Below, piece after piece: positions 1 through 64,000 of a stretch of 64,000 nucleotides of DNA. The position numbers and the translations under genes were made by a program. Source of the stretch: Neolentinus lepideus HHB14362 ss-1 (lineage: Eukaryota > Basidiomycota > Agaricomycetes > Gloeophyllales > Gloeophyllaceae); NCBI GenBank assembly GCA_001632425.1, contig KV425568.1, positions 116,840 to 180,839 on the forward strand, given 5' to 3'. Each line of letters starts with the position of its first letter. The first letter of the stretch is position 1. The notes beneath the pieces are model-generated. The model saw nothing but the letters and a program-made list of their open reading frames with translations. It made no database searches and was not told the DNA's origin.

Positions 1-542
1 GTGCAAGTCCGGAACCTCCAGCCACCTGCATCCAGAAGTAGAACTGGACTCTCCAATCGTTCCCAAACATACCGCTTCGAGAATGTGGCTCGGCGAGTAA
101 CGCTGTGGCTCGCGGGTAACGTTGTGGCTCGGGAGGTAGCGCTGCAGCAGTTTCGAAAAGACGAAGGGGAGGAGGTCCGAGGCTTGAGGGTCGCCAGGAA
201 AGTGGTATTTGAGCAAGATGAAAGGCGGCCGCAGATGCCTATGCGACAGTCCCTTCACATCTTCACATCCCGATACATGAGGCGATGACGGTTCTTGTCG
301 TAGCCTGTCGATGTCAGTCACCTAAAAAGGTATCCTCGTGTCTATATCGGGTATGTTTGAACCTGCCACAGATCCGCCACTGACATCGGACAACAGGGCC
401 TATCCAGAGAGGGCGATCCTAGGCATGGGGCGATAGACTTGCAACAAAACACAGAGGATGTGGCACAGTGTGGCCAAAGACATCAGTATTATTACCAAGC
501 CAATTCCGAGGGTATAAACAACGCCCACGCGGTAAGGGAGCT
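1..542. other. Intergenic, no gene recognised
   Basis: This is the 3' flank of the GH5 gene. The only open frame on the plus strand (1-288) is rich in Arg and Val and has no recognisable domain. It could hold the edge of a gene lying mostly outside the window, but nothing supports that. Confidence 0.4.
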
Positions 543-3439
543 CTATCGTAGGTAAGTCGCAAAGATATACGCAAAGAAAGCAAAAACCACGACGCCAACC
601 GCCATCACTTGCGCGCCAAAATCGGACATGAAGTCGTTAACTTCGAACGCCGGAGTCAACGGAGGCCTCAGCGTGACCGACACACGGTGCTTCGCTCCAG
701 GATCCGTGTCGCCCGTAACGATGAATAACGTCTGTCGAGACTCGTCGTAGACATATCTGTCGTTAGAGTCCAAGTCCTCCACGACGAGTTTTCGTCCTTG
801 CGCCAGAGCTGAGGGGACGTAAATCTCGGTCTCTCTTGCAGCCAGAATCGGGTGACCTCCAAGAGGTGGGGAGAAGATAGACGGCGTCCCAGTAGAAGGA
901 GCAGATGCATTCGGATTAGACCATTCAAAGGTGAAAGCACCAGTATTCATCTCGTACTCGAACTTCAGAGGGATTCCAGCCGTCTTAGCGGGATAGGGTC
1001 GCACAATAGACGGTAGAATCCTGCCGCCGTTATCCAGGGTAGGCGAAGTTTGCTCGTAAGAAAGCAAGGAAGCTGGCAGAGCCCTAGAGCGACTGAACCA
1101 GGAGAAGTTCTCGCCGTTCCAGTCGTCACCAAGCTGATCGGTGTTCGAGGGATTGTAATTCCAGAGGCTGCAGGACAACAGTGTGAGGAAACGAAACGTC
1201 GTGCGGTTAAGGCAAAGCTCACGTGAACCCGATCATGCATCGCTCCAGGGCAGACATCATTGCGTCCATCATTTTGAGTTGCGATGTCCAATCTTCAGAC
1301 CGGAATGCTTCTCCTTTGCTGTTTTACGATGTAGAATCTCAGACCACGACAAACTCGTGCAGGTCTGTACAATATCACGTACTTCAGATCCATAGGGATA
1401 CCGCATTCACCAATCACGACAGGTTTCTCGCCAAGAGACTTATATCCGGCTTCGACAATGTTCTTGATTTGCACAAAGAAATTATCACGAGCGCCCTTGT
1501 GGCCCCAATAGAATGCCTTCAAGGGAAACATGCCCTGGAATCCACGTACGCTTCAGTAAGACACGACTGAACCATTTACTGCACTTCTACGTACCCTTGA
1601 CAGCCCTTGCACGTTGACTGTAAAGTTGCCAAAGGCCTTCGCGAACAAAGCATTCAGATCATACCTAGGTACATTAAACTTAATTCCACGACAAGCTCGG
1701 AAGTGGCGCACCAGTGTGGGGCATAAACCAAGCTAGTAGGCTGACGTTCCGACGTCCACGAGGAGGGACAAAACTGTCAAACGGGTTTGTAAATAGGTAG
1801 GAGAAATGGAAATGCTACCGCAATACCTCATTCGGTATAGGTTCAACAAATACGAGTTTCTCGTTCCCAGTGAATTTACGAACCCGGTCGGACCATTTCT
1901 GGACGAACGGATAATAGAAATCCGTGTACCAGTCGATCTGCGAGTTCCCAAACTTCAGTGAGGCCGCAGTTCACCCCCTTATTCCACACGTGCCTTCTGA
2001 TTCGTCATAGGATGCTTCGTGAAATAATTCTCTCGCAACACCACTCCCTCCTTCTTGCTCCTATCCCAGCCCCACACGCCGTGCATCTCCCACAGACACT
2101 TGCTTTCGGTGGGGCCATCCTCTCGCCACGCCTTCTTACCATCAGGATTAAGCACGCCCTCGCTCGTCAGGCGGGTGGGCATGGGGAATGAACGTGTCCA
2201 ATGTCCCACAGAGGTTGGGTGACCGGCACCCAGCAAAAAGGACTGGAAGGCGGTCGCTGCGCAGTATATCGGTAATCGAATACGGCAACGAGTGATACAT
2301 ACGTACGGACGTAGGAGAGGTGAAGATCGCTGTTGTAATCGAATTCGTGCAGAGATGGAAGCTGCACATATCCTCTATGTGGTTCGTTCATGATCTAGGC
2401 AGGACGACCGTCTCAGCCGAGGTCCGAAACGGAAGGTATAGAACAAACCTCGAAGCCCAGCACACCTGGGAGGTCTCCGACTGTCCTAGCCACGACTTCC
2501 CACATATTCAGGAACGCATTTTGCAAGAACTGCTGGACGGTGACTTCGGAACCATCATTACTTTTGATTTTAAGCTTTGGCGCAAAGGTATCGCCTGCCC
2601 AGAAACACGTCCTAATCATCGTCAACACCCTAGGCGATTTGTCCACCATGGCTTCACTTACGCCATAGTTGATGCAGCCAGTTTTTGGTACCCGCAGGGC
2701 CATATGCCACGCTCTACTTCAACATGGCCACCCCCCTTGACACCGACAAGCCATGCTGCTCCGGTCTCCTCCAGGGACATCAGGTCAAATCCAACTACTT
2801 CTAGAGTCCACGAGGGAGCACCTGAGCCACCGGAATACCGCGACCACACATCCTGATGCATAGCGATGAATGCAGTCATGCCGTAGTTAGGCAGTAAGGA
2901 TAAGACTTTGCGCAAATATTCTAGGTAGTCCGTGTCATAAATTCCGCTGTGGTGGTGTTACGGACGTGCAATGTGTGCTAGTGTAAGGGAACTCACGGTC
3001 CGGTATGCTCAACGGCCTCCCATGTTACAATGAAGCGAACTGGAGGGACAGTCAATTGCTGCTGTGCCGGTGATCGGAGTGCACGCACTGAACGTAAGTC
3101 CCCATCTACGGAGTCTAGACAGATGTTCATGCGCTTCTTCCAGAGGAAACGGTCGGCCGACGAAAGTTACTGATGATGAATGCACAGGAAAAAGATCGTG
3201 GTCATCGTTGACTGGGCTTCAACCGAGTCAGGATCGCGTGCCCAAGATTCCGATCCTATAACGAACGTTTTACTGCAACCCGACAAGTTCACGCCTCTGA
3301 GGTTGCATACTCTTCCGTATGCATCTATGAAATGACGGCCATGAGCAGTCAAGAGCCCTCCTGTACCTGCTGCAGACCAGTCGTGCGCGTGACTCGGGGA
3401 TGACCCAGGACGGTAAGTCGCTTCTGCGGATGAATGCAC
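543..3439 (-). CDS. GH5_12-type glycosylceramidase (EGCrP-like), multi-exon
   Basis: Predicted retaining beta-glucosidase acting on glucosylceramide or sterol glucosides, the role known for fungal EGCrP enzymes. The N-terminus carries GGLLTAHGRHFIDAYGR and NLRGVNLSGCSK (about 3260-3360). Next comes a block with AMHQDVWSRYSGGSGAP (about 2820-2880). The proposed acid/base glutamate lies in MNEPHRGY (about 2370-2391) and the nucleophile in VIGECGIPMDL (about 1385-1420). The segments LWEMHGVWGWDRSK (about 2050) and YTDFYYPFV (about 1910) are also family-typical. The last exon (543-1178) is a beta-sandwich tail ending in a hydrophobic helix (VMAVGVVVFAFFAYIF), suggesting a C-terminal membrane anchor. 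The coding frame is split by several short introns but no disabling change was seen. The start at 3439 is the first Met before the family N-terminus and is the least certain boundary. Confidence 0.85.
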
Positions 3440-4857
3440 CTTGGGCTGAAAACAGACTTCTCGATATTACATCCTCGAGTTTGGGAGAGCAAGTACCTTA
3501 TCTTCCCTCGCGTTTTTTAGTGATCCGCTCAAAGACTCGGCGGCGTCTGGACCGATTAGAATAAACGATGCTTCGGAAGTAGAACGAGACAGCATTGGAG
3601 GGCGAACGGAAGATTAGACACAACTTAGAGCGCGCTCTATCAGAGAAGCACAATGAGAAGACTGCCCGTGGCGTAGTATTGAAATGAATAATATTTATGC
3701 TAAGGATAGGTACTTATTATTCCAAAATCGTGTCTCGTTTCTCCAATTCTTTGTCGAGGTCACTTCTCCATAAACTTTGAGGGCTCAAAATGTTTGCCGA
3801 GCTACATAGTCCCTCATGCGCGCGGGATTGCGTAGGTGGATTGGATCAGACTACCTCTTCAGCAGTTTCCTATCGTGTTTGTCGGTCTTAAGGTCGATAT
3901 TTGGTGTATTGGTAACAACTCTGGCCTTGGCTTTCACTACGACGTGCTTGTCTCTCTCTAAGCCCTTCATCACCCCAAACATCAACCAATCTCGCTACGG
4001 AAGACAGGCTGGTGCGTATGACTTCACCAATAAATCAAAGACGCATTTCTCGCTGACACGCAGTCTCTCTACATTTCTTTCCCTTTACAGTGCTTGTATT
4101 GAGTCCTTTTTTAGACAAGTTAGGAGCTTTGGAGACAATATGGTGCGATGCGAGTGCACAGTCGCTTCTACCGTTCTGCTTCGCGTCTGCATCATCAACT
4201 ACCAAATGACGTACGACGCTTGAAAAATTGAAATGAAATGCAGCAGCCGCACTTGTCGTACTAAAATGCGGCCTATAGCCAGTGGCTTCCAATGTACATG
4301 TTCTCGAGCACCCTACATGCCTATTCATATCCATAACCATGGTAAGTCAATTTCGTCGCTCGTACCGGCTGACCCAGATCCACCGTGCGGATGCTTGACG
4401 CACGTGTAACAGCGGTACTTTAAAAACACACTGGCCGGTTTACGTCCTACGCCATTCTGCGCGTTAAACCCACACCTGCGGCACATTTCTGCGCTTTGAT
4501 GCTGCCTTCTCATTCGTCCATGGCTCGTATAACCGCGGACTCTACGCTCCCTGGCGTTTCAGGGTCGGATATAGCCTTACCCTCATGAAGACTACATTGC
4601 CGAAAACGAAGGTGTGTCTTGTCAATGCGTGTCACTATATTCCTTGGTGGATTTGCAGGCGAGTTATAGAGCACGTATATACGCGCGGTGTTGTGCATTG
4701 TGCAGATAATGGAAGAGACCGATACGCCGCCGAATCCACGTGCCCGGACCGGCTACCCGGCATTATTCCGATATCCTGATAGCTACTTTATATATGGCTC
4801 GCTCAGAAGCACTTTCCGCCTTACAGCGGTGCAAGACACTGGTCAAGGCAGGTTGAG
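3440..4857. other. Intergenic, no gene recognised
   Basis: About 1.4 kb between the divergently transcribed GH5 and transporter genes; it should hold both promoters. An open frame at 3816-4223 (+) and a small Cys-rich one at 4325-4513 (-, two CxxC pairs) are present, but neither resembles a family I know and neither shows clear splice structure. Confidence 0.4.
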
Positions 4858-6895
4858 ATGGCGTCGGCAGCGTTTTTGATTTACAGCGGGTGTATGCCGT
4901 TGATCAAAATGTGCAGTACGATTTTGTTCTATTCCGACGGTCTGACTGATGGCTTCGTCCAGGTTCTTCACCATTTTCTTTGGGTACATCCTTGCTCGTA
5001 AAGACTTGTTCCCCCCAGCGGCTTCAAGAGGGGCGTCTCAGGTAACAATGAACATCTCGCTACCAGCGCTCATATTCGCGAACATTGTTCCTGCGTTCAC
5101 TCCGGCAAATGTAGCAGCCATTGGACCACTCCTTCTGCTTGCTTACACATACCAGATAATTGGGTTCCTCTTTGGCTACATCATTCGTGAATTATTCTAT
5201 GTTCCTCGCAATTTCTGGCAAGGAATTGTGATAATGTGTGGAATGAGCAATTGGGGAAACCTGCGTGAGTCCGTTTTGGAACTCTATTCGCCGAGAATCT
5301 GATAATAGCTTTTGGAACTCCTCGCAGCCAACTCTATTGTAACGAGCGTTACGGCCAAGCCGCCCTTCAACCCAGATACAGATACAGAGTGTGCGTCTAC
5401 GAGTCACGTGAGCTGTATAACCGGAACTAACGTGCGTCCGAGACTACAGTAGGAGTGTCTTTTGTGTCAATATTCATCGTAACATATCATATCACCTTCT
5501 GGGTATTCGGGTGAGTGATTTTATACTCGCTTCAGAATGTAACTAGAGTCGTCTCTTCGAGGTAGTGGCGCTAGATCCCTCAGCTGGGATTATTTACCTG
5601 GAGTCCCTCAAAAAGAAGAGGCTGAACGTCGCGTCCCTTGGAAGGAGAAGCCCATCGGCGGATGGATAGCACGCACTTTCCTCGGTCATCGCCGACCGTC
5701 TCCGGCCTCTGTCCAAGAGAAAGAAAAAGAATCTACCCCCCCACCCGACATCGCCGAGCTCGAAAACGACACACCTCTCGAAATGCAAGAGACACCCGTG
5801 TTCGAAAGACACCCCAACGCAGATCCCGACATCCAGCTCGTCAGGCAGACATCGCGCCTCTCAACGACATCCTTCCGTTCACGGCGACCCTCTGCCGGAC
5901 AACCGCCTCCACCCTCTTTCCGCTCCCAGCCACAACCGCAACCCGCCTGCGCGCCCGCCCTCCCCCCACCATCCATAGCCTCCTCGCACACCGCCGCACC
6001 GACCACTCGCACCCTCCTCCTACCCCTCCTAATCAGGATCCTCAAGCCCGTCTCCGTCATCATCACACCCGTCACAGCAACACTCGCAGTCTCGCTCCCC
6101 ATCGCACTGATCAACTCCCTGAAAGCCCTCTTCGTCCCCGTCCCGGGCGGGCCCTCCTGGACAGCCCCCGACGGGCGCCCGCCCCTCGCTTTCGTCATCG
6201 ACACCGGTGCGCAACCACACACACACTTCCAACCAACCAACCAACTTGACACTAACCCCCACTAACCCCTCCCCACCCGCCAGCCACCTTCCTCGGCACC
6301 ATGGCCATCCCCCTCGCCCTCATCCTCCTCGGCGCCTCCTTCGCCCGCCTCCGCATCCCGCGCCCGCTCTCGCGCCTCCCCCTCCCCGCCATGCTCGCCG
6401 TCTCCGCCGCCAAAATGTTCCTCCTCCCCGTCATCGGCGTGCTCGTCGTGCAGGCGATGGTGCGCGGCGGCCTTATCGCCCGCGACGCGCGCGCGGAGAA
6501 GTTCGTCGGGATGCTGTTGAGCGGGACGCCGGCCGCGGTCAAGTGAGTGGGTGGGCTCGGGGTGTTTGAATGTGATTTATTTTGTGTGTTTTCGCAGCCA
6601 GCTTATCGTTGCGTCGCTATACGCCCCTGACGGAGACGTCGACACGCTCTCTGTACGTCCTCTTCTCTCCTGTCCCTCCAAACACTTAACATCCAACTCG
6701 ACCGCGCAGGCCTTCCTCCTCGTCCAATGTACGCTCATCTGATTCTAATTCACCTAGTCACACCAACTAACGACCTACAGACGTCCTGATGTTCCTCTCC
6801 TCCGCGTAAGCCACCCCATCTCCCATCCCACCACTTCCTCAGTGCCCTAACATTCACCCAGAGCTCTGACCGCCGTCGCACTCCTCCTCTCTTGA
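4858..6895 (+). CDS. Auxin efflux carrier (AEC/PIN-like) family membrane transporter
   Basis: Polytopic membrane transporter of the auxin-efflux-carrier superfamily; fungal members have poorly known substrates. The start at 4858 gives MASAAFLIYSGCMPLIKM, spliced 4910/4963 into FFTIFFGYILARKDLFPP, the usual N-terminus of the group. The next exon carries NISLPALIFANIVPAFTP, several membrane segments, and GMSNWGNL. Later come SFVSIFIVTYHITFWVFG, a long cytoplasmic loop rich in Pro, Ser and Gln (about 5590-6020), and a second membrane half (SVIITPVTATLAVSLPIA, MAIPLALILLGASFARLR). Four short introns break the last 330 nt, which end in SSALTAVALLLS and a TGA at 6893-6895. The 3' half is markedly GC-rich. 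No disabling lesion was seen. Confidence 0.85.
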
Positions 6896-7645
6896 TCACC
6901 CCCACCCTCACTCTTACTCTCACGAACACGAACACGTACAGGACCCAGCCAACCCCACCATGTATCATACACCCCATGTATCACTAAGAGTACCCGACGT
7001 ATAGAATCAACGCCGGGACTATACCTACGACGGAGCACACCCACCCCCCACCCGCCCCAAGGATGACTACAACACCCAATCACCATCAAAACCCATTCGA
7101 CTCCCACTAGCCAATACCACCAAATCACCCGACGCGTCCTCCCAACCTCACCACTGCATTCGACAAACTCCCGCGCGCGAATACCTTGAGACGACCCAAG
7201 TGGCTGGATGGTGACCGGTGATTGGAGGACGCTCACATGACCAATTGTATATTATATCTCCGAACACGCAATGCCAACATTGACGGCAACACTTTAACCA
7301 CATCCACACTCGATTGAAGAAAAAGACGAAAGGACGAAACAGCGACAGGAGACAATGCACATGTCGAACTCGAGGCAAAAGAAAAAATGACTGCAAAACC
7401 ATGAATCTCAGAGACCTCGTAGAATACCTGGATAAATACCAAATAATAGACACCATGACGCTTCCCAAACATTCATTATCACGCTTCCCGAACGTCTCCG
7501 CGTTTGCCGTTACACTTCCCAAACATTCGCTGTTACACTTCCCAAACATTCACTATTACACTCCCCGAACACTTCCCGAACACCACCCAAACATTTGCTG
7601 CACGTTCACCATCACACTTCCCAACCCTCTCCCAACCACCCCCTC
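6896..7645. other. Convergent intergenic with degenerate short repeats
   Basis: Gap between the convergent transporter and chitinase genes. The plus strand is C/A-rich. From about 7455 to 7630 it holds many variants of cttcccaaacattc and cttcccgaac. Apparent open frames here (for example 7314-8015) are by-products of the skewed composition. Confidence 0.6.
7455..7630. repeat. Degenerate minisatellite, unit like cttcccaaacatt
   Basis: Repeated short blocks are visible by eye: cttcccaaacattc, cttcccgaacg, cttcccaaacattcgctgtt, ctccccgaac, cttcccgaacacc, acccaaacatt and cttcccaaccc. Spacing is irregular, about 10-25 nt. The tract lies immediately downstream of the GH18 stop codon. Confidence 0.6.
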
Positions 7646-10013
7646 TCACTTCCCCAAACTCTTCCGAATCACATCCTGCAACGCATACCCATCGTCCTAC
7701 ACACCACCGTCAGCCAAATCCACCACAGACCACAGACCAGACGGAGACGCAAAACACGCCACGCAATCCACCACCCAAACAACCCCCAAACCCAAAACAA
7801 AAAACCCAACAAACAACAAACAACCCAAACCACGACCCCCACACACAAACCCACACCCCAATACCCAATCCACCACAACACACCCACACTCCCGCAAGCC
7901 CCCAGCCCACCCCCACACCCCCACAAAGCCCCCCAAACCACCCCCACACCCCCCCAAAAAAAAACCAAAAACCCCAACCCCAATCCACCACCCACCTGAT
8001 CAACCGACCACGTAAAACACCCCCCCATCCCCGCCCTTCTCGCATACGCAGCCTTGTCCGCCACCGAGTACGTATCATCATACGTCACAACCGTCGTCCG
8101 CGCCTGGTCGTACAAAAACTGCCCGCCCCCTCGTCAGCTCACATGTAAAGAATGAGAATGAAAAGGAAACGGAGACGGACCGGGGTGTCGCTGGCGTCGT
8201 CCCAGCCTAAAACCCAATCAACCAATCAGCGTGACCACAAAACAAGAAAGCACGAAAGAAGGAAAAAAGAAACCCACCCTCCGTATACCCATTCGCCCCC
8301 CCATACGTCCCATCCCCCCTCTTCGCCAACGCCCCCGCCGCCACAATCTCCCTAAACGCCACCTGCTGCCCATAATACGCGCTCAGATCACCCGCAACCA
8401 CAGCCACAGCCACAGCCCCCCGGTTCAGGCCCCTGTACCGCGCGTGCTCGTAGGCGATAAAGTTTACTTCCTTCTCTTCCTCGTCACCCACTTCCTTCCC
8501 ATCACCCACTTCCTTCCCAGCCACATCACCCACCTCCTTGACATCCCCAGTCTCCCCCTCCCCATCCCCCACCCCCCCCACCATCATCCTCCTCCACCCC
8601 CCCACCAAATGCGTCGCCCGACTCTTCGACACATACCCATACAGCGGCACCCCCAGCACCAACTTCCCCACCGGGAACCCCGCGCCCGTCCACGCCCCAA
8701 CCGCCCGCTCCGCCGTCCCCAGCGGCGCATTCGCCCCCGGCGTCGCCGAGGCGCCCGAGACGTCGTAGTTCCTACCGTCAATATCGCATTTCATTCTCAA
8801 CAACAAATGACCACGTGCAGGACCCACATAATATTCACAAAACTCATAACCCGCGCATACGCGCTCACGTCCCGCAGCGGCGCGCCGTCCGCGCCGAGCC
8901 ACGGCTGCAGCGTCACCGCCGCGGAGATGATCTTGCCCGCCCCGAGCGCGGCACGCAGCTGCTGGAAGAAGCTGAGCAGGTGCGCGGCGTCCGCGGGGGA
9001 GTGGGGGTTGCCCGCGCCGGGGGAGTTGGGGTATTCCTGTGTGCACTGTGTATATGCGCGGTCAATTGAATGTGGGGGGACGTACCCAGTCGATGTCGAT
9101 GCCTATAGAACCGTTAGATGCTACTCGTTGAGATATGGGCGAGGGGGGGACGCACCAGCCAACCCGTAAGCCTCCACCGCGCCCACCGCGGCGTCGACGA
9201 GCTTCGTCCTGTTCGCGGCGGAGCCCATCGCGCTCGAGAACCAGTAGCTCCCGCCCCACCCGCCGATGGACAGCACGACCTTCGTCCCGCGGCCGCTCTT
9301 GCGCGCGGCGGCGACGAGGCGCTTGAGCAGTGCCGTCGCGCCGTCGTCCCACGAGAGCGTGGACGAGGCGTTTGGGGTCGCAAAGGCTGGGCGGGGTGAG
9401 CGCATATAGCCTGGGAGACGGTAAAGGGACGCACCGAACAAGAGGATGTCGAACTTGGAGTAGTCGAGGCTCTCGGGGGGGTTGCTGTACCCCGCCCAGT
9501 CGGGGTAGTACCCAGCCGCGATGGGCGCCGCCGCCTTGGCTTGGACCTCTCCTATCATGGTGAGTGCGGCGTTGCGGGACAAGGTAGATGGGAGCGCGTC
9601 CTCGGGGTCAAAGGGTCTTATATCCCCGGCGGCGGAGACTGACAGGAAGGCGAGCAGCGCGGGTGCGGATCGCCACGGGGAGTCGTGGGCGAGCAGATCG
9701 GCGAGGTACGCGGACAGCCCCGATTTGCGCTCGGCGATGAGCGCATCGTCGGCCCACGCGGACGGGAGGAATGTCGTCACCAGCAGGCGCTTCGGCGGGA
9801 GCGTGAACGTGTCCCCCAGCTGCTTCTGCAACGCCGCAAACTAGCAAGTGTTGGAAGCGGGCGGGACGGTGCGGCGCAAGTACACACCTCGGAGTAGCGC
9901 TTGGAGACTGCGTATGTTCTGTCCCCGTCTGTTACGTCGAGGATGTAGAGGACGTGCGGGCGGGGGGCAGAGGCGGTCGTGTGGCGGGTGATGTTCACGC
10001 TGAGGGGGGACAT
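7646..10013 (-). CDS. PX domain fused to GH18 chitinase
   Basis: Starts MSPLSVNITRHTTASAP, then a phox-homology (PX) domain over about residues 5-110 with KRYSE/FAALQK, LPPKRLLVTTF and ERKSGLSAYL; such domains bind phosphoinositides. The same uninterrupted exon continues through DALPSTLSR into a GH18 barrel beginning IAAGYYPDWAGY, so this is one gene. GH18 landmarks: FDILLF/AFATPNASS, KVVLSIGGWGGSYWF, GIDIDWEYPNSPGAGN with the catalytic Glu present, VNIMNYDVSG, LVLGVPLYGY and MGGCFTWSVDQ/DDGYALQDVIRKSLGK. GIDIDW is encoded mainly by a 17-nt exon (9086-9102). The first Asp of the DxxDxDxE motif is Ala here. A low-complexity insert rich in Lys-Glu-Val-Gly-Asp lies at about 8440-8570. No signal peptide is seen, so the enzyme is probably cytosolic or endosome-associated. 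Confidence 0.85.
7697..7995 (-). other. 299-nt G-rich last intron of the PX-GH18 gene
   Basis: The exon ending WSVDQ joins a donor reading GTGGGT at 7995, and the acceptor GTGTGTAG at 7697 leads into DDGYALQDVIRKSLGK. The intron is about five times longer than the other introns in the gene. On the coding strand it is almost free of C and is full of runs of 3-7 G separated by T. Confidence 0.8.
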
Positions 10014-10499
10014 GGCGCGGGGGCAGCGTATGCATATCTCAGCCTTTATCGAGATACATGCCTGCAGAAAGGCCCTGGAGACCCGCAAATAGCATGACCA
10101 AGGAATCTTCGGAAGGACTGTGGTGAGCACACGACCGATACGCCACGTGGGAAGGGAAGATGCAAGACAGTCAACGCCACTCAGGCCGTATACTTGGATT
10201 AATGCTCGAACTACTCGTCACTACAGACGGGGTCCTCGAGAGCACGAGGCTTCTGGTACCATGTCACAATTCACGATCATATATCAATCTCCAATTAACA
10301 CCATCTCCAAAACGGGAATTCGAAGGCTCCTCAGTCTCGATATATGCAAGCTCGTCACCGAGGACACTCTGTCAGACGGGTGGCCCGTTGGTCATTAGAG
10401 CAGTCAATAAAAACAGCAAGCCGAGGCGATATTATCATCATCGCGATCCATTCAGGCCCGTGCGAACCCAATATTTTCCTCGAAAAGCTGGTCGTGGTG
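10014..10499. other. Upstream region of the PX-GH18 gene
   Basis: No gene recognised. It should contain the promoter of the minus-strand PX-GH18 gene; no certain promoter element could be assigned. Confidence 0.4.
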
Positions 10500-12860
10500 T
10501 AGGCGCGGATGAGGCTGTTTTAATTTCGTGAGCCATGACCACACTTTCCCTCTTCCACGCTAGTCGGCATATCAAGTCGTCCCGCGTTTTCGAAAGTCCG
10601 GGTAGTTGGTATTCCACATCAAGGTTAGGTAGACGACAGCGGGATCAGTTTGTTTGCCATCCCCGGTAAATATTTTCCTGGCTGCAGCCTGCCTCGGATT
10701 GTCAACGGGGCTTCTACAGTTGACGGCGGCCCCTTGCGCAGGAATTCAAGGCAATCGCGTCCCTTGCTGGTCCGAATCTTTGTCTCGTCATACATTAGAA
10801 TCGACGGTGAAATTGTCACCCTCTGCGAGCAGAGAGATAGCGGGTGTCCGGACTGGATCCTATTCACGGTCAACAGGTGAACCGGTGAAGCTTAAGGGCA
10901 GGAGGACATGTTCGCCGTGAGGAGTCACGACTATAGCGGAGGAACTCAGAATCAAAAGGCGGGCAACGTGTCAGGCAGCCCGGGACTAGAACAGAGGAAC
11001 CGGCAAGCGAGCATGTCACTCGACTCAAGCCATATGCGTTTGGCTGAATCTGCGGCGTCCAAGATTCCTGCATTCCACCGCTCGAATATCTATATCCCTC
11101 AAAAAGCCGGTCACGGATAAGATTCTTTGAATTTGGGACTGTCCGTGAGCCATACATACGTTTTCCTCCTCCACACTAATCGTCTGGCATTGAGCTCAAG
11201 GCAGCGGCGGTGGGAAGAGCATCCGACGACAGTCGGGTCAGTGTGTGAAAGTCTGAGGAGGGGGATATGAAACCGGGGGAGGAGGACCACAGCGGGATAA
11301 GTTTGTTTGCATCATTCCTGGTGATTATATTTCCTGTCTGCAGACGCGACCTTTCCTGGCTCTAAGCTGCTGGAATCCACACCTGTTCGTCCGCGCCTCG
11401 TGTTCCTCATTTCTCAAAGAATCAGCACATCCACAGAGGCAGTTTGGTATCAAAACGCAGCAGGATATTCCCATCCTCAGAGGCTTGACGTCCACACGAT
11501 GTCAACCGGGCTTCTACAGTTGACGTTCGGCGGCGAGGAAGCGGAGCCTTCTGCTATCCCTTGAGCAGGAATTTCGCTCAAAGCCAGGGTACAGCCGAAC
11601 TCGTCCTTCCTTGCCGGTCGTACAAGGCCGACGTCCATAATTTTCGTCTCGCCACCCAGCAGCCAAATTCGACGGTGTCATTGTCACCTCCGCAGGATAG
11701 AAAGATGACGGGGGTGTCCAAACTAGATATTGATATTGACGGTCAAGGGGTGCACGCCTCCGAATGTGAAGGGTGAGAGGACTTGTTCTGGAGGCTATTA
11801 GCGGGAGGCTGTTGATGCGGTGAGAATCGGAGGGCTGGGGACGTGACAGACAGCCCAGGACTAGAAGAACAAGAGATCACGTTATTGAACCAAGCGAGAT
11901 GCGTTGGGTTATGTCTGTGGCGTCCAAGAGTGATGCTTTCCAGCGCTTGGTGTAAAGACTGTCGCCGACTTGATGCAGCAACGCGAGAGCGGACGCCTTG
12001 CCCCTACTCAGCAGCACGGACGTAGTCGTTGCATCTGTTCGTGCAAGAGATGTATGACGCTCACCTCGGCTCGATACTTCCAGAGATCAAGACATCTGAG
12101 CATGAGTACATTAGCAGAGCGGGATCTCAGTCCGTAAAGTTTCAGTTTGCGGATAATTAGAGCCAGCTCTCAGATATAGAAACCGCAGAAGATATTATGG
12201 CCGGATGGATGATATACGCGCAGAAAAAAGTTACACGACCTGTTTGTGGCGCCGATAGCAATGCATTACACTGCTTGGTGCAGATCGCGCTCACCTCGGC
12301 TCGATACTTCAGAGCGAGAGGAGCTTGCTAGGATACTTTTTCCGAAGCCTATGTTCGCCGTGAGGAGTTACGAGCTGTGCAAGAGCATGGCGGAGGGATT
12401 AAGAATCAGAGGACTAGAAACATGACAGATTGCGATGCAATGCTCCGGGACTAGAATAGCGAAACTGAGCAAGAGATCGTATTATTCGAGTGCCAGATGC
12501 GTTCCGTTAGGTCTGCGGCGCCGAGAGTAATGCTGTCCACCGCTTGGTGCGAAGACTCGATGGAGAAACGCGAGAAACGAACACGTTACCCCCCTACTCA
12601 GCAGTACTAGCATCTGTCCGTGCGAAGACTTTTTATGACGTGATGCGCTCACCTCAGCTCGATACTTCCAGGGAGTAACACATCTGAATAGCAGAGCGGG
12701 ACTCTCAGCCCGTAAAGTTTCAGCTTGTGGGTAGTAAAAGAGGGCCAGCTCTCAGATATAGAAACCGCAGAAGATATTATGGCGGGCCGGATAATGTATG
12801 TGCACATAAAAACGTAGGAAATATTTTACACGACCTGTATTGTGTCCCAATCAGCAGATA
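10500..12860. repeat. Decayed tandem/segmental repeat array
   Basis: Several blocks recur in the same orientation. The block gggcttctacagttgacg occurs at 10709 and 11509. The block gttcgccgtgaggagt occurs near 10909 and 12354. A block around ctcacctcggctcgatactt occurs near 12060, 12290 and 12649. A 38-bp stretch beginning ccagctctcagatata is identical at 12163-12200 and 12745-12782. Longer stretches around these align with many indels, giving units of roughly 0.6-0.9 kb. No coding potential is conserved between units and no terminal repeats were recognised, so the origin is unclear. Confidence 0.75.
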
Positions 12861-13344
12861 AAATCGAACAGACGTGACGCTAAACGTGACCTTCGGTGCT
12901 AAACTGACGATTTTACCCCACCCCTTCATACGCAGATCAGCGCTCACAACGCCCCCTATTCGCGTCCCCAGCATCTCCCTCTTGTTGTTCAGCAGCACAG
13001 CAGCATTGTCGTCGAACCTGATCATCCGGCCGTCTGGTCGCCTTACCGCCTTTGCCGTACGAACGATCACAGCCCGGCGGACGTCCCCTCTGCGCACTTT
13101 GACTGCATTGGCGGAAGCTTGTTGCGCGGCGGACACGGCGCGCGCGCGTTTGACGACGCAGACGATTTCGTCGCCGACGGAGCCCCAGCCGTTGTTGACC
13201 TTGTTCTTGAGGACGTTTACGCACTCGATCAGGAGAGCGCCGGAGTTGTCTATGACCTGTGCGGAGAGTTTACAGATATGCAGATGACTTTGCAGTTTCA
13301 ATAAAGACTCGACATACATTGAGAGTGCTTTTTAGTCCTATCAT
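12777..13344 (-). CDS. Mitochondrial ribosomal protein uL14m
   Basis: Large-subunit mitoribosomal protein of the L14 family, equivalent to yeast Mrpl38. Exon 1 (13318-13344) encodes MIGLKSTLN; after an intron with GTATGT donor and ACAG acceptor, exon 2 starts at 13256 with [16 protein letters not shown]. Typical L14 segments follow: [47 protein letters not shown] and KIVSLAPKV. Family members normally stop within a few residues of SLAPKV, but here the frame runs on for about 36 residues to a TAA at 12777. That tail overlaps the repeat array. Head-to-head with hexokinase, about 330 bp apart. Confidence 0.88.
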
Positions 13345-13675
13345 CAGAGGCACGAGGGTACCACGGCGCGAAGCAGATTATAGACAGGCGGTCCACGGGA
13401 AAGAGCCTGAGGTCCATCGACATGGTCTCTCGTGGGACCAATATTCACATGGCTCATTAACCGGTCACGACGCATTCGGCGAAGTCGCATTGGCACCTGG
13501 AACGGTATCTTTCGCTCCATCACAACCGCCGCCCAGCATGCCCGCATCTCGTCGAGGAAGTGGCACCGTGACGCTGCCCACGGGGCAGACGCTAGCGTTC
13601 CACACGCGGACCCAGGATGAAGGGGATCTCCCGCATGCGACCAAAAAGTTGGCATCGGAATCTACTCTGTGGGTG
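13345..13675. promoter_or_regulatory. Bidirectional promoter region, uL14m / hexokinase
   Basis: About 330 bp separate the two divergent start codons, so both promoters must overlap here. No TATA box or defined operator could be assigned. The open frames on either strand in this stretch show no family resemblance. Confidence 0.5.
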
Positions 13676-15752
13676 ATGGCGTAGTACTGAATGGACACGC
13701 AGGACCATGGCAGATCATCTGCGGAAGTATGAGAGTCTGTGAGTGCTACCCCGTCTGAGCACGGTGATCTGCGCATCAACGAGAGCAGGTTCACGTTAAC
13801 GCCGCAGCGGATGCGGATGATCGTGGACGCGTTTAAAGACACGCTTGAGGCTGGGCTGGAGAAGAATGGGAACACGGTGGTACGTTGTACTATGTACTGC
13901 CGACTACGCAGACGCTCAGCTAGCTGTAGCCGATGATTCCGACATATGTATTTGGCTGGCCGACGGGCAATGAGACGGGCGAATATCTGGCGGTCGATCT
14001 GGGTACGTTATCTGTGCTTCGATACACCAAATATACGAATGTGCGCCCTAGGTGGTACGAATCTCCGCGTCTGTCTCGTCACACTCCAGGGCTCGGGCAG
14101 ATTCGAGATCACACAGACCAAGTACCGCCTCTCGGAAGACCAAAAGCAGGAGGATGGCCAGAAATTATTCGACTTTTGCGCCGAGTGCTTGAAGACCTTT
14201 ATCGACCAGCACGTCGGCGAGGAGCCGGGCATGATCAATCTGAAGCCAGGTGACAAGCTACCACTCGGGTTTACGGTATGTTCGTTCGGACGAGCAGATG
14301 GACGAGGCTGACTGACTTCTCGATCGAATAGTTCTCGTATCCATGCTCGTCAGTTCATCTCGATCGAAGCGGCTATCCAGCGTATAGTACTCACGACTTC
14401 ACACAGACAGAACAAAATCGATCACGGCGAGCTGATCCGGTGGACAAAGGGCTTCGGAAACCCCAATACGGAAGGCCACGATGTAGCGGAAATGTTCCGC
14501 AAGTCTCTCCAAAAATACGTGCGTGCCCTACATCACACACAAATCTGCGCCGAGTCCTGAGTGCAGTTAATAGGACGTTCCGGCCGATTTCATTTCGCTT
14601 ACATGCGACACGACGGGTACACTCATCGCGTCACACTATGTCAACCCGAAGACGAAGATCGGGTGTATCTTTGGCACGGGTTGTAACGCTGCGTATATGG
14701 AGAAAGTGGCCGACATCCCCAAGATCAAGAGCTTGGGGATCGAGGGCGCTGCCGAGATTGCGATTAACTGTGAATATGTAGGTCCTTCGCGTTTATGTAT
14801 AGTAGTTCGTAATAACCTAGTTGTGGGTCCCCAGGGTGCCTTTGACTCTTTCGAGCATGAACACCTTCCCCGGACGAAGTACGACCAGATCGTTGACGAG
14901 ACATCGAACAAGCCGGGAGAGCAGGCTTACGAGGTGCGGTTGAGCGACGTTCGTTATATCATTGTTGCCCACCAACATTGGTCAATTTGCAGAAACTGAT
15001 TTCCGGACGCTACCTCGGCGAGATCATGCGTCTCGTCATCTGCGAGCTCATCGACGAGGGTGTGCTCTTCCTGGGTCAGGAGACTTATAAGCTCGAGAAG
15101 TCTTACGCCTTTGACACCGCGTTCCTATCTCTCATGGAGAGGTCCGTGCCTTTGCCGTGCCCACCAACCATGCGCTGATCCTGCATTAGTGACCCCACGG
15201 ACGAGCTGCTGATGATCATCGGCATCTTCACGCACTTCTTCGCGGTCGAGACGACGCTTGCGGAGCGCCAGTTCTTCCGCGCACTCGCGAAGCTCATCGG
15301 GCGCCGGGCTGCGCGGCTGAGTGCGTGCGGTATTGCTGCAATCGTTAGCAAGATGGGCTACTTAGATGAGGGATGCTCGGTGGGTGCGGACGGATCGTTG
15401 TACAATGTACGTCCCGAGCATGCTTTGGGTTGCTCTGCATCGAGCGAGACTGACTGACAGTGCTTGGCAGAAATACCCCGGCTTTGCCGATAGAATTCAT
15501 GAAGGGCTGATTGATGTTTTCGGAGATAAGGGACGGTAAGTCGTCGAGTTTGTTCGTCTTGACTCTTCGTTGACCTTATAATCCTGCAGCAACATTGTCA
15601 CATACCACGCGGAGGACGGAAGCGGTGTTGGTAGTGCGATCATCGCAGGTGCGCTTGCTTCGTGGTTGACCTGGTGGTCTATTCCTAATTCCGTCCGCTT
15701 CGCAGCTATGACCAAACAGAGGAAAGAGGGGGGCCTATATCTGCACGTGTAA
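13676..15752 (+). CDS. Hexokinase
   Basis: Cytosolic ATP-dependent hexose phosphorylation, first step of glycolysis. Conserved blocks in order: ATPSEHGDLRINESRFTLTP, FGWPTGNETGEYLAVDLG/GTNLRVCLVTL (phosphate loop), LPLGFTFSYPC, HGELIRWTKGFGNPNTEG, DTTGTLIASHYVNPKTKIG, GTGCNAAYMEK, SGRYLGEIMRLV, and AIVSKMGYLDEGCSVGADGS with the C-terminal adenosine site. It ends KQRKEGGLYLHV. About ten short introns. The catalytic Asp is present, but the residue before it, normally Asn (NDT), appears to be Cys (CDTTG). The start is inferred: ATG at 13676 spliced from 13680 to 13744 gives MAATPSEHG; a stop lies in frame just upstream of exon 2, so the first exon must be separate. Confidence 0.9.
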
Positions 15753-15913
15753 TTCATTTTGGCGGACTATTTCGTGTAAGTTCTTGTCAAAGAAGAAATA
15801 ATCCATGTATACTTAGAGGTGTTTGTATGGCTAAAGCATCACACACGATTTTGCTTGCCACTATACTTGAATCTTTCGTATAGGCAGACAGGATGCAACC
15901 TCGATGTAAGGCT

Positions 15914-17564
15914 CTACTTCGCTAGATCTCTCTCCTTCAGATACTCGTCATAGCGCAGCACGGCCCCTAGCAAGACGTTTGCCCCCGCTTGGCTGCGAGA
16001 CGGAAATCAGCGTCGTGCGGTATGATAGTGTAGCACATTACTTACATATCCTCCTGCGTTGAAAATTCAACCGGGTTGTGTGATATGCCTCCCTTGCATC
16101 GTATGAAGATCATAGCAGTCGGCACTTTTCTCGCTGTGTACACGCTAGAATGGGCCTGTCAGCACCTGCGGGGAATGGGGATTTGACAAGGGGACGAACG
16201 AGTCGTGGCCCGCGCCACTGATCATCTCCTTGAACTTCCCGCCTTCTACCTTACGCACGCTCTGCCTGACCATCTCGACCGCCGTATCGTCGAACGCAGT
16301 CTTGGGGCACTGCCATATGCGGTCCCACAGCTCGATCTGCACGCCGTCCTTGCTTGCGATGTCGCGGCACGCAGCTTCCAGGCGCTCTTCCAGTTGTACG
16401 AGGAGCTCATTCGACGACGCGCGCGCGTCGATGTTGAACTGCACGCGCCCGGCGAGGGTATTGATGGACTGCGGTGTGGAGTTGATGACGGCGACGGAGG
16501 CAAGGGAGCCTGGGAGGGAGAGGGCCTGCGCGTTGATGGCCTGGATCATTTTTGCAGCGCAGAGGAGGCTGGTAAATTGCGTAGCATTAGTTTTTAGAGG
16601 TCTGGCGAGGACGGTCCGCTTACGTGTCCGCACGCATGTGCATCGGCGTAGTGCCGCAGTGCTGCTCGCGCCCGCGGAGAACGACGTTGTACCAGTTCAT
16701 CGATTGCACGCCCTACCGCGACGGATGTCAGCGTCACATGTGAACCTTGCACCTCGGGCTTACGGTGACCACCCCGACTCTCAGGCCTTCCGCCTCGAGC
16801 GCGGGGCCCTGCTCGATGTGCACCTCGAAGTGCGCGGAGAGCGGGTTCGCGTCGCAGGAGCAGCCAGTGTCGCCCAGGAACCCGATGCGCGCGAGCTCGG
16901 ACTTGACGGTCTTGCCAGAGGCGTCTGTGCGGGAATGCCTGCGATCGTGAGGTATGAGAAGACTGGCAGGTGGGGAGTCAACAGGGCAAGGGTAGCTCAC
17001 CCATGCTCCAGCGTGAACGCCCCGCCCCACACCCCACTTGCTAGCATCGCAGGTGGGAACCTCGCGCCCTGAACCAAAGGTCTCAGGTGCCTTCGCAGAT
17101 CACCTGGAGCGCACACACCTCCTCGTTAGTCCAGTTGACCACCGCAATGGGGGCGTACGTCTCCACCCGGTGGTCCTGCAACGTGCGGAGCGCCTCGAGC
17201 GCCGACAGGACACCGACGATGCCGTCGTACCGCCCGCCTGCGGGTTGCGTGTCGAGGTGCGAGCCCATCGCGATCGGCGGGAGTGAGTTGTTCGACCCCG
17301 AGCGCGTGGCGAATATGTTACCTGTGTATATGTGCCGTGAGATGATTACTTAGTCGTATGCACACATAATGCGCGCGCACCCATCTGATCGACCTTGACG
17401 GTGCACCCGCAGGCCTTAACCTGTTCTACGAACCACTGGCGCACGCGCTTGTCGTCGTCGTTGAGCGAGAGCCTGTTCATCCCCCCGTCCGGCGTCGCGC
17501 CCCACGCGCATGACTCGTCGAAGGACGCTGCGAGACGCGCTACTGCCACACGAAAGGAAGTCAT
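15914..17564 (-). CDS. M20-family N-carbamoyl-amino-acid / ureidopropionase-like amidohydrolase
   Basis: Zinc-dependent amidohydrolase of the hydantoinase/carbamoylase group, which releases amino acid, CO2 and ammonia from N-carbamoyl compounds. Starting MTSFRVAVARLAASFDE, it shows GGMNRLSLNDDDK, the metal-binding block MGSHLDTQPAGGRYDGIVG, WTNEEGARFPPAML, HFEVHIEQGPALE, the dimerisation lid region (GREQHCGTTPMHMR, NIDARASS), GAGHDSF and a C-terminal SHNPVEFSTQED, ending LKERDLAK. His, Asp, Glu-Glu and His ligands are all present. Split by several short introns; intact as far as can be read. An upstream Met at 17645 gives an alternative start that may be 5' UTR or a small first exon. The exact substrate cannot be told from sequence. 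Confidence 0.85.
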
Positions 17565-18053
17565 TGGATTTGTTCTCTTGATGTTTTGCAGAATGCAGGA
17601 TAAGAAGATAAGATTCAGAACATACCTGATATCTAGGAAGTCCATAGGAACTTGAAGGTCAGATAAGATTGTAATTATAGTTGACTCCCCGCGAAATTTC
17701 CGGGATTGCTGATATTATGGAGGCGTGCACGGAGCCTTTAAGATCGGACGCATGCGAAGACTGGTGACAAGTGTAAACGCTGGTATCAATCACATTCTTA
17801 CGGTTAATCTTACTGGTGAATAGTACCCACATTTAACGGTACAGGAGGTTAGTGTACGTACGTATGTTCCGCAGAAAAGAAATACTTTGATTCAGTCACA
17901 GCCACAGCCACATGTGGATCGGTAAATACGTTCCGCCGATCACCGGGTAAAGGATACGTGGCTTACCGGTTGTGCTTACCCCGCATTCTACTCACCCCGC
18001 ATTCTGTTCAGACTGTATTCATCCTAAAGCCTGGAAGATACATACTAGCACTC
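17565..18053. other. Divergent intergenic region
   Basis: About 490 bp between the amidohydrolase and the MaoC hydratase, holding both promoters. No gene or clear motif recognised. Confidence 0.4.
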
Positions 18054-19510
18054 ATGTCCGTCGACCTCGCAAAAGCCGTCGGCCACCAGTCTCCTGACAA
18101 ACCGGTGAGCCTGGCCACACCTCGAAGTGGCCAGCACTCACTCATTTGATGCAACTCGAGGTGGCTTGGAATAAACGCGATCTGTTGTTGTACGCCGCAG
18201 GGATAGGTGCGAAGAGGGACGATTACCCTTTCGTATACGGTGCGTGCCGCTCCTCCTACTACTATTGCATCAAATCTACAATCCTCACCTGGGCGCTCTA
18301 GAGCTCGGTTAGCCTTCTTCCCTTACGACTTGTGTTAGAATCTGAGCGGTACGACGAGTAGACAAGAAGTTTGCCCCGTTCCCGACATACCCCGTGGTAC
18401 TCGGTCTAAAGGGTATGTACGCAACTTGCCCTCACTTTAACTACACTGCTAGACGGCTACAGGCGAGGACCAGGACGTTAACTCTTTCGCCACGCGAGGC
18501 AACATCGAGGGCACCCCTGGCCTGCCCAAGTTCGACCTGAACCGCGTCGTACGTCTCTCTATTCCTAGGATATGTATATATTATATGTATTCGTAAATGG
18601 CTGTATATAGGTACATGGCAGCCAGACCATCGAGATTCTCAAGCCGCTGCCAGTTGTGAGCGGGGCAGGGTGGAAGTTAAAGCAGAGGATATGCGGGGTG
18701 CACGAGAACAGTGAGTCGTTAATATGAACGTCATGCTAAGCGCTTCCTTGTTGTCAGAGTCCGGAATCATCGTCGACTCGGAGGTCACCCTCGTTGATGG
18801 GAGCGGAACGTCCTACGCGCGGCTCTACGTACGTACACTCACCCCGGTCGTCCCATCTCCAGCCGCGATCTGAGACGATGAAAAAGGGCTCCGCATTCCA
18901 CATCGGCTCCAAAGCAACTGGCAAAAAATTCGACAAGGTGCTCGCAGGTCCCCCGCAGGCGAAGCCTGTCCCGAAGGACCGCAAGCCCGACTGGGTCGTC
19001 ACGGACCAAACCACCCCGGAGCAGGCGCTCGTCTACCGCCTTAGCGGGGACTATAACCCGCTGCATATCGGTGCGTCCATTCATATTCACCACTTACCAA
19101 TGCTCCTAAGCCTTGTAACTCGCACCATCCCCAACACAGACCCACGGATAGGCCTGGCGGCGGGTTTCGGCGGCGTCATCCTGCACGGGTTGTCGACATA
19201 CGGCTTCGGCGCGCGCGCGCTCCTCTCTGCGGTTGGCGGGAACGACCCGCACGCGCTGAAGTTCTACGGCTGCCGGTTCACGTCACCCGTCAAGCCGGGC
19301 GATGCGCTCGAGACGAGCGCGTGGGAGGTCGGGCCTGGGCCCGAGGGGACGGTGGAGGTGGTTTTCGTGACAAAGAATCTTACTTCTGGGAAGGTGCGTG
19401 TGTGTTCTGGGTTGTGTGGGTTGGGCTGAGCTGAGGAAAATTTCTTTTGACAGGTGGCGTTAGGCGGTGGGATAGCGTATATCAGGAAGGTTGAGAAGAG
19501 TAAGTTGTAG
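18054..19510 (+). CDS. MaoC-like enoyl-CoA hydratase 2, peroxisomal (PTS1)
   Basis: Hot-dog fold (R)-specific enoyl-CoA hydratase expected to work in peroxisomal beta-oxidation. MSVDLAKAVGHQSPDKP begins a degenerate N-terminal hot-dog domain with RDLLLYAAGIGAK, VNSFATRGNIEGTPGL and VVHGSQTIEILKPLP. The C-terminal domain carries the hydratase-2 signature SGDYNPLHIDPRIGLAAGFG then ILHGLSTYGFGARALL, including the catalytic Asp and His. It finishes KFYGCRFTSPVKPGDALET, GGGIAYIRKVEKSKL and TAG. The terminal SKL is a canonical type-1 peroxisomal targeting signal. Seven or so short introns; no lesion seen. Confidence 0.9.
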
Positions 19511-20078
19511 TGAGGAGGCGGGGACGGAGGTGCTTGGATACATTGTTGTACGACTAACTTGCATTTGGACGTCCCGGGTTCCTCGGGCGTCTACCTGGAA
19601 TTTCGCTTACTTGCATGCAGCGAGGAAATACTTTGACTGGGAGGGAATCTGGCGGACACGAATTCAAGCAATATTTCAACGCGCCGCTCATAGTGCTACG
19701 CTGTATTGGCGTCTTGACAGCACAGGTCCGTCCGAGATAATGAGGTTTCCAGTCTTATATTATATATCTCAGGAGTCAGTCAGCGTCAAGTAACGTGAGC
19801 AAGGATTCTTTCCGGATGTGGCCGACGTCTCCGTTCCTTCCCGCATCACTTTGTAGGCGCGTATAGGCGCACATATGATTCAGCACCTGCTCCCAGACCC
19901 ACCATCATAGAATTCACTTCTAACTAACGTGAGTATTCTTCCACTCGAGAGTACTGATAGTCGCGGGCTTCGTGTATGAATTGTAACTTTACAGACAGCT
20001 CATGATTTGTAACCCCGGGGCTGCACTGCTACGTTCAGTATACTTGTCAGGTATGGCGCATAGCTCATCTGTGGCACC
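19511..20078. other. Intergenic, no gene recognised
   Basis: Separates the hydratase from a kinase-like ORF. I looked here for a kinase N-lobe (Gly-rich loop, VAIK-type lysine) in any frame and did not find one. Confidence 0.4.
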
Positions 20079-20708
20079 GTGCGTTTGCAAAATTCAAAAA
20101 AGTCTTCTTGTGGCGTCCGTCCCCTCCTGGATGAAGTTTTCGGCCTTGCTGTGGAGTACATAGACGGATACACGCTGGAAGATGTCCAACGCCACAACGA
20201 CCTTTCCGAGGCGAAACGCAAGGAGATGTCACAGTCAGTCTTGTCCATCGTTAGGACTGCTCGGACACTTGGTGTTATTCACGCCGACATCAGGTCACCG
20301 AACATCATGTTTCGTCGCTCAGACCTCTCAGCCGTGCTCATCGACTTTGGCTATACTATTTTACGTGGCGCTGACATGTCCGACGCTACGTGGGCCAGCA
20401 AGGTGCGATCCTGGTCTTCCATGTGGGGCACGCGGTTGCTCTTGAAAGACACTTTAATGCACGACCCAACCCCCGTAGCGTACTCGGAGCGGAAAATGAT
20501 GCCCAGCCCATTGACGGGTTGGAAGGCATATAATGAACTGAGAGAGACGATGAATCCTTCGAGGAGGGATAAATATTGGATTCGCACTCAACTGCATGGG
20601 CCGGCATGGATCCTGGTTAAGGATGATGATCGTACCGTCCATCAATGGCATATGCGCCAGTGGGAGATCAAACCAGGGGCCAGACTGGTAGAGGACGATG
20701 ATATATAA
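20079..20708 (+). CDS. Protein-kinase-like protein lacking an N-lobe
   Basis: A 209-residue open frame with the C-lobe core of a protein kinase. It has a hinge-like segment LAVEYIDGYTLEDV, a catalytic loop VIHADIRSPNIMF in which HAD and the following Asn correspond to HRD and N, and a metal-binding IDFGYT. The remaining 120 residues are not typical of a kinase and lack an obvious APE motif. No glycine-rich loop or catalytic lysine is present in this frame or just upstream. It could be a truncated gene, a pseudokinase, or a member of the small kinase-like families common in mushroom-forming fungi. Confidence 0.55.
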   Translation: MRLQNSKKSSCGVRPLLDEVFGLAVEYIDGYTLEDVQRHNDLSEAKRKEMSQSVLSIVRTARTLGVIHADIRSPNIMFRRSDLSAVLIDFGYTILRGADMSDATWASKVRSWSSMWGTRLLLKDTLMHDPTPVAYSERKMMPSPLTGWKAYNELRETMNPSRRDKYWIRTQLHGPAWILVKDDDRTVHQWHMRQWEIKPGARLVEDDDI

Positions 20709-21261
20709 CTGCGGACATAACTGCCTATACTCTCGTGCTAGCCGTAAGACTCGTTTTTATTGACTACTCTGTGTATTTGTTTGCAATACTGCTACAGGCT
20801 CGACGTCAGTGAGGAACCAGGTTACGACTATCTCAGGGTCTCTTCGTAGGTATAATGTCTCGGGTCTCGGCATGGGTGGCACTACGACGGTATGGGATGG
20901 GCCCGAGGGTGGGCGTCAGGGCAGGAAATATTTGTTGAGAGGATTGCGATATATAAATGTAGCAAGCTTGTGCGATGGTATATGTCGTGAGTTGGGAGTG
21001 TAAGTATAGGTAGTGATGACAAAAGGTGGACATCGTTGCAACAAGGAACAGCAATGTAGGGGCCTGTACAATCGTAGCAGAGTCATTTGAGATACGGAAT
21101 CCGGGCGTAACTCCGAGCTAATACTGATAGACATGTTAGTCATGATTGTAGGGCAGACCGAGGTTTCACAACGCACCGATTTATCGAGTAACACGCCCAT
21201 GCACTTATCCTCGCACGACACGGTGATCATTTATAAAATGCATACCATCAATGAGGATTCT
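20709..21261. other. Convergent intergenic region
   Basis: 3' flanks of the kinase-like ORF and the BTB gene. Nothing recognised. Confidence 0.4.
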
Positions 21262-23975
21262 CTACAAGGCAGCGATACCGAGCCATATCCCTAGGTTATC
21301 CCATATTTTCTGCCTGTGCGCCAACCACGCCGCCTTCCTCACTTCCACGCACCCCTCGCAAAATCCAAGCCCACCAGCTCCTAGATCAATGTTCATGAGA
21401 TAGGACAGACCGCATATGGGGTCATACAGATATTTTTGAAACACAGTAGAGCCCATCCCGCCGGTTACATTCCAAGCGACGGCTTTCTCTTCTGCAGTGG
21501 GACATGAGTGTGCTGGTGAGGACGAGTCAGGACTGGGCAGCTGTTCCGACGCGGGCCCATTCAGTGTGGCTTGGGGGCATAGGAACCCTTCGGCTTTACA
21601 AGCCCGGATCCATTCGGAGAGTAGGTGCTCCCTCGCCACAAGTAGCTTGCGTAGTAGAGCTGGCGGCAGTTCGTCACTTCTGTCTTCATCATCCTCATCA
21701 TCAAATATACATACTCTTGCATTGCCTGGCCCCTGTCCGAAGAGCTTCACCTCGTCTTCGTCCTTGTCCGGTTGGGCAAATCCACCAGCCCGCAAAAGTT
21801 CATATAAAGTGCGCTTGAGGATATTGCGCAGCCCACACTCGCGAGCCACCAAGACCATTTTCGTCGCCCATTTTGTCTGCACCCCCTTCCCATATCTGGC
21901 GTTATTCCAGTTCCCATCTCCCTCTTGCGAGATGAGACCATCCAAGTCTCCACCCCACATATCTTCGATTTCAGCAAGAGCCCATTCACGGTATTTTGGG
22001 AACGAGAGATGGGTGGAGACTCGGAGAATGGAGATAAGGTCGGAGAAAGGGGGAGGATTCTTGATATACGTTCTATGAGGAAAAGATCATTACTATCCAC
22101 CTTCGACAATTGTTTCTACACATAGACTTACACGCCATCCTCCATCGCTGCTAAGACCTTCTCGAACTCCCTTGCGGTGACTTGTGAGTGGGAGACCTCG
22201 TAAACCGGACACCTATCAATCATCTCACGGTCTTCCTCTTCACTCCGCTTATCTTCTTCTTCATCCTCATCCTCGCCGCTCGCCCGATGCTGCCCGAACA
22301 TCTTTGCGAAATACGGTGACTCACTCACCAACCTTGACCGGTGCAATCTGAAGAGAATACTTTCCACTTGGATGATCACAGACCCATCCAGCTGCCAGAA
22401 TCGCGAATGCCGGTGCAGCGACTTGCTTGATCCACGGGCAGAAGAGGCCCGAGACCTCTTGCGCTTGGACTGCAACGCGGGTGGAGGCGGGCTGGCCCGC
22501 GACGAGAAGGGATCATGTGAGTCCTCAAAGGACACAGATGAGGAAGCTCCCCGCTTGCGCTTATTTGTCTGCGACTGCTGCGTCGGCCTGCAAGGGCCAT
22601 CATCCAACTCTAGTATGTCGACGTCAATGGGTTGATTGATATCCGCACCCTCGCCGACATTGAATGAAACCTTCCGAGAGGTACTCGTCCTCCTTTCGAG
22701 CTTGGAGTCCTCATGCTTAATCAGCTTCTTCCCCATATCCTTCTTCAGAATCTGGCTGGCCGAGCGAGTGTAAATCACTTGGCTAGCAGAAGGCACCTGA
22801 GATTTGAGCTGCAACTGGGAGAATGAACTAGGCTGCTTGATGCCAGCCCAAAAGTCCTCTACGCCAGGCAAATCTATGTCTGAGGACATCTCTCGTAAGG
22901 GGTACGGGTCGTCGAAGCTGTCTTCACGATTCTGCATTATACTGGCTTCAGCGGCTCTCAGTTTAGGCGAAGATAAGGGGGATAGGACGGGCATTTGGGA
23001 TGGGTGTCGGGCAGGCGACGAATTGGGAACAACTGGCGGTGTTGTATTCTCAGCGACTGCAGGTGCAGATTCCGAGTCAAGCGCGGCTGCGGGCGCGGAC
23101 GTCGCTGGTGTTTCAGCATCAGCCAACGAGCTTGAGTTAGCCTCGTCATTAGCATCTTGCACACTTTCGCGAGGGGGCATTACATCATTGTTCGGTGAGG
23201 TAGGAGTCGAATCCGCTGGAGCATCAGAAACTATGGAATCGGCTGTCTTGTGATTCGATGACTCCGTGGTCACGACTGCAGACGTTGGACTTGATCCACT
23301 AGTGCGCTTCGAATTTAAGGGAGGGTTCGAAGAGTGCGCCAGTGCGGCAATAGCGCTTGCATAGCCAGTGATAATAGTAGCAGGGATCGAAGCAGAAGTC
23401 GCGGGCTTGTTGGATGATTTCTGCGGAGTCTGTGGGACTGCGGGAGGAATCATGTCTGAGGGTTTACCGTGTCGTTTCGACTTTTTGTGGGACCTGTCTC
23501 TTTTGGTATGTGAGATAGAATCAGCCTCCGTGTTATTGGAGGCTTCAGATGGACGAGAGGCCGAGGCTGAGGTAGATGAAGATGGCGTAGCCGCCGAACT
23601 CTTCTTCTTGACTGAGCCTTCCAATTTGACCCTTGCGTCCGCTGAATGTGCAGAGGTCATTGTCGCTGGGTTTGAAGGTCCTGACTTTGAGGTCATCTGT
23701 TGGATGAAAACAACGACATCAGGTATTATGTCTCGCACCGGTTTGCTTGGTGACTTCGAAACGCCCGCGATCTCTTTCTTTTGCGGCGTACTGGCAGTTG
23801 GGCCAGCCTTGGATCTAGAGGATCGCGTAACAGGACTAGTGCATAGCGTATCAGGTGCAGAGCTCTCTGCGACCTTTTTGCTTGGAGTTTTCTTCGGCGA
23901 CTGCGAACTCCTCGTTCTCCTCTTTCGTTCCGGAGTCAGTAGCAGGTCCAGTACCTCTTCGTCTTCTTTAGCCAT
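21262..23975 (-). CDS. BTB/POZ-domain protein with long disordered N-terminus
   Basis: The first exon runs from 23975 for over 600 codons. It starts MAKEDEEVLDLLLTPERK and is dominated by Ser, Pro, Ala, Thr and basic stretches, probably disordered. At its end a BTB fold begins: FWQLDGSVIIQVESILFRLH, RSRLVSESPYFAKMF, an acidic loop, then CPVYEVSHSQVTAREFEKVL. An intron near 22107-22136 joins to YIKNPPPFSDLISILRVSTH and FPKYREWALAEIEDMWGG. The C-terminal part contains LVARECGLRNILKRTLYELL and ends in IWLGIAAL. BTB domains mediate dimerisation and often recruit cullin-3 ligases; many such proteins occur in Agaricomycetes with unknown targets. Basic clusters at the N-terminus suggest nuclear location (inference). 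Confidence 0.82.
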
Positions 23976-24286
23976 CGAGCTTCAATAACTAAGCAGAATA
24001 TATGCGCGTCAAAGACGCGCAACACTGGTCTAATAACAAGAGACACGAGCCGTAGCAAACGTAACAGAGCGCGATGTGCGACGCGAAAGGCGCCCATAAT
24101 GTGGATCCCATCAGGAAGACGGCTAATCGTCTTTGGGGGATCTTACGTCCAGAGATTAAACCTATCAAAAGCACTAGGTAGGACCGCCATAGCCCTTGAC
24201 TTAATATGTCTTATTCTCGCTTTAAAGAGGGCGTTAAGGACCGAAAAATGGGTGAAAGACGACCTTAATAAGAACCATTGAGACCT
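23976..24286. other. BTB promoter region adjoining the transposon
   Basis: About 310 bp upstream of the BTB start codon, ending at the left terminus of the transposon. No motif assigned. The insertion therefore lies very close to the presumed BTB promoter. Confidence 0.5.
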
Positions 24287-24305
24287 CATCAGCAAAATGC
24301 TGATG
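24287..24305. repeat. Left terminal inverted repeat with perfect hairpin
   Basis: catcagcaaaatgctgatg is a perfect inverted repeat with 8-nt arms and a 3-nt loop. The first 14 nt match the reverse complement of the right end. Confidence 0.7.
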
Positions 24306-24967
24306 CCCCTTTCTGAGATCTTGCGATCTTATTTGATCTTATTTTGGTCGCTAAGGCACTAAGATAGCATTAAGGAGAAGTAAGCCAAGTCTCGTCTTAT
24401 TTTGTCTTGATCAGGTCTAGCGACGTCTGATTGGCACTTACGTGGCTTAAGGTTTAGCTTAGATCGGTCTTAAGAGTGTTCTTAGACACGAGTTTAAGCA
24501 GGTTTAAGCAGGTTTAAGCAGGCTCAGACATTGCTTAAGATCGGGCAAGTCATGCAAGATCATAAGGATTAAACAGATTATAGGGACTACATGTGTTCAT
24601 AAGACGAACTTAAGAATCTGTAGACACAAGATAAGCAGCAGCAGTCGGATAAGAGACATAAGAATTAATCAAGAGGATACGCAGAGGTTAGTGAAGCACG
24701 CAGCAGTACAAGAAAGCAGACCGAGACACAAGGTGACAGCAATGAAGACAAGACAAAAGAAAGAATACCCGCGACCATGGAGGTAACAGAGACACGCTAC
24801 AGCAGACAAATGACGAGACGCCAGAGGTGAATGACATTTGGCAGACCATGTCCAAGTCGAGGACAGAGACCTGCGCCACGACAGGCCTAAGATCTCGAGA
24901 GATCCTAGAAATATGCTGAGGTGTCAGATGGCAGTAGTTGGATGGGAATGGATGAAGACCTACTGAC
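24306..24967. other. Left subterminal AT-rich region of the transposon
   Basis: Contains many short variants of cttaag, ctaagg and gtttaagcag (three tandem copies near 24490-24520). Such short subterminal repeats are commonly transposase binding sites in DNA transposons; that role is inferred. Confidence 0.5.
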
Positions 24968-27900
24968 TTATTCAGCGTCGGAGTCATCACATCCGAGCAG
25001 CGCCCTCGGATCTTCATCAGAGTCATAAGCGTTGATGACTTGGACACGTCGAGAAGCCGCGCCGGCAATATTCAATGCTGTTGAGATCAGGGGCTGAAGC
25101 TGGATCGGCTTGCGATTCACAGCACATTTCATCCAGGCCCGTGTGCTTTTCTCGTACTTGGAAGCGTTGAACTTATCCGCCTCCTTCTTGGCCATCCTGG
25201 GACCTGCCCCATTCTCCTCTGTACCAGAGTCATCCGTCTCGTCAGACTTGGGACCTCGCAAGAGAAACGTCTTCCCAGTCTTCTTTGATACTGCAGCTTC
25301 ACGGTCCTTCCACTTGGTCAGGATCCGCTCAAGCTTGTGAACATGTATCAGTAGATAAACAGTACGAATGATTGATGCAACATACTGCGCAGGCGGAGAG
25401 GGCGATGGCTCCAATCGGCAGCTTCTCCTCACCATTTTCGTCAAGAACCTCATCAATCATAAGATCCGCGCCGGACTTGAAATAGGAGTAATGATACGCA
25501 AGAGTGCCAGCCATCGAGGGTGAGCACAGGACACCACGCCATTTCTATTGTATCAGGTACTGTTAGCACTGTATCAGATGACGACAATAAACCCACCTTG
25601 TGATTGATGTGACTGGCGTCCGAGTAGACAAACCGAAAATTGGTTAAAGCATGCTCAGCGAACTTAATGCGAGCGGCATATGTCCCATACTCTCTGGCCT
25701 TGCTCTGAAAGTGCGAGTCGATGACTTGAATTGCTGCCGTGCCAAACCCACTTCTCCATTCGTAGATCTTTTGCTTAATCTATTATAGTATAAGGGTTAA
25801 CTTATCAGTAATTGAAAGGGAAGGAAAAGCGCCGACTCACCCTGGAGTAAACGGGATCTTTTGCTTGAATCATGATTGGCCCGTATTTCTTGCGAAAGAT
25901 AGAGTTGTATGCCGACTGTAGCACGGGTACAAGGTGTTGATCATCAATAACCCACGGATTTTGTCGGGTAGCCATCCAGCGGAGGACAGTGGTGGTGAAT
26001 GCCCGTCTCCACAGAATGTCTTCTCCGATACCTTTAGGAAGCTGATTGTTTTTTACCTTTCCCTTTGCGTGAATAACTGCGCCCTCGATATCCGGGTAAG
26101 ACTCGGCTTCTGAGACAGACAGGTTCTTGTCATCATCCGAGTCATCAATGGAAATCACCTCGTCAGATGCACCAGGAGGGACTTGGATGTCGTCGAAGCC
26201 CACTTCTTGCTTGACGGCAACCGTGTCAACAATCTTCTTTGAGATCTGTGGGAAAGAATCAGCACGTACAACATGATCCAGACGTCATAGCCACATATGC
26301 TTACTGCTAACTTGTCCTTTTCTCCGGCCTCCTTTCCATCCGTCTCGCGTTCAATTACACCGGCACCCATCTAACGGTAGTGTATTACATGTAGTAGTAT
26401 AAATTCTCAAAAGAACTCACCATATTTGTCGTCCGCTTCCGGGGCTTAATGGGCATGGGTGTCACAAGAACGCTGTCATGCTTGCGAAGCTTGGTCATGG
26501 AGGCATCAGAAACTCCAGCCTCTGAATCGACAATGATGATAGAATTCTACGATACAATTAGATATAGTGCGCAACCAATGACAGAGCTAGTAACTACTTA
26601 CTTGCTGCGTGAGACGAGCAACTGGCGTCTTCTCCGGAGAAGCCATTGCCGCATCCCGTTCATCAGTATCATAATTAATGAAGTAATCCATGTCGTCCAT
26701 GGGTGCTTCTGGCTCAGTGGCCAAGTTCTGATTAGACGTGGGCAATGGCGGTGGGTCGTGCAACCGCAGTGGGTCGTGCAACCGCAGTGGGTCATTCGAC
26801 TGAGGTTGCCCGAATGTATTTGTCGAGTTCACATACGCAAGCAAGTCCGGTGCACGTTGTCCAACATTTGACTCGGATGCAGACTGGAATTGCATTCGGC
26901 GGGTAGAGGCATGTGCGAGAAGAGGCGAGTTCATAGACTGCCCGGACATGGGCCATCTTTCTCTCAGCATTGCATACTTATCTTGGGCGTTCTTGCCCTT
27001 GAGGATACCCAGGGAAGTCGATGACTGATTGCGATCAGCCCTAACACGATGTTATCACATGTGAAATCAAGGTTGAGTTCTCACTCTATGACGTACCACA
27101 CTGTGTTATTGGTTGGCGTATTCTCGTCCTCAACATGTTGCCCACCAGTAACGACCCATGAGGACTGGGGCCTTGCGTATCCTGGCTTCAATGACATACT
27201 TTGGTATTCGGTTCCTCCTGGCTGGGGAGCCTGCGTGGCGATCTGTGTACGCTGCTGCTCAACAGCATCACGAAAGGAGTTTGAACGAGCTGAGTGCGTT
27301 GCCGTCTTCACCTTCTTTCGCATCTGCAACTGTAGAGCTTTTGCAGAGTACTGTGAAGCGTCTGTCTCCATTCCTGTTGTCTCTCCATCGTCCGACTGCT
27401 GTCCAGAAAGGGTGTCCATCTCTGTGTCATCAAACGTCTCCTTGCTGTTATCCTTTGAACGAACAGCTTTAATGCCCGGCTGTGGGTTGGGGATCTGTTT
27501 GCCCCTAGCCCAACTCGAAGACTGTCCAGTGGGAACAGGAGTATCTGACTGACTGGGCGCCCAGTCTGCACATTCACGGAAGTCAGCGATGGCATACGAC
27601 CGCTTGAGTGGACGTAGGGTAGGGTGATCAGCGACATCCTTGACCCGGTTAGCCCTACGCTCATTGTCCCCTCTAGCAACGTCCTCCTCCATCAGTGCCA
27701 ATTGGAGCTGCACTGCGCTCCGAGCAGCATCTGCTTCAAGCAGAGCCTGCTCCTTCACCTTGGCCGCATCCTCTTTAGCCCTCCTACTAGCTTCTTTTCG
27801 GGCCCGTCTCTCGAGCTCCTTCTCCTGTCGGATGCGGTTGGTTTCCTCATCTTTCGCCTTCTTCATCTCTGCCTTGACTCTCCTGGCCTCCGCCTCCACT

Positions 27901-28085
27901 TCCTCCTTCTGGGCCTTCTTCCTTTCCCTCTCCTGTTCCTTCTCTTGTCGCTGTAGCTCCTTCTGCCTTTTTTCTGCTGCAACCTCTTCCTTGGTACGTC
28001 GTTGTCTTCGCTGTGGCTTTTCGGTACCTGAATCCCCGTCTGCAGGCCCATGGGCAGCTTTGGTCCTCTTGCCCTTTGCCACCAT
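24968..28085 (-). CDS. Transposon-borne accessory protein, function unknown
   Basis: Starts MVAKGKRTKAAHG and runs through a long charged stretch of Lys, Glu and Arg (about residues 25-130) that reads as a coiled coil. Then come Ser/Thr/Gln-rich disordered segments over several exons, including a short repeated DPLRLH motif. Acidic patches EVISIDDSDDDKN precede a more ordered C-terminal domain: FTTTVLRWMATRQNPWVI, VYSRIKQKIYEWRSGFGTAA, KWRGVLCSPSMAGTLAYHYS, and LPIGAIALSACAVERILTKW. The gene ends in an acidic tail, LLGCDDSDAE. I recall similar ordered domains beside Plavaka transposases in other basidiomycetes but cannot name the family. It is divergent from the transposase, 247 bp away. A DNA-binding, packaging or end-bridging role is possible but not shown. 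Confidence 0.65.
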
Positions 28086-28332
28086 TATCGCGTCAAAGAT
28101 TTGAGTTAACAGCTTTAGTACTAGGGATAGTATGGTGAGAGGAATGAAGACAATGAGTATTGACGTGGCTCAAAAGAGGTTGAATTCAACCAGATGACGG
28201 CATCTGAGTCTCCGAAATCCGCCCCCCGCCACTGGCGGGCGCTAGTCCCGTCTGGTCAATTTCACTCTAAGTCCCGTTCTTCTACAGTATGCTCAGTATA
28301 TTTGTCTATAATACTGCTTCAACTTTGCTAGA
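28086..28332. promoter_or_regulatory. Bidirectional promoter of the transposon genes
   Basis: The 247 bp between the two divergent transposon genes. It contains a GC-rich block near 28217-28250 amid AT-rich sequence. No specific element identified. Confidence 0.45.
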
Positions 28333-31300
28333 ATGAGCTCTCCGCTCCGTAGCTTGTTTTCTCCAACAAGGACGGCCTCACCGAGCTTCAAATGTGCTGA
28401 ATGTGGAAAGTATTGCCGAAGTGCAGGAGGATTACAGAAGCACTTGCAGCGGAAACACCCCTACATACCTCCAGCAAATGCCGCGCATGTGCCCGCACCA
28501 GCAACCGGACTATCTACAGTATTTAATCGTCTATTTGGGTCCCCTGCAAGAGCTAAGCTCCCAAACAACAAGACACCATCCCCGAATGCGAAAGCACCAT
28601 CCCCGAATGACGACTCACCATTGCCACCCACTGACCACCATCCTAAACCTGCAGAATCATCCCCGGGCTTCACATCCTTTGACCAGCCTCTAGTATCACC
28701 AGGATACCAGGCATCTGACTCGGAGCTGCTCCGATTACCAGTGACCCCCACACATTGTGTACTTCAAGAGGATGCTGACAGTCGCAGATCACCTGCCTCG
28801 TCCTTATCTCCAATCTCCGCTGACGGCCTTGACTACATGGACAATATCTTTCACCCAAACTTCTACGACTATATTGATGTCAATCCGTTTGCTCCTATCA
28901 GCCAGCCTGAGGAACGTGCTGAAGAATCATATTCAGATGAAGATGACTTCATGAGTGAAGACAATGATTTCACAGATCACAACCAGGATGGAATAGACCA
29001 CAATTTACCTGAAAATTGTCATTCGGACGAATCAGCGAAAAATCAGAGCAAGATACGCGTAGTTTATCATCCAGAGCTAGACGGTAAGTTCCTGAAGCCC
29101 ATGTCAATTATGCTACTCTATATAACATTTATTCTAATAGGTGTGCCCTGTGATCGCAATGGACAGCCCCTGCCGGCAAATCCAGGGCAGACAAAGTCAA
29201 GCCAGACACCAGAATTTCCCTCTTCTTCAGGCTCACCGTCTTCATCCCCCTCTCTTGCCGACAATTCTTGGGCGCCGTATCCAAACAAATCAGCCTTCGA
29301 TATCGCGGACTTCCTATTTACTCAGGAGCAGATGTCCGCTGGGAAGATCGATATACTCCTGGACATTTGGGCGTCGCATGCAGTTGAGTACGGTGGGGAT
29401 GCGCCGTTTCGCAATGCTCGCGAATTATACAGGACAATCGATTCAACAACTCTCGGCGATGTAAAGTGGGAATCGTTCACTATCAAGTACCAAGGCCATC
29501 AACCTCACCACGACATTCCAGATTGGATGACGGCTGGCTATGAGGTGTGGTATCGTGACCCTCTTAAGATTGCGCGTCAGATGCTCGCGAACCCTGACTA
29601 CAATGGCGAGATCGATTACTGTGCAAAACAGGAGTTTATTAACGGCAGTCGACGTCTTAAGGACTTCATGTCTGGTGACTGGGCTTGGAGCCAATCAGTA
29701 AGTAGCTGTTTTAACCACTCCCATACACACTAAGTAACCTCTTGTGCAATTTAGAGTAAAATTGCCAAGGATCCAGAAACACATGGCTCGACATTCGTAC
29801 CTGTAATCCTCGGTAGCGACAAGACCACAGTCTCAATCGGTACCGGAGATAATGAGTATTATCCTCTCTACATGATGCTTGGTAATCATCACAATAATGT
29901 GCGCCGAGCGCATCGTAATGCAATCACAGTTATAGGGTTCTTAGCAATCCCAAAAAGTAGGTTTTATGCCCTAACTGTGAATTTATCATTATAATATTGC
30001 ATATAGCCAGCCGACGCTATAAAAATGATGTCAAGTTCCGTAAATTTCGCCGGCAGTTATTTCACGTATCATTGTCAAGAATCCTACAGAGTCTTAAGCC
30101 TGGCATGTCTACACCCGAGGTGACGCTCTGTGCAGATGGTGCATTTCGTCGTGTCGTATATGGACTTGGGCCCTACATTGCTGACTATCCGGAGCAAGCA
30201 CTTCTCGCCTGCATTGTGCAGGGCTGGTGTCCCAAGTAGGTTTACATTCATCTGCTCATCTCTTTGCTTACTAATACAGGGTTAACTCGAAGGTGCACGG
30301 CTCGTAGAGGAAAATTGGAAGGTGATGGCCCATGTATTCGACGGTGCGCTGAGCATACCGAAGCTCTAGTCCAGTGCATGGATCTCGGGACTTTATGGGA
30401 CGAGTATGGTGTAGTTGGTGACATTGTGGTGCGTATTAAAGTTTCCATTTCATTCATATTCTGTGTTATTCTTCATTTGTACGTCAAGATACTTTTAGAC
30501 TGCTTGAGTACTAATCGTGGGAACTTCTGGTTCATTGTGCGCCATCTACGACACCACTTCCCCACCTCACAAGCATGCTCGCACGATGGGCCTCTACGAC
30601 ACCACAAAGTTCACTCCAGCCACGTCACTCAGAGAATGCAGGACGGTACCAGGAGCAGTGATCACCCTGGCTCTGGCTTTGGGAAGGGTCCCCGACTTTT
30701 CTGTCCGGGGTACTCATGATCACTGTTCATCAGGTTACCAATGGCTTCTACGAGTGACCAGGATCTCTTTCTTATTCAACAATTACTCTTCCCTCTCACA
30801 TCTACGCTCGCTCTTTCTTCATTGTCCGCCACGTCTGCGGCCCTACCTACTTAAATGTCTGAAGAAACGAGCATAAGACCCTCTCGGAAGGGCAAGGAAC
30901 GTGAACAAGACCTGGCGCAGCGTATATTCGCTCTGTAACGGACGAAAGCAGCGTGCGTATATTTTCTCTCATGCGTTGATGCTAGTGGCTCTTTCCGTAT
31001 GCCGTTGCATGGCGTACAGTAGGGATGGTGTTCCTGGACGGTGGTCTAGTCCACAGTCTCGGTATAGTCATCCTGCGGTACGCCTGCACAGTATGCAGAA
31101 GGAGCCAAATATCTCGTTAACTCATACTAACGAGCCTTTTTAAAACAGTGCCATCAGGCCCAAAGAGCGATCAGAACGACTCGCACCGGCCTCTACCGTA
31201 GAGGCCTCACCAACACTCATTACAGCCCGAACGCCTATGGAAAGACGATCAGTCGAGAAAGCATCCTCATCTACGACGCGCACATCGCAATCACACACTT

Positions 31301-34300
31301 CTCCACCCCGCAAGCATGTTCCAACCTCCCCGCCTCGTGTCCTGGTCTCCGGCACCACAATGGACCGTGAAGATCTGGATTTCTCTCGCAGGTTGAAGAT
31401 CAGCCATTCCCCTCGACCATCCCCCCACGCTCACGACGCCACCCACCACACATCCTCGAAAAAGCTCTTCAACCCGAATCTGGACCCCATTCCAATGCGT
31501 CGAACCGCGGAGCCGGAGTTGATTTCCGATTCCCAGTCCAACTCCTCCTATGTCCAAGTCTCTCAGACATCTCCGCACTCCCGCGAACCTCTCGCACATC
31601 GACAGCTCTTCGATCATCGAAAGGACAATCCAGTACGCTTCGCTGTGCTCGCGCGCCCCTCTCGTCATGACGGCCGCCCCACCCCAATGCCTAAATCATA
31701 TGGCGATTACGTCTCGGCATCTTCCACCTCATCGTACGCTCATTCGGTGGCGTCTAGCTTTACTCTGTCATCCAGCACTACAGATGGCTCCTCAACTCGC
31801 TCGGCACTATTCGATCAGTGCAAGCCTTCACAAGAGTCGAGTGGCAGCAGCAACAACGCCTTTGCACAACAGTTGAAGAAGCTCTACAGAGCTATCTCTG
31901 CGCTCGAAGATCGGATAACTAAGGAAGATGGCGACGTAGTCAACGGCGAAGACAGTGTCGCACGAGATGGGCCGAGGAGGAATGGGGTCGTGCTTAAGGC
32001 TAGGAATGCACAGGAAGCAAAGGAGAAGGAAGACGAGGCAGAGCAGGAGAAATGGAGGAAGATTGTGCAGGACCACAAGGCGTGAGTCCCTTCCCTCCTC
32101 GTCTTTGCAATGCATCTCATGTGCTGGCCCAGACTGGTCGAGATGATGCACAACCGGCTCGAGATCTCGCTCGCCCCGAGCGTCCCCACCTCCCTACGCA
32201 ACATCCCGCAGAAGTACAACATCATCATCCGGCTCTGGACTCACGGCTTCCACAAGCTCCTCGAAAACCTCCGTCGTTCATCCTGGGACTCTAGCGTCGC
32301 CTTCGAGCACCTTCAAGAGTTCATCTACTATGCGTACACATTCTACACCGGCCTTCTTGAAGAGACGACACTTGATGCCCACCGTCTCAGTTGGCTCGAG
32401 GCGCTCGGGGATCTCGCGCGCTATCGCATGGTCGTCACCGATATGGCGACGAAAGCCTATTCCAAGAGCCAGCCTCAAGCATTGACTGTCGATGCGCTCT
32501 CGCAGCAGGCGGCGATCACTAGCGATACGACGCCCGCGACGAAGAGCAAGGCGAGCATAAGCGATAAGCCGGCAGCGCGGATTGACGACTCGGACGGGCC
32601 GAGTATCGGGCTGGCAGCGGCGCGCGCGATGGATATCGAGCCAGAGAAGGAGCGGTGGAGGGGGATTGCGAGGGAGTGGTACGCGACGGCGTTGGCGGAG
32701 AAGCCGGTGGAAGGGAAGTTGCATCATCATATGGGGCTTCTCTGCCGGGAAGTCGAGGCTGAAGAGCTTCGTGCCGTCTATCACTTCGTGAAAGGGTTAG
32801 TACTTTTCCTGCTACGCAAGAGACACAAACTAATGAATGATCATTGCAGCATGACGACTCTACATCCCTTCCAGACCTCGCGCGAGAATGTTCTCCCACT
32901 CTGGTCCCCCTCTGCCCAAGCAAGACGCTCGCATCCCGACGCCCGTGTCACCGATCTTTTCGTTCTCCTCCAGGGCATGCTCTTCACGAACATTCAGCTG
33001 GATGATTTCCCAAAGTCCTTGGATCGCTTCCTCGAACGACTAGATCTGGACGGCGCGGAAGAGCGCGAGTGGATCATGATGGCTGTGATCAACATCGGCA
33101 GCATCCTTGAGTACGGACGGCCTGGCGGTGTTCTTCGGAAGACGGATGTGCTCGGCCTGGGTATCGGCGCGAGCACTACGGGCGGGTCTTCAGCGGCGAA
33201 GGTGAAGCTTGCGAAGAAGCCCGAAGACGATGGCGACAGGAGGATGGACGTCGACGATGACGGTGAAGCGATGGTGACTTCGCCAGCGTTATCAGAAGCC
33301 GCTGCTAGCGTTGTCGAGGCGCCTGAGCTCCCTCCCGCGTTCAAGCTCGCGCTGCAGCTCACCTTTTCGATGCTCTCGCATGCCCTACGGAGGCCAACTC
33401 GCAAGCCGTCGGTGCTTCAGAAGCCCACTCTCAACCCTTACATCACCATCATCCTGACCTTCCTCGCGACGATCCTGCGTCACGAGTCCATTCGCATTAT
33501 TCTTGAGCGTTCAGTGCCTCGGGAGGACCTCACGGCGTTCTACACGCGATCGGTCCCTTCGACTGTAATCACTCATGAGGAGAGCGCTCGGTGGACAACG
33601 CTGACCAGCGGCTGCCGTCCCCTTCCTGAAGACTGGTGTGTCCGGGGCATGGAGTGGGTTGGCCGCAAGGTCTTCGAGTGCGGATTCTGGAATAAGGTAC
33701 CTGAGAGCGACGCCAAGCACGCCGAGCTAGAGATGCTTGAATGGCATGACATCCATGATGCTGATGGGATAATTGAGGATGAGGATGATGAGGACGGCAG
33801 CAAGAGGAAGTCAACTCCACAGTGTCAACGCTGGGTGAGGGCCGCCTGGGAGGGTGCTGCCATCGCACAGTGCATGGACGGCTTTGGCCAGGTAGACGAT
33901 GCAGCTGAGTGGACCATCGGCGGCTCCCTGTCTGTCAAGGTTCAGTGGTGGAAAGAGGAAGAGCGGTTGGAGCACGAGGAGGAAGAGAGGCGACGTCAGG
34001 GCATGCGGTGGGGCGACAACGATTCCATGGACGTCGACGATGATCAAGGTTCTAGTGACAATGACACTGACGAGGAGGACGAGGAAGACAGCGACGAAGT
34101 GAGGGAGCTCAAGGCTCGGCGCTGGTACCTCAAGAGTCTGCTGGAGTCCGCTCTGCAGTTGCCCCAGCGATGACCAGCACTGCGATCAGTGCGCAAGCCG
34201 AAGACGGCTGTGGATTCGCGTCCGTTACTCAAGGTAACTCCTGGGTATTCGGTCCTCGTCATCGATACCAACATTCTACTGTCATCCTTGTCTACGTTTC

Positions 34301-36541
34301 AATCTATGGTCGAGTCCCTCCGGTGGACGATTGTGGTTCCGCTTCCGGTCATAACGGAGCTCGATGGCCTCTCCTCGGCGTCCGATGTGCTCGAACTGAG
34401 TGGCATCGCATTGGCTGCGCTGCCTTACATCATGTCGCATATCTGATCTCATTCCACCTCATTGAAGGTCTTGATGTCGAAAGGCAACTACCTCCGATGA
34501 TGGCATTCCCTGAACCTGTACCTGTTGATGCTATGCCGATGTTCACTGTTTTGACCCCGCACTATAGCAAAAAGGTTAGCAGGCGTGAATTGTGGGTATA
34601 AGGTTCATGCTGACTCAGTTGTTTAGATTCTTTTGTTGCTACATGAGATTATCCATGAGGAGGATCAGATGATGTATGTTATGCTGCTCAAGTACCTTGA
34701 GCAGCTGCACCCGGTCGAATGGGCCAACTTCGTCAAGGATACCAAGATCTTGGCTGAGGAATGGAATGTGTATTTGATTTAGTTTGGTTCTTGTCTTCCC
34801 TTCTATCATTTCTTTTGGTTATAATATGTTTATGTCTAACTGTGACTGACATACTTTCAGCCTTTTACCAATGATTTCCCTCGTGCTGATATTCATGAGC
34901 TACTTTCTCCTGACCTCCTACATCAACTTATCAAGGGCACTTTCAAGGATCATCTAGTCGACTGGATCGGTGAATTCCTTAGTTTGCGACACGGCCCAGT
35001 ACACAGCCAGGTGGTGATGACAGAGATTGATCGACGGTATGATTGTTCAAATAGCATCATTTGGAGACTCACTGCCAACCCCAGGATTGCGGCGGCACCC
35101 CCTTTTACAGGGTTGAGAAGATTCCCTGAAGGGCGCGGGTTCAAGCAATGGACGGGTGATGACTCAAAGGCACTGATGAAGGTAATGTCCCACATTCAGT
35201 GACGTGATAGGACTTTACAACTTTGTGTGAGTTAGGTATACCTGCCCGCTGTCGATGGTCTAGTTCCCAGTGAGATAGTCCGGACCATGCGTGCATTCCT
35301 CGAGTTCTGCTACATTGCTCGACGTGATGTGCATACTCCAGAAAGCCTTGATCAACTTGAGGAAGCAGTGGAGCGTTTCCATGACTATCGTGAGGTCTTT
35401 CAGGAAGAAGGGGTTCGTGTTGAGGGTTTCTCCTTACCTCGGCAACATTCTATAAAACATTACTATGATGCTATCTGGGACTTTGGGGCACCTAACGGCC
35501 TATGCTCTTCAATTACGGAATCAAAACATATTAAAGCAGTCAAAGAGCCGTGGCGGCGCTCTAATCGGTTCCAGGCATTGGGTCAAATGCTGACAACAAA
35601 TCAGCGACTTGACAAGCTCGCTGCGAGCCGCGTTGACTTCATCAACCGTGGAATGATTGAACAACCGAGCAAGCGTGAGTTGATTTTCCATAGTCATTTT
35701 GAATAAGCCAAAAATAATGTCATGTTCATAGCCAAGCAAGCCTGTCTCCCATCCACAGATGATGATGGTGCCATTGATGATCCACGATCCCCTGGATATG
35801 TTAAACTTTCATCACGCTTCAGTACGTACTTTACTTTCACGGATAATTCAAGTAGATTTAAATTATTTCATACTAGAACGCCAGCATCATTTCAATTCTG
35901 CCGCTCTAACTTCACATCCAGATCGCCCCACATTCAACCGCCTGCTGCGCGAATTCCTTCGCAATCAAGTCAATGCACTCAATCCATCAATGTTCCTCAC
36001 CGAACTCCCGGTCTTTGATGAGCCCATTTTTATTCACTACTCCGCTGCTGCTACCTTCTACGCTCCAAGTGATCCATCTGGTATCAGGGGCATGCGCCGG
36101 GAGCATATCCGGGCGAATCCATCCTGGCGTGGAGGCGCTCCCCGCTTCGACTGTGTCTATGTCAAGCCAGAGGTATGTCATGAAGATTCACCCCATCCGC
36201 AATTTGATGTGGCAAGAGTCTTCATGTTATTTTCATTCAAATTCCATGGTCAACAATATGAGTGTGCATTGGTCCACTGGTTCAAATGGACTGATTATCA
36301 TCCTGATGAAGACACGGGGATGTGGATTGTTGACAGGGGTCATGCCGGTGACGCAAGTCGTCCTGTTTTATCCATTATTCCTATACAGCGCATACTCCGA
36401 GCTGCACATCTTATCCCAATGTTTGGTCAGACAAATGTCCCTCCCGACATCAGCGCTACAGACAGTCTGGATAGATTTCGCCTTTTTTATGTCAACAAAT
36501 ACGTCGACCATCACGCATTCGAGATTTTACATTCACCGTGA
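28333..36541 (+). CDS. Plavaka-type transposase, with a 4.4-kb intron
   Basis: Cut-and-paste transposase of the Plavaka group. It begins [18 protein letters not shown], then a C2H2 zinc finger [21 protein letters not shown] and a disordered acidic region. Characteristic blocks follow: [111 protein letters not shown] and [25 protein letters not shown] ends at 30428 and is continued only at 34861 by [15 protein letters not shown]. Then come [36 protein letters not shown] and [18 protein letters not shown], ending [13 protein letters not shown]. The split falls exactly at a GTGCGT donor and a TTTCAG acceptor, so the frame is preserved if the large intron is spliced. No premature stop was noticed in the exons, so the gene may be active. 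Confidence 0.85.
30855..34497 (+). pseudogene. Captured EST1/SMG6-like gene copy, broken, PIN domain truncated
   Basis: Resembles fungal EST1/SMG6-type proteins of nonsense-mediated decay and telomere biology. Exon 1 is [20 protein letters not shown]; the second exon is a disordered Ser/Pro-rich region. The helical EST1 core follows: [78 protein letters not shown], and [19 protein letters not shown] domain begins [17 protein letters not shown] and reaches [11 protein letters not shown]. In the same frame there is a TGA at 34171-34173, before the PIN domain, and a second TGA at 34444-34446 within it. After the second stop, in-frame resemblance continues as [16 protein letters not shown], then ends abruptly. 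Introns are retained. It cannot encode the whole protein. Confidence 0.8.
34498..34768 (+). pseudogene. Captured fragment of a 1,3-beta-glucan synthase (FKS) gene
   Basis: Two exons with the junction kept: [20 protein letters not shown] then SKK at 34574, a short intron (gttagc...tttag, 34575-34626), and [32 protein letters not shown] and [11 protein letters not shown]. This matches the start of the catalytic domain of fungal FKS cell-wall glucan synthases, normally about 1,700-1,900 residues. Only about 75 residues are present. Substitutions in otherwise invariant stretches (for example LHEIIHEED for LREIIREED) suggest decay. It abuts the EST1-like fragment with no spacer. Confidence 0.82.
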
Positions 36542-36789
36542 ACTACTAGTGTAGTCAACTTGAAGTATATATTGCTTACTAGCATGTCTTTACTACTTAG
36601 CACACCGGATGTATTCCTTAGTAACTTTCAATGTACTTAGGACACTTACTGTTGTCTTGTTTATCTTACCACGGCTTGGATAATCTTATATCTTATCTAT
36701 TGCCGGACTTTCGGGATTAGCTGATCTTAGCCTACTTATTGTTACTTAGTGCCTGCGCTAAGACAAAAAAAGACACAAAAGTCAATTTG
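36542..36789. other. Right subterminal AT-rich region of the transposon
   Basis: Contains repeated tactta, cttag and ctaag motifs in the opposite sense to those of the left subterminal region. No gene. Confidence 0.5.
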
Positions 36790-36803
36790 GCATTTTGCTG
36801 ATG
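36790..36803. repeat. Right terminal inverted repeat
   Basis: gcattttgctgatg is the reverse complement of 24287-24300. Unlike the left end it does not form its own perfect hairpin. Confidence 0.7.
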
Positions 36804-36955
36804 CTGTTGAGCCCAGACCAATTCCCCTCATAGCCCACGTGGCTTTCACGCGTAACCCACGTGGCTAGACTAACCATTACCGTCACACGGCTTGACCGAG
36901 CAGGACACCACCGACGAGCACTACTTACACGGCCTCGACACTCTAATTTAACCCA

Positions 36956-37550
36956 ATGGTGAGTTACACTGCTCTGCGTGATCGCTGCTCGGGATTGGAA
37001 GGAAATGAAGGGCAGAACTGGCGGCTGTTGGGATGGATGTGGATGTTGCGGCTTGGATGTATCAGGTGCAATTGGATTCGACTGACACTGTCTTCAATAG
37101 GCCACTGCAGAACTCGCCGCGACCTACGCCGCTCTCATCCTTGCCGACGATGGCATCGAGATCACTGTGCGTTGCCAAAAAATCCTTCCTTATTCATGCC
37201 CATCTCACCCAAACACACGCAGTCTGACAAAATCATCGCATTAACGTCTGCGGCTGATGTTGAACTCGAGCCCATCTGGGCGACCCTCCTCGCCCGGGCT
37301 TTGGAGGGCAAGAATGTAAAGGACATACTATCAAATGTCGGCGCTGGTGGTGCCGGCCCCGCTGTCGGGGCAGCACCTGCTGCTGGCGCTGCTGCTGCTG
37401 GAGGCGCTGCTGCTGCTGAGGAGAAGGCCGAGGAGAAGGAGGAGGAGAAGGAGGAGTCAGACGACGACATGGTTCGTCCAGTTATTGATGTTGTCTTGAG
37501 TGACGTTGTACTGAGAAGGTGTCTCGCAGGGCTTCGGTCTGTTCGATTAA
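36956..37550 (+). CDS. RPP1: 60S acidic ribosomal protein P1
   Basis: Stalk protein of the cytosolic large subunit that recruits elongation factors. The first exon is just the ATG (36956-36958), followed by an intron ending ttcaatag. The rest reads [20 protein letters not shown], then [36 protein letters not shown], an Ala/Gly hinge and an acidic block. The last exon, after an intron ending tcgcag, encodes GFGLFD and TAA at 37548-37550. The universal C-terminus ESDDDMGFGLFD is complete after splicing. The transposon's right end lies about 150 bp upstream, inside its presumed promoter. Confidence 0.93.
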
Positions 37551-39560
37551 GCGGTCGCACTGTGCTCTGGATGTTGTATTGTTCGTGCCGTGTCTGTTCT
37601 TTCTGGGTATCTTCCCCGTCTTCACTCGCATTTGCTCTCCGCACTCGCATTGTATCCATTGCAAGACACTCTCCCTCCGCCTCCAAAACATTTTTCCTCC
37701 CATACAGCACTATGCCACATAATGCAGTATGTATACATTTCGACGCTCCATTAGGAGTGCCACAGGAGAGTTGGGTGTGATGATAGTCGACCGCAGGCCA
37801 TTCTGATATCGGGAGGTATGATTCCGTATGTTTCCTGATGATGTCCCTTGCCCTCCTTAAGCCTACTGGAGGCACCGTTGTCCTGCCCTTCACTGATGAA
37901 AGAGATTTCATTCTGAGTAAAGCCAGGGTATATATACCCTGGATGCGCATATGTTTCGTTTGTCGATACGAAATAGGCTGAACCACCGGCTGTGGCTGTT
38001 TAGTACGCTGCTTTCAATTTCTGCCGAGTCGTAGTTTTCTCGCGGACGTCCGACATGGTCACCATGCTTGACAGCTGAGACAGAAAATGCACTGCTGCGT
38101 ATTTCTCGGGCTTTCCGTCACCAGTGGGCACGATCTAGCACCAAACACCTCGGTGCTTTGGCCATGTCCGTGGTGCAGCCCACAATGGTCAAGGCGAGGA
38201 ACAGTGGAGTATAGTGTAAGTGTCAGATCTCTCAGCATGTTCGCCCGTGACTTCATCCAGAGCGTAGTATTGTCCCCCATGACTCTGCGCGTGGGACGCC
38301 ACAACGTGGCTCCTTCCGAAGAACCACGTGATAGCACCATTATAGGATTTGTGGCTGCTGCAGGAAATCCCCACCATACCCAATATGCAAGTGAAGACCA
38401 TCACTTGACTGAGAGGACTCGGTTTGAGATTTGCAACCTTAAACAAAAGGTATGTGCGCACACGTATCGTATGTACATGATCATATGGCTTGGATAGCTT
38501 TTTTCTTTCTGCAATTTAGTAGGAACTGGAAAGGGATCTGAGCGTAAGAGCATTGTGCCCATGCCCATGGAGTGTTGTACCGTGAGGAATTACGCCAAGT
38601 CCTCCATCCAATCAGTAGATGAACGTAAAGCGAATGAGCACCTATCGTAAGTTATGGGGTGAACGGTGCGACTCCGTGCGAGGCTGCATGCCAATCATGG
38701 CTAGTGCATTAATGCAGTGCCGAGTTATGGAGGACAGGGATTCATCGCGTGACGGACCTTGTATTTCATAGGCTATAGTTTTGATCAGTAGTGTACGGGC
38801 GGCGCGCTGCCATGCACTCAGACGTGGTGCCATTTATTTCTGTCCGATAAAGCTCCACCTTGCTTCCACGCACTGACCCAGAGTACTCAGGCTGAAGTCT
38901 GAATCGCGGATTGATCGCGATCATCACACACTGGAGTTTCTCGTGTGATTCGGGAAGTCGTGGTTGGCGTTCTAAAGGCATTTTAACTTGAAGCAGGATC
39001 ATTTTAGAATTTGGAAACGAACGTCTCAATCAGAAGTCTGGTTTACGCGTCAGTTTATTCGGCCTCGTTGGCGGAGTTTCAATCTCAATGTTTCAGCTCT
39101 TGACCCAGATATGCCACATGATAGGATGTATGAATTGTGCTGTGGGGCTGCAGACGACTATTATGGCAGCACTCCATGCAACAAACGGCGGCGAATGCAT
39201 ACCCCAAACATTCTCTAACACATGGTTGCTGCGACCTGGATGACTGCCAGTACGTTTGGAGAAACCCAATCTCCCCAGCCACAATCTGATTAATTCCTCA
39301 AACATCGCGGACTGGATTTAGCCGCAGAGGCGTGGAGACAAGTGCCAAAACCTTGTGCGATGAATAGGCCAGGGCTGCGCTTGAAAACGCTCTTTTCCAG
39401 GCAGAATCATCTCTAAAATCGGCTAGTGAGTCACAGGAGCTCCAGCTTGTTGTTCACATCGAAGCTAAACGTGTCACCTGAGGTGAGTAGTGATCACACT
39501 TATAGGACTATGTTTACCTCAATCTTTCCTCCTCTCGCCATTTCGTCGACGTTCCAAGTC
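37551..39560. other. Intergenic, no gene recognised
   Basis: About 2 kb. Open frames exist on both strands (for example 37162-37986 minus, mostly antisense to P1, and 38087-38497 plus) but none resembles a known family. A palindrome-like agggtatatataccct occurs at about 37926-37941. Confidence 0.4.
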
Positions 39561-41824
39561 ATGACGATTTCCGTGCTTCACCAGATGACGCCGGTGCAGT
39601 TGGGCGCGCTAGCGATATGCGCGGCGCTGTTTTTTGTGACAGTGTACACGAAGGTGAAGAATCTGATGCAGTCTAGTGGCCATGGGCTGCTTCCTCCAGG
39701 TCCACCGGGCCACTGGCTGTACGGCAACACAATGCCTAAACTCCAGTAAGTAATTTCGCAGCTCAATATCGATATCAGTACCTGACTATGTTGTGATCAT
39801 AGCGCACATCGCAAGTTTGAGGAATGGACAAGAGAATATGGGTCGTTATTCACCCTAAGACAAGGCAAGAAGATTATAATCGTTGTCGGCCGGTATCAAG
39901 TACGCCTAAAGCAACCTTTCAGTGATGAATGACACACTTAATACCAACTAGGCCGCAGTGGACATCTTGGAGAAGGAGGGCGCGAACACTGTCGACCGTC
40001 CGCTATCCATATCGGCAGGAGAAACGCTATCGGGCGGAATGAGGACGCTTCTTGTTCCAGCTGGAGAGCGCCTCAAGAAACTGCGAAGGTCAGCCAGTGA
40101 GCTTGGGATACGAAGCTGGTGCTGAAATCGAGAAAATCTGCAGAGCACTTCACTCGCAACTCCAGCCCAAAGTGGTCGAGACGTACGAGCCGATCCAAAT
40201 GGCTAACGCCAAGAACGTCATTCTAGATATCCTCGACAACCCGTCTGAGCATCAAGTGCATGCTAAAAGGTATTTCATATCTACTAGTACCCAGTGTATG
40301 TTCATATCAGATTAGATACGCGGCTTCGGTCATTATGTCCTTGACGTATGGCAAAACTACGTCAACATCTTATTCCGATCCGGTAGTCCAGGAAGTTAAC
40401 AAGTGTTTGACACGATTGGGAGTTACCCTGCAACCCGGGAAGTGGTTGGTGGATGCTTTCCCGATTTTACGGTAGGAAGCCTGCACATCGTGGTACCAAT
40501 GGTCGTCTCATAGTCCTCGGGCCAGATACGTTCCGGGATATCTGAAGACGCTGCAGGAGTGGCACCAGGAAGAGTTGGCGCTATTTAGAAGCCAAGTCGA
40601 AGCAGTCCGGAAGCAGATTGTGCGTGCGTTTTGAAGGTGCCGAACAGCCCCGAGTACATTAATAATCCTATTTGGTTACAGGAGTCTGGACAGGCCCGTC
40701 CTTCGTTCGCTAAATACCTCCTCGAGCGCCAGGCCGACTTTGATCTGACGGATAATGAACTGGCGTATCTGGCAGGGTCTATGTTCGGTGCTGGGTCGGA
40801 CACGGTTAGTCTCATCAAACCTTCTTACAACGAGATCTCATAGCGCTCTGTGTCCATCGTGCCAGAGTGCCTCGGCCATAAGCGTTGCGATCATGGCCGC
40901 TGCCACGCACCCCGAGGCACAAGCGAAGGTGCAAGAGGAGCTCGACAGCGTCGTGGGCTCAGATCGGTGTAAGTCTCCTTGGTTCCCACTGTACCTCGAG
41001 TCCTGAGTGACATAATGATGGACAGTGCCAAATTTCGGAGACATGGATATGCTCCCTCACACTATGGCCTTCGTCCTGGAAACTTTTAGGTGGAGGCCTG
41101 TCAGTGCAGGAGGTTAGTAACCTTCAACACATCCTAATCATTGGCTCAAGAGTTGGACTTGTGACCAGGGTTCATGCACAAGGTGACGAAAGATATCTTC
41201 TGGGTATGCATGTAATTTTGTACCTGGGTTCTTTGAAGTCTCACGTGACATGACTAGAGAAATTACTGCATTCCTGAAGGCGCTACAATTGTCGGGAACC
41301 ACTGGTACGGAGAACTCTCTTCACTCTTTTCGGCTGAGCTATTTCCCGATCCCTCAATACTCTCACTGCAGGTCTATCGCACGAGATCCTGTTGTCTATC
41401 CAGACCCGGAATCGTTCAAACCGCACCGTTGGATGGACGAGGATGGCAGAGTCCGAGAGGATATGAGATATTTTAACTTTGGTTTCGGCCGACGGTAAGT
41501 GTCTCTTAGGAAAAATCTCGTATCTACTCTTTGATCGCTCACTCGGGCTTCGCAGGGTGTGCCCCGGGCAACATGTTGCCCTTCGGTGAGTCCATCGCAC
41601 CCCATATAGTATGGTTGGTATCCTTATGTCACGGCCATCACAGATCAGTGTTCATTAACACCGCTTTGGTTTTGTGGGCGTTCAAAGTACTGGAAGATCC
41701 TTCCATGCGTATCGATACGTTAGCCTTCACGGACACAGCGAATACGCATCCAATGCCGTTTAACGTGAAGTTTGTACCTCGCACACAGAAGCTGAAGGAG
41801 CTTGTCGAAGAGCATGTCGAATGA
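39561..41824 (+). CDS. Cytochrome P450 (copy 1 of a tandem pair)
   Basis: Membrane-anchored monooxygenase. N-terminal anchor MTPVQLGALAICAALFFVTV, then proline hinge LPPGPPGHWLYGNTMPKL. Subsequent exons give FTLRQGKKIIIVVGRYQAAV, TYGKTTSTSYSDPVV, LERQADFDLTDNELAYLAG and an I-helix SMFGAGSDTSASAI. The ExxR motif is ETFRWRP; NYCIPEGATIVGNHW follows; the heme loop is NFGFGRRVCPGQHVA with the Cys ligand. It ends LKELVEEHVE. The style is that of the multigene Agaricomycete P450s related to O-methylsterigmatocystin oxidoreductase; the substrate is unknown. Many short introns, no lesion found. An alternative start at 39509 (MFTSIFPPLAIS) is possible. Confidence 0.88.
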
Positions 41825-42304
41825 TGTGGATGGCGTATATTCAGCTATGTACGAATGTACGATAGGGGTCCTGTGGGTCCGTTCCTTACTATACGTGGGC
41901 TAGTCAGATGCTTATATTTACTCTGCTCTAGCGCTGATCCAGAGCTCGCCGTATTGGTGTTTTGACGTTTGTCGCATTCTTGACAATTGAATTTTTGCAT
42001 CTTATCTCCCTCACCCGGTCCTATAAGGAATAATTTGCAGTCTAGGAGCTTGTCTAGTCCCGAGATAAGGTCTTAGATCGCGATGCTACATGAAGGATAT
42101 GTGGTGACCTACGGCAAATTCGAAGCTCGTCTTCATTTACTGACCAATTACTTTTCTCATTTGGACCGTGCCCGAGTCCCTTGATCCAGGATCATTGATT
42201 CGTTCCACCACAACAATTGCTTCGACTACGTTGTTATATAAGTATGTTTGCTGAAGTGTGTAAGGTGAACCAGTCGCACAGACAGACTCTTTCTGGACCT
42301 GATT
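41825..42304. other. Intergenic between tandem P450s
   Basis: 480 bp serving as 3' flank of copy 1 and promoter of copy 2. Nothing else recognised. Confidence 0.4.
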
Positions 42305-44590
42305 ATGTCCATCTTGCTGTCCGTTTCAGCTTTGTTCTTAGCACCCTCGCAATGCCTCCTTCTCGTCACTCTAATCGCCATAAGCATCTGTGTAAGAAGG
42401 CTCCTGGACTCGGCTTGCGGCAAGCCTCTCCCGCCGGGCCCTACTGGGAATTGGTTACTAGGAAATGCTCTACCGCGATACTTGTATGTCTCGCATTGTT
42501 GTTTGGTGCTCTTTTATGGTGGACCAGCAGCAATCAACGCTCCTGACGTCGTTTCTAGCGCTCACCGACAATTCGATGAATGGACTCGTCAATACGGCCC
42601 TATTTTCACATTAAGACAAGGACGAAACATCACGATTGTAATTGGGCGCTACCAGGTAGTTGTTCAGCGAAGAAGTCCATTGTTACTTGCTAATTTTCTT
42701 AGGCTGCGGTTGATATCTTGGAGAAACAAGGTGCCGCTACCGCTGACAGACCCCGTCACGTCTCCGCCAATGAGATTCTTTCGGACGGTCTTAGACCAGC
42801 CTTGACTCGCGCTGGCGAGCGACTGAATAAGATTCGCAGGTTCGATTTGTAAGAGCTTCGTCGTTCTGTGCGTCTGATTGCTCTCTCGGCTTCAACAGGG
42901 TGTACCATGTGTTTCTTCAACCGAAAGCCATTCCGGCATTGGCACCTGTTCAAATGAAAGCTGCTAAAAGTGTGATTCTAGATCTTCTAGACAACCCAAA
43001 GCAGCATAAGTCACATATGGAACGGTATGTCCCAGCTACAAGATATTCACTCAATAGCGGAGCCACTTACAGATTGCCGTCCACTCAACAGCTATGCCGC
43101 ATCCGTAGCAATGACAATGACATATGGCAAAACTACCCCGACATCGTATTCTGATCCCGCTGTGAGACAGGTGCTAAAGTGCCTTCATCGTTCAGCGACG
43201 TTGATAAAACCCGGCGGTCATCCTGTGGACTCGTACCCACTGCTGAGGTTGGTCGACCGCGTACCCACCACACGTCTCACTAACCATTGACATGCATCAG
43301 ATTTATTCCAGGATACCTGCGGACAATTAGGAAATGGAGAGACGAAGAGAGGGCATTATATTTGACTCAACTTGACACCGTCCGAAAACAGATGGTACGA
43401 GAATAGTTGACGTTGGACGTGAACGTGTTTCGAGGAGCATCATCTTCTATTTTCCAGGAGACTCACGAGGCACAGCCGTGCCTAGCTAAATTCCTGCTGG
43501 AACGTCAGGAAGAATTTTCCTTCGACGAGATTGACTTGGCGTACATCACCGGGGTGTTGTTCGGCGCCGCCTCCGACACAGCTGGGTTCTCTTTACTTTA
43601 ATCACAGACTTGCGCGCTGATTGCATCTTCTCCCTATCAGACTTCCTCAGCATTGAGTATCAGCATAATGACTGCTGCCACCAATCCTTCGGCTCAGGAA
43701 ATCGTCCGGCAAGAACTTGACCAGGTCATTGGACCCGAACGGCGTAGGAGACATTCCTTATCTAGACGCGAGTCAACATGACTTCTTTATCGAGCAGTAC
43801 CAACCTTCAATGACATGGACATACTCCCACAGACCCTGGCATTTGTTCTGGAGACTTTCAGGTGGAGACCTGTCTCGGCTGGCGGTATGGCCCGTGCTCT
43901 CCTGAGAATATTCTTTACCGAGTCGATGTTAAGGTTTTGCCCATCGTGCGACAGAGGACATATTCTGGGTAACAGAGCTTGAAGCCTAAGTTGTAATGAT
44001 GATCCTCTGACGCTAGTTTGTGGTCTTACAGAATCAGTATTGCATTCCCGCTGGTTCGGTTGTAATCGGTAACCATTGGTCCGTCAAATTACACTACAGC
44101 CTACAGCAGAATGGGCCTTTAATGCTTTGAAAAGGTCAATCGGCCGTGACCCAGAGGTATTTCCCGAACCTGATACTTTCAAGCCTCAACGGTGGCTCGA
44201 CGATGAAGGCCGCATACGCCGCGATGTTAAGACGGTCACTTTTGGGTTCGGACGACGGTCAGTCATATCTAAACGCCTCTGCAGATGAGTTCTGACTTAT
44301 CTTACTCTCTACAGAGTGTGCTCAGGTCGCCATGTTGCTGAACGGTACGAGCGTCATCGTGGTCATAGGTCTCCGTATAAGGATCGTTACTGATGTAACT
44401 GTCACCCAGTTCTGTCTTCATCAACACAGCTCTCATACTGTGGGCCTTCAAGGTAGTTGAAAACCCTTCGAAGCCAATCGACGTCATGGCATTCACGGAC
44501 ACCGCCAATGTTCATCCTCTCGCGTTCCATGTTGACTTTGTGCCGCGTGTGCCAAATTTGCGTGAAGTAGTTGAGAATCATGTCGTGTGA
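42305..44590 (+). CDS. Cytochrome P450 (copy 2 of a tandem pair)
   Basis: Paralogue of the preceding gene with the same exon order. Anchor MSILLSVSALFLAPSQCLLL, hinge LPPGPTGNWLLGNALPRY, then RQFDEWTRQYGPIFTLRQG, TYGKTTPTSYSDPAV, LERQEEFSFDEIDLAYITG and I-helix VLFGAASDTTSSALS. ExxR is ETFRWRPVSAGG; QYCIPAGSVVIGNHW follows; the heme loop is TFGFGRRVCSGRHVAE with the Cys present. It ends LREVVENHVV and TGA at 44588-44590. The heme loop has Ser where copy 1 has Pro, and the I-helix has Ala where copy 1 has Gly. Several introns are slightly longer than usual, and some exon joins were inferred from alignment with copy 1. Confidence 0.83.
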
Positions 44591-45059
44591 GAGCAGTAGC
44601 CGACTGCGCTAATAACGTAGACCAATGGCTGGATGCGCCGCATGACGGGTTAGGATTGGCATGGCGTGGCTGTTAACGAATCAACGGCATTTTCCAGCTA
44701 TTTTAGTCGGCTATGATATGAATGTCTGGAACATAATATTGGTATTCCGCGCCAAGGCATCCAATTATTCACCATCCATGCAGGTCCCAGCGAACTCCCA
44801 AGCCGCCCAAACGGGTTTGTCACTACTTCTCTTTGCGACGCCGGTGTTTCTTGGGGCGATCGTCCGTCCTGTTGGATGCCTCGCCAGTATCTCTTGCATA
44901 TGGCGATCCTAAACGCTGGAACCGCGTGTCCTATAATGGCACGGTGCCGGGTTCCTTTGCTGTCGTCCCACGCTCAAGGACCATAATGTCCGAACGCTGA
45001 CTCGCAGGCCGGGCAACGGTGCCAAAGTTGGGCGTACTACTATCATTCAGGTCGTCGGG
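44591..45059. other. Convergent intergenic region
   Basis: Contains an 83-codon open frame (44661-44912, +) with one hydrophobic stretch and no family resemblance. Probably not a gene. Confidence 0.4.
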
Positions 45060-45960
45060 CTAGTGCTGGAAGTCGTCGCGGCGCAAGGAGGGTAGGGCGT
45101 TCGATGACTTGCCAATGGTCAATTTACTAGAACCAGCAGGGTACTTGGAATTGACGTCGAGGATCGAATTGGGCCTGATGGTGTAGGCATTCGCAACTGA
45201 TGGAGAGCTGGTGCCTCGAAAAGGAAGCTTATATGCGCCCGAACGCCTCTAGCACCGGATCCTTCTTTCGCGGGCTAGGCACGAGTCACTTGCCACAGCT
45301 GGTCAGCACGACCACGATGAAGTCTTTCATTTGATATGATCACGTACAGAGTAGATCGGGAGCCATCTGATATCGTTCCTCCAGCGCGCGGGTCTTTCGC
45401 ATGAAGAAGAATGCCAGCAGTGCGATAGCGCAAAGTGGCACAAACGCGGCTATCACAATCCGGCTATAATGGCGGTTAGAAATTCCGACGTACTCGCGCT
45501 ATGAGTGGGCGCGCCGGCTGTTGTATAATATTAAACGTAGTCCACGAAGGGTTCGGACTAGTCGTTGTCAGACATTGTAGGATTATGCTCGCTGTATGGA
45601 AGATGTGGCGAAGAAACGTAAGGTTGAGACGATCGGTTTGTGTGACGCTGAATTGACTCGCTGTGCTATTGTCCAGCACGAATGTTACGTTGATTCCATA
45701 TGGCGCGATGGCTCCAAGAACCAACCCAGACGCCTGGAGCCCAGGGAGGTGGGATGAGCCGTAGTAGTACATGTGCAAAATGTCGGGTAAGAAACCCACC
45801 GGTGAACGAGAATGACATCTTACTAGTGTTGGAGGTGATATAATAAGTCGTACCCATGTAGGTGTTGAGATCGCTGCCTAGCGTTCAGTTTCCGAAGTAG
45901 TGCAGCTGCAAGGAAGTATCATCGAGATGGACTTGGGATATGGGTGAGGACAGAGATGGG
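45060..45960 (-). pseudogene. Decayed single-pass membrane protein of an Agaricomycete-specific family
   Basis: Remnants of a common mushroom family: a beta-sandwich ectodomain, one membrane helix and a cytoplasmic tail. Reading down the minus strand: QVHLDDTSLQLHYFGN, then TGA (45885-45887) where the family has Trp, then TLGSDLNTYMGTTYYIT and KMSFSFTG. The next recognisable part, GAIAPYGINVTFVLDNST, is in another frame relative to the likely splice. VDYV is followed by TAA and YYTTAGAPTHSASTSEFL. The helix IVIAAFVPLCAIALLAFFFM lies in yet another frame, followed by RKTRALEERYQ and a tail ending RRDDFQH. Multiple stops and shifts argue for a pseudogene. The 5' limit is approximate. Confidence 0.6.
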
Positions 45961-46654
45961 AGTTACGAGACCAGGGAAGCATGCATCCGGGACAACGATG
46001 GGACGTATTGAGTGAGTCTTCTTGCCTTGCGGTCAACTTTACTCCAGCAGCTGAGTCACTACACACAATTACGGGACCTCGTCCGTACGATGTTGTAAAA
46101 GCAGCGTCGTTAGTAGACGATGACAACACTCAGAACAGGAGACGCCGCTAAATGTGCGATTAAATCATGGAGGTCAGTTCTTGAGAATGACACAGCAGCT
46201 CGGCCGCAGGTGTATCTGATGATTCTTTAGGCCAGTAGAGTTATAGCTGTGTCTGGAACTAATTAGGGATATTCAGGGAGCTTTAGCATGTGCACTGTTG
46301 TTGATATTTCTCCCGCCTGCACCGTGCATGATGATGTCGGTGAATCAATGAAACACAACTCAACTGCTAGGAAGAAGTTGATTAAGTCAATATGGGCGAC
46401 GTGAGCCTGCCTAGGGCGTGCAGGTAAATATCATATATCCTAGAAACACCGGATGATACTTAAGCTTACAAACGACTTTTGTCTCCTTCATTGTATTGTT
46501 TCAGTTCCGAATAAATCGAACGATGAAGACCGCACGAAAGAAGGCGACAAGTCGCAATCCGTATATTTATGTGCTATACCCCAGAGCTCCTACGTATACC
46601 CTATCAGACTGGACGGTTACAGATAATAGTATGGACAACCAATAATCGGCAAGA
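45961..46654. other. Intergenic, no gene recognised
   Basis: About 700 bp between the pseudogene and the 3' end of the WW gene. Only short open frames. Confidence 0.4.
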
Positions 46655-47546
46655 TCAGGTGCGCAACCAAGCCGTTTTGGCGATCTTCTTGAGCCGTTTC
46701 TGTTCTTTCCACCGATCCTGCATTCAGTAAGGCCAGGTCAGCAATCCACACGTACCCAGTTCCCATTTCCTATCTCAATCCTCCAGCAGAAGAACAGATC
46801 TTAAGTGGCACACTCACCAAGTCTTTCTTCGTAGGCTTCTTCCTCTTTTTCCCTTCCCTTTCCTCCTCCTCTTTCTGCAACGCCACCTGCCGCTCCCACT
46901 CCGCCGTATCAAAGTACACTTCACTCATCCGCTTCATTCGTTCGTACTCGCTCAGGTGGCCAGGGTCGCGGGCGTCAGCCTTCGTGAAGGCGCCCGTCCG
47001 GGAGTTGAACTTGGCGGTGAACTCAAATGGCGCGGGGCCAGATCCGGCACCAGTTGCATGGGCTAGGGAGGGATCGAGGTACGCTAGGGACGGGTCGATG
47101 CCCTGCGCCTGCGCCGCAGCCTGCATTGCGTAGAGCTGCGCGACAGCGGGGCTGGCACCAGGGCCGGAAGAGGTCGAAGAACCAGCTTGGGGCTCTGGGG
47201 ATGCAGATGGATTGGAGGAGGAAGCTGATGCCTGAGAGGTTGCATCTGTAGGTTGCAGCGGGTTCTGCCAGGTCGTCTCATTCGTACGAGCATTATAGAA
47301 ATAGTAAGCGTTGTGCTGGGGAGAGTAGATAGCTTGCCAGTCATGAGTATCAGGAGCCGTCATCGTCGCAGTTGAGGGCGTGTCATCGCCGTTCTTAACG
47401 GGAGCACCGTCGACCTTTGAGGACGTCGACGCCTCCGCTTCTGCCGTCTCAGCCTTGTCGACAGTCTCTGGAGATTTACTGTCGACCTTCGGCGAAGGAG
47501 AGACAGAGCGACTCTTGCTGACACTCGAAGCTGGGCTAGTAGACAT
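46655..47546 (-). CDS. WW-domain protein
   Basis: Starts MSTSPASSVSKSRSVSPSP; a longer form from 47693 is possible. A Ser/Thr-rich leader precedes one WW domain, DWQAIYSPQHNAYYFYNART then NETTWQNPL, with both signature Trp residues and the terminal Pro. WW domains bind proline-rich peptides. Afterwards come an Ala/Ser/Pro linker, FEFTAKFNSRTGAFTKADAR, HLSEYERMKRMSEVYFDT, and a strongly basic, coiled-coil-like end. An intron after KKPTKKDL joins to DRWKEQKRLKKIAKTAWLRT and TGA at 46655-46657. The basic end suggests nuclear location. I recall uncharacterised basidiomycete homologues of similar length; a role in RNA processing is only a guess. Confidence 0.85.
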
Positions 47547-48767
47547 CGCCGTCGTCGTCGTGACCAGCGAGCGAATGAGCGCGAACGAGCCCGAAGCAGG
47601 CGTTGTTTGGTCGCCTTTGGTGCAGCCGTATATTCCCAGGAACCGAAAGTCATTACCCGGTAAGGAGCGCAGGGTACTCGATAAGGCGTGCATTCACCTC
47701 TGCCATCGTGTTTGCCTGGGCTTGATTTCAGACCAGCCTACCTTCATGTAATCTTCAATAAAGGGGCAGGTAGCGTCTCTTTCCGTTTGACCTTCCACAT
47801 CATGCATCTGTAAATTGTCTATGCCTAGAGCGCCAGATGCTTGCAACCTTTTGGTTTAACTCAACTCAACTGAGATCGGGACAATTGGTCCTTGTTTCAA
47901 TCTTCCTGGGCAAACTTCACGAAATTGTGTTCCAGGTGAAAGTGAGTGTCCACTTGCACTCAACATTATCCCTCTGCAGTCCAGTTCACCTTCGGATGGC
48001 GGGCTGTCAGCCTGTAATACAGCACCTGACACAATAGTCCTGCTCAGCGTTGATTGGGAATACATGAAGCCAAGACATGATAATATTATCAGCGATTTGT
48101 AGGCGATAGGGAGCGCGGATGCATTCGATGGAGTGTCCGCTGCTGCAATATGCAGCCTCGTGAACGACACCGACAAACATTTCTCCGTTCTAGTATGCAC
48201 TGTCCTGTCCAATCCAAGGACGCCGATATCACCTGTATAATCGACGCCTGCAGGGTGCAGCGCTCTCACCAATTGGTCTAGCTCTGTCTCTCGTCTCGTC
48301 CGCCACCCTCGGTGTCAATACACACACTTTCCGACAACACACAGTACTGAGCTACCACAGTCAACCAAGAGCGAGTTGGGGAACCGCCGGTTCTTTCCTC
48401 GTATTCCTACCGTGTGATGAAAACCTGTTCCTTCCGTCGACGGCTACATGTTTAGCATACACTGTTAAACTAGCCGCTGCCTGACTTACTACAATGGGGC
48501 CTGTTAGGATCCCCCATGATCTCTTAACGTGTCTGACCTGACGCTTTGTCTGGCTTTGTCGGAAACGTCGAGACGAGAAACGATCGGCGATTACAATAAG
48601 AGGCAGATTCTTACGCTGGCATGAACAGCACCGTGACGTCGCCGCCAGGGGTGTGAGAAGTAGCTAGAGTATCAGAATGGAAAAGGCGAGGCAGGTGCAA
48701 GGCTGGCACTGAATATTGAACTGACAAGCCAAAGCAGAGCGAAATACTAAGCAGACCCCTAGTACGA
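47547..48767. other. Intergenic, no gene recognised
   Basis: About 1.2 kb between the WW gene start and the Nop53 stop. Open frames on both strands are short and without recognisable domains. Confidence 0.4.
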
Positions 48768-50437
48768 CTACTCGAATCGCTTCCACGCATGTTTCTCGTA
48801 TTCTTTGATCTTCGTTTTCCGCCTCCTAGGTCTGTAAACCCATATTCAGTCGGCAGAGTAGGAGAGAAGGGATAAAATACACACAAGACAGGCTGTCGCG
48901 GTTCAATCAACGCACGATGTTGCAAGCTCAGGAAACGATCCCGGAACAGATTACCCTCGGGCTACAAACCATCCCGAAATTCCCAGTCATTTCACATTCC
49001 AGAACGCGACCGCAAGATTCTGACTGACCTTCAATCCCCTTAAGCTCTCCGAGAGGTCCTCCCCAAGCTGCACGTCTACTTCGCATTCCTGGACCTTGTA
49101 CTTCCCAACCTTTTGTCCCACCAGGCCCTTCCGAAGCTTATCCTGTATCGCGAGCTCCCGTTCCGCGCGGGCCCGTTCGGAGGCCGATAGCGATTTGTTG
49201 ACAAGCGAGCGGAGGGACTTCACAGACGTAACGGATGTGAGGAGGCGTTTGCGTGCGGCCTTCTCTGCGAGGGCTTGTTTCTGTGCATATACGTATTTGG
49301 TAAAAGGACGAATGAACGATTAGAGAAACGCACCTCTTTCCGTAGCCTCTCGGCCTTCTTCCTTTCCTTTTTTGTTTTTCTCTGGGAAGATTTCTTCGTC
49401 ACAATACCTTCCTCACTGTGCTCCTCTTCGACAGCCTCCCCATCGCCGACACTCATGCCCGAAGGGACGCCCTCCTGCTGTTCCTGAGAAGCAAATTTCT
49501 TCGCCAGATCCACCTTCTCTTGCCACACCTTCAGCTTCTCCGCCTCCTTGGTGCGCTTTTCTTCGATCTGGGTAGCGGAGAGTAGAAGCTCTTGGTACGC
49601 TTGCGCGGGAGGGTTATACGAGGAACCAACATGCGGCTCAGAAATAGCGGGAATCTGTATCACAGAGCGCAGGGGATGAGGCTTGGCGGACTTGACCTGC
49701 TTCTTCTGCACATGCTCTAAGCCGTCCTTCACCTCTGCCTCGGTCTCTGATTCCTTCCCAGATGACCATATATCGTATCCGCCGCTCTTCTTCGCCGCTT
49801 CGCCGACTTCCAGCAGAGCGCTCCCGTTCCCAGTCTCCGTCTCGTCGATATAACTGTTCAGTGGCCCACGGCGGGCACGCTTTCCCATGCGCAGCAAGCG
49901 CTCCTTCTCTTCTTGTGTAAGTTTGCGCTTGCCGGAAGCTGAACTGGAGACGCGAGAAAAGACTGCTGGAACAGCGGTGCGCTGACTAAGTATTTTTGTG
50001 GAGGTAAGGGCTGCTTTGGAGTATTTCGGTAGCGTCTTGCGTACTATAGTGAAGTGTAGATATGAGATTCTCAGACACAGTTTATCAGATATAAAATGGC
50101 AGGCAGACCTTGCTCATCGCCCCTTACATCGACCAAGAAGAGGTCTTCATCTTTCTTCTTTTGCAAAGCCGATCTTTGGGGTTAGGTAATGGTGTTCATG
50201 CAGGTGTTGACAAAATATATCAGATGTGTAAGCTTACCCAGTCACCCTCTCTTCTACCCTCAGTCCCTCTAGCCCCTCTTCTACCCCTTCAATGTCGACG
50301 TTCTTCCTCCACGCCTTCTTCCCCTTTCGACTCCCTTGCTTCAACTGAGACGGTGCCCCGACTGAAGATTTAGTCTTTTTGATTTTAGCCTTTAATTTCA
50401 TAGCTGATGGCGCATTCAAACTCGTTGCTGTTGCCAT
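48768..50437 (-). CDS. NOP53: Ribosome biogenesis protein Nop53 (GLTSCR2/PICT1 family)
   Basis: Nucleolar factor that recruits the exosome helicase Mtr4 during 60S maturation in yeast. The N-terminus contains QGSRKGKKAWRKNVDIEGVE, the signature of the family. The middle exon has LRMGKRARRGPLNSYIDE, YDIWSS, and IQIPAISEPHVGSSYNPP with AYQELLLSATQIEEKR. Further exons give KQALAEKAARKRLLTSV and SLVNKSLSASERARAEREL, VGKYKVQECEVDVQLGEDL and SESLRGLK. After two more short introns the terminal exons encode PEGNLFRDRFLSLQHRALIE and KTKIKEYEKHAWKRFE with TAG at 48768-48770. Complete and intact. The intron after RGLK can be read through for 13 codons, a misleading alternative end. Confidence 0.92.
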
Positions 50438-50603
50438 TGCTCGGCCTAGGGTAGTTCAGCAGCGTATGGCAGCGGAAGAAATCATGCAAGAAACTGTGAT
50501 TGCCTATTTGGGGTACATTGCAAATACGGTGGCTGTCACGACAGTGTCACAATATTGAAGCCTCCTCTTGCAGTTTGTTCAGAATATTAGAATGTGGTAT
50601 TGA
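50438..50603. promoter_or_regulatory. Bidirectional promoter region, Nop53 / LYR protein
   Basis: The two divergent start codons are only about 170 bp apart, so regulation is probably shared. No specific motif assigned. Confidence 0.5.
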
Positions 50604-52008
50604 ATGTCTCTTTCTCTGGTAACGGTACAGCGCCGCGCCCTCTTGTCTTCAGCTTTCTCAGAGCTAAAACGAGTGCGACCGCGTGTACCGTTCTGGGAAC
50701 TCGGGGCGCATCGTATACCGACTTTATGGACTCTTTACCGCGGACTATTGAAGCAGGCACCAAACGAACACGTACGAGTCCTCAGAAATCTGCATGTCTT
50801 CTTATATTTGAACTCAGTTAAGATTAGGTTTCGCATAAAGTGTCTTTTCAGAAACAATCAAAGCCTAACCAGTCCGAAAGCAGCGAAAGAGCAACTTGTG
50901 AAGGGTCATCGAGTGCGTATGAAGTGGCATGCGTTTTCAACTGACGCTGAAGCTATTGCATAGTGGCTGGACATCTTTTGCAGAGCTAACGAAGGAGATG
51001 AAAGACTACAGCTAGTCCTTGATCGGTACACTAGACTCGTTGCCATCCGAAGAGAAAAGCAACGCTGGCGGAAGCTTATTACCGATGCCATGGTCAGCCA
51101 TCTCGCAGTATACCCACTACTATCTTAATCTTGCATTGCAGAAATACCAAGAACAGTTACGCAACCGTCCCATCATGACCGGTTCCTTCATCCGTCCTTC
51201 GCACTATAATAAGCCGCTCCCTCGACTCAAACCTCAACCCATCCACATAACGGGTATGATTGTCCGGAGGAAACACGCACGCTTCATGAGAACAGAAAAG
51301 GTCGCTGTATATAGTGATTACAGGCGCCTGCTGAAAGAGGAAGAGATGTTTGAGAAGATTCTGGAGAAGGAAGTTCAACGATACGGAGAACACTTTGAAC
51401 CTATCTTCAAACATCATATGAACGAATGGAGTGCGTCTCTGTTTGGCGGTCCTCGCTGTACGCTTACTGAGGTCATTTCTGGCAGGACAACCTATTGTCG
51501 ACGCCCTTGCTTCTCTCAGCCAGTCCTTCCAGTTGGATACGAAGCGTGAGACGGCGCCTTACCCTCCTGAGCTGGTTGAAATGGTGCGCGACGCGCGGCG
51601 AGAGAAGATTGCTAATAAGACCAAAGAGCGCGAACGCGAGCGACGTGGGGAGGTCCTCGCATGCACTCTGCGCAGGATGAATAAGGGTCCACCGGCGCAC
51701 GTGGCTTATAAAATGACCGATGAGGAGAAGAGGATGGATCGGATATCAAGAAGTCCTAGCGAGGTGGGGTACGTAGCTGTCGTCAAGAAGAAGCTGGGGT
51801 TTAAGTTGCGCAAACCAGATGCGTGGAAGGTCGAAATCGGGAAAGATGAGGATCAGGAGAAGTTGCATAAGGTGGCTTTGGAGATTGAAGAGGAGAATAG
51901 GCGCAGGAGATCTTTACGACTGCGCGACTGGTACGTTCCCTTTCTTCCTGTCCGGCGAAGCGTTCTGACACTTCGTTTTGAGCAAGTTGGGACAAGGAGG
52001 AGGGGTGA
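50604..52008 (+). CDS. LYR-motif protein, probably mitochondrial
   Basis: MSLSLVTVQRRALLSSAFSE resembles a mitochondrial presequence. It is followed by HRIPTLWTLYRGLLKQAPNE, containing the LYR tripeptide that binds the acyl-carrier protein in this superfamily. Next: FRNNQSLTSPKAAKEQLVKG, WLDIFCRANEGDERLQLVLD, KYQEQLRNRPIMTGSFIRPS, VQRYGEHFEPIFKHHMNEW, and a charged C-terminal region with TKERERERRGEVL and MDRISRSPSEVG. The end is taken as WDKEEG with TGA at 52006-52008, after an intron starting gtacgt; reading through instead gives a stop near 52126. A 45-nt segment after NEH is in frame and was not clearly separable as an intron. LYR proteins assist Fe-S or respiratory-complex assembly; the partner is unknown. 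Confidence 0.75.
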
Positions 52009-52477
52009 TCAATTCTTAGCTGCTCGGTTCGTTCGTTGCACCTTGGGATTTGGAACCCCGATGGATCCTATCGAACAGTGCTTGCAACAACCAAAACTTC
52101 GCGATGATACACCTGGCGCCGCTTGATACAACGGCTCTTCAAATGCTGAAGTAGAATTCAAACCCCGACTCAATCTGGCAGCGCACGCACGCACGAATAC
52201 AAGCGAACAGGGTTCTCTCAATTAATCGGCCGGTCATTTGCTGCAACTTTGTCAATTGCTCCGTCTTTGTGCAACGAACGAATGGAACAGTTAAAGATCG
52301 AGCACCCCTAGTAAGCAATCTAGTGATCTTTCCGTCCGGCGTTGTGAATAGAGCACGGAAATTTTATAAATAGTAGCACAGCGCAAGCCGAATGAAAGAA
52401 AACCCCTAACATTGGTCACTAAAGCCAAATGATGCAAAATTGCTATCGAGTCCCCGAACCGTCCGCGCCGCCCTCAT
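52009..52477. other. Convergent intergenic region
   Basis: 3' flanks of the LYR and kynurenine monooxygenase genes. No gene recognised. Confidence 0.4.
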
Positions 52478-54233
52478 TCACTCAAGAACAAGAAACCTTG
52501 TCCAACCCGGATGGCCCAAGGTCCTCCAGATGGAAACTAGCAACAGAAGGGTCACAACCCATTGAAAAGAACTAACAATCAGTTCTTGTCTGCGATGTCG
52601 CTCGACGACTTTCGAGTACGGCGTCCCAGCTTCGAAGGTAACCGCCGCGTACAGTGGCGCCCAGTGGCCAGGGAATGCTCGAGCCAAGAAGAAGTCTAAA
52701 CTCTTCCGCAGCTTGTACCGCACTTCGAGGACCGATTGACTCAATTCCTGATCATTACAGCATGTTCGTCAATAAACCTCGAGTAACGAGTGATAGGGGA
52801 GCGAGTACCTTCTTATGACCCCATGCAATCCCTTCGATGGCCTCCAGGTCATTGTGCCGCATTTTTGAATAGGTGTCAAGTGCTGTTCTCTGGTCGGGCT
52901 CACAACTCAGGCATTCCAGCAATATTCGGACATCCTCGAAGCCGACATTTGCTCCATCTGGCGAGCCTTATCAGATTGTGACGACTGGAGTGGAAATAAC
53001 ACTTACGACCGAGGTAAGGCACTATTGCGTGCGCAGCATCACCAATCAAGATCCGATGCTCGTCGTTCATCGGGAAACACTGTTCGGATTGTTAAGCGCA
53101 CAAGATCGAGTTAAGCCGATCTTCACAAACCTTGGTTGAGCACATAGGAACAATCGGACCGGTCGTCACTTGGTTAACTACGTCTTCGGGAGATGTAGCA
53201 GTAATGAAGGAAGGGAACTCTTCCGTGAAGAACTGGAGAGCATAGTTCTTGTCACGAAGGCGCTCCAAGAGGGCTTCCGGAGCCCATAGGACACAAGTGA
53301 AAGTTTTATCCTATGTTCCGTGATGAACGGAATAGGTACAGCAGTTGGACAGGAATCAACGCACTGGATTGCTGGGTGCAATGAGCAGGAAATCTTTGCG
53401 CGGCCAGACGTGGAGTTTGTCCGGGTCGAAGGCGTGGTCGGTACTGCCATCCGCGAGAACAACGGGCGGAACTTCGATTTTCATGTACGACAACGGAGCC
53501 CATCTGGTGGACAAATCCATTCTAATGATCGCATTCAGTACACAGACCATACGACATTCCGCAGTGTGGGAACGCACTTGATTACCCGGCGCATCTGCTC
53601 ACGGACAGCGGAGTATGCGCCATCGGCACCGATGATCAGGTCTGCTGTCGCAGACACATGCTCTCCCGTCACAGGGTTTTCGAATAGCAAATTTCGTCCG
53701 TCTGACTTGATTAATTTGCGACTATAGTGTGTCTTGATTAGTGGGCATGAATCAATGGCTTCTTTCAACAGGGCTATCATTGTGAGCCGATTGATAGAAT
53801 AGATCGCCTGGGAAGCAGGATAAGTGCTCAACAATGGATCAAAGAAAGATAATGAGTCTTAACCTCGCCATGCGGACCGTATGCTTGGAACTCGGTTTTT
53901 CCGTCACGTTTGTGGATGGTTCGACCGTAAAGTGGCACACTCTGGCGGACGAGCTCAGCAGCAATCTCAGGATTGATTTCCTCGAACGTGCGCAGGCCTC
54001 GGTTACTCAAGGCGAGATTGATCGTCCTCGTGTCATCAATTGCCTGTGAAGTGGCTGGGAGGTGCACGTCAATAGCGTAGGAAGGTACCGAAAAAGCATG
54101 ACTGACAGCTGCGAGCGTCATAGATGTCCACAGTCCAGGAGAACTGGGTGGCGAACCCGAGAGCAGCTAGACACCCGACGAGTCCAGTGCCAATGACCGC
54201 CACACTTCGGGAAGAAGAACTGGACGGAGACAT
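52478..54233 (-). CDS. Kynurenine 3-monooxygenase
   Basis: FAD-dependent hydroxylation of L-kynurenine to 3-hydroxykynurenine in tryptophan degradation and de novo NAD synthesis; outer mitochondrial membrane in other fungi. MSPSSSSSRSVAVIGTGLVG contains the FAD dinucleotide motif GTGLVG. The family-specific block is TRTINLALSNRGL, then VPLYGRTIHKRDG, QAIYSINRLTMIALLKEAI, DLIIGADGAYSAVRE (second FAD motif), LHVWPRKDFLLIAPSNP and MNDEHRILIGDAAHAIVPYL. After an intron ending cgccag the chain resumes as GANVGFEDVRILLECL, where most members have QGMNAGFED. The C-terminus has RKSLDFFLARAFPGHWAP and a membrane helix FQWVVTLLLLVSIW, matching the tail anchor of the family. About eight short introns, no stop seen. 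Confidence 0.9.
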
Positions 54234-55990
54234 CGTTGTGAAGTGTTAGTGAAGACGACTAAGTGAGAGGGCTTTGGGCCCTTATATGTTCGGATCAATA
54301 AAAAGACAATGTGTGTTTACCTAAAGCAAGATTGACACAAGGGGATCAGTGATAGCCTAGATCTATGGTTGGAGAAACTTTGATGGATGTAATTTCGGCA
54401 GGCACGCCATAGTCGCAGGCAATGATGGACAGCATAGCCATCCGACGATTTGCCTCCGCTCACCTGCACGTTCGCTACCAAAATATGAACGGAGAATCCG
54501 TCATGTGCCAAGACCTCCGGAGTCTGTGAGAACGCGATGCTAACATTCAAAATCCCATTCATTGTGCCGTGGCATATACTTTGAAACACTCGCCATACGA
54601 GATTACATGGTCGACCATGCGTATTTTGCAATAGCTGTGTTCAATTGATGTAGGGTCCGTGATCCTGGACCCCTGTCTCTTTAGTGCAGTCATCGCATAA
54701 ATTGGGATCACTTCACATGATACATTTGCCTGGCAATTGAACTTGGTCGGTGTTGCTAAAGATGGGCGCGGGTAGCCGATGCACCCAAGGTATCAGACAC
54801 GGGGACTGCCCAGACGCGAGTACAGTGCATCGAAAGGCGACACCGTGCATTACCGCGCACGTGTCCACGGCGTTTGTCGCGAGTCCCATTTTTCGACCTA
54901 GATGGCATAGTTTTGACCTCATAAGTCGTGTTTAGATGTTGCAAAGGTAGAAGCTGAAGCTTACTGGGGCTGTCGGGCCTGTCTTTTCCCCGAATCTAGG
55001 TCTCGTACGTCAAATTCCCAACGTCCTGGAGATATTGGACACTAGCCTTCCAGGACCCGCGGTCTTCATAACGGGGGACGTAGCCCGAATCGTTACGGGT
55101 GTGGTGTACGCGGGCGAAGGTACCGTATTGCTCGGGACACCCGTGGTTTCACCCGTCCCCATTCTGTGCTGCACTGACTATGACAATTGAGCACTGCATT
55201 GGAGTCTATACTGCGCGCATAATTCATGTCAATCACAGCACATCCGAATGAAGACAGTTGCACTATTCCATATGAGGTTGTGTAGAAGAGTGATGAGTCC
55301 GAACCTTTGAGTCCAGCCAGGCCCACAAAATCGCTATTTGATCAGTTTGCGACAACAGTGATATTGCGGGATCGATCCGGAGGAAATTGTGATGACGGCG
55401 CGAGGTTACTGCCATCGCTTTATGTAGCAGCAGACGCTACTTCCAAGTATCATTTCTCTTGCAGCAACCGTTGTCTATACGCGATCAGGGGTGGGGTTGA
55501 TGCGTATTAATCCTCTCGCTGCAATTTGCGCCACAAAGCCCCCGACTTCGTGCCGCACAGACAGAAACGTTAGTGGGTGGTATGTGATATGGCTCCTAGT
55601 TTACGGCATAGCTGTGAAACTTTTAAGGGACGCATCTTGGGAGCTGTTCCCTTATTCTTGAAGGAGGTCACTGGTTTGATGCAAGGACAGTTTCTGAGTC
55701 CGACTGCGGACTCGAAATGATCTAGGGTCACGATTCAACGTTACCGTGATCCCCGACGGCATCCGAATTTCGCATCCGAACATGAAATCAGGATGAGCAC
55801 AGTATTGGTCATAATCAATACTTTGTGGTTGATATGGCGCCTAATATCACACGAAGTCTCAATGGGGCGCTTGGTTTGTCCCATGGTGTACCGACGTCCA
55901 CGGACTGTTAACTGAGGCCTTGTGCTCGAGTGTCCTAACTTTGATACCTTGACCTTGACCTAGAAGAAGTCTGTAAGATAGGGCTCGGGT
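54234..55990. other. Intergenic, no gene recognised
   Basis: About 1.75 kb between the divergent kynurenine monooxygenase and MFS genes. Short open frames on both strands lack family features. It should hold both promoters, but no element could be named. Confidence 0.4.
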
Positions 55991-58206
55991 ATGTCGAGCC
56001 TCCGTACCTCGTCTTCGCCGGAGAACAGGCTTCCTGCCACCGAGAAGGTTACAGAGGGTCAAACTTTGCAAGTCGACACTCTCGTGCAGTCAACCCAAGA
56101 ACGACGCGCAGAGCCCTTGACAGGATGGAAGGCCTGGGGTATGATCATCGCCGTGAGCGGCTCAACGTTATTAAATGTAACTGACATCTTTGCCCTGTAA
56201 TCCTATCTGGAACTTAGTGAAAACTTCAGGTTTACATGAATGGGGCAATAACGGTCGCCATACCCTCCATTGGAGAAGACCTGGATTTCACCCAGTCCGA
56301 TCTCACATGGCCTCTGCAAGCTTTCAGGTACATTTTATGTCCCTTCACTCCTTGACGTAGTTCACTAACGCATCTCGCCTTCGACAGCCTCACATCCGGC
56401 TGCCTACTCCTTCTAACCGGTCGACTGGCAGACAAGTATGGTAGACGACCTGTCTTCCTCATTGGCACGGCTCTCTTCACTTTTCTCAGCATCCCGCCAA
56501 TTTTCTGTCCAGGTCAGTAGGATTATTTGGTAGCGATGCGTTTATATCAGCTAAACCGTGTCTCGTAGAGCCGGTTTCATTCAACACCATGATGGGTCTG
56601 GTCGGTATTGGCGCCGCAATGATGACTTCGTCCGGTGAGAACATATTGTACAGCCATCCGTCGTCTCCTGACCGACAAATTGTTAGGCATGGGCATCCTT
56701 GGAAGCAACCTTGAAGGAGCCCTAAAGAATCGTGCAATTGCTGTTATGGCTGGCGGACAAAGTATAGGCTTCATCCTTGGCCTCCTCTCAGGTTCTTCCT
56801 ACTCTTCTCCCAAGATCTCCTCAGGTCTCATGTGTTCTTCCTCGATGTCCAGCGGGCTTCCTTTGCCAGCTTCACAGAGGATGGCGTTGGATTTTTGTCA
56901 TTCAAGTTGCTTTGGGGGGTATCTTTCTGCTCGCAGGTATAGCATCTGTGCCCAAAGACGTAGTCAAATACAACAGGGCACTTGATTGGCCTGGGGTAGT
57001 TCTTAGCTCCTCCGGATTAGTCCTTCTCATATTCTCTCTATCGTAAGTTACTATAATTCAAGCCGCCAGCTACAGCTAACGGTGTCACCAGTCAGTCCCA
57101 GAACGTTGGGTGCGTATGGCGTTATCCTCGATAACTTTGGCTCATGTCTGCTATAGTTGGAAGGTCGCGTACATCCCCACTCTGTTTGCGTTATCCATTG
57201 TCATCCTCGTGGCTTTCGTCCTCTGGGAACACAACCGGGACAAGAAGGGACACTCGGTCCTGCTCAAGACGAGTATATTCAAGGACGTCCAGTTCCTAGC
57301 GTTCTTCGTGCTGATATTCTTCATCTGGTGGAACTTCAATGTCTTGCAATACTTTGTCACTGTCTAGTACGTTCGTCATGCTTCGTTGCATTCGAGTACC
57401 AGATGACTGACATAGATCCTGGCAGCTATCAGGACGTGCAACATCTCAGCCCCGCACACACAGGTATCCGCTTCATTCCAGAGTCGTTGTCCGGCGTGGT
57501 AGTTAATACAGCGACCGGTTGGTTGGTGGAGTACGTTCCTGGGCAGTGGCTTAACGCCTTCGGAGTCGGAACCACCGTGGTCAGTCTACCTGCTAACGCC
57601 AAATTTCGCAACGGTTCTCATTCAGTGTGACCACTATGCCAGGCATCCTCGGCCATTTTCGCTGTTATTGACCCCCACGTGAGCTACTGGCGCAATGCGT
57701 TCTGGGTGGTATTACTCCTCCGTGAGTACTAATCAGATCAGACCACTGGTTGACCAGTCAGCGCTGACATTGTGACGATGATTACCCAACATCACAGCCG
57801 GCGCGGACTCTATATACACTGTCGGCAACCTCTTCGTCCTCACTTCGATGCCGAGCGACTCACAAGCGCTCGCCGGGGGCCTTTTTGCGACTGGCACGCG
57901 CGTATGTCATCTCCATTCCCTCTTTTCTCGTCATATCTTCCGCTCCCCTTATCCTGTCACTGATTTTCACTCTCCGCGCAGATTGCAACCTCCATCGGCC
58001 TCGCAATCACCTCCGCAATTGCTTCTGGCGTCTCGAACCACGACGACTCGCCATGGAGTTTATTGAAGGGCTACAGAGCTGCTGGGTGGACGTGTTTTGC
58101 GGCGAGCTGTGTGGGACTCGTCGTCCATTTGGTATGGCTTAGGGGGGTTGGAGTTATGGGTGGGAAGAGAGGGGTACGATTGGGTGATGAGGAGGGGGCG
58201 AAGTAG
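55991..58206 (+). CDS. MFS transporter, DHA2-like 14-TM drug/H+ antiporter
   Basis: Plasma-membrane proton-coupled exporter, by family. Soluble N-terminus MSSLRTSSSPENRLPATEKV, then TM1 GWKAWGMIIAVSGSTLLN. An intron leads to YMNGAITVAIPSIGEDLDFT and WPLQAFSLTSGCLLLLTGRL with ADKYGRRPVF, the MFS motif A. Later: MMGLVGIGAAMMTSSG, AIAVMAGGQSIGFILGLLSG, HRGWRWIFVIQVALGGIFLL, an extra central pair of helices (ALDWPGVVLSSSGLVLLIFS, YIPTLFALSIVILVAFVLWE), FLAFFVLIFFIWWNFNVLQ, and the last helices ending WLRGVGVMGGKRG and GDEEGAK. The layout suggests the 14-TM DHA2 family (related to yeast Atr1), often multidrug or metabolite exporters. Nine or so short introns; one small gap near 56790-56870 was spliced by judgement. 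Confidence 0.85.
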
Positions 58207-58775
58207 TGTACTCAGACGCATGCGATTATATAGCAACGTATAGTAATACCTACAATAGGGCTCTGGTATATTACGATCCACAAGTTCAAGTCGATAATAA
58301 TGAAGCTCAAAAGTGCAGAGACGATTCTCTTGCATAATGACATATCTCGGCTGCGCTCGGTGTAAATGATTTACTGCTTACAATTGACTGGTGGCACGTT
58401 GGTCAAGTTGAGGATTAACTTGAATATGTCACCAGACTGCCTTGAGCTCATCAAGCTTATTTCGGCCCGGCACCGATTCAATGTAATTTGGGTACTGCGT
58501 ACTGAAGACCTACAAATATGCCCTCTGTGCCGATGAAGCGGCTCTGCTTCGCACTCCCCGTCCATTCAATCGCTACAACTCAATCTGCAACAAATTGATT
58601 ACGGCAGATTGCCTGCATGCGGACACGATTATCATTAACGAAAGATCAGATGAAGAGGATTGCGTTTACATAGAACCGCGAAACGTGATTGATTTACAAA
58701 TGACCATGAACACGGAAGGTAGGTGCGAGAACCTCAATTTATCCTACTATTACCACGTACTCGAGGTCACCTCCT
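58207..58775. other. Convergent intergenic region
   Basis: An open frame at 58595-58822 (+) shows no family resemblance. Nothing else recognised. Confidence 0.4.
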
Positions 58776-59480
58776 TCACGTCACAGTACTCGTGCTGGAA
58801 TGTGGCTCCGCATTCTCGCTAGAAGGTAGCGAAGGTGTTGAAGAGCTGACAAGGGGCAGAGTCGACGTCGATGCGGTGGAAATGGACGTATTCGAATTGG
58901 CGAGGAGTGGGTGCAGCCACACGTCAAGCTTGGAATCCTCTGCGTAGTAGCCGGGGCAATGTGGGGAAGGGTGCAAGCCGGAGGTATCAAACTTGAATTT
59001 CAAACTGTCCTGCACGCGGCGGGCCTCAGCAACGTGCCAGGCTTGGATCGCGAGGCCAATCGTATCCTGTGTCGGACAATGTATTACGCAGGCAGAGGAA
59101 GAAAGCGACAGGCGAGACTTACGGACAATCTCCGGAGCGCCTCTCTGAAGGCTGCTTCGTGTCGATCTATTTGGGAAGTTATCTCGTTGCGCTCGCGGTA
59201 CCTGACAAGGGCCGGCTCTCCGGCCAGATGCTCGGCAAAAGCCTGGATGCCCTCGAGTGCTCTATAGAATATGAGTCCGCGCAAATATCGAATAACGCAG
59301 AGGAAGACTATACTTGGTGAGTCGATCAAATGGCTCTTGTAAATCTGATAGAACGAGAGTAGCAGCGTCCCGCTGAAGACACGCGTAGTCCTCAGTGCAC
59401 CGCGCGGCGAGTTGTAGACACTTTGCCTTGTCCTCCTTCACTTGCCGGCAGTTGGCCCAGATGCAGAGTGAAGGCATCGT
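58776..59480 (-). CDS. MLKL_NTD/HeLo-like helical protein, probably partial
   Basis: Pieces of the four-helix-bundle domain that in fungi precedes kinase or NLR modules. In order on the minus strand: VKEDKAKCLQLAARCTEDYA near 59400-59450, RALEGIQAFAEHLAGEPALV and NEITSQIDRHEAAFREALRR in 59110-59300, then after an intron DTIGLAIQAWHVAEARRVQD. The tail is Ser/Thr-rich (SNTSISTASTSTLPLVSSS). The usual first helix (a PGL..A..A pattern) was not found in the 380 bp upstream, so the 5' end is missing or in an unrecognised exon. Such domains can act at membranes in regulated cell death; for this gene that is family-based inference only. A second, differently preserved member lies 2.4 kb away. Confidence 0.5.
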
Positions 59481-59858
59481 CGTCCAGTAAAGTCCCGAGA
59501 CAACTCAATGATGCGATAGATTAGCTACCACACAGGTCTAGGGCGAAACAAGTTATATGTGTGACAATACGGGTAAGGAGTCTACGATTTTATACTTGCC
59601 CGATGTTGGGAAGAGGCGCGTGTGGAGACTTGGATTTTTCACCGGATGCGAGATCTCAGGAAGACACGGGAGGCGGGTATAGAAGGATTTGGCAACAAGC
59701 CATACAATATTGTGGCAAACACATCGTACGTCACACGGAGGTGCTCCAAGCGACCTGTTGTGTCTGCGGGATGAGCTCGGGTGACAACGCAAGCGCGGGT
59801 AAGCCCGGGCCGTTAGCCTCGTAAAATTCCGAGCCAGTGAAGTTAGGAATCCTACCAA

Positions 59859-60020
59859 TAGCGTTGCGGTACGGTTCTAAGGTAATACAACGTCACTCCC
59901 GCCTGACTCTTGTATTCACTCGGCTATTGTTTCCTCAAAAGGCTATGTCCCGTCTAAATCAAAACAGGTCTTCCCCCGCCCCCGCCGCGTACGCCACATC
60001 AGAAGAAATGTTCACCTTTC
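59859..60020 (+). repeat. Inverted repeat, left copy
   Basis: Begins tagcgttgcggtacggttct and runs through actcttgtattcactcg, aaggctatgtcccgt and aaatcaaaacaggt to atcagaagaaatg. It matches the reverse complement of 63838-64000 at roughly 85-90% by eye, except for a GC-rich core of about 26 bp (cttcccccgcccccgccgcg and following) that lies in the opposite relative orientation. Confidence 0.8.
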
Positions 60021-61825
60021 AAAATTTCCTCTGTGAATGAGATACGGACTCATGCGATGTACCATATTGAAGAGAATATCTCGAACCGCTCCCGCTCCAC
60101 ACACTATAGTCAGCCACAATGAGCAAGTGCATTCTTATTCTCTTGACACATGTATGGCGCATACAACCCCCCCTCTGTCTTAGACGCGTATACGCATCCG
60201 CCTTGCTCGTTTAGATGCAACCCCCCCTTTATACCCTTCATACCCTCCCTCTCTCAAACTGCCGACCAACCTCACCCTTAGCAGATACTGCCTCTCGCAC
60301 TCCTCTGTGTTCATCGTCGTCGTCCTCCCGAGTCAAAAGTGCCAAGGCACTTCGAGGGGTGGGGGCCTTCATCTTACTTTTTACTTTTCAACCTTTTGGC
60401 AGCAAGCTGATTGAGCGGGCGAGCAGACTGCATGTGACGCCTATCGCGCCGAGTCTCGCTACGACGCGGCAGTGAGGGTAAGCAAGGTGAGTGTGAGTCC
60501 CTTGTGCGGTGGCAACGTCCTGCTGTGTTTGGTTGTCAATGGTGCGAAGTATCCTGCCACAGGGTGGTCCTGGGTGGCAGGCCACGGAGGACGGAAACCG
60601 ATATGTCCGGTTCCTACGATTGTGTCCACCCCAGTATCACACCACGCCGTGCCATATCCTGTTATTCACATTTAGTCGCCAATCCTTGAAGATGGCAGGA
60701 GAATCGGTGGAATGTGGATATGAATATATAGTATCTGGTTGGTTGGTTGGTATAATTAGACTACTCTTCGGTATCATTTTGAGTTCGCGTCGGTGGTTTG
60801 GTGTATGAAAAGGCAAGGGGGAAGGTGTTTAATAGATGTATGAGACGAGAGATTAGGGGTGGCGGGTGTATCGATTAGCCTGGTATCGATCATGGACGGT
60901 GATTGGGGATTAACTCTATGCAGGAGACCGCGACTGGTCATGGTCATGGCAGGAAATGAAGAATGCAAATACTTACGACTCGGATGCTCTCGTCAAGGCA
61001 GTTCCAGTATCTGAATAAGATCAAGGCACGAATTTCGGGTGATCATGAGGTATATACGCTGCAGATTTTAGAGATATTGCAGAGTCAGGGCCAAGGGCGA
61101 TTCTGTGCGAAGGATCCACGTTATAGGCGAGAGGGAGGGAGGAAGAGATTGAGACGCTGCTGGATGAAATTTGTTGGGTGGATGGGTGAGGGGGGGAGGA
61201 CTGTCAGGGGCCGGAGAATCGCACAGCTTTTACCGCTCACGAGGCCGTCTGGTTGGTAGTGTCCCAGTAACGTGTATTTGGACTCTCATGAGCAAAGCAG
61301 GAGTACTAGCAGTACACACCGGGAAACAAGTGTGAGTGCCCGGGTCTGTTCGTGTGCGTGGAGGACAGGCGGCATGGAACGGTACAGACATGAATAGGTG
61401 TAGAAGTCCGTAGGCTCCCTATGGTCTGTCGTTATCCACCAATGACATGATTTAAGGGGGAAAGCCAAGTCGTGCGTTCGTCGGGAGACATAGAGAATTA
61501 TTGATTATAGAAAAGCTCTGACAGAGCTGTGCAGTGAAGTACGTCAATCAGCGTCGGGTGTTACTGTACCGCAGTGTTGTCTAAAGATAACAATAAACAG
61601 ATTCGACGAGGATCCTATTTTTAGTGTGGCCATACCTGGGATATACAGCTGCACATTTCAAGACATGGCGAGAGACCATGACGGCCAGAATGATTAGAGC
61701 GCGACGAACTAAGATTGTTTATAAATGAATTGCTGATTTCAGTGAAAGCAAGATACCGTTACGATATAGCTACAACCGATCAAAGAGACGGTCCGAGGAT
61801 AGCCGGGATATGTTGGACTGCGCCA
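60021..61825. other. Region inside the inverted repeat pair, no gene recognised
   Basis: About 1.8 kb with only short open frames. A hydrophobic one at 60509-60808 (+) and a Lys/Arg-rich one at 60963-61259 (+) have no family resemblance. Confidence 0.4.
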
Positions 61826-61891
61826 CGACAGATCCCAGAGGCCAGTGTAATGAACGCTCGACAGATCCCAGAGGCCAGTGTGATGAACGCT
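61826..61891. repeat. Two tandem 33-bp units
   Basis: Units start cgacagatcccagaggccag at 61826 and 61859 and differ at one position (tgtaatg versus tgtgatg). They lie just beyond the stop codon of the following gene. Confidence 0.85.
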
Positions 61892-61901
61892 CAAGTTTGA
61901 G

Positions 61902-62855
61902 TTAAAAAAAAAAAAACAGAGAGCGTCAGACGATTTCAGTTCCACAGCTCGCCCTTTCTGGACTGCCATGTCCGAGGCGGTGCTGTCATCAGGTTTCTGC
62001 GCGAGCTCCGCCCGGAGTGCCTCGATCGTCTGCTACAAACGAGGTGATCAGCATCGTTCTAAGAGCAAGAACGGGTGAATGACTTGCCTCTAACTGGTCC
62101 TCTACGCGAGTGATCGTCGGCGTCATTGCCTGTTGCCCGTGGATGATAGCTAGAACTCCAATCCGAGTTCCCGTGTGCATCGATACCTGAAAACAACACG
62201 GCCAGTGGTGAACTCACTGCAAGCAATTCATGGGGACGGAAACATGACATACATTGAATGCATTATGAGCAGCATCGAGTTTCTCCACACAATCTTTGAT
62301 TGTTTTCTTGTCATCACTTGTAGTTGTGATACGCTTCCACAATCTCTGTGATGCTACCTCGGTCATTGCCACATTGATGCTTTCGAGGACACTACAGTTT
62401 ATTGTGAGTCGCATAATTCACTCGCAGAAGTAAACGAGTGTGATGCGCACGATCCGAAGCACCGTATGTCATGCACCAGCCGCTCATCGACATCTACCAG
62501 CGTTCTGTCTTTCGTAGCATCCAGCAGGGTCTCCACTAGTGCGCGAATATTCTCCACGATTGCGAGGCAGTCGTCCTTATTCCCTTTCGCTTTCTAACCT
62601 GAGACTCAGTACTGACGTACCAATAGTAGAGTTCGATGAGCATACCTGAGCTCTATCCGCAATTTCTTTGGCTGTTCCAATCACGGCCTGTAGTCCGGGG
62701 ATGTTTAGATCTTTCGATGCCTCGTGAAGGCCAGCGAGAGCGACAGAGGCAGCTGCCAGCGCCGCAGAGCGCTTGCGTCTCTTTTTCGGATCTTGTCGAA
62801 CTCGGGCGACCTCGCGAACCTTCTCGGTAGCTTTGCGGGAGAGACGGCGGAGCAT
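61902..62855 (-). CDS. MLKL_NTD/HeLo-like helical protein
   Basis: Starts MLRRLSRKATEKVREVARVR with a very basic leader. Then LNIPGLQAVIGTAKEIADRA, the typical first helix of fungal MLKL_NTD-like domains. A spliced exon follows: KAKGNKDDCLAIVENIRALV, LLDATKDRTLVDVDERLV. Next are VLESINVAMTEVASQRLWKR, DDKKTIKDCVEKLDAAHNAF, and then SMHTGTRIGVLAIIHGQQ. The last exon is QTIEALRAELAQKPDDST followed by a run of Phe codons from a poly-T tract and TAA at 61902. There is no C-terminal kinase, NLR or lipase module, so the protein is domain-only, about 240 residues. In other fungi such domains oligomerise and target membranes; partners here are unknown. The gene lies inside the inverted repeat pair. 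Confidence 0.6.
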
Positions 62856-63837
62856 TTGGTGAATGTCTCGGCGTTGTTGGGAGTGACGGCTGAGGGTACG
62901 GGAAGAGTGGCAGATGTAAAAGGGGGGAGGCGTACGAGGCTGCCACAGCTTTCGCAAAGTTGGCCCACCGCGCTTTAAGGCACCGCATCTCCCGAGACCA
63001 TGTAGGCGTCTACAGCACATTCGAGTGTCTCTGTATCTGGATTTCCAATGAGCGAACGGGAAACGATGGAAACCGAATATAGCGCGACCCGATAGATCAT
63101 GACAACAGAGGATACTCACTTAGGACGAAGCATAGGTATGCCCGGCAGTGATACTGTATGATAACGAAGTTCACCATCCTCTTCACGACATCACTTGTGA
63201 AATTCAAAGTTTGATGTTTTGCACAGTCATGCCGAAGCTCTATATATTCTGGAGGCAGACGAAGAGTAATGAATCAGCGAGGTTTCATTTGCAGGTAGTG
63301 GTGTATGATGATAATGTATAGCGATGAAATATTTATTGTGGCGCGTTCTTTGTGTATTATTTGGCTTGTAGGCCCGGGGATCGCCGGAAGTTCATGACAA
63401 TCTTCCAACCTTCGATTAAATGCTTTCGCACTTGTGTCAATGACATGTACTGGTAGATTCCATGCATGCATCGTGATCTTCGCTGGCTGGACAATCTCCT
63501 CGCTGGTTTACGAGCTTGTCTGCTTGCTTGCCTTTCAGCCAGTACTAGGTTTGTCCCCCCATCAAGCGACTCTCGAGCCCCAGTCGGCTTCGGAAGTATC
63601 TCCCGCAGCGCGGCTCTCAGCCACAGGACTCCTCGCAGCGCGTTTCTGGTCACGCGCTTAGGTCATGCGTTCAGGTCGACCAATGCAGCAGCCCCAAGCA
63701 GTTGGGAATTCTGATGGCGTGTAGCGTCACGTCTGACTGTGGTGTGCGGGGCAGGAGCGGTTTAAGTTGGGCCATAATCATTGTCGAATGGATGTCTTAT
63801 TCACAGAGTTTCATCGTTCGTTCGCGTTTCGGTAGAA
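62856..63837. other. Intergenic, no gene recognised
   Basis: Upstream of the second MLKL_NTD-like gene. Open frames (62577-63119 minus extends from that gene; 63357-63653 minus; 63434-63714 plus) show no domain. Confidence 0.4.
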
Positions 63838-64000
63838 ATAACCAAAGGTGTGCATTTCTTCTGATTCCTTCCCGCCCCCATCGCGTACGCCACCTGTTTT
63901 GATTTGGACGGGACATAGCCTTCTGACCAAAAATAGTCGAGTGAATACAAGAGTCAGGCGGAGTGACGTTTTATTACCTTATAACCGTGTCGCAACGCTA
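63838..64000 (-). repeat. Inverted repeat, right copy (reaches window edge)
   Basis: Reverse complement begins tagcgttgcgacacggttat at position 64000 and parallels the left copy through aaggctatgtcccgt and aaatcaaaacaggt to atcagaagaaatg. It may continue outside the window. Confidence 0.8.

What the first reader, a model, noticed from the sequence alone, without database searches (positions are those of the whole stretch)
24287..36803. Plavaka-type transposon that has swallowed pieces of two host genes inside a transposase intron
The transposase frame stops at GDIV (30428) and resumes with PFTND (34861) at a clean donor and acceptor, so the element may still make transposase. The 4.4 kb between holds an EST1/SMG6-like gene copy and, directly abutting it, a two-exon fragment of an FKS glucan synthase gene. 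Two unrelated genes fused inside one element, with introns kept, is the pattern of gene capture (as in Pack-type elements and Helitrons). I do not know of this being described for Plavaka elements. Intron placement would let cargo build up without harming the transposase.
Basis: partly seen in the sequence, partly recalled or inferred. Interest (0 to 1): 0.92.

Follow-up and report, generated by a model that had tools for sequence, protein, structure and literature searches.

The report
Transposon intron collects host gene fragments
In a wood-rotting mushroom, a family of jumping genes has repeatedly copied pieces of the fungus's own genes into one intron of its transposase gene, so it can carry stolen DNA while its jumping enzyme seems to stay intact.

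Summary
Confirmed and extended. Window 24287-36803 is a complete PlavakaB transposon (termini CATCA..TGATG, CT duplication, Pfam Plavaka) in a genome identified as Neolentinus lepideus. Eight of its nine transposase introns are 48-57 bp; the fifth is 4,432 bp and holds 3.7 kb of an SMG6/EST1 gene joined to an FKS piece, each with a separate source locus (96%, 90%). Of ten elements examined (window included), five have this intron enlarged (2.5-6.7 kb): C29 holds pieces of four genes, C64 a kelch gene, C10 and C33 a cyclin-like gene; the other five have 51-98 bp. The seven pieces oriented all lie in transposase sense. Cargo-bearing copies moved recently (99.3-100% identical, matching 2-bp duplications). 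Between C29 and C64 the transposase is under purifying selection on both sides of the intron (dN/dS 0.04, 0.20). CpG loss in cargo shows direction host to element. The window's SMG6 copy is a broken three-tract mosaic (2.6, 0.5, 9.5%); its most diverged tract apparently came from a diverged working SMG6, the rest from the resident gene. Best reading: an intron used as cargo bay, filled by repair-type DNA copying. Splicing, repair route and outside donor are inferred.

The parts
24285..24286 (.). CT, left copy of the 2-bp target site duplication (right copy 36804-36805)
   Evidence: Read from the flanks; C29 has CG on both sides
24287..36803 (.). PlavakaB transposon, 12,517 bp, termini CATCAGCAAAATGC and GCATTTTGCTGATG
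   Evidence: definition of PlavakaB termini in PMC12730594
24971..28085 (-). Companion gene(s) on the opposite strand, also present in relatives; one typed stretch has a weak match to DUF6532 (below Pfam's cut-off)
28333..30428 (+). Transposase exons 1-5: 28333-29083, 29141-29697, 29755-29956, 30007-30235, 30293-30428 (exon 1 has a C2H2-like stretch, by eye)
   Evidence: Pfam Plavaka PF18759 5.7e-134 on exons 2-5 joined to part of the later exons
30429..34860 (+). Intron 5 of the transposase, 4,432 bp; the other eight introns are 48-57 bp by the exon coordinates
30429..30782 (+). 5' end of intron 5, no source gene found; the first part resembles the C29 intron start
30783..31819 (+). SMG6/EST1 cargo, tract 1 (27 of 1,037 sites differ from the C7 gene); begins 72 bp before the start codon; stop at 30936
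31820..33383 (+). SMG6/EST1 cargo, tract 2 (8 of 1,564 sites differ)
33384..34494 (+). SMG6/EST1 cargo, tract 3 (105 of 1,111 sites differ); stops at 34171 and 34444; ends within the PIN domain
34492..34760 (+). FKS cargo, exon-intron-exon, 89.6% to C8:232332-232600; overlaps the SMG6 match by 3 bp
34861..36541 (+). Transposase exons 6-10: 34861-35036, 35085-35181, 35236-35674, 35732-35821, 35877-36541 (stop included)

Best explanation
This is a PlavakaB transposon with an intact transposase frame whose intron 5 serves as a cargo bay. Shown by sequence: pieces of host genes, with introns, have been copied (sources remain) into this one intron in several related elements; cargo-bearing copies have transposed; cargo decays without constraint; the transposase stays constrained on both sides of the intron in two cargo-bearing relatives. 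Inferred: breaks in the element are repaired by DNA synthesis that strays onto host genes and then rejoins; only insertions that leave the transposase readable survive, so pieces collect in an intron; the long intron is spliced out. Also inferred: the window's SMG6 piece was copied from SMG6 genes more than once, which made its three-tract mosaic.
For: Ends and 2-bp duplication; Pfam Plavaka; open exons and standard splice sites. Sources elsewhere in the same genome for six genes: C7 SMG6 and C8 FKS, C1 kelch (36), C15 cyclin-like (37, 40, 41), C11 gene A and C10 gene B (38); map. Intron 5: five long, five 51-98 bp of ten elements. Seven of seven oriented pieces in sense, two-sided p 0.016, or 0.03 if the two SMG6 pieces count once. 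Recent movement with cargo. C29 v C64 dN/dS 0.037 before and 0.199 after the intron, no stops. CpG loss in cargo exceeds the reverse in 12 of 13 pieces compared and falls equally on replacement and silent sites. SMG6 change points.
Against: No RNA evidence. For the window copy itself selection after capture cannot be measured; it is single. C83, with a 98-bp intron, sits in the same weakly supported group as window, C29 and C64, so a long intron needs two changes on the tree and loss is not excluded. The C10 copy has a stop in the transposase. Age order along the intron is not regular. Why intron 5 and not the others is unexplained. Stretches of the introns (window 30429-30782, C29 261549-262282, much of C33) have no source found.
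Confidence: 0.8

Rival explanations
1. The long intron is not spliced. Cargo-bearing elements are dead for transposase and were moved by transposase from short-intron relatives.
For: Introns of 2.5-6.7 kb are far longer than the 48-57 bp of the other introns in this gene. C83, with a 98-bp intron, has an open frame through most exons. The C10 copy has a stop.
Against: C29 and C64 differ by dS 0.16-0.21 yet keep dN/dS 0.04 and 0.20 on the two sides, and share the kelch cargo. Window, C29 and C64 frames are open with standard splice sites. The Plavaka Pfam domain, residues 89-410 of the typed protein, spans the joint at residue 374.
Confidence: 0.15
2. The SMG6 mosaic arose by one capture from the resident line, after which the resident gene changed in its 3' half (for example by crossing with a diverged lineage), or by uneven methylation along the cargo.
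For: A diverged donor and a changed resident give the same silent differences; 4 replacement changes in tract 3 are on the resident side.
Against: CpG loss, a clock inside the cargo, is 39 of 109 in the 3' part but 10 of 228 in the 5' part (p 2e-13), so the cargo parts differ in age themselves unless methylation is patchy.
Confidence: 0.25
3. The captured genes are useful cargo: the element keeps them because their products (for example an SMG6 fragment) help it.
For: All seven oriented pieces lie in sense; the window cargo is an annotated gene model, P0002; SMG6 sequence occurs in two elements.
Against: Stops in window SMG6 (3) and in kelch of C29 (3) and C64 (2). CpG changes hit replacement and silent sites alike (p 0.71 and 1.0). 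Pieces differ between elements.
Confidence: 0.05
4. The region is a native gene cut by the element, or an assembly join.
For: Several related copies end at contig edges (C4, C27, C64, C118, C130, C157).
Against: Separate loci for both genes. Window element and C29 lie whole within contigs of 518 and 372 kb with matching duplications. The same intron is enlarged at five loci.
Confidence: 0.02

Closest known systems
PlavakaB transposons, some carrying TET/JBP genes (Kojima 2025, PMC12730594; abstract, passages and section 4.1 seen)
   Same: Termini CATCA..TGATG, 2-bp duplication, Plavaka transposase; a gene gained by the element.
   Different: There an open dioxygenase gene thought to help the element; here broken pieces of unrelated host genes, in an intron of the transposase.
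Tgm-Express1 of soybean, CACTA superfamily (PMC1947982; passages seen)
   Same: Several unrelated host gene fragments with introns inside one TIR element; their introns and exons can be spliced.
   Different: There the element lies in an intron of a host gene; the word transposase does not occur in that paper's main text. Here the fragments lie between exons of the element's own intact transposase.
CACTA elements of Chenopodium with captured fragments (PMC8978399; passages seen)
   Same: Captured fragments in CACTA-like elements that hold transposase sequence; preferred places for capture noted.
   Different: There fragments lay in the 5' region outside the coding sequence; here in intron 5, several at a time.
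Pack-TYPE / Pack-CACTA elements (PMC8903248 listing and start of abstract; PMC13317346 passages)
   Same: Host DNA copied between terminal repeats and moved.
   Different: Pack-TYPE elements are non-autonomous; the proposed route (two tandem elements fusing) would not place DNA between intact transposase exons.
Helitrons of Pleurotus ostreatus with captured genes (PMC4289320; passages seen)
   Same: Gene capture by a DNA transposon in a mushroom.
   Different: Rolling-circle elements; captured genes lie downstream of the helicase and are of unknown origin; here terminal repeats, duplications and source loci are present.

Membership tests
PlavakaB transposon | Transposase with the Plavaka domain | tested here: met
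   PF18759, 5.7e-134
PlavakaB transposon | Termini 5'-CATCA..TGATG-3' | tested here: met
   against the definition in PMC12730594
PlavakaB transposon | 2 or 3 bp target site duplication | tested here: met
   CT at the window element, CG at C29, both ends on one contig
[quoted passage not shown]
   Catalytic residues were not mapped
CACTA/EnSpm proper | Termini CAC.. (CACTA) | tested here: not met
   Ends are CATCA; Plavaka is a relative of EnSpm by PMC12730594
Pack-TYPE element | Non-autonomous, transposase missing | tested here: not met
   Transposase frame present and open
Pack-TYPE element | Copies of host gene fragments between terminal repeats | tested here: met
Helitron | No terminal inverted repeats or target duplication (recalled) | tested here: not met
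   Both are present
Gene capture (host DNA copied into a transposon) | Separate source locus remains in the genome | tested here: met
   C7, C8, C1, C15, C11, C10
Gene capture (host DNA copied into a transposon) | Direction host to element | tested here: met
   CpG loss on the cargo side in 12 of 13 pieces compared; the exception is a 96-bp C33 piece
Gene capture (host DNA copied into a transposon) | Cargo moves with the element | tested here: met
   C64 and C130 identical over 3,544 bp with different right flanks, C29 and C4 99.4% over 4,968 bp including SMG6 cargo. Not shown for the window copy, the only one of its kind found

The most novel reading that the evidence does not exclude
The transposase intron is a self-renewing cargo bay: once a host gene fragment is inside, its homology draws further copying from that gene, even in another host lineage. 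The window's SMG6 tract 3 was copied from a diverged working SMG6 of another lineage, the element crossed into this one, and the 5' part was overwritten from the resident gene. The cargo would then be a record of the element's hosts.
Probability: 0.3. Interest if true: 0.87.

Novelty: new variant of a known kind. Interest (0 to 1): 0.72.

Why it matters
Gene capture is best known from elements that have lost their transposase, which makes the route hard to study. Here capture recurs at a known place, between two exons of a transposase that seems to stay working, with source genes at hand and pieces of several ages in one intron. That makes the capture mechanism, its orientation bias and its rate testable in a fungus. 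It also suggests that a mushroom gene whose other introns are about 55 bp can tolerate an intron of 4-7 kb. If the SMG6 mosaic is read rightly, captured fragments can date and trace the movement of transposons between hosts.

Tried and rejected
A transposase-like cutting site inside intron 5: terminal-repeat-like motifs were sought in ten introns with four element ends on both strands. Four of 80 comparisons (C83 once, C97 twice, C129 once) had at most 3 of 200 shuffles as good; about 1.6 would be expected by chance, the tests are not independent, and the branch-point motif CTGAY (recalled) accounts for part of it. Dropped as weak.

An older SMG6 relic: window 30530-30782 has a 30-bp match (4 of 300 shuffles as good); the stretch before the C29 acceptor matches the PIN region (1 of 300); in C64 9 of 300, and the best match there lies elsewhere in the gene. 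A first try with lenient gap costs was uninformative. So a single SMG6 capture older than the split of window and C29 elements is not shown.

Strict age layering from donor to acceptor: in the window CpG loss rises 10/228, 39/109, 17/25, but the middle SMG6 tract is the least diverged, and in C29 gene B is more diverged than kelch downstream of it. Not claimed.

A first dN/dS of 0.146 for SMG6 tract 3 (split there at 33380) mixes two processes and was replaced by the split into CpG and non-CpG changes.

Two motif counts over the relatives were wrong or loose and were settled. Of the 31 listed proteins without the exact motif, 15 show the same joint with a variant letter and 16 were not resolved. 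Pfam gave no family for gene A, the cyclin-like piece or two of three companion stretches; the cyclin name rests on my reading of a 553-residue frame, the FKS name on reading the C8 sequence.

Literature searches: Plavaka (11 papers, 10 listed), CACTA with gene capture, Pack-CACTA (54), capture in basidiomycetes (55), Tpn1/Tgm (69), Neolentinus with transposable elements (70), gap repair (81). None of the listed titles or abstract starts described fragments gathered in a transposase intron. Most subscription papers are missing from the library, so this is no proof of absence.

Changes: identities are now the BLAST values, the C83/C10 counts and motif counts were recounted, and the FKS locus is said to be read only in part.
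Full report
HOST. The window is C18:116840-180839 of a 33.8 Mb genome in 168 contigs; C18 has 518,438 bp. A protein search lists a protein identical in part to the window cargo, on a contig of exactly 518,438 bp, as NEOLEDRAFT_1155924 of Neolentinus lepideus HHB14362 ss-1 (P0002), and another protein of this strain on a contig of 995,929 bp, the length of C3 (P0122). The host is therefore taken to be this fungus.

THE ELEMENT. The termini are CATCAGCAAAATGC at 24287 and GCATTTTGCTGATG ending at 36803, with CT on both sides. This fits PlavakaB (termini CATCA..TGATG, 2 or 3 bp duplications) as described by Kojima. The transposase matches PF18759 at 5.7e-134. Exons: 28333-29083, 29141-29697, 29755-29956, 30007-30235, 30293-30428, 34861-35036, 35085-35181, 35236-35674, 35732-35821, 35877-36541. 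Exons 2-10 were aligned to relatives and are open (862 codons before the stop); exon 1 is open by translation. By these coordinates eight introns are 48-57 bp and intron 5 is 4,432 bp. Of 120 listed relatives, 89 hold the motif PFxNxF, and in 87 it directly follows the preceding exon's end; P0206 has 53 residues between and P0229 does not fit.

THE CARGO OF THE WINDOW. Window 30783-34494 matches C7:413928-417645 at 96%, and 34492-34760 matches C8:232332-232600 at 90%. The C7 locus gives an open SMG6/EST1 frame of 1,209 residues with PIN_4 and EST1_DNA_bind domains, between genes that look by eye like a dehydrogenase and a sulphate permease. Its closest listed relatives from other species are from Heliocybe sulcata (83%) and Gloeophyllum trabeum (76%). 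The SMG6 piece starts 72 bp before the start codon and ends in the PIN domain; the FKS piece is exon, intron, exon (by eye). The copy of SMG6 has stops at 30936, 34171 and 34444. The two matches overlap by 3 bp at the joint.

RELATIVES. DNA searches of the own genome gave related elements; only the best candidates are scored there, so the family may be larger. Intron 5 was read in ten elements: window 4,432 bp, C29 about 6.7 kb, C64 about 2.8 kb, C10 2,540 bp, C33 3,091 bp; C83 98, C97 59, C3 64, C42 64, C129 51 bp. In C29 the intron holds, in order, gene A (source C11, 98.3%), gene B (source at C10:313 kb, 85%), kelch (source C1, 94%; Pfam kelch PF24681 1.5e-52) and SMG6 (67.7% and 75.2% to C7). 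C64 holds kelch (92%). The C10 element holds a cyclin-like piece, partly doubled (source C15, 85-86%), and C33 shorter parts of the same source (82-85%). C33 also has a 384-bp stretch resembling C22 and C102 at 73-75%, not followed up. Seven pieces could be oriented from their frames (window SMG6 and FKS; C29 A, B, kelch, SMG6; C10 cyclin-like) and all read in transposase sense: two-sided p 0.016, or 0.03 if the two SMG6 pieces count once. The searches with the rest of the window element (24100-30430 and 34768-37000) listed related elements and a short repeat at the left flank, no further source gene that I could recognise.

CARGO MOVES. C64 and C130 are identical over 3,544 bp but have different right flanks; left ends with 99.9% identity over 4,957 bp lie on C157 and C118. 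C157 overlaps C64 by 241 identical bases, and the outer ends read TT and TT; C118 and C130 read TG and TG. C4 is 99.4% identical to C29 over 4,968 bp, SMG6 cargo included, with another right flank; C27, 99.3% to C29 over 3,977 bp, is its likely left end (TG and TG). Except for C157/C64 the pairing across contig gaps rests on identity and duplication.

TRANSPOSASE UNDER SELECTION. C29 against C64: before intron 5, 281 codons, dS 0.206, dN 0.008, ratio 0.037; after it, 487 codons, dS 0.164, dN 0.033, ratio 0.199; no stops inside. Window against C29: 0.062 and 0.075 with dS 2.2 and 1.7, near saturation. C29 and C64 share the kelch cargo, so at least part of this constraint acted with a long intron present. 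For the window copy only the open frame can be shown. C10 has a stop in its transposase; C33, C97, C42 and C129 also show stops or poor frames in some exons as mapped. In a tree of ten transposases C10 and C33 pair (100/100) and window, C29, C64 and C83 group (93/99, drawn open); a long intron needs two changes.

DIRECTION AND AGE. Host CpGs lost in cargo, with the reverse in brackets: window SMG6 5' part 10/228 (5/225), 3' part 39/109 (11/83), FKS 17/25 (1/7); C29 gene A 8/88 (1/82), gene B 9/20 (4/15), kelch 61/156 (5/100), SMG6 18/41 (8/24) and 4/16 (1/8); C64 kelch 64/188 (8/130); C10 50/139 (9/97) and 16/35 (3/22); C33 13/36 (2/24) and 2/8 (3/8), the last being the one exception. CpG changes fall on replacement and silent sites alike: kelch of C29 33/171 and 23/119 (p 1.0), SMG6 3' part 23/140 and 15/78 (p 0.71). 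So the cargo evolves without constraint.

THE SMG6 MOSAIC. A change point at 33383/33384 has log-likelihood ratio 63 (highest of 100 permutations 6.9). A second at 31819 has 10.22 (none of 200 permutations as high, highest 10.03), so it is less firm. Divergence is 27/1037, 8/1564 and 105/1111. In the 3' part the non-CpG changes are 10 replacement to 45 silent, against 22:23 in C29 kelch (p 0.001) and 17:25 in C64 kelch (p 0.02). If this tract had drifted freely since being copied from the resident line, replacement changes should be far more common. The simplest reading is a donor that was a working SMG6 already diverged from the resident one, then CpG decay, and a 5' part copied later from the resident gene. 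Against Heliocybe and Gloeophyllum proteins, replacement changes in the 3' part are 30 on the cargo side, 4 on the resident side, 3 unclear; in the 5' part 11, 2 and 1.

MECHANISM. Shown: DNA-level copying with introns, repeated, into one intron, in one orientation, sources kept. Inferred: break repair with strayed synthesis (the gap-repair route is mentioned in PMC8978399, passages seen; details recalled), and survival only of events that leave the transposase readable. Sense pieces lacking gene ends would let transcription run through; this is a proposal. Why intron 5 and not the eight others is unexplained.

KNOWN AND NEW. Capture by CACTA-type elements is known in plants (PMC1947982, PMC8978399, PMC13317346, passages), gene gain by PlavakaB in fungi (PMC12730594), and capture by mushroom Helitrons (PMC4289320, passages). 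New, as far as eight literature searches show, are fragments gathered in one transposase intron of elements that keep the transposase, in more than one lineage, with a mosaic that points to repeated copying of the same gene.

Noticed in passing
window 31348-34450 (P0002): The SMG6 cargo is itself an annotated gene model (NEOLEDRAFT_1155924, 979 residues) that starts inside the gene and passes the stop at 34171; it may mislead gene counts.
   Followed up: partly
window 24102-24296: A repeat at and just outside the left end of the element occurs at 15 or more other places in the genome at 70-81% identity; perhaps a small element into whose edge the Plavaka copy went.
   Followed up: no
window 24287-24305: The left end of this copy reads as a near-perfect hairpin (CATCAGCA AAA TGCTGATG); the left ends of C29, C27, C157 and C118 do not.
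   Followed up: partly
C33:204717-205244 and C22:290149-290532, C102:35282-35666: The C33 cyclin-like cargo is interrupted by a 384-bp stretch resembling two other places (73-75%), perhaps a further captured piece or a repeat.
   Followed up: no
C129:17172-17342 and 22712-23173: More stretches resembling the cyclin-like source lie on the contig of the short-intron element C129, outside its transposase match; a paralogue or another cargo.
   Followed up: no
P0206 (Grifola frondosa), P0155 (Athelia sp. TMB): One listed Plavaka protein has 53 extra residues exactly at the intron 5 joint, and one carries a dynamin domain by its precomputed Pfam entry: leads for similar events in other species.
   Followed up: partly
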